From a virus, in the IMG/VR virus record IMGVR_UViG_3300033388_005029, positions 1-23,723 of that record: DNA of 23,723 bases; one strand, written 5' to 3'. Positions 1-23,723 of the stretch are shown one piece after another (within the stretch, counting starts at the first letter, position 1; the number at the start of each line of letters is the position of its first letter). A program made the position numbers and the translations under genes. The notes under the pieces were generated by a model that did not search any database, was not told the DNA's origin, and worked only from the letters and a program-made list of their open reading frames with translations.

Positions 1-80
1 GGTCACTATCACCTCGCACACACAAAACTGAGGGCATTTTTTTTCCGTTTTCCTCTTCCTCCTTGGGCGAAAAATGAAAA

Positions 81-99
81 GTGAGTATAATCACATAAT
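81..99 (+). repeat. 19-bp direct repeat, copy 1
   Basis: GTGAGTATAATCACATAAT, identical to the copy at 129-147, with a 48-bp offset. The core GTGAGTATAATCAC is an inverted repeat with one mismatched pair and contains a perfect -10 hexamer (86-91). This fits a repressor operator overlapping a promoter, or a small-terminase binding site. Confidence 0.75.
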
Positions 100-128
100 T
101 TCAATAGAATAAGCTAGTTTAAGGAAGG

Positions 129-147
129 GTGAGTATAATCACATAAT
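129..147 (+). repeat. 19-bp direct repeat, copy 2
   Basis: Exact second copy of the 81-99 repeat, with its own TATAAT at 134-139. It ends 32 bp before the first ATG. Transcription starting from this -10 box would give a leader of about 35 nt carrying the AGGA site at 173-176. Confidence 0.75.
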
Positions 148-179
148 GACAAAATATTTTAGAAGGACATGTAGGAAAT

Positions 180-485
180 ATGGACACTAAAACACAAATA
201 AAATACTCTCCAATCTGTTCCCCAAAAGAGATAGCTACTATGTGGGATACAACTGCCAACAACATCAGAAAAGTATATGTGACAAATGAGCAAAAAAAGG
301 TACAACATCAGATGTTAGATATGGGTGCATACTGCGTGATTCATAATCTTGACGGACAAATGCTAAAATTCTTTGTTGAACATAGAGATGAGTTCGTAAG
401 AGTTTTTCATAGCATCACAGCAGAAGAGATGTTAGAGTTTAAAGAGTTTAAAAAATTCAAACTCTTTCAAGAGGCTCAAAAATAA
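180..485 (+). CDS. Hypothetical protein preceding small terminase
   Basis: This encodes 101 aa that I do not recognise. The N-terminal third (SPKEIATMWDTTANNIRKVY, about residues 14-33) reads like a helix-turn-helix recognition unit, and the C-terminal half is helical and charged with a Phe/Lys/Glu-rich tail. AGGA at 173-176 lies close to the ATG. The stop codon abuts the small terminase ATG, so the two are surely co-transcribed and probably coupled. Because it sits between the repeat region and terS, a role in packaging start or in controlling this operon is possible. That is inference from position only. Confidence 0.7.
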   Translation: MDTKTQIKYSPICSPKEIATMWDTTANNIRKVYVTNEQKKVQHQMLDMGAYCVIHNLDGQMLKFFVEHRDEFVRVFHSITAEEMLEFKEFKKFKLFQEAQK

Positions 486-1232
486 ATGGCTTTAGATGTA
501 AACTCAATAGAAAAACTAGAAGCATACTCATATGAAGGTAAAGTGTATGTGTCTACTCAATTTCTGGCAGCATATTTCAATATGGATAAGAGAAACATTA
601 CTAATTGGATTAAGAAAGGACTAGAGCCATATAAAATCAAACAACTATCAAGATCAAATCTTTTCATCCTATCAGAAGTTATAGTTTGGATTGAGCTAAA
701 CATTAACCAAACTAAATCACAAAACCGAAAAGGCACAGGTGAGGATGAGACCGATGAAGAAGTGGATTATGAAACCCTTTCAACAGTAGAAAAAAGAGAC
801 CACCTTAGAAGGCTGGGCAAAAACTCACTAGACGAAAAAAACACAGTAGAGCAAATTATTGAAAGAGAAGGTAAAAATAAAATCTACGATAGAGGCTGGA
901 TTAGAAAAGAAAAACCTGCTCAAACCATCAAAGCTCTAGCAAGAAGCTTTATTTCTCTAATGAAAAACATGATGATTACTATTTCAAAAGAAGGTGAACA
1001 AAAAACTCAAGACGAGCTATATCACTTAATGGACAAATACCTACATGTAGAGATAGTTAAGTTCCAAAAGATGCTGCAAGATGAAAACGCTGAACTAGAT
1101 TTACATGAGGTATATCAGGTGATAATAGATTTATATGATGATGGTGTCTCTTTAGATGAGATAGTTAAAAAGATAGAAGAGTTAAATCAAATACAGGAGA
1201 TAGATGATGAAAAAGACAGCACTGTTTCTTGA
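486..1232 (+). CDS. terS: Terminase small subunit, Nu1-like
   Basis: This 248-aa protein has an N-terminal winged-helix/MerR-like DNA-binding segment (about residues 20-70, VSTQFLAAYFNMDKRNITNW and a following wing), as in lambda Nu1. A charged acidic linker (about 75-95) and a long helical C-terminal region follow, suited to oligomerisation and contact with the large subunit. It recognises the viral packaging site and loads the large terminase. It is longer than Nu1 (181 aa). GAGG at 471-474 is a somewhat distant Shine-Dalgarno site. The gene overlaps the next one by about 26-29 bp, and the large terminase follows after that gene, which supports the call. The family is inferred from fold pattern and position; sequence identity is low. 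Confidence 0.72.
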   Translation: MALDVNSIEKLEAYSYEGKVYVSTQFLAAYFNMDKRNITNWIKKGLEPYKIKQLSRSNLFILSEVIVWIELNINQTKSQNRKGTGEDETDEEVDYETLSTVEKRDHLRRLGKNSLDEKNTVEQIIEREGKNKIYDRGWIRKEKPAQTIKALARSFISLMKNMMITISKEGEQKTQDELYHLMDKYLHVEIVKFQKMLQDENAELDLHEVYQVIIDLYDDGVSLDEIVKKIEELNQIQEIDDEKDSTVS

Positions 1233-1644
1233 TGTAGATGGCGTACTGAATCAATATAGAAGATGTGAGAGGATTCGTAGGCACAAGATAGATTATGATT
1301 ATACTTTTCGACCCTTCAGAAAGAAAGTTATTAGATTGGCTAAGTTGGTTAAAAAATACAATTTAGATGTATTTGTGTTTTCTGCATGGACAATTGAAAA
1401 TCTCCAACCACATCTGCCTTTTGAACTTAAAGGAGATACGAGAAAATGGTCTGAAAGAGTATTGGATATAGCGAAAAACTACGATACATCTATATTAATA
1501 GATGATGAGTTGTCGTCTGGATTATTTGGTCACGAAAGAACAGAAATACCCAAAGAATTAATAATATATCAACCTCACTATGATTTTGGGCTAGTGTTAG
1601 AAGACTTCAAAAAAATAGACAAAATGCTAAAAGAATTGCATTGA
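1207..1644 (+). CDS. HAD-superfamily phosphatase-like protein (SAK-type HAD domain)
   Basis: This 145-aa protein has the HAD motifs in order: motif I FLDVDGVLN (D9, D11), motif II serine in VFVFSAW (S59), a candidate motif III lysine (K80), and motif IV ILIDDE (D99, D100). The order and the C-terminal LII.P....GL segment resemble the HAD domains found with RNA-repair proteins. HAD enzymes of this type remove phosphates from nucleic-acid ends or nucleotides; the substrate here is unknown. ATG 1207 is preferred over 1204 because AGGAG at 1195-1199 is then 7 nt away. The start overlaps terS and the stop overlaps the TTG of terL, so all three are translationally linked. This is not a lambda gene. 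Confidence 0.75.
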   Translation: MKKTALFLDVDGVLNQYRRCERIRRHKIDYDYTFRPFRKKVIRLAKLVKKYNLDVFVFSAWTIENLQPHLPFELKGDTRKWSERVLDIAKNYDTSILIDDELSSGLFGHERTEIPKELIIYQPHYDFGLVLEDFKKIDKMLKELH

Positions 1645-3752
1645 GCATCCTCCCATTTGAGCCAGAAGGTTTCTTTGATGTTTTAGATTGGAAGCCCTTT
1701 AGTCCTATGGAAGGTTGGATGGAAGTTGAGGTTATCGTTACTGATGGTGGAAACAAAGGTGCATTTTCTACTTATCGTATGCCTCACATGTCTAGGATTT
1801 TTGCTGAGGTGGATAAGTTACATGTAGTTCGTATTACTCTTATGTCTGCATCTCAAGTAGGTAAAACTATTATTCTGATTAATGTGATTCTAAAAAGATT
1901 AGACACTGATCCTGACAACTCTATTATTATGTTTCCAAAAGGTAATCAAGTAAAGAAACTTTATGAGAATAAAGTGAAGCCATATATTGATGGTTGTGAA
2001 GTTATTACTCGAAAAATGGAAGACTACATAGACGATACCAAAGGAACACAGTCTAGTTACTCTAAAAAGATTGCAGGAGCTATTCTTAGTATATTAGATG
2101 CCAACAACACAAAATCAGTCTCAGCGAAGACTATAGGCTTTGATGAAATAGTAGAATTTCCTGCTTCTAAAGTAGGTGAAGCTATTGAGCGTTTAAAATC
2201 TTTTGATGGTAAAGGCGAGCTTGCGTTTTTAGCATCAACTCAACATGCAGAAAAAGGTGGTGATGATGAAGTGAACCATTATTACAATATTTCTGAGGTT
2301 AAGTTGCAATATTGGGCTAAATGTAAGTCAAAAGAATGTGGGCTTCACTTTTATCCTGAACCAGAGACTTTGATTTATCCAACTATCACTGAATGGAAAG
2401 AGTCAAGAGGCATCGAAGCAGATGAAGAAGTACCAAATATTATCATACTTTCAGATTACGCGCCTTATGTTAGAGAAAATGCAAGATTGCAGTGTCCTCA
2501 TTGTGGAAATAAAGTTGATAATGAAGATAGAAGACAGCAGATTTTAGCAAAAGAGTTTGAGTGGTTTGAAGTAGAACCTAATGTTATTGACGATAATGGG
2601 CTAATAACCTCTTGGAAAGTAGTAGAAACACCCAAAAAGAACTACAGAAGTGTAGCTTTTGATATAAATACTCTCTGCATAGAGGGCTTTCACATGGGAA
2701 ACATAGCCCAAAAGATAGTTCAGGACACTTATGGCAAAAATAAGATAAATGATTTGCAACATACTTGGGTCGGTTACTTTAATCGCATTTACAAAGTAAA
2801 AACAGCTACAGCAGATGTTTCAGACATTCTTCTACTTACAAATGGGCTTCCTGCTTGGACTGTACCAAAAGATACTGCAAAGCTATACTTTATCGCAGAT
2901 ACACAGAAAAATCATTACTGGTGGGCTGTGTATGCTGTTCAGTGGGGTAAAAAGTTTAATGTAGTTGCACATGGTAAAGCAGAAGATGACCAAGTTCTTG
3001 AAGATTTGATATTTAGATCATACCCAACAGAAGAAGGTGGAAGCAGATATATAGACAGAGCTACTATAGATAGAAGAGGTTTTATGCAATCAGAAGAGTC
3101 TGACACAGAAGGTAATATTAAAAAGTCGAGAGTCAATACTACCGAGAGAGTTGACGAGCTTGTAAGAACATTGAATATAAAAGCTAGAAAAAATGGAATC
3201 ATTAAACAAGATGACCACTTGGTTATAGGAACTATGGGTGTGCCTCATATGAAAGCAAACATAAGACAGCTAGAAGAGGAAAGCTATAAAGGTGAGATGC
3301 AGAGGATGGTGACAGTTGAAAATAAAGAAGATTCCCAACTGACTATAAAGTATCTTATGATTTCAAACTTAGTTGCAAAAACAGAAGCCTCAGAAGCTAT
3401 AAACAACAATATAGAAAATTTCAAGAATATAGAAAACGGTGAACAAGCTATGATTCTTGACAACATCTTTTTTATAAACGAAGATATGAGACGAGAGGGT
3501 TTAACCAGAGATAGAAGCACCAACGAAGACTTTGAAAAGATGCTGACAGCAGAAGTCTATGATTATGCAGTTAAAAACGGTAAAACAGCTTCTTATAAGA
3601 CTTGGGTTCAGATTAGAAAAAGAAATGACCAAGGTGATAACTTTGACACTGCTATAGCTCTTTCGTCAATGGACAATATAGGAGTAGGTATAAAGCCACA
3701 AACATTTGGAGGCAGTGGAATGTCTATATTTAAAGCAGCTTTTAAGAAGTAG
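1641..3752 (+). CDS. terL: Terminase large subunit, lambda gpA family
   Basis: This 703-aa packaging motor and nuclease has a Walker A motif ASQVGKT (residues 70-76), Walker B TIGFDE (D168, E169) and a coupling motif LAST (197-200). A zinc-finger-like pair, CKSKEC (228-233) and CPHC (285-288), is typical of the gpA family. The C-terminal half (from about residue 410) carries the RNase-H-like nuclease, with Asp in YFIADTQ, in YIDRATIDRRG and in DNFDTAIAL. It cuts concatemers at the packaging site and pumps DNA through the portal. The start is TTG at 1641, overlapping the HAD stop (TTGA). The next ATG (1707) would remove conserved N-terminal sequence, so TTG is preferred. The Shine-Dalgarno is weak, which suggests translational coupling. 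Confidence 0.93.
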   Translation: MSILPFEPEGFFDVLDWKPFSPMEGWMEVEVIVTDGGNKGAFSTYRMPHMSRIFAEVDKLHVVRITLMSASQVGKTIILINVILKRLDTDPDNSIIMFPKGNQVKKLYENKVKPYIDGCEVITRKMEDYIDDTKGTQSSYSKKIAGAILSILDANNTKSVSAKTIGFDEIVEFPASKVGEAIERLKSFDGKGELAFLASTQHAEKGGDDEVNHYYNISEVKLQYWAKCKSKECGLHFYPEPETLIYPTITEWKESRGIEADEEVPNIIILSDYAPYVRENARLQCPHCGNKVDNEDRRQQILAKEFEWFEVEPNVIDDNGLITSWKVVETPKKNYRSVAFDINTLCIEGFHMGNIAQKIVQDTYGKNKINDLQHTWVGYFNRIYKVKTATADVSDILLLTNGLPAWTVPKDTAKLYFIADTQKNHYWWAVYAVQWGKKFNVVAHGKAEDDQVLEDLIFRSYPTEEGGSRYIDRATIDRRGFMQSEESDTEGNIKKSRVNTTERVDELVRTLNIKARKNGIIKQDDHLVIGTMGVPHMKANIRQLEEESYKGEMQRMVTVENKEDSQLTIKYLMISNLVAKTEASEAINNNIENFKNIENGEQAMILDNIFFINEDMRREGLTRDRSTNEDFEKMLTAEVYDYAVKNGKTASYKTWVQIRKRNDQGDNFDTAIALSSMDNIGVGIKPQTFGGSGMSIFKAAFKK

Positions 3753-3787
3753 TGTTGATATAGGTCAAGACTTTTTGGTTTTGAGTG

Positions 3788-3796
3788 TGATATACT
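3788..3796 (+). promoter_or_regulatory. Possible extended -10 promoter after terL
   Basis: TGATATACT (TGn plus TATACT) lies 23 bp before the ATG at 3819, in the first gap after the terminase genes. No -35 is evident. Confidence 0.3.
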
Positions 3797-3818
3797 TTTG
3801 GAAATTGAGGAGAAAAAT

Positions 3819-4157
3819 ATGGCTAGTTTTGAAAAAGAAGTTAATATTAGTGTAGATGAATATTTTGAAGGAATGAGTGATGGTGAATCCAAAGAGATGG
3901 CTTCACTTTTAGTAGATGCTGGACATGTTAATATTTCTGTATCTATGTTTTGTGGTGGGATGAGTAGCGAAGAAGAAAACGAGATGGTTTCTCTTTTAAT
4001 AGATAATGGAGATTTAGACATTATAGACATTGTGGATTCTTGTGCAGACGCGGAAGCTAAAGAGAAATTTTATAAAGAATTAGCTTATCGTGTTGGAACA
4101 ACAGATACGGAGTTTCTTGACAATCTAATAGAAGCATTGCAATACTGGAAAAAATAA
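3819..4157 (+). CDS. Acidic hypothetical protein with internal tandem duplication
   Basis: This encodes 112 aa, strongly acidic, function not recognised. Residues 8-36 and 37-65 are two diverged copies of one 29-residue unit starting VNISV and carrying GMS..E..EM.SLL.D.G. The second half ends in a helical segment (EFLDNLIEALQYW). The unit resembles short acidic D/E-rich repeats seen in other small phage proteins, but no function follows from that. ATG 3819 is chosen over the upstream in-frame TTG 3798 because GGAG at 3809-3812 is 6 nt before it. It is the first gene of the accessory segment and its stop overlaps the next ATG. Confidence 0.75.
   Translation: MASFEKEVNISVDEYFEGMSDGESKEMASLLVDAGHVNISVSMFCGGMSSEEENEMVSLLIDNGDLDIIDIVDSCADAEAKEKFYKELAYRVGTTDTEFLDNLIEALQYWKK
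3840..4013 (+). repeat. Tandem 87-bp duplication within the acidic protein gene
   Basis: The unit 3840-3926 and the unit 3927-4013 are adjacent, equal in length and recognisably related at both protein and DNA level. Both begin GTTAATATT and both contain GAGATGG at the same offset. They have diverged substantially, so the duplication is old. Confidence 0.65.
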
Positions 4158-4351
4158 TGATAAATAAATTGAAGCTCTTTTTTTTAAAGATATTGCAGTT
4201 TAAAAAACAATTTTTGTATAAAAAAGATAAGGGTTATTCTATATGGGTATGCTCTATTCAGAAAAAGTTTTATATACAAATGAAAGATAAAAAAATAGGC
4301 AAAGTCGGATATAGCACGTCTGATGAAGCTATAAAAAAGGCAACAAAATGA
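4157..4351 (+). CDS. Small basic hypothetical protein
   Basis: This encodes 64 aa, Lys-rich, with a central aromatic stretch (YSIWVCSIQKKFYIQMKDKK) that suggests a small beta-rich domain. It is not recognised. ATG 4157 overlaps the stop of the preceding gene (TAATG), and its own stop overlaps the next ATG (ATGA), so it belongs to a coupled set of small genes. The gene has ordinary codon use for the window. Confidence 0.55.
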   Translation: MINKLKLFFLKILQFKKQFLYKKDKGYSIWVCSIQKKFYIQMKDKKIGKVGYSTSDEAIKKATK

Positions 4352-4470
4352 ACTGGTATATAGTGGTAAAGGATAAGACATCTGAAGATATGGAATTTAA
4401 AGATGTAAGAAAAATTCAAGATGAACTTCTTAAAGATGGAGTTAGTAGTTTTATATGGAGGGTTAAGTGA
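4348..4470 (+). CDS. Very small hypothetical protein (40 aa)
   Basis: This encodes 40 aa beginning MNWYIVVKDK and ending SSFIWRVK. It is supported mainly by context: its ATG overlaps the preceding stop (ATGA) and its stop overlaps the next start (TGATG), so it exactly fills the gap in a coupled series. No function is visible. Confidence 0.5.
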   Translation: MNWYIVVKDKTSEDMEFKDVRKIQDELLKDGVSSFIWRVK

Positions 4471-4775
4471 TGAGACGAAAAAAGTTAAGTATGGCATTAA
4501 TAGCAGTATTAGTCAAAAGCATAAACATTGATTCTAAGAGAATTGAATCAAAAATTAAACTTACTGAAAAATATGAAAGAAACTTTTTCATTACCACAGA
4601 ACTTATGATGTGTTCTAAACCAGATATAGATGTGCCTATGTGCAGAGAGTGTATGAGATGCAAACCTTCAAAAGATAATGAGTATGAAGCGTTTAATCTA
4701 AAAAAGGATGTTATGCAGAAGTGGGTTTGTGATGGGTTTTTGAGCAAAAGAGATGCAGAGGATTCTCTTGGCTAA
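4470..4775 (+). CDS. Hypothetical protein with cysteine cluster
   Basis: This encodes 101 aa. The N-terminal half is a basic helix-rich segment. The C-terminal half has Cys48, a MCRECMRC cluster (Cys58, 61, 64) and Cys87, which could bind a metal ion. It is not recognised; a small nucleic-acid-binding protein is a reasonable but unproven idea. GGAGG at 4457-4461 gives 8-nt spacing to ATG 4470. A GTG at 4467 is in frame but less likely. It overlaps the following nuclease-like gene. Confidence 0.6.
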   Translation: MRRKKLSMALIAVLVKSINIDSKRIESKIKLTEKYERNFFITTELMMCSKPDIDVPMCRECMRCKPSKDNEYEAFNLKKDVMQKWVCDGFLSKRDAEDSLG

Positions 4776-5121
4776 CAAGCATGGGAACAAAAAGACTACT
4801 CGCATAGTAAATGGTGAAGTAGTAGTTTTCGACTCTAAAAAAGAAGGAGGTCGTTTTGATGAGCTTTATCTTCTTGCTAAGGCTAAAAAGATTTCAAAGC
4901 TGGTGATTCAACCTGAGTTTCTTCTTATGATTACTCAGACGCACAACGGGGTCACATACAACAAGGTGAAGTATATAGCTGATTTTAAGTATGTTAAAAA
5001 TGGGATAACTTATGTAGAAGATGTTAAGTCAGATCATACAAAAAAGTTAGCTACTTATCGTGTTAAGATTAAGTGGTTTCTTTCTTTATATGGTAAAGAT
5101 TTGACTTTCTTAGAGACTTGA
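4768..5121 (+). CDS. DUF1064-type phage nuclease-like protein (PD-(D/E)XK fold)
   Basis: This 117-aa protein has the family signature: N-terminal KHGNKKT, FDSKKEGGR (E26), QPEF (48-51), KYIADF (D72) and YVEDVK (D85, K87). E26...D72-x12-D85-x-K87 is a PD-(D/E)XK-like nuclease arrangement. DUF1064 proteins are common in phages and are regarded as probable DNA endonucleases, but the substrate here is unknown. TTG 4768 has AGAGG at 4757-4761 with good spacing and gives the usual N-terminus (MANKHGN). An in-frame ATG at 4753 is the alternative start and would add 5 residues. It closes the small-gene cluster. Confidence 0.8.
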   Translation: MANKHGNKKTTRIVNGEVVVFDSKKEGGRFDELYLLAKAKKISKLVIQPEFLLMITQTHNGVTYNKVKYIADFKYVKNGITYVEDVKSDHTKKLATYRVKIKWFLSLYGKDLTFLET

Positions 5122-5150
5122 TTTAAGTCAAGAGAGTTTATTTGTTTTTA

Positions 5151-5159
5151 TGATATAAT
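5151..5159 (+). promoter_or_regulatory. Extended -10 promoter
   Basis: TGATATAAT is a perfect extended -10 (TGn-TATAAT) in the gap after the nuclease-like gene and about 47 bp before the 15-codon minicistron. There is no clear -35, as is usual for Campylobacterota promoters. Confidence 0.55.
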
Positions 5160-5205
5160 TATTCATTGATTCGTAATGGATGTAAAACTAAAACAGGAGG
5201 TTGAG

Positions 5206-5253
5206 ATGAAATTTAAACCAATTATTTTCAGTTTAAAAACTAACCAAAACTAA
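5206..5253 (+). CDS. 15-codon minicistron with strong ribosome-binding site
   Basis: This encodes MKFKPIIFSLKTNQN. AGGAGG at 5195-5200 is the best Shine-Dalgarno sequence in the window and is 5 nt from the ATG. It lies between an extended -10 promoter and the secreted-protein gene, as a leader peptide would. It could instead be the remnant of a lost gene. Translation is inferred, not shown. Confidence 0.4.
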   Translation: MKFKPIIFSLKTNQN

Positions 5254-5295
5254 AAAGCTGCTGGTCGTGAAAAATTTAATACAAAAAGGAAAAAC

Positions 5296-5625
5296 ATGAA
5301 AAAGATTTTATTCTTGTTTATGATGTTTGTGGGCTTAATGAGTTCACTACATGCTCTTGATACTATCAAGATTGGCTGTGATGCTGAAAAGTCACAGCTG
5401 GAAGGTGCAAGTTGTAAAGCGGTTTCTGCTGCTGATACTGATGTTGTTCTTGCAAAAGTTAATATTTGGCATAGAGATTCGCTGATGTATAGTTGGGGAG
5501 AAAGTGGAGATAATAGATTAAATATAGGAAAATCAAGTTTGGCGTTACATGTACAAAATCATATTCCAGGTATTAGTATAGGAAAATTTGAAGTAGGTTG
5601 GCAAAGAGATACCATCGAGATATAA
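5296..5625 (+). CDS. Small secreted (periplasmic) protein, possible lysogenic-conversion gene
   Basis: This encodes 109 aa. Residues 1-20 form a clear Sec signal peptide: KK, a hydrophobic core LFLFMMFVGLM and an SLHA cleavage site before LD. The mature part is about 89 aa with two cysteines (C28, C40) that could form a disulfide, and a beta-rich C-terminal half. I do not recognise the fold. AAGGA at 5286-5290 gives good spacing to ATG 5296. It has its own promoter region and a hairpin after its stop, so it looks like a moron expressed independently of the late genes. Superinfection exclusion or another envelope role is inference. Confidence 0.75.
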   Translation: MKKILFLFMMFVGLMSSLHALDTIKIGCDAEKSQLEGASCKAVSAADTDVVLAKVNIWHRDSLMYSWGESGDNRLNIGKSSLALHVQNHIPGISIGKFEVGWQRDTIEI

Positions 5626-5635
5626 AAAGCTGATC

Positions 5636-5663
5636 AGCACATAGGTATTTTTACTTATGTGCT
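5636..5663 (+). terminator. Hairpin after the secreted-protein gene
   Basis: An 11-bp stem (AGCACATAGGT / ACTTATGTGCT, with one G-T wobble) closes a loop ATTTTT and starts 11 nt after the stop. There is no proper T-run downstream, so it may be a weak terminator or an RNA-stabilising hairpin. Confidence 0.5.
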
Positions 5664-5678
5664 TCTATAAACTTTTGA

Positions 5679-5759
5679 TGAAGCAGTTAGTTTTATGTAT
5701 GTAAATGACGTCTAGCGTAATCGACTACGGGTAACGGGTGCAAGTCCTGTACTACTTCA
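5679..5759 (+). ncRNA. tRNA-like structured RNA candidate
   Basis: TGAAGCAGT (5679-5687) pairs with ACTACTTCA (5751-5759) in a 9-bp closing stem with one mismatch. Directly inside it, ACGGG-TGCAAGT-CCTGT (5734-5750) makes a 5-bp T-arm with a 7-nt loop, stacking as in tRNA. The middle does not give clean D and anticodon arms. A loop with CTA in the anticodon position is possible only with a mismatched stem. No CCA is encoded. It could be a decayed tRNA, a tRNA-like domain of another RNA, or chance. It lies 82 bp before a genuine tRNA. Confidence 0.35.
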
Positions 5760-5841
5760 CAAAGAGTTTAAGAAACTGCCTTAGAGAATGTTGCTAAGTA
5801 AAAAACATCCATTGATAAGAACTGAAATGCAAAAACGAGCT

Positions 5842-5927
5842 GGAGAGTTGCCTGAATGGTTAAAGGAACGGTTTGCTAAATCGTCAGGGTTAAACCTGTA
5901 TGAGTTCGAGTCTCATACTCTCCTCCA
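5842..5927 (+). tRNA. tRNA-Ser(GCU)
   Basis: This is an 86-nt class II tRNA. The acceptor GGAGAGT pairs perfectly with ACTCTCC. The anticodon arm is ACGGT-TTGCTAA-ATCGT with anticodon GCT (5873-5875). It has a long variable arm CAGG-GTTAAA-CCTG, a T-arm ATGAG-TTCGAGT-CTCAT and an encoded CCA. It reads AGC/AGU serine codons. The discriminator base is T (5924), whereas bacterial tRNA-Ser usually has G. It is embedded in the accessory segment between two structural or moron genes, as phage tRNAs often are. Confidence 0.93.
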
Positions 5928-5954
5928 CATTAAAAAAACATTTCCTAAAATTAA

Positions 5955-5962
5955 GATATAAT
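5955..5962 (+). promoter_or_regulatory. -10 promoter element (GATATAAT)
   Basis: GATATAAT lies between the tRNA and the 508-aa structural gene, about 30 bp before its ATG. The sequence after it contains AAGG at 5981-5984 as ribosome-binding site. No -35 is recognisable. It shares its core with the boxes at 5153, 7701 and 17027. Confidence 0.55.
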
Positions 5963-5992
5963 ACAACATAAATTTATTTTAAGGTTTATGTG

Positions 5993-7519
5993 ATGATTCT
6001 ATCAAATGTAACGCTAGATATACCAGACACGCAAGGTTGGTCGGTATATGACCCAGATATATATGCAGTAAGAATCAAAAATGCAACGACAGTAGCTATA
6101 GAGTACACGTTTGACACAGCATCAGGAAAAAATCACCCATTAGTATATAACGAATTTATAGAGCCAGTAAGCCAAAAAATATATTTCAGAGTAATGCAAA
6201 ATGTCTCAAACAAAAAAGGTGCGAAAGTATTTATTACTAAAGGTGTTCAAGGAGATGTTCAAAAGACAAGCTTACAGAGCATAGATGCAAGAACTGGTAT
6301 ATTAGATTCATTTAATAGACTTAGAGTTTCTATGAATGTAAAGCTTTTTGACGCTCAACTAGAATACGATATGCAGCCTATATTTTGGCATACAAAATTA
6401 GTAGGAAACGCAACAGCTACTCATGACGAGCCTAATTCAGCAGCAGACTTAAATGTACTAGGTGAAGGCGACAAAGTAGTGCGACAAACATTTCACTATC
6501 GTTATCAAGCAGGTGATGGACAAGCTATAAAAATGACATATACACCTACTTTGCATTCCGATAGTTATTTTGTAGTAAGAAGCACGGCTAGTGGTTCAGT
6601 GGAAGAAAATAAGATTCATCAAAACGACCCTCTAAAGTCAACAGATGGGGTGAGTGTTTGGAATGTAGACAGCTTTGACGGAACAGGTGACTCAAGAATA
6701 GACATGGACAAAGATAAGTCTCAAATACTATTTGTGGATTTAGAATGGCTATCAGTAGGTACAGTGTCGTTCGGTATTTTTGTAGACAGAAAGCTTCAGT
6801 ACGGACACATGCAGCACCACGCAAACAAGATTAGAGGTGCTTACATGACAACAGCAAATCTTCCATTGCGATATGAAATAGAGGTTATTGATGGTGATTT
6901 AGTTCAAAGAGTGGGATATTTCGATAATAAAAATGGCGTGTACTATGAGATGGTTACGCCAAATACTACATCAGGAGTATTAAAGCAAATATGTAACTCT
7001 ATTGATTCAGAAGGCGGTGTTACAGAAGAACCAGGAGTGCCTGGTGTTTTATCATCAGGAGCAGCACCAGTCATTCTCGGAGCAGGCGAAACAATCTATG
7101 CTGGTGCGAGACATGCTTTGCTTTATAACGGAATAGAAAACAGAGGTGCCTTTATACCAAAGACATGGAGAGTAGGCTCGACAGATGAACAGCTTTATGT
7201 AAGAATAGTTTACAATCCTACTGTAGTTGGTGGAACATGGGAACAAATAGAAGAAAACGGATATATATCTATCATGGAATCAGCACCAGACATAACAAGC
7301 ATCAGCGGAGGTTTAACGATAGACGATGACAATATATACGCTACTTCTCAAGCAAATAGATCATCACCAGATAAAGGTGGAAACAGTATCACGTCTAAGC
7401 TGCCTTTCGGGTTAGATATAGATGGACAAAACCCTGTGAATATAGTTATGGAAATAACAAACATAGGATCAACAACAACAGAAGTAACATATGGTGCAAA
7501 ATTTATAGAAGTAAGGTAG
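5993..7519 (+). CDS. Phage virion structural protein (fibre/spike or decoration type)
   Basis: This encodes 508 aa. It contains a block recognisable from many phage structural proteins: DSFNRLRVS (about residues 105-113), FDAQLEYDMQPIFW, VRQTFHYRYQAGDGQAIK, SQILFVDLEWLSVGTVSFG and a MTTANLPLRYEIE segment (about 282-294). The N-terminal 90 residues form a beta-rich domain and the C-terminal 150 a separate, Gly/Thr/Ser-rich beta domain. The exact virion position is unknown in the family as I know it. ATG 5993 is preferred over GTG 5990 because AAGG at 5981-5984 is then 8 nt away. Its location between terminase and portal, rather than among the tail-fibre genes, is unusual. Confidence 0.75.
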   Translation: MILSNVTLDIPDTQGWSVYDPDIYAVRIKNATTVAIEYTFDTASGKNHPLVYNEFIEPVSQKIYFRVMQNVSNKKGAKVFITKGVQGDVQKTSLQSIDARTGILDSFNRLRVSMNVKLFDAQLEYDMQPIFWHTKLVGNATATHDEPNSAADLNVLGEGDKVVRQTFHYRYQAGDGQAIKMTYTPTLHSDSYFVVRSTASGSVEENKIHQNDPLKSTDGVSVWNVDSFDGTGDSRIDMDKDKSQILFVDLEWLSVGTVSFGIFVDRKLQYGHMQHHANKIRGAYMTTANLPLRYEIEVIDGDLVQRVGYFDNKNGVYYEMVTPNTTSGVLKQICNSIDSEGGVTEEPGVPGVLSSGAAPVILGAGETIYAGARHALLYNGIENRGAFIPKTWRVGSTDEQLYVRIVYNPTVVGGTWEQIEENGYISIMESAPDITSISGGLTIDDDNIYATSQANRSSPDKGGNSITSKLPFGLDIDGQNPVNIVMEITNIGSTTTEVTYGAKFIEVR

Positions 7520-7524
7520 CTAAA

Positions 7525-7674
7525 ATGGTACACAAAATATTACAAGACTTTACATATAAAAGTTTTACATACAAAAAAGACAACACAGAGCATGCAGTAA
7601 AAAGCAAAGAATTACCAAAAGAAATAATAGAGTTTTTAAAAACAAAAGGAAGATTAAAAGTTTCATTGTTTTGA
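7525..7674 (+). CDS. Small hypothetical protein (49 aa)
   Basis: This encodes 49 aa beginning MVHKILQDFTYKSF and ending GRLKVSLF. AAGG at 7513-7516 lies 8 nt before the ATG, which follows the previous stop by only 5 nt. The pattern (short beta N-terminus, a helix ELPKEIIEFLKTKG near the end) resembles the small phage proteins often found around portal or capsid genes. It is not recognised further. Confidence 0.6.
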   Translation: MVHKILQDFTYKSFTYKKDNTEHAVKSKELPKEIIEFLKTKGRLKVSLF

Positions 7675-7699
7675 TAGGTAGCTTTTTAGATAAAAAAAA

Positions 7700-7707
7700 G
7701 ATATAAT
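7700..7707 (+). promoter_or_regulatory. -10 promoter element (GATATAAT) before the head genes
   Basis: GATATAAT, preceded by a run of eight A and followed by a 30-bp leader to the gpW-like ATG. It probably drives the head operon starting at 7738. No -35 is seen. Confidence 0.55.
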
Positions 7708-7737
7708 ACATCAAACACTTTTATGATAGGGATTTGA

Positions 7738-7959
7738 ATGACACTCTCAGAGCAACTTGCAGAAAAAAAACAAATCAAAGCCCTACTACTACAAGCTATG
7801 ACAGACAATGTTAATGCAGGCTCTCTTCTTGGATATACAACAAACTCCACAAAAGTAACCTACGAAGGTGCAACAAAGACAAATACTCTTCTTAACCAAT
7901 TAAATGCAGAGATAACTACTATAGAAGCAAATACAGCCCACTTGGATGCAATCAGATGA
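7738..7959 (+). CDS. gpW-like head-tail joining protein
   Basis: This encodes 73 aa. Size (lambda gpW is 68 aa), position directly before the portal, and the pattern of an N-terminal Ala/Leu helix, a short beta hairpin (about 36-45, STKVTYEGAT) and a C-terminal helix (TLLNQLNAEITTIEA) all match gpW. Such proteins add to the portal vertex after DNA packaging and prepare it for FII and the tail. AGGGA at 7728-7732 is the ribosome-binding site. The stop overlaps the portal ATG (ATGA). The identification rests on context and pattern rather than strong identity. Confidence 0.6.
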   Translation: MTLSEQLAEKKQIKALLLQAMTDNVNAGSLLGYTTNSTKVTYEGATKTNTLLNQLNAEITTIEANTAHLDAIR

Positions 7960-9470
7960 GTTGGTGGAATCCTTGGACTTGGAATGGATCAAAAGCATTC
8001 AATAGCCATCTTCAAAACATGAAGAAATTTGCTAGAGATAATTCTCACCCAGAAGAGCATAAAGCAAGAAGCGCACTAGAAGCAAATGTGGATGCAAGTC
8101 TATTGAGAAGAAATAACGATATAGTAGCATCGTATGCTGAGGCTCTACAGTCGGGTGTAGTTGGAACAGGTTTTACGTTACAATATAAATCCCCAGATGA
8201 TGAACTAAATAAAGAAGTTGAATTTTTTCTAGTAGACCTTTGGTCTGAATACGGAAATTGTGAGATAACAGGAAGATTTTTTAGACAAGACTTGGAAAGA
8301 TTTTTAGTAAGTGAAGCTGGAGTAATTGGCGGTTTCATGATAAGACACCATTGGGATAAAAAACTTAAAACACTATACAATACTGAAGTATTATCAACAT
8401 CTACTATAGACAGAACTAAAGTAGATTTTGCTAATGGACTATATAATGGAGTTCAGACAAACAAACTAGGACAAATTACTGGTATATGGATTTATAATAA
8501 CGCACAAAGAATTGAATCAAAACTTAATTCAATGAAAGACTTGATACTATTTGTAGATGTATGGACAGACCCACATCAGTATACAAATGTAACACCATTG
8601 GCACCAACTTTAAATACACTAGATAAATTAGCAATGTACGATGATGCAGAAGTTAAAGGTGCTAAAAAAAGAGCCGATAAATCAGTAATTATTGCGACAG
8701 AAGCCTACAGTATAATGTTAGAAGCTCAAAAACAATTTATAGCTCAAACAACAGAAGACACACCAGATAGAAGAATGGCGGAAAGAGACTATCAGCAGTT
8801 GTTAGTAGAATTCTCAGCATCAGGACTTCATGACGGTGCTATTCCTATTATGCCAGGCGCTAACACTAAAGTATGGGATTTAAAAACATCAGGTGACACA
8901 GTATACGCAGACATCAACCAAAACTCAAAGCAAATACTCTCTAAAGGTTTAGGACTTTCTCCATCAACAATAGCAGGTATGCCAGAGTCATCATATAATG
9001 TAGCACTAAAAAACACACAAGCAGATGAGAGAAAATATGCTATAGTAGGTCAAAAGATAATTGAAAAAGTTTTAAAGCAAGTATATAGAAATGCTATCGA
9101 AGCTGGATATCTTTTAGGATACTATAACATTACGAACTATTACGAAAAAAAGACAAAGTATGACAGATATTTAAAGATAACAAGAAAACAAATAGGTCAC
9201 ATAGATCCACTTAAACAAAACCTTGGAGATTCAGCAGCAGTTGAAAGTGGCTTTACTTCAACTAAAGCAGTAGTAGCAGCAAGAGGTGGCGATGTAGATG
9301 AAGTGATAGAAGATGAAATCAGCTATGAGCTAAAAAGAAAAAAAGCTTATGAAGATGCAGACCTGATATATGTCCAAACAGGTACAGAAAAACTAAAACT
9401 AGCTAAAGTAAAAGAAGAAGTTAAAAAGCAAGATATAGAAGAAACTAAAACGAAGGAAGATGATGAATAA
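7956..9470 (+). CDS. Portal protein, lambda gpB family
   Basis: This 504-aa protein forms the dodecameric ring at the packaging vertex through which terminase pumps DNA. Recognisable stretches include the N-terminal basic region with NNDIVASYAEALQSGVVGTGF (about 53-73), a conserved SSYNVALKNTQADERKY segment (about 344-360), and IDPLKQNLGDSAAVESGFTS followed by VVAARGGDVDEV (about 416-451). The last of these is the lambda-type IDP..........GF.S...V.AARG signature. The C-terminal 60 residues are charged and helical. Length is close to lambda gpB (533 aa). It overlaps the gpW-like gene before it and the protease gene after it. Confidence 0.92.
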   Translation: MSWWNPWTWNGSKAFNSHLQNMKKFARDNSHPEEHKARSALEANVDASLLRRNNDIVASYAEALQSGVVGTGFTLQYKSPDDELNKEVEFFLVDLWSEYGNCEITGRFFRQDLERFLVSEAGVIGGFMIRHHWDKKLKTLYNTEVLSTSTIDRTKVDFANGLYNGVQTNKLGQITGIWIYNNAQRIESKLNSMKDLILFVDVWTDPHQYTNVTPLAPTLNTLDKLAMYDDAEVKGAKKRADKSVIIATEAYSIMLEAQKQFIAQTTEDTPDRRMAERDYQQLLVEFSASGLHDGAIPIMPGANTKVWDLKTSGDTVYADINQNSKQILSKGLGLSPSTIAGMPESSYNVALKNTQADERKYAIVGQKIIEKVLKQVYRNAIEAGYLLGYYNITNYYEKKTKYDRYLKITRKQIGHIDPLKQNLGDSAAVESGFTSTKAVVAARGGDVDEVIEDEISYELKRKKAYEDADLIYVQTGTEKLKLAKVKEEVKKQDIEETKTKEDDE

Positions 9471-10563
9471 TATATTAATAGACTCAGACATATCATACTG
9501 GGGATTTAGTGCAAGATGGCTGTCTAGCAAACTATCTGAGATGACAGGAGAACTTCAAGTGGATATATCTTCTTATGGTGGAGATGTCTTTGAGGGTATT
9601 GACATGTTTAATCAATTAAGAAGATACTCAAAAGAAAAAGGTCATGTAACAACAGTAGGTGGCTCAAAAGTAATGAGTATAGCATCTCTTTTATTATTAG
9701 CAGGAGATACGAGAAAAGCCCACAGCAATTCAACTATAATGATTCATAAGTCTTGGACATGGTTAGCTGGAAATTCTGATGATCTTATTGCAGAATCTAA
9801 AGTATTAAATGGAATAGATATAATCTTAGCGAAGCAATATGCAAAACATATGGATGGAACTCAAGAAGAGATAATGAAAGTTATGTCGGAAGAGGGTTGG
9901 TTTGTTGGTCAAGAGCAAATAGAAGGTACTAATTTTATCAATGAATTTATTCAGCAAGATGATGAGGTTGAAATATCAGCAAAATCAAACTACAAAAAAG
10001 CAATGGCAAGATTTAGTGCAAAAGCTCAAGAAGATAATGTTAAACCTAATCTTGATGAGGTTAAGGCTTCTATTGTAGAGTGTAATGACGGAAAGTGTCC
10101 AATGGACAACAGTGGAGTAAACCATTCGAGTGTAAAAGCTTCGGCACAAATCAAAAAAACAGAAGAAGGAATTAGTATGAAATATACTGAAGAAACATAT
10201 AAAGCTTTGGAAGCAAGTAATGCCGAAGCTTTGAAAGTTGAGAGTGATAAACTTGCAACAGCTACTAAATCTTTGTCAGCGATGACGACAGAGAAAGAAA
10301 CAGCAATTACGGCATTTGCTACTCTAACAGAATCTGTAAAAGCTAAAGCTGATATGACTGTGGAAATTGTAGCAATGGCACATGAAAAAAATGTAAGCCA
10401 AGGTACGTTAGTTGCAATGATTCAAGCACCTACATTAGAAGCTGTAAAAGTTGCAGTAGTAGATGGTATGGATAGTGATGGTGCATTTGGTGCAAACAAT
10501 GGTGATGGACATTCAGCTTCTGAGCCTTGGGGTCAAATTTTAAGTAAAAAAAAGGAGTCTTAG
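9463..10563 (+). CDS. Head maturation protease (ClpP/S14 fold) fused to scaffold
   Basis: This 366-aa protein is the lambda gpC/Nu3 equivalent. Residues 1-165 are ClpP-like: SSYGGDVFEG (37-46), catalytic serine S72 in VMSIASLLLLAGD and histidine H95 in IMIHKSW. I could not place the third catalytic residue with certainty. Residues about 166-238 are a linker with two cysteines. From M239 the sequence becomes a helical scaffold ending in a Gly/Asp-rich tail. The protease clears scaffold from the prohead. ATG 9463 fits AAGGA at 9453-9457; ATG 9460 is too close. An internal start makes scaffold alone. Confidence 0.88.
   Translation: MNNILIDSDISYWGFSARWLSSKLSEMTGELQVDISSYGGDVFEGIDMFNQLRRYSKEKGHVTTVGGSKVMSIASLLLLAGDTRKAHSNSTIMIHKSWTWLAGNSDDLIAESKVLNGIDIILAKQYAKHMDGTQEEIMKVMSEEGWFVGQEQIEGTNFINEFIQQDDEVEISAKSNYKKAMARFSAKAQEDNVKPNLDEVKASIVECNDGKCPMDNSGVNHSSVKASAQIKKTEEGISMKYTEETYKALEASNAEALKVESDKLATATKSLSAMTTEKETAITAFATLTESVKAKADMTVEIVAMAHEKNVSQGTLVAMIQAPTLEAVKVAVVDGMDSDGAFGANNGDGHSASEPWGQILSKKKES
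10177..10563 (+). CDS. Nested scaffolding protein (Nu3-like, in frame within protease gene)
   Basis: An in-frame ATG at 10177 is preceded by AAGGA at 10166-10170 with 6-nt spacing, as good as any gene start here. It would give a 128-aa protein starting MKYTEETYKALEASN: about 60 residues of likely coiled coil, a second helical part (VEIVAMAHEKNVSQGTLVAM) and a Gly/Asp-rich tail. Lambda makes scaffold Nu3 in the same way, from an in-frame start inside C. The arrangement here is visible in sequence; its use is inferred by analogy. Confidence 0.65.
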   Translation: MKYTEETYKALEASNAEALKVESDKLATATKSLSAMTTEKETAITAFATLTESVKAKADMTVEIVAMAHEKNVSQGTLVAMIQAPTLEAVKVAVVDGMDSDGAFGANNGDGHSASEPWGQILSKKKES

Positions 10564-11199
10564 ATGGCAGTTTTAGAAGAAGGTAAACATTCAGCAGAAT
10601 GTTTTGTAAGTGAAGCAAATGGTGGCAGATCGAGAGAAGCTGCTAAATTAGCATCAGGTAATGATTTGGAAGCTTGTGCGGTTTTAGGTCAAGTAACTTC
10701 TGCTTCAGATGTGACAGCAGATGGTGGCAATGTTGGTGACGGTACGTCAAGTGCTTGTACTCTCGGAACACAAGCTATTAACGGTACTTATACTTTAACG
10801 TGTACAGCAGAAACAGGAGATGCAGGAACTTTTAGTGTTGTTGCACCAAATGGTGAGATTTTAGCAGAATTAACAGTTGGTGTTGCATATGTTAGCTCTC
10901 ACATTAACCTTACTATCTCTGATGGTTCGGAAGATTTTGATATCGGTGACATTTTTACTGTTGACGCTATTTTTGGTGAATACGCTATTTTTGACCCAGC
11001 AGCTTCAGATGGTACTCAGACTGCAAAAGCAGTTCTTAGAACAGGTGTTGATGCTTCAACTGCGGAACAAAACTGTGTTGTATGGGTTAGAGACTGTGAG
11101 CTTAGAGCTTCAGACTTAGGTTGGATATCAGGTATTACTGAAGTTCAAAAAAGAACAGCAATAGCATCGTTAGCTACTGTTGGAATAATTTTAAGATAA
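10564..11199 (+). CDS. Head decoration protein, lambda gpD family, with inserted beta domain
   Basis: This encodes 211 aa, about twice lambda gpD (110 aa). Residues 1-47 (FVSEANGGRSREAAKLASG, LEACAVLGQVT) and about 138-211 (FDPAASDGTQTAKAVL, the C-terminal ASLATVGIILR) are the two halves of a gpD-type trimeric capsid-stabilising protein. Between them, about 52-136, sits an inserted beta-sandwich-like segment (GTYTLTCTAETGDAGTFSVV ... INLTISDGSEDFDIGDIFTV). Similar segments occur inside other phage decoration proteins. AAAGGAG at the end of the protease gene is the ribosome-binding site, and the ATG directly follows its stop. High expression alongside the capsid gene is expected. Confidence 0.88.
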   Translation: MAVLEEGKHSAECFVSEANGGRSREAAKLASGNDLEACAVLGQVTSASDVTADGGNVGDGTSSACTLGTQAINGTYTLTCTAETGDAGTFSVVAPNGEILAELTVGVAYVSSHINLTISDGSEDFDIGDIFTVDAIFGEYAIFDPAASDGTQTAKAVLRTGVDASTAEQNCVVWVRDCELRASDLGWISGITEVQKRTAIASLATVGIILR

Positions 11200-11209
11200 G
11201 GAGCTAGAA

Positions 11210-12241
11210 ATGGCAACAATGGACATATTTGGACAAGATGCTTTTAGTATGGTCACTTTAACTGATGCAGTTAAAGAAATAGACTATAAACCCTCTCTAT
11301 TGAGAGATATGAATTTGTTTGAGAAGCAACCTTCAAGAACAAAAACAATTATGCTGGAAAAAAAGGGTGATACACTCGCATTAATTCCAGTTTCTGAGAG
11401 AGGCGCACCTCTTGACCAAGCAACAAAAGATAAAAGAGACATTAGACATGTTGACACATCTAGACTTGCTAAACAAGACGTTATCACTGCTGATGAGATT
11501 CAAAACATTAGAGCATTTGGAACTGAATCTGAATTAAAACAAGTTCAAGCAGAAGTTGCAGAAAGAATAATGTCTCTTGAAGATGATTTAGAATTAACTG
11601 AAGAGAATATGATGCTAGGTGCTGTTCAGGGTATCGTTGTAGATGCAGATGGCTCAACGGTTCTTCATAACTGGTTTGACTTCTGGGGTGTTACACAGCC
11701 TGTTGAAGTAGATTGGGATTTAGATAACGGTTCTCCTGCTCAAGGTGTTTTAGTTAAAAAGTGTAAAGCTACAATTAGAACAATGCAGAAAGCTGGTAAA
11801 GGTGTATTTACTCCTGCAACAGAAGTTATTGGTATTTGTGGAGATGCTTTTTATGATGACCTTGTAGCTCACAAAGAGGTTCAGGGCAACACGATTACAC
11901 CACAAGAAGCCGAAAGATTATCAAATGAGTTTGGTAACGCTTATGGTGCGATTAGATTTGGTAAAATTACTTGGATTAACTACAGAGGAACTGATGATGA
12001 TTCAACTGTTGCTGTTGGTGATGATAAAGTTAAATTCTTTCCAAGAAATGCAAAAGGTGTGTTTAAACATGCTCTAGCTCCTGCTGAATTTATGCCATAT
12101 GTAAATCAACCTGGTAAAGAGAGATATGCTATGACTCTTCCTGACTTAAAAAGAGCAGCTTTTGTAGAAGTAGAGCTATATTCATATCCACTCATGTATT
12201 GTACTCGTCCTGCAATGTTACTAAGAGGTAAAAGAACTTAA
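11210..12241 (+). CDS. Major capsid protein, lambda gpE family
   Basis: This 343-aa protein has the length of lambda gpE (341 aa) and HK97-fold features: an N-terminal arm (residues 1-50), an E-loop region around GDTLALIPVSERGAPLD (about 55-71), a long spine helix with SELKQVQAEVAERIMSLEDDLELTEE (about 106-131), and a C-terminal P/A-domain ending LPDLKRAAFVEVELYSYPLMYCTRPAMLL. It forms the icosahedral shell. AAGGAG at 11199-11204 (overlapping the gpD stop) is a strong ribosome-binding site. A hairpin overlaps its stop codon and may limit read-through into the downstream genes. Confidence 0.9.
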   Translation: MATMDIFGQDAFSMVTLTDAVKEIDYKPSLLRDMNLFEKQPSRTKTIMLEKKGDTLALIPVSERGAPLDQATKDKRDIRHVDTSRLAKQDVITADEIQNIRAFGTESELKQVQAEVAERIMSLEDDLELTEENMMLGAVQGIVVDADGSTVLHNWFDFWGVTQPVEVDWDLDNGSPAQGVLVKKCKATIRTMQKAGKGVFTPATEVIGICGDAFYDDLVAHKEVQGNTITPQEAERLSNEFGNAYGAIRFGKITWINYRGTDDDSTVAVGDDKVKFFPRNAKGVFKHALAPAEFMPYVNQPGKERYAMTLPDLKRAAFVEVELYSYPLMYCTRPAMLLRGKRT

Positions 12242-12251
12242 CGGTTCTTTT
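12230..12251 (+). terminator. Hairpin at the end of the capsid gene (partial terminator/attenuator)
   Basis: A perfect 8-bp stem AAAAGAAC / GTTCTTTT closes the loop TTAACG and overlaps the capsid stop codon. The T-run forms the 3' arm, so it resembles an intrinsic terminator. The next gene follows without an evident promoter, so only partial termination is likely, lowering downstream expression relative to capsid. Confidence 0.5.
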
Positions 12252-12268
12252 GCTTATAGGAGAAAATT

Positions 12269-12583
12269 ATGAATAAAAAAGTAAAAGTATTAGTAAGTTC
12301 GTTGGATTCAAATGGAGACTATCTAAAAGCAGGTACATATCCAGAAGTTGATGATAAAACTTATAAAAAACTAAAAGCTTTAAAAAACATAAGAGATTAT
12401 GATGAAAAGCTTGATGGTGAAGTGGATACAGAAACTGACAATAGTGAGCTGCAGGAAAAAGTAACTGCTCTTGAAGAAGACAAAGTTGCTCTTGATGAAA
12501 AAGTAACTGCTCTTGAAGAAGACAAAGTTGCTCTTGATGAAAAAGTAACTGCTCTTGAAGAAGACAAATTGATGAAAAAGTAA
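12269..12583 (+). CDS. Coiled-coil-repeat protein in the FI position, truncated by a frameshift
   Basis: As read, this encodes 104 aa. Residues 1-50 form a small N-terminal domain (KVKVLVSSLDSNGDYLKAG.YPEVDD); after that come tandem 14-residue units EKVTALEEDKVALD, a heptad-type coiled coil. In the third unit 7 nt are missing, so the frame runs into TAA at 12581 (ending DKLMKK). Restoring the 7 nt would give one 173-aa protein ending at 12783. AGGAG at 12258-12262 is the ribosome-binding site. Position between capsid and the FII-like gene equals lambda FI, a packaging accessory protein, but similarity in sequence is not evident. Confidence 0.7.
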   Translation: MNKKVKVLVSSLDSNGDYLKAGTYPEVDDKTYKKLKALKNIRDYDEKLDGEVDTETDNSELQEKVTALEEDKVALDEKVTALEEDKVALDEKVTALEEDKLMKK

Positions 12584-12677
12584 CTGCTCTTGAAGAAGAC
12601 AAAGTTGCTCTTGATGAAAAAGTAACTGCTCTTGAAGAAGACAAAGTTGCTCTTGATGAAAAAGTAACTGCTCTTGA
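12455..12677 (+). repeat. Tandem repeat of a 42-bp coiled-coil unit
   Basis: Units lie at 12455-12496, 12497-12538, 12539-12573 (35 bp, lacking GTTGCTC), 12574-12615, 12616-12657 and a partial unit from 12658. The full units look identical at DNA level, which indicates recent expansion or homogenisation. Long minus-strand open frames here are by-products of the repeat. Confidence 0.93.
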
Positions 12678-12783
12678 TTCCGCACTTGAAAGAGTGAAGG
12701 TTTTAGAAGGTCAACTTAAAGAGTCTATCAACCTTGCAAAAGGTACAAAACCACAAGGCTATGTAGCGCCTAAACAGGACTAA
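12571..12783 (+). pseudogene. Frameshifted 3' remainder of the coiled-coil-repeat gene
   Basis: This is an open continuation in the -1 frame relative to the upstream part: further repeat units, then a unique C-terminus (SALERVKVLEGQLKES ... KPQGYVAPKQD). It has no ATG or good start of its own before the repeats end. It therefore appears to be the displaced second half of the gene at 12269, separated by the 7-nt loss at about 12569. Confidence 0.7.
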
Positions 12784-12785
12784 TT

Positions 12786-12944
12786 ATGGCAAAGTTTGTA
12801 GAAGTAACCGAGACTTTCAACATCGGAAAAAACGAGTACAAAAAAGGAAGAAAGCTCTCTTTTAGTGATGAGCTTGCTGACAAGTATTCAAAGAAGTTGA
12901 AGCCAGCCAAAGTGCCAAGACCAGCTGCTAGTTCAGAAGGTTAA
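12786..12944 (+). CDS. Small basic protein (52 aa) before the FII-like gene
   Basis: This encodes 52 aa, MAKFVEVTETFNIGKNEYKKG followed by LSFSDELADKYSKKLKPAKVPR. The form (short beta strands ending in KKG, then a helix) resembles the small SH3-like proteins found near phage connectors. It starts 2 nt after the preceding stop, with AGGA at 12776-12779 as ribosome-binding site. It is not recognised further. Confidence 0.65.
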   Translation: MAKFVEVTETFNIGKNEYKKGRKLSFSDELADKYSKKLKPAKVPRPAASSEG

Positions 12945-12947
12945 GGT

Positions 12948-13289
12948 ATGAACCCTCAAGATTTACTAAAGAAAACTATTGCAGCGGAAGCAAGTAAGAG
13001 TAGTAGTGATTTTGAGGACATTCTTCATAGGACTGATACTAGAAGAGCTAAAATTGAATATGGAGATTTCCGTCAGATAACTAAATCTGATTTAGGTGAT
13101 AGAGATATCCAAGACGAGATTAGCTTTTTAGATGTTGCAGCTCCTTTTGTCTCAAAAGGAGACTCAATAACCTACCCTGCTACAGGAGCAGATACGGTGG
13201 ATTATTTTGTCGAATATTTTACCCTCGTTATACCAGGCATTTACAAGATTTTTGCAACTAAAAAAGTAAGAACGGGTAGTATGCTATGA
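12948..13289 (+). CDS. Head-tail connector, FII-like
   Basis: This encodes 113 aa, close in size to lambda FII (117 aa) and in the same place. The second half is beta-rich with FVSKGDSITYPATGADTVDYFVE (about 72-94), comparable to the FII core where a polar loop precedes RRGDTLTI. Such proteins cap the W-bound portal and receive the tail. GAAGG at 12936-12940 precedes ATG 12948. The stop overlaps the next ATG (ATGA). The assignment relies on position, size and secondary-structure pattern. Confidence 0.55.
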   Translation: MNPQDLLKKTIAAEASKSSSDFEDILHRTDTRRAKIEYGDFRQITKSDLGDRDIQDEISFLDVAAPFVSKGDSITYPATGADTVDYFVEYFTLVIPGIYKIFATKKVRTGSML

Positions 13290-13927
13290 GTGGAACTTTT
13301 GAGGCATATTCAAATTTATCTGCTTCAATGGATAAAATTCATGAGGCTCACTGGGAGTCAGGTAACGAGGCTCACAGTAAACTAGGTTTTTTAGTTAAAA
13401 GTAGTATGGAAAAAGCGTTAAGAAAAAACAAAACAAACTATACTATTCAAACTAACAAAAATGGGAAGAGACTGATAGTTAAAGAAAACACCTCTCATTC
13501 CATGGGTGACAGGTTTGATGCTCACTCAGGCAAAAAACTAAACACCCATATGGGTAACTTTATCCAATGGCGCACATATTCAACAACTGGTACAACGGTA
13601 GTTGGTGGCTTGATGAAGGCAGGACAAACCGAGATAAGAGATGAAGGAAAAGTTGTAGGTAGAACCAAAGTTTTTGGAGTTCACCAAGAATCAGTAGATA
13701 TTCTCGAAAAGATAAGTTCTGGTCAGCTAGGCAAAGCCAAATGGGTTCATCCAAGAGGTGTAGTAAGTATGAAAAGATTTGTCGGAACTCACAAGCCAAC
13801 AAATTTCATATCAGAAGGAAAATCGTCAGCACTATCTGGTGCAGATTCAAAAATCGTCAAATGGTATAAAGATGCTGTGAACAGACGAGATGACCTTAAA
13901 AAACAACCTATAAAAAGGATAGTGTAG
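13286..13927 (+). CDS. Minor tail protein, gpZ-like
   Basis: This encodes 213 aa (lambda gpZ is 192 aa), in the gpZ slot between the connector and the gpU-like gene. It is basic, with an N-terminal helical part (residues 10-50), a Gly/Thr beta segment (TYSTTGTTVVGGLMKAG, about 97-113) and a basic C-terminus. The pattern fits the tail-completion proteins (gpZ/HK97 gp10 type) acting at the head-proximal tail end. ATG 13286 overlaps the preceding stop. Its own stop overlaps the next GTG. Confidence 0.55.
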   Translation: MSGTFEAYSNLSASMDKIHEAHWESGNEAHSKLGFLVKSSMEKALRKNKTNYTIQTNKNGKRLIVKENTSHSMGDRFDAHSGKKLNTHMGNFIQWRTYSTTGTTVVGGLMKAGQTEIRDEGKVVGRTKVFGVHQESVDILEKISSGQLGKAKWVHPRGVVSMKRFVGTHKPTNFISEGKSSALSGADSKIVKWYKDAVNRRDDLKKQPIKRIV

Positions 13928-14463
13928 TGGAAGAAGACTTATTTGAGCAGATAACAAATGCAATAGCAGTATTGCTAAAGAACGATGCTGGATTTACTAC
14001 TTATTGTGAGGATAATTTGGGATCAGCAATGAACCCAATCGACAATTCTATTACACTTGAAGGTCATAAAGGTCAAGTTCCTTTTTTTGTTATTTCCAAA
14101 GGTGAAGAAGAGCATTTTTTTAACAGAGGTACAGCTTCAGGAACAAAAAATCTCTTCCCTTGTAGTATTATCTTTTTTGGTGACTTTAAAACAGACCAAA
14201 GTGCTGATAAAAATTTCACTCTTCCACCAGGAGCAAAAACTACTATCAATGGCATAACTACATATACTCCTTCTGATGTTATGAGAAAAGTCGCAAGATT
14301 AGCAGGCTTTATTGTAAACAAAGAGGCAGAATGTATTGTTCCACAGTTAAGACTAGAAAACTTTACTGTATTCAGTGAAGGGTATTACGATAGAGAAAGC
14401 GGTGCAGTTGGTTCAATCTTGAACTTAAACATGTATATAGAAAATAGAGGCTATAATAACTAA
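13927..14463 (+). CDS. Tail terminator/minor tail protein, gpU-like
   Basis: This encodes 178 aa with a GTG start overlapping the preceding TAG, and AAGGA 7 nt upstream. It is a mixed alpha/beta protein with a helix at the N-terminus (EQITNAIAVLLKND) and several beta segments (PFFVISKGEEEHFFNRG, FPCSIIFFGDF, LNLNMYIENRG). Position directly before the tail tube gene is that of lambda gpU, which ends tail tube growth and joins head and tail. Lambda gpU is 131 aa, so this one is longer. The call is contextual. Confidence 0.55.
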   Translation: MEEDLFEQITNAIAVLLKNDAGFTTYCEDNLGSAMNPIDNSITLEGHKGQVPFFVISKGEEEHFFNRGTASGTKNLFPCSIIFFGDFKTDQSADKNFTLPPGAKTTINGITTYTPSDVMRKVARLAGFIVNKEAECIVPQLRLENFTVFSEGYYDRESGAVGSILNLNMYIENRGYNN

Positions 14464-14475
14464 AAAGGATTTATA

Positions 14476-15666
14476 ATGGCAGCACCAGAAGAAAACACGA
14501 TATATAGAGGAAAGAAAATCCTCATAGGAAAGATGTCAGATTTAAACACATCGACATGGATAGCTACAGCAGCTTTGGATATTTCAAAGTTTGTAACAGC
14601 ATTTACAGCGAATACTAAACCTCAGAAAGAGACAGTTGAGCTGATAAATAATGATGGTCAACAAGCATCAGACATCACAGGGTCAACTAAGTTTGACGGG
14701 AATTTAGACCTTAACTTAGCAACAGGTCTTTTAATGCCACTTATTAGTGCTGTTTATGGTGGAGGAACACAAGTGCCACTAGCACCTGCCGTTTGGGTTA
14801 CTGCAACAGTGACTCAGGTTGGAGATATAGTAGAACACTCAGGAGGTAAATTTCTTGTAGCACAACAAGTGTTAGGTGATGCAACAACAGGTGCAGTAGA
14901 ACCAACAGTAGGTGCTGAACTAGACTATGACAATTTAGCTATAGATGGTACAGATGCTTCAAATGGTGTAATCTGGAAACTTAGAGATAATCTGTATAAC
15001 TCTCCTGACCACAAAACAGGTTTCTGTACGGACAAACTCTTTATCATTGAGAGAGTAAGTGAAGGCTGTGGTAGTGCAAATGTTTTTGATACTATTTCAT
15101 TAAACGTAGAGCTTACATATTTCACGATTGAAAAATCAGATGGTGCAATCTCTCAGAAACAATCTATTCCTTGGTTGTCAACAAAAACTTATAGATCAAG
15201 TGATGCAGACTTTGAAGACATTACGGTTACTTTAGAGACATCTCCAAGAGATTTAACTTACAATGCGGATGATGTAACTGTAAGAGTTGATGGTGACAAA
15301 TATGGTACAGTTCATAACTTTAAACTTCCATATACTCGTCAAGTAACAAATGTTGATAGTGTTGAACCTAAAGAGCAAATCATTAAAGTAAATGCTCCTC
15401 AGTTTAGTGGTGATATCACTATTGAACTTGATCCTGCTGAATACACAGCAGTTCTTGCTTCAGTTAAAAAAGAAATCACAATTGATTTTGATAAAGGTGA
15501 CGGTGAAAAAGCATTGTTTACTTATCCATCAGTAACTTTTGATGAGCCAGAAGTTCAGACAACTGGTAATGAACCTAGATTGTTGATGATTATCCTGAAA
15601 CCAACAGGTGATGCAGCAACATCAATGGGAACAGTAGATATAACAACAGCTACTTTGTGGGCTTAA
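14476..15666 (+). CDS. Major tail tube protein, gpV-like, with inserted module
   Basis: This 396-aa protein has the tube-protein pattern: an N-terminal part with ILIGKMSDLNTSTWIA and KETVELINNDGQQASDITG (about 15-70), and a C-terminal beta-rich region ending SVTFDEPEVQTTGNEPRLLM. At about 103-170 lies a separate module (VWVTATVTQVGDIVEHSGGKF ... IDGTDASNGVIWKL) of the kind placed in phage tail and fibre proteins as a surface, possibly carbohydrate-binding, domain. Hexamers stack around the tape measure to make the tube. AAGGA is 6 nt before ATG 14476. It is longer than lambda gpV (246 aa), partly because of the insert. Confidence 0.85.
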   Translation: MAAPEENTIYRGKKILIGKMSDLNTSTWIATAALDISKFVTAFTANTKPQKETVELINNDGQQASDITGSTKFDGNLDLNLATGLLMPLISAVYGGGTQVPLAPAVWVTATVTQVGDIVEHSGGKFLVAQQVLGDATTGAVEPTVGAELDYDNLAIDGTDASNGVIWKLRDNLYNSPDHKTGFCTDKLFIIERVSEGCGSANVFDTISLNVELTYFTIEKSDGAISQKQSIPWLSTKTYRSSDADFEDITVTLETSPRDLTYNADDVTVRVDGDKYGTVHNFKLPYTRQVTNVDSVEPKEQIIKVNAPQFSGDITIELDPAEYTAVLASVKKEITIDFDKGDGEKALFTYPSVTFDEPEVQTTGNEPRLLMIILKPTGDAATSMGTVDITTATLWA

Positions 15667-15670
15667 AGAT

Positions 15671-15689
15671 TCTCCTCTTTTTGAGGAGA
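15671..15689 (+). terminator. Hairpin after the tail tube gene
   Basis: A perfect 7-bp stem TCTCCTC / GAGGAGA closes a TTTTT loop, 5 nt after the stop. No T-run follows, so it is a weak terminator or 3'-end stabiliser. Confidence 0.45.
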
Positions 15690-15695
15690 TTCCGC

Positions 15696-15701
15696 TATAA
15701 T
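15696..15701 (+). promoter_or_regulatory. -10 promoter element before the chaperone genes
   Basis: TATAAT lies just after the tube-gene hairpin and starts a leader of about 125 nt before the G-like ATG. There is no clear -35. Confidence 0.45.
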
Positions 15702-15706
15702 ATCAA

Positions 15707-15788
15707 CAAGCTTTTTTTTCAGTGCAGTTTGTGTCAAGCTTCTGCACTGCAAAAAGGGCTTAGTAATCTGAGTTTAAAAAGCTTGACA
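15707..15788 (+). promoter_or_regulatory. Structured leader with competing pairings upstream of G
   Basis: A hairpin CAGTGCAG (15720-15727) / CTGCACTG (15742-15749), extendable by flanking T and A runs, has the loop TTTGTGTCAAGCTT. Its loop 15732-15741 (TGTCAAGCTT) is perfectly complementary to 15779-15788 (AAGCTTGACA). Segment 15776-15785 (AAAAAGCTTG) is also perfectly complementary to 15707-15716. These last two pairings exclude each other. A 5'-UTR switch controlling G expression is inference. Confidence 0.5.
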
Positions 15789-15831
15789 ACTTCAAAAACT
15801 CCCCTTAAAAAAAACGTCAAAAGGACACCTT

Positions 15832-16593
15832 ATGTCAAAAGAGTTATTAAAAAACATCGAGTCTCATCTTCAGGATGAAAAAAGCAAGATAGCAATTTCA
15901 AACATAGTAGCAGTTCTTGATGCAAAAAGAGACGCAGTTCTTCCAAAAGTTTTAGAAGAGATACTTGAAAAAGTAAAAAATAATCCTCTTGCTGAAAAAG
16001 AAATCAAGAAAAAACAAGATGAAATCCAAGAGATGATGCTTCAAGGGGAGCTAGAAGGAGATGAGCCTGCTATAGAGTTGCTTGATGCAGTTTCAACGCC
16101 AGAAGAGTTAGGTAAGTTGCATGAAGCTGGGATAACTTTAGCAGAGTTTGTAAAGCTAGGTACTGAGATAAATATTAAAGTCTTTTCTCATAAGTATCTT
16201 GATGAAAATGAAAACTATGTTTTTAAAGAACCACCTTCTCATAAAGAGATGAAAGTGTTGAGTTTTCATGAAAGTAAAGAGGTTAGAAAACAAGGTAAAA
16301 AAGTAAGAGCCGAGGCAAATAAAGTCATATTAAAATACCAAGAAGCAAGATCAATAAGTGAAAATGGTAAAACAGATGCTGATGCAGCAACTGAAAAAAT
16401 AAAATCATTAACCCAAGAGATAAAAGAGATGCAAGAAGACACAAAATCAGTTTCTGAAGCTCTAAACGAGATGGCTTTAAAATATAGTGGTCTTGATAAA
16501 AACTCCATGACAGAGTGGGAGCAAAATCTAGCTATCTCAAAAGTTATAGCAATGGCAGAAGGAAGCTATACTCCACCTATGGGAAAGAGCTAA
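15832..16593 (+). CDS. Tail assembly chaperone, gpG-like
   Basis: This encodes 253 aa, almost all helical and charged, in the position of lambda G between the tube and tape measure genes. A long coiled-coil stretch runs from about 165 to 220. G coats the tape measure during tail assembly and is absent from the virion. Near its 3' end, at 16581-16587, is GGGAAAG in phase G GGA AAG, just before the TAA, allowing a -1 shift into the T frame. AAAAGGA precedes ATG 15832. Lambda G is 140 aa; this one is longer. The frameshift signal makes the call firm despite low sequence similarity. Confidence 0.82.
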   Translation: MSKELLKNIESHLQDEKSKIAISNIVAVLDAKRDAVLPKVLEEILEKVKNNPLAEKEIKKKQDEIQEMMLQGELEGDEPAIELLDAVSTPEELGKLHEAGITLAEFVKLGTEINIKVFSHKYLDENENYVFKEPPSHKEMKVLSFHESKEVRKQGKKVRAEANKVILKYQEARSISENGKTDADAATEKIKSLTQEIKEMQEDTKSVSEALNEMALKYSGLDKNSMTEWEQNLAISKVIAMAEGSYTPPMGKS

Positions 16594-16955
16594 CCTCTTT
16601 AATCGAATGGCATTTTAGTGAAAAGCGACAAAAGGCTATAAGTAGAATATCAAGCGACAGAAAAAGAGGCGTTCCAATAAATAATGGATACTATGAAAAG
16701 AGACCCACTATTATAGAGGGTCTTAAATCTCCACCTCATTCCGAAGAAGTTAATGAAATATACGGCTTTATAACTGACAATCATTTCTACACCATAAATA
16801 GAGGTGTTGGAATGGGTATAGATGTCTCAATAGCTCCTGACATGTTAAAGCTATGCCAAAGAGGAGACAGAAAAGGTATAGATGCAGATAGATATGAAGA
16901 CTTCTTTTTTGATTTTGTAAGAAGACAAAATGAACTAGAGCAAAAAAAAGACTAG
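15832..16955 (+). CDS. GT fusion tail chaperone made by -1 frameshifting
   Basis: Ribosomes slipping -1 on GGGAAAG (16581-16587) would read on as GKELTSLIEWHFSEKRQK and continue to TAG 16953-16955. The product is about 374 aa: 252 residues shared with G and 122 of T. In lambda a few percent of ribosomes do this, and GT recruits tube subunits to the G-coated tape measure. The heptamer is identical to lambda's and in correct phase. Frequency here is unknown. Confidence 0.8.
16581..16587 (+). promoter_or_regulatory. -1 ribosomal frameshift site GGGAAAG
   Basis: The heptamer is read G GGA AAG in the G frame, the X XXY YYZ form. It is the same sequence used in lambda G/T and lies 3 nt before the G stop codon. 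Confidence 0.88.
16587..16955 (+). CDS. T reading frame (C-terminal part of GT)
   Basis: This is the 122-aa open frame entered by the frameshift. The frame is open upstream to 16515, where only a GTG without a useful ribosome-binding site exists, so independent translation is unlikely. The sequence includes a basic helix (SEKRQKAISRISSDRKRG) and an aromatic/acidic C-terminus (YEDFFFDFVRRQNELEQ). T-type domains contact the tail tube protein. Confidence 0.75.
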   Translation, partial: ELTSLIEWHFSEKRQKAISRISSDRKRGVPINNGYYEKRPTIIEGLKSPPHSEEVNEIYGFITDNHFYTINRGVGMGIDVSIAPDMLKLCQRGDRKGIDADRYEDFFFDFVRRQNELEQKKD

Positions 16956-16970
16956 CTATTTTTGCTAGTC
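16950..16970. terminator. Hairpin overlapping the T stop codon
   Basis: A perfect 7-bp stem GACTAGC / GCTAGTC has the loop TATTTTT and includes the TAG stop. It is preceded by eight A, so on the minus strand it is a hairpin followed by T8, a good intrinsic terminator in that direction. On the + strand it lacks a T-run. Confidence 0.5.
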
Positions 16971-16996
16971 CATACCACAATAAATAGAAAAAATCA

Positions 16997-17033
16997 TTGA
17001 CATACATCAACAAGCGTATAATTTAGATATAAT
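16997..17033 (+). promoter_or_regulatory. Promoter region before the tape measure gene
   Basis: TTGACA at 16997-17002 and two -10 boxes follow: TATAAT 17017-17022 (14-bp spacer, short) and GATATAAT 17026-17033 (25-bp gap, too long). The second matches the other boxes in the window and is 30 bp before the ATG. It is the likelier -10, acting without the -35. Confidence 0.5.
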
Positions 17034-17063
17034 TGTACAATCATAAAAGCTTCAAGGATTGAT

Positions 17064-20000
17064 ATGTCTTTCTCAACAGAACTAAAAACAGTAATGAAGC
17101 TAGACGACGATCAATGGAAAAAGTCTCTCAAATCAATAAAACAAGCCGAAAAAGAAACCACAAAAGATATTGAAAAAAATACCCTAAAAATATTTAATCT
17201 AAAAGAGAAGCTAGAGAATAAAGAAAAACAACTTCATTTGGCTAAAATCTTCCAAAATAAAGAAAACCAAAAACGATTCAGAGAAGATGCGAAGTTAATA
17301 AGAAGCGAAATAGCTCTCATCAATAAAAGAAATAATGCTCAAAAAGCAGGTTTAGAATTTGTAAAAATCAGAAAACATAACACAGAAGCCTTTCGAAAAG
17401 GAATAGGTAAAGAGACTGATGCTATAAATAAAAACAATAAAGCAACAGGAAACGCAACAAACAATTTAGTAAGGCACCTAAGACAACTAGAAACGCTAGT
17501 AGTAGTATACTTTGCTCTGACAAGAGGTTTTCAAGCTACTATAGGTATGGGTCTTCAAGTAAACAAAATGATAGAAGATAACACTTCTGGTATCGCAGCA
17601 CTACTATCTGCAAATACACAGATGGTTCTATCAAATGGTCAAGTTGTAGATAGCTATGAAAAGTTTAGAATAGGTCAAAAAGTAGCAGCAGAAACAATGC
17701 TAGAACTTAAAAAGGCTTCAGTATCCACTTTCGCAACATTTCCACAGTTGACCGAGCTATTTCAGCAATCAATCGGTCATACATTAGGCATGGGAAAAGC
17801 TTTCGGCACAACAACAGATGAGATTATAAAAAATACAATCAAACTAACTCAAAGCATTTCTAATATCGCAGGAAGCATCGGAATGGAAATGCGTAAAGCC
17901 CAAGAAGAGATCAGATCTCTTCTTTCAGGGAATGTCTCTACGGATTCTCTAATCGCAGTTTTACTATTTGGTTCACCAACTAAAGCAAATGAAGCTATGA
18001 GAGCAGCTAAAAAAAGAGGAGAAAATGGTGTTAAAAACATGCTCGACAATATGCTCGAAGCATTTGAGCCTCTAAAAGACACCGAAACATATACAAGGTC
18101 ACTACTAAAACTTGAAGATGCTTGGTCATCAACAATGCAACAACTATCAAAACCAATATTTGACGACTTAAAAACAGTCTTTTCGGAATTAGCAAAAGAC
18201 ATAAGTGACAACAAAGATGAAATAACAAATAGTTTTGAAGAAGTATATGATGTAGCTAAAGAAACTATAGGAGCTTTAGGAAATGTTTTTGAAGATGCCG
18301 AAAATGCTTTTGCTTCGCTAGAAGTAGTGGCAGAAGGACTTAAACATACAGTAGTTGGAACAGTGATAGTAACAAAAGCGATGCTAGGCGCACTATCAAA
18401 CGGATTTAAGACTATAGAGCTATCAGCAATAGGATGGGCAACACTCTATAAAAAAATATCAATGAGTGATAGTGAATATGCAGCATATCTCGCAAAAGCT
18501 AAAGGAAGATACAACTCTCTAATCAGAGAAGTAAAAACATTTGATGAATTAATAGCAAGTGGTATAGAAGCTGGACAAACAATGAGAGACATGTTTGATT
18601 CATCAGGCAAAACAGTAGAGATGGATGTGAAAAGCTTAAACTCCCAATTAACACAAACAAGAGCTATTCTAAAACAACTAGAAGCAAGTGGAGCAGAAGA
18701 GAGTCAAATTGAAAGATTTGCGAAACATTTAAAACTACTAGAAGGAAAACTAGTTACAAAATTAGCAATAGACTTCAACCATATTGCAAAGAGAATAAAA
18801 GAGAATAACAAAGGATTAGAAGAGACACAAAAACTCCAAGCTTTAATAATAAAAGATATAGAGCAGAGAAAAAAACTAGAAGAGAAGTTAAATATCGGAG
18901 GATTAAACGCCAATCAAATTGCAGCAACAAGAGAACAACTTTCTCAACTGTCAATCGCAACAGAAAACGATAAAGCAAAAATAGCTGAGATAAATCAAAA
19001 AGCAGCTATGAAAGACTTAGAAATAAGTCAAGCACTCTGGGTATCAGAACAAGGTCTTATTGGTGTTGAGGTTAAAAAGTCTACTCTAATAGGCTTTAAA
19101 ATTGTTGCAAAAGAAAAAGAAGTTGCTTTAGCTGAAAAAGGCAATGAAAAATCAAAAAAGCAAACTGAATTAAATAATTTAATCCTTCAACAAAATCAAG
19201 CTCTCACATCAGAGAAAGAAAAACAAAACAAACTAGATGAGAAGTTTATATTAGACCCTATAACACTAGATATAAGAATGAAAGGATTTGATGAGGTTTC
19301 AAATGCTATAGCTGGTATAGGTAATGGTATGCAAGATTTGCAACATATAAATGTTGAATATCAAAAAGACCTTATTAAAATAGGAAAGACTTCTCTAAAG
19401 GGAGCGAAATTAGAAAAAGCCAGAAGTGATGCAGCATTTAAAAGTGCAACCGCAACAGTAGGTGGCTTTGCAAATATGACGGGTGCGTTAGCTGGATTTT
19501 ATGATGAAGATGATGACAGAAGAGAAAAGCAATTAGTTTTAGCCCAAGTATTCCAAGCAGCACAGATGGCTATGCAGGTTGCACAGATGGTTCAGTCTAC
19601 GGCTTTCACTTCATTATTTGTAGCACAAGAAGCAGTGAAGGCACAAGCAGCAGGAGCAACAGCAGTGGCAGTAGCAGCACAATCTTCACCGTGGACAGGT
19701 TTTGCTACAGCAGCAGCAATGATAGCCCTCCTTGGCTCGATAGGAATAGCATTAGGTGGTTCAGGTGGTGGAGCATCACAAGAAAATCAATTTGATATAA
19801 GAAGAGAAGAAATAGAAAATCAGTATACTCCTATAACAGACAGATTAGATAGACAGATTAGTCTATTAGAAAGTATTGACTTAACAGGTAGTGTTGGTGT
19901 TGTAAGTATTGAAAAAGCATTAATAGAGTTTAAAAAAGTTGGCGAATTAACTATTGTTGATTTTAGAGAATCATTAATTAATAGTAGAAGAAATGTTTTC

Positions 20001-21677
20001 TTGCCGAAAAACACACCAGGGATAGAGAGTGAAGTTTTTAAAGGTCAGCAATCAGCTGAAATTTTTGCAAAAACTTTGGAAAAAGAGTTGCAGAGTTTGT
20101 TCGGAAAAGATTTTATTGCAGATTCTTTTATTGATCCAGAGGCTGGGGTTGATATTATTGGTGAAGTTGGAGGTTTTAAGGTAATTACAAAACTTGATAT
20201 TCCAGAAATCACATCATCTTTAGAAAACACATTATTATTTTTGACAAGAATTAAAGATTCAACTATTGATTTTTCAGGAGCAATAAGTGAAGGCGATATT
20301 GATGATATTTTATTCAATATCCAAGGGTCTATAACGGATTTTGCTCTATCACTTACAGATGTTGTGGGCGAAATGTCAAGTGCATCAGAATCGTTTAGAA
20401 GTATTTTTGATGATATCACAGGAAGTACAAAGTTTGCAGATCAAGAACTAAGACAAGCTTTTGCAGATTTTGACAGTATTCGAGGTCAAACTCCCTATGT
20501 TGATTATTTATCTGCCCAAATCAACGCAATAACAAAAGTAGAGCAAAATTTCAATAAAAATATTCAAGAGATATTATTATCAACGGATATAGACGATATT
20601 CTTGCTCAAACTGATGCGGTAATAGCACTTCAAGAAGCTACAAATTTTGCTTTTGAAGGTGGAGTAAAAGATGCTTTAAACTATTTAGACAGCATTGAAT
20701 TAGTAGGCGAAGCTATGACCACTTCAGTAGAAAACCGAAAAGAATACTTAGACAGCTTTAAATCAGAAGAACAACTTCTAGCAGATTTGGCTCAAACGAT
20801 AGGAGTAGATGTAGCGAACAATTTAGTAGAACTAGATTTGATGTTTGAAACACTGTCAAATGACATATTCGGATTAACAGATGCAGAGTTTGAATTAATA
20901 ATGGCAAATAAAGACTATCTTGTTTCTATAGGTGAAATAGAAGATTCTATTACATCTATGATAGATTCATTAAGAAGTTTTAGAGATTCGATGCTGTCCA
21001 CCTCAGAGATGTTACAAAAAACTATAGATGGATTAAGAGAAGGAGATCTAACAGAAGAAGATTTATTGACTTCATATAAAACACAGTTTAATGCTTTGGC
21101 AGCAGAGATAGATACTTTTACAGATTCTTCTGGAAATTTATTGCCACAGTTTCAAGATGATTTTACAGAAGCAGCGAATAGTTTGAGTGAAATATCTAAA
21201 AACATAGTAGATTCTCAGATATTAACAGAAGCAGAAAAAGAAAATCTAACATCTTCTATAATAGGTGAACTTGAAGCAGTAAAACAAATAGCAGACCTCA
21301 CAGAACAAACTTTATCCGTATTTGTGGTAAATAAAGAGCTAACAGTGACTTCGGCAACTTCTTTGACAGATTATATTGCAGACCAAGGTATAGAACCTGC
21401 AAACAATCTAAATAGTTTTGCAGTAGGTAGCCCTTTTATTCCAAGAGACCAAGTTGCAAACATACATAGAGGTGAAATAATTATAGATTCTCAAAGCGCT
21501 AGTATATTGAGAAACTATGGAATACCGACAAATTCAGGAGACGTTAGAGAGCAAATTGTGCTTTTAAAGCAAATTTTAGATAAACTAACAGCAATAGAAA
21601 TAACCAGCACAACAACAGCTGACTCTACAGAGTCAATGGATCAAACTGGTATCGAACTAAGAGAGGAAAGCGCATAA
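17064..21677 (+). CDS. Tail tape measure protein, gpH-like
   Basis: This 1537-aa protein is the largest gene of the window, in the tape measure slot after G/GT. Residues 1-130 are coiled coil. A hydrophobic stretch (LETLVVVYFALTRGFQATIGMG, about 140-165) is followed by the usual helical repeats. A long Ala/Gln helix and membrane-type segment (AAAMIALLGSIGIALGG, about 880-905) ends in a Gly run. The C-terminus has FAVGSPFIPRDQVANIHRGE (about 1450-1470), the motif near the end of many tape measures. It sets tail length and helps DNA entry. At about 0.15 nm per residue it predicts a tail near 230 nm. AAGGA is 5 nt before ATG 17064. Confidence 0.92.
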   Translation: MSFSTELKTVMKLDDDQWKKSLKSIKQAEKETTKDIEKNTLKIFNLKEKLENKEKQLHLAKIFQNKENQKRFREDAKLIRSEIALINKRNNAQKAGLEFVKIRKHNTEAFRKGIGKETDAINKNNKATGNATNNLVRHLRQLETLVVVYFALTRGFQATIGMGLQVNKMIEDNTSGIAALLSANTQMVLSNGQVVDSYEKFRIGQKVAAETMLELKKASVSTFATFPQLTELFQQSIGHTLGMGKAFGTTTDEIIKNTIKLTQSISNIAGSIGMEMRKAQEEIRSLLSGNVSTDSLIAVLLFGSPTKANEAMRAAKKRGENGVKNMLDNMLEAFEPLKDTETYTRSLLKLEDAWSSTMQQLSKPIFDDLKTVFSELAKDISDNKDEITNSFEEVYDVAKETIGALGNVFEDAENAFASLEVVAEGLKHTVVGTVIVTKAMLGALSNGFKTIELSAIGWATLYKKISMSDSEYAAYLAKAKGRYNSLIREVKTFDELIASGIEAGQTMRDMFDSSGKTVEMDVKSLNSQLTQTRAILKQLEASGAEESQIERFAKHLKLLEGKLVTKLAIDFNHIAKRIKENNKGLEETQKLQALIIKDIEQRKKLEEKLNIGGLNANQIAATREQLSQLSIATENDKAKIAEINQKAAMKDLEISQALWVSEQGLIGVEVKKSTLIGFKIVAKEKEVALAEKGNEKSKKQTELNNLILQQNQALTSEKEKQNKLDEKFILDPITLDIRMKGFDEVSNAIAGIGNGMQDLQHINVEYQKDLIKIGKTSLKGAKLEKARSDAAFKSATATVGGFANMTGALAGFYDEDDDRREKQLVLAQVFQAAQMAMQVAQMVQSTAFTSLFVAQEAVKAQAAGATAVAVAAQSSPWTGFATAAAMIALLGSIGIALGGSGGGASQENQFDIRREEIENQYTPITDRLDRQISLLESIDLTGSVGVVSIEKALIEFKKVGELTIVDFRESLINSRRNVFLPKNTPGIESEVFKGQQSAEIFAKTLEKELQSLFGKDFIADSFIDPEAGVDIIGEVGGFKVITKLDIPEITSSLENTLLFLTRIKDSTIDFSGAISEGDIDDILFNIQGSITDFALSLTDVVGEMSSASESFRSIFDDITGSTKFADQELRQAFADFDSIRGQTPYVDYLSAQINAITKVEQNFNKNIQEILLSTDIDDILAQTDAVIALQEATNFAFEGGVKDALNYLDSIELVGEAMTTSVENRKEYLDSFKSEEQLLADLAQTIGVDVANNLVELDLMFETLSNDIFGLTDAEFELIMANKDYLVSIGEIEDSITSMIDSLRSFRDSMLSTSEMLQKTIDGLREGDLTEEDLLTSYKTQFNALAAEIDTFTDSSGNLLPQFQDDFTEAANSLSEISKNIVDSQILTEAEKENLTSSIIGELEAVKQIADLTEQTLSVFVVNKELTVTSATSLTDYIADQGIEPANNLNSFAVGSPFIPRDQVANIHRGEIIIDSQSASILRNYGIPTNSGDVREQIVLLKQILDKLTAIEITSTTTADSTESMDQTGIELREESA

Positions 21678-22867
21678 TGGAATACTCAAAGCCAATAGAT
21701 GCAGAAAGCATTACCGTATCTTTCTCAGATACAGTTGTAACAGCATTTGACAACACGGCTTTAGTTCCACTAGGCGATATAAGAAGATATAATTTTCACG
21801 ATTATAAAGCCCTAACAAATATATATGAATTAGCTACATATAGTTGGAACAACATTAGTTCCACTATTGACGGAGTGACAACAAAGCTAGACGATAAAAC
21901 GATAGTAGACAGTACGGCAGTTCCGTGTATTCAAAATGTGACAACAATTTATGTAATAGATTCATACAAAGACATAGCAGACCCACAAGATGCAGTAGGA
22001 AAGTTTTTTCTTTATACAGGGACTAATCAAGATGTTGATTTCACAACGATAGATCCAAACAATCCCTCAAATTTTGATATAGTAATAAACTATAGATTTG
22101 AAGATATTTTTCCTGATGAAAATTCTTTATTTTGGGAAGATTTAGGAGCAATAAACTCAAGAAGACTTATTGATAGGATAATTAAAAACCCGACAATAGC
22201 CCCAAGTGGAAATGAAATGACATACGAATTCATTTACACCACCTCTACAAATGTAGTAGCATTTTTTGATATAAACTGTTCAAGTATAGAGATATCAAGA
22301 TATAGATACAATAGCGTTAGTGAACTATATGATATAGAAGTTATGCCATTAACTGTTTTTGAATTAAAAAGTGTTGAAGGTATAATAGACTCGTACACAT
22401 GGCATCTAACTGAACTAGCTGGAAATTTAGATAGGCTTTTGGTTAGACTGCCTATTTGGTCAAATACAAAGACTATAGTAACATTTAAAAATACCGTATC
22501 TGCTCCTGAAGTAGGTGAAGCTATCTTCGGGAGGGCTATATCGTTAGGAACTACGCTGGATGAACCAACGGGAACTAGAAAGAGCTTTAGTAAAACAAAG
22601 TTGACAGCGGATGGAAAAAGAATAGTCTCAAAATCTTCAAGCATTATAGATAAAATAACATACAGAGTGATAATCCCAACAACCCAGGTGGATTCAAAAA
22701 TAAAAACAATAGGTGAACTATTAGAAGAAAATTTACTGATAATAGGGGATGAAAGCGGAAGATTTACAACATTAACAAGTTTTGGATATGCAAGTGAACT
22801 TCCATTTAAGGTAAAATCAAATAGCAATATGAATGAATATGGGCTAACCATAAACACACTAATATAA
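21677..22867 (+). CDS. Tail-tip/baseplate structural protein
   Basis: This encodes 396 aa, beta-rich, directly after the tape measure (TAATG overlap). The C-terminal 130 residues (EVGEAIFGRAISLGTTLDEPTG, KSSSIIDKITYRVIIPTTQVDSKIKTIGELL, ending YGLTINTL) match a pattern I know from phage structural proteins found downstream of tape measures: a short strand, a Lys/Ser-rich region, then a V.IPT..V..I...L..L segment. The function is probably at the tail tip, binding to the tube end or holding fibres. The exact role is unknown. Lambda has M, L, K and I here instead, so this tail end is built differently. Confidence 0.65.
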   Translation: MEYSKPIDAESITVSFSDTVVTAFDNTALVPLGDIRRYNFHDYKALTNIYELATYSWNNISSTIDGVTTKLDDKTIVDSTAVPCIQNVTTIYVIDSYKDIADPQDAVGKFFLYTGTNQDVDFTTIDPNNPSNFDIVINYRFEDIFPDENSLFWEDLGAINSRRLIDRIIKNPTIAPSGNEMTYEFIYTTSTNVVAFFDINCSSIEISRYRYNSVSELYDIEVMPLTVFELKSVEGIIDSYTWHLTELAGNLDRLLVRLPIWSNTKTIVTFKNTVSAPEVGEAIFGRAISLGTTLDEPTGTRKSFSKTKLTADGKRIVSKSSSIIDKITYRVIIPTTQVDSKIKTIGELLEENLLIIGDESGRFTTLTSFGYASELPFKVKSNSNMNEYGLTINTLI

Positions 22868-22876
22868 GGATAAATG

Positions 22877-23723
22877 ATGGCAATAACTGAAGTCTTTCCA
22901 GATTATACAGGAATACCACTAAGTAGAACACTTACTCAAAATGATTTTGACGATGCTGAAGAGTATTTTCAAGGATATCATCAAGGATTTGTTCCAATAG
23001 CGAACGATTGGTCGACACAGGCAAATGCTTTAGGTGTAGAAATGAGTGCCTATGCAGCATCAACAGCAGCAGATGCTTTACTAGCTGCAGGTGCAGCAAA
23101 CAACGAAGGTTCATGGAGCTTGCTAACTGGTGCATTAACTGTTCCAGCAGCAGTAAACCATAGTGGAAGCACTTGGATTCTAAACCTAGATATTGCAGAC
23201 GTAACAGCATCAGAGCCAACAGAGCTTAATACAGACTGGACTGAATCAAGTGGAGTCACTCAGCAGGAACTTGATGAAAAAAGAGACATCACAGATAGCT
23301 ACTCTCAAACAGAGATAGACGATGCTCTAGCATTAGGTGCAAGACTATGGCAAAACAAAACAGTCACTAAAAACTTAATAGCTGATGCAAACTACACTCT
23401 AACAGCCGACGAAAACACATACGGAAGAGTAGTTATCCAAGACACAGGAGTATTACTATCAGGAGCAATTGATATAATTGTAGATGATATAGAAAAAAAC
23501 TTCATGGCAGTAAACGAAACACTCCAAACGCTAACTTTTAAAACAAGTGCTGGTGCTGGAATAATGGTCGGAGCTAATAGTAGTGTTTCTCTATACAATG
23601 ATGGAACAGATATTATCTCTAGCGGAGAAGAGGTTTATGTTGTTGATGATGATTTCACAGATTTATTAGCTATTGGTGCCAATCCAACCGCTAAACTTTA
23701 TAGTGATGGTACTATTGTTGGTA
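22877..23723 (+). CDS. Tail fibre-like protein, N-terminal part (runs off the window)
   Basis: The frame is open to the window end (282 codons, no stop). ATG 22877 has AAGGA at 22866-22870; ATG 22874 is too close. The N-terminus (FPDYTGIPLSRTLTQNDFDDAEEYFQGYH) is followed by an Ala-rich helix (AYAASTAADALLAAGAA, about 57-73) and a WSLLTGALTVPAAVNHSGSTWIL module (about 78-100) of the type seen in fibre and tail proteins. A helical QQELDEKRDITDSYSQTEIDDALA link (about 127-150) resembles trimerising stalk repeats. After that come regular beta-strand units (VYVVDDDFTDLLAIG, KLYSDGTIVG). Receptor binding is likely but not shown. Confidence 0.72.
   Translation, partial: MAITEVFPDYTGIPLSRTLTQNDFDDAEEYFQGYHQGFVPIANDWSTQANALGVEMSAYAASTAADALLAAGAANNEGSWSLLTGALTVPAAVNHSGSTWILNLDIADVTASEPTELNTDWTESSGVTQQELDEKRDITDSYSQTEIDDALALGARLWQNKTVTKNLIADANYTLTADENTYGRVVIQDTGVLLSGAIDIIVDDIEKNFMAVNETLQTLTFKTSAGAGIMVGANSSVSLYNDGTDIISSGEEVYVVDDDFTDLLAIGANPTAKLYSDGTIVG

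Follow-up and report, generated by a model that had tools for sequence, protein, structure and literature searches.

A predicted lambda-type programmed -1 frameshift between tail chaperone genes of a phage likely to infect Campylobacterota

The tail gene cluster

The window analyzed here is the whole of IMG/VR record IMGVR_UViG_3300033388_005029 (23,723 bases). Its head and tail genes follow a lambda-like order of terminase (GpA family), portal, protease, decoration protein, capsid E, small head-tail genes, V-like protein, G, T and tape measure, and two overlapping frames separate the gene of the major tail protein from that of the tape measure (Table 1). The 3' end of the G open reading frame (ORF) reads CCT ATG GGA AAG AGC TAA, a single codon (AGC, 3 nt) separating the heptamer from the stop. 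From 16587, the -1 frame reads ELTSLIEWHF and runs for 122 codons to a stop at 16953-16955. Direct reading of the sequence thus bears out the first-pass annotation, which had noted an in-phase GGGAAAG 3 nt before the stop and a -1 frame of this length; translation likewise gives the peptide it had proposed across the joint of the predicted G-T protein, GKELTSLIEWH. A lysine sits exactly at this joint (PPMGK, followed by ELTSLIEWHFSEK), so trypsin would be expected to cleave there. GGGAAAG occurs once in the window, and dinucleotide shuffles give an expectation of 2.5 per window. The mere presence of the heptamer is therefore not significant, and the finding rests on its placement.

Table 1. 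Coordinates of tail chaperone features and neighboring genes in the window.
Feature	Position	Strand	Basis
Major tail protein (V-like), proposed T partner	14476-15666	+	Position, plus similarity to the proteins at the V position in L012 (E 5e-7) and in L013 (E 0.009)
G-like gene, predicted tail assembly chaperone, zero-frame product 253 aa	15832-16593	+	ORF; between V-like gene and tape measure gene, as in L012 and L013
Slippery heptamer GGGAAAG	16581-16587	+	Read G GGA AAG, in phase with the G ORF
T-like extension, 122 codons in the -1 frame; predicted G-T fusion of 374 aa	16587-16955	+	Relatives have homologous -1 extensions
Zero-frame stop TAA of G	16591-16593	+	Sequence reading
Possible stimulatory stem-loop (tentative)	16594-16669	+	7-bp basal stem CCUCUUU/AAAGAGG, 6 nt past heptamer
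Tape measure protein, 1537 aa, proposed G partner	17064-21677	+	tblastn matches to proteins annotated as tape measure in Thiohalocapsa and Nitratiruptor phages; E 1.5e-112 to L012

Conservation of the frameshift site

With the tape measure gene as query, we recovered Thiohalocapsa phage LS06-2018-MD03 (OP947165, here L012; host label as deposited) and the Nitratiruptor siphoviruses NrS-4 and NrS-5 (LC545445, here L013, and LC545446); the terminase query retrieved all of these phages too. A profile built from a conserved stretch of the tape measure protein matched 13 viral contigs, plus a single contig from a Campylobacterota genome. Used as direct queries, G and T gave no match in viral contigs or phages, and V and the tape measure as single queries gave none in viral contigs. 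The resulting set of 16 loci comprised the window, L012, L013 and the profile matches, near duplicates L015 and L016 being counted once (15 non-redundant relatives).

We defined a site as an in-phase X_XXY_YYZ heptamer no more than 60 nt from the stop, whose -1 frame stays open for 60 codons or more. All 16 genes at the G position carry one; among the 277 other forward ORFs of these loci, 4 do. Within the 2.5 kb preceding the tape measure gene, every locus shows a single in-phase heptamer followed by an open -1 frame, and the same scan across 272 kb, on both strands, returned few further matches. Absence of the heptamer from close relatives had been named beforehand as an outcome that would count against a frameshift. 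Site and open extension are retained throughout, and the exact letters vary: GGGAAAG in the window, L012, L015, L017, L019, L020 and L022; GGGAAAC in L014, L021, L024, L025 and L027; AAAAAAC in L018 and L026; AAAAAAG in L013; and AAAAAAA in L023.

These data bear on two alternatives to ribosomal frameshifting. One original ORF might have been split by sequencing error or gene decay, a reading for which nothing speaks except the frame change itself; it is refuted by recurrence of the same change in the 15 non-redundant relatives, from different samples and each time at a slippery heptamer, and in the 15 additional genome loci described below, leaving it a negligible probability. The frames might instead be joined by transcriptional slippage, and runs of 7-8 A at the site in several relatives (AAAAAAG, AAAAAAA) are places where polymerase could slip. 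However, the homopolymer runs in GGGAAAG and GGGAAAC, found in the window and many relatives, are too short for slippage, and every site obeys X_XXY_YYZ in phase, making this explanation highly improbable.

To extend the comparison, 397 genomes of the same class were searched; 28 contained tape measure relatives, and 20 such loci were examined. The frameshift layout was present in 15 of these more distant Campylobacterota loci, with GGGAAAG in L054, CCCAAAG in L066 and AAAAAAG or AAAAAAC in the others. The remaining five (L050, L056, L059, L062 and L065) have a related tape measure and no in-phase X_XXY_YYZ site by our definition; they may use another motif or gene order, or may not shift, and we counted them against the frameshift interpretation. 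At 19 of the 31 sites, the zero-frame stop immediately follows the heptamer. The stops comprise 16 TAG, 15 TAA and no TGA, against a background of 15% TAG and 27% TGA. Most of this seeming bias is accounted for by the constraint of an overlapping coding frame (42% TAG and 18% TGA expected); absence of TGA against the 18% expectation gives P of about 0.002, uncorrected for relatedness.

Relatives were also found with the capsid gene. In those examined, the window's G, T, V and tape measure genes have no counterpart, and the corresponding junction in Cy-LDV1 is not of this type. The window is mosaic in this respect: its capsid (10564-12241) is nearest to cyanophage and other contigs (49-55%) with unrelated tails, and its tail genes (14476-21677) are nearest to L012 and L013, whose capsid shows no detectable relation.

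The T and G products

Following the T frame from its last upstream stop to the heptamer, we found no start codon in 30 of the 31 loci. Only the window has any, a single in-frame GTG at 16515 that lies 66 nt before the heptamer and is unsupported. T could in principle be a separate gene, initiated at this GTG or by reinitiation after the G stop, with the heptamer a coincidence. No comparable upstream start exists in the other loci, the first start past the heptamer in the window is at codon 76 of 122, well after the W-F segment conserved at the N terminus, and a chance heptamer would not recur in every member of the 16-locus set; independent initiation is therefore very unlikely. Lacking a suitable start of its own, full-length T most likely depends on the frameshift.

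The -1 extensions are homologous even where the heptamers have changed. Joined G-T of the window matches that of L012 (E 1e-9), and L012 matches NrS-4 (E 6e-7). When only T was compared, the scores of window-L012 and L012-NrS-4 were never reached in 1000 shuffles; by the same measure, window-NrS-4 taken alone was not significant. The extension of L012 (SLVRDWHF...FNFIIDN) resembles that of the window (SLIEWHF...YGFITDN). Among known families, T of NrS-4 matches DUF1799 (PF08809) above the cut-off and Phage_TAC_18 (PF23812) weakly, and T of L024 and L025 matches the lambda family Phage_tail_T (PF06223) weakly, below the cut-off. Window T has no direct Pfam match, these three families included. 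Its profile matches that of the NrS-4-type T (probability 96%, E 4e-9), which suggests a grouping with the DUF1799/TAC_18-like extensions; against lambda-type T, no homology was detected (probability 0.1%). Judged from these family matches, the T half occurs in different types within a single tape measure clade while the frameshift stays. AlphaFold predicted a confident, mostly helical fold for window T (pLDDT 90), for which a structure search yielded no match in PDB or viral libraries.

Aligned G proteins of 11 loci share the C-terminal motif LD..(L/M)T.WE. Window G matched no Pfam or PHROG family of known function, its profile showed no homology to lambda G (probability 0.1%) and did not align with that of NrS-4-type G, and a structure search with its model (pLDDT 82) returned no match. 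The first-pass annotation had seen the decoding of lambda tail chaperones in a phage with strongly diverged proteins: two predicted chaperone halves in the lambda layout are supported, and homology of window G or T to its lambda counterpart is undetectable by profiles.

Heptamer identity and downstream RNA

The heptamer turns over within the clade (GGGAAAG, GGGAAAC, AAAAAAC, AAAAAAG and AAAAAAA), and one of the more distant loci has CCCAAAG. In Escherichia coli, both G_GGA_AAG and C_CCA_AAG are highly prone to shifting (PMC5009743). Heptamers ending in AAC have been reported to be far less shifty there than those ending in AAG, and 14 of the 31 sites end in AAC (GGGAAAC or AAAAAAC in L014, L018, L021, L024-L027, L055, L057, L058, L060, L061, L063 and L064). 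Lack of queuosine as the cause of such sites fails in its simple form, as all 61 Campylobacterota genomes tested carry tgt. As a group, phages of Campylobacterota might employ a broader range of heptamers than E. coli allows and exchange the T half for another type while keeping the frameshift, with host ribosomes, tRNAs or downstream RNA structure making AAC sites work; we regard this generalization as possible but doubtful.

RNA past the 31 sites is more folded than control coding positions of the same loci (mean z -1.96 versus -0.40, P 1.5e-6), a difference seen again with 70 and 110 nt. A helix of at least 5 bp starting 4-10 nt past the heptamer occurs at 16 of 31 sites versus 40 of 153 controls (P 0.006). 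Both P values are optimistic, since the sites are related by descent. In the window, a stem of 7 bp after a 6-nt spacer appears when 110 nt are folded (z about -3); folding 60 nt does not reveal it, and the nearest relative, L015, does not share it. A stimulatory stem downstream of the window heptamer is a plausible prediction.

Interpretation and comparison with known systems

Collectively, the comparative data very probably reflect a programmed -1 ribosomal frameshift like that of lambda G/GT, giving tail assembly chaperones G and G-T. This reading is favored by the in-phase placement of the heptamer one codon before the stop, by the open -1 frame and its recurrence in near and distant loci, by homologous extensions behind altered heptamers, and by the near-universal absence of a T start. 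Family matches of relatives' T proteins (DUF1799, and more weakly Phage_TAC_18 and Phage_tail_T), the V-G-T-tape measure order shared with lambda, and the shift-prone nature of G_GGA_AAG in E. coli point the same way. Against it, alongside the distant loci that have no site, we counted the missing family matches and lambda homology of window G and T.

Most ribosomes would terminate at the TAA at 16591 to produce G. A minority, probably a few percent, with tRNA-Gly on GGA and tRNA-Lys on AAG, would slip back one base to GGG AAA, bypass the G stop and complete G-T. A downstream stem-loop may increase the rate of shifting. By analogy with lambda, G would coat the tape measure protein, and G-T would additionally hold the major tail protein, allowing the tail tube to polymerize around the ruler.

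Lambda and the window share the in-phase heptamer GGGAAAG, as well as gene order, and their -1 extensions are of similar length (144 aa in lambda, 122 in the window). They differ in the length of G (140 versus 253 aa) and in the distance from heptamer to stop (five codons versus one), and their G and T sequences show no detectable homology. Conservation of the tail chaperone frameshift across long-tailed phages despite low protein similarity is already established (PMC5009743). The first-pass annotation had gone further in proposing deep conservation of lambda decoding. A lambda-style -1 shift joining two chaperone halves is indeed kept among relatives; unbroken inheritance of the exact heptamer from lambda is too strong a claim, as the event and its place are conserved and the letters and proteins are not.

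NrS-4 and NrS-5 share with the window a homologous T, portal, terminase and tape measure. Their in-phase heptamer, of the same site type, lies directly before the G stop with different letters, A AAA AAG (in NrS-4, TCT AAA AAA AAG TAA, the -1 frame continuing YLEWQFDK). Their G is much shorter (83 aa) and has no detectable homology to that of the window. T is annotated as a separate gene, with the non-standard start ATA in LC545445 (L013:12811-13080); the frameshift is unannotated, and the paper describing these phages makes no mention of frameshifting (PMC9723563). The Thiohalocapsa phage has GGGAAAG as well, abutting the G stop: its gene between V and tape measure ends GTG GGA AAG TAG. Its G-T is homologous to that of the window, whereas its capsid is not detectably related. 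It is annotated as two genes, the T part (L012:7554-7829) being labeled 'globin-like protein'. Haloarchaeal viruses HCTV-1, -2 and -5 are also among the closest known systems, and differ by their archaeal hosts.

The mechanism is the known one of lambda, to which the window adds a new, previously unannotated example. It supplies a well-supported case of tail chaperone frameshifting for phages of Campylobacterota and exposes public records (NrS-4, Thiohalocapsa phage) in which the G and T genes are split or misnamed. Across the compared loci, the recoding event and its position are conserved, whereas the exact heptamer, protein sequences and T type vary.

Host and other genes of the window

A host of a phylum distant from that of lambda had been suggested, and the relatives agree in pointing to another phylum, as they are Nitratiruptor siphoviruses and loci in Campylobacterota genomes. 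NrS-4 and NrS-5 infect Nitratiruptor, a genus of Campylobacterota (PMC9723563). L027 lies in a Campylobacterota genome bin, its conserved tape measure stretch 60% identical, and L049 sits in a 1.84-Mb contig of the same class. The rows nearest to the window in a tape measure tree are L015, L014, L017 and L027; L032 and L034 were read on the wrong strand in this tree, which we therefore used for near neighbors of the window only. From the Nitratiruptor host, the genome bin, the long contig and the nearest tree rows, a Campylobacterota host for the window is likely.

Several other genes drew our attention. The gene behind the capsid (12269-12583) encodes a product with several copies of a tandem repeat (EDKVALDEKVTAL), probably a coiled coil. 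A tRNA-Ser(gct) gene lies amid structural genes at 5842-5927. A small protein encoded at 1204-1644, flanked by the terminase small-subunit region and the gene for the large terminase, contains the motif FLDVDGVLN and by eye is HAD phosphatase-like.
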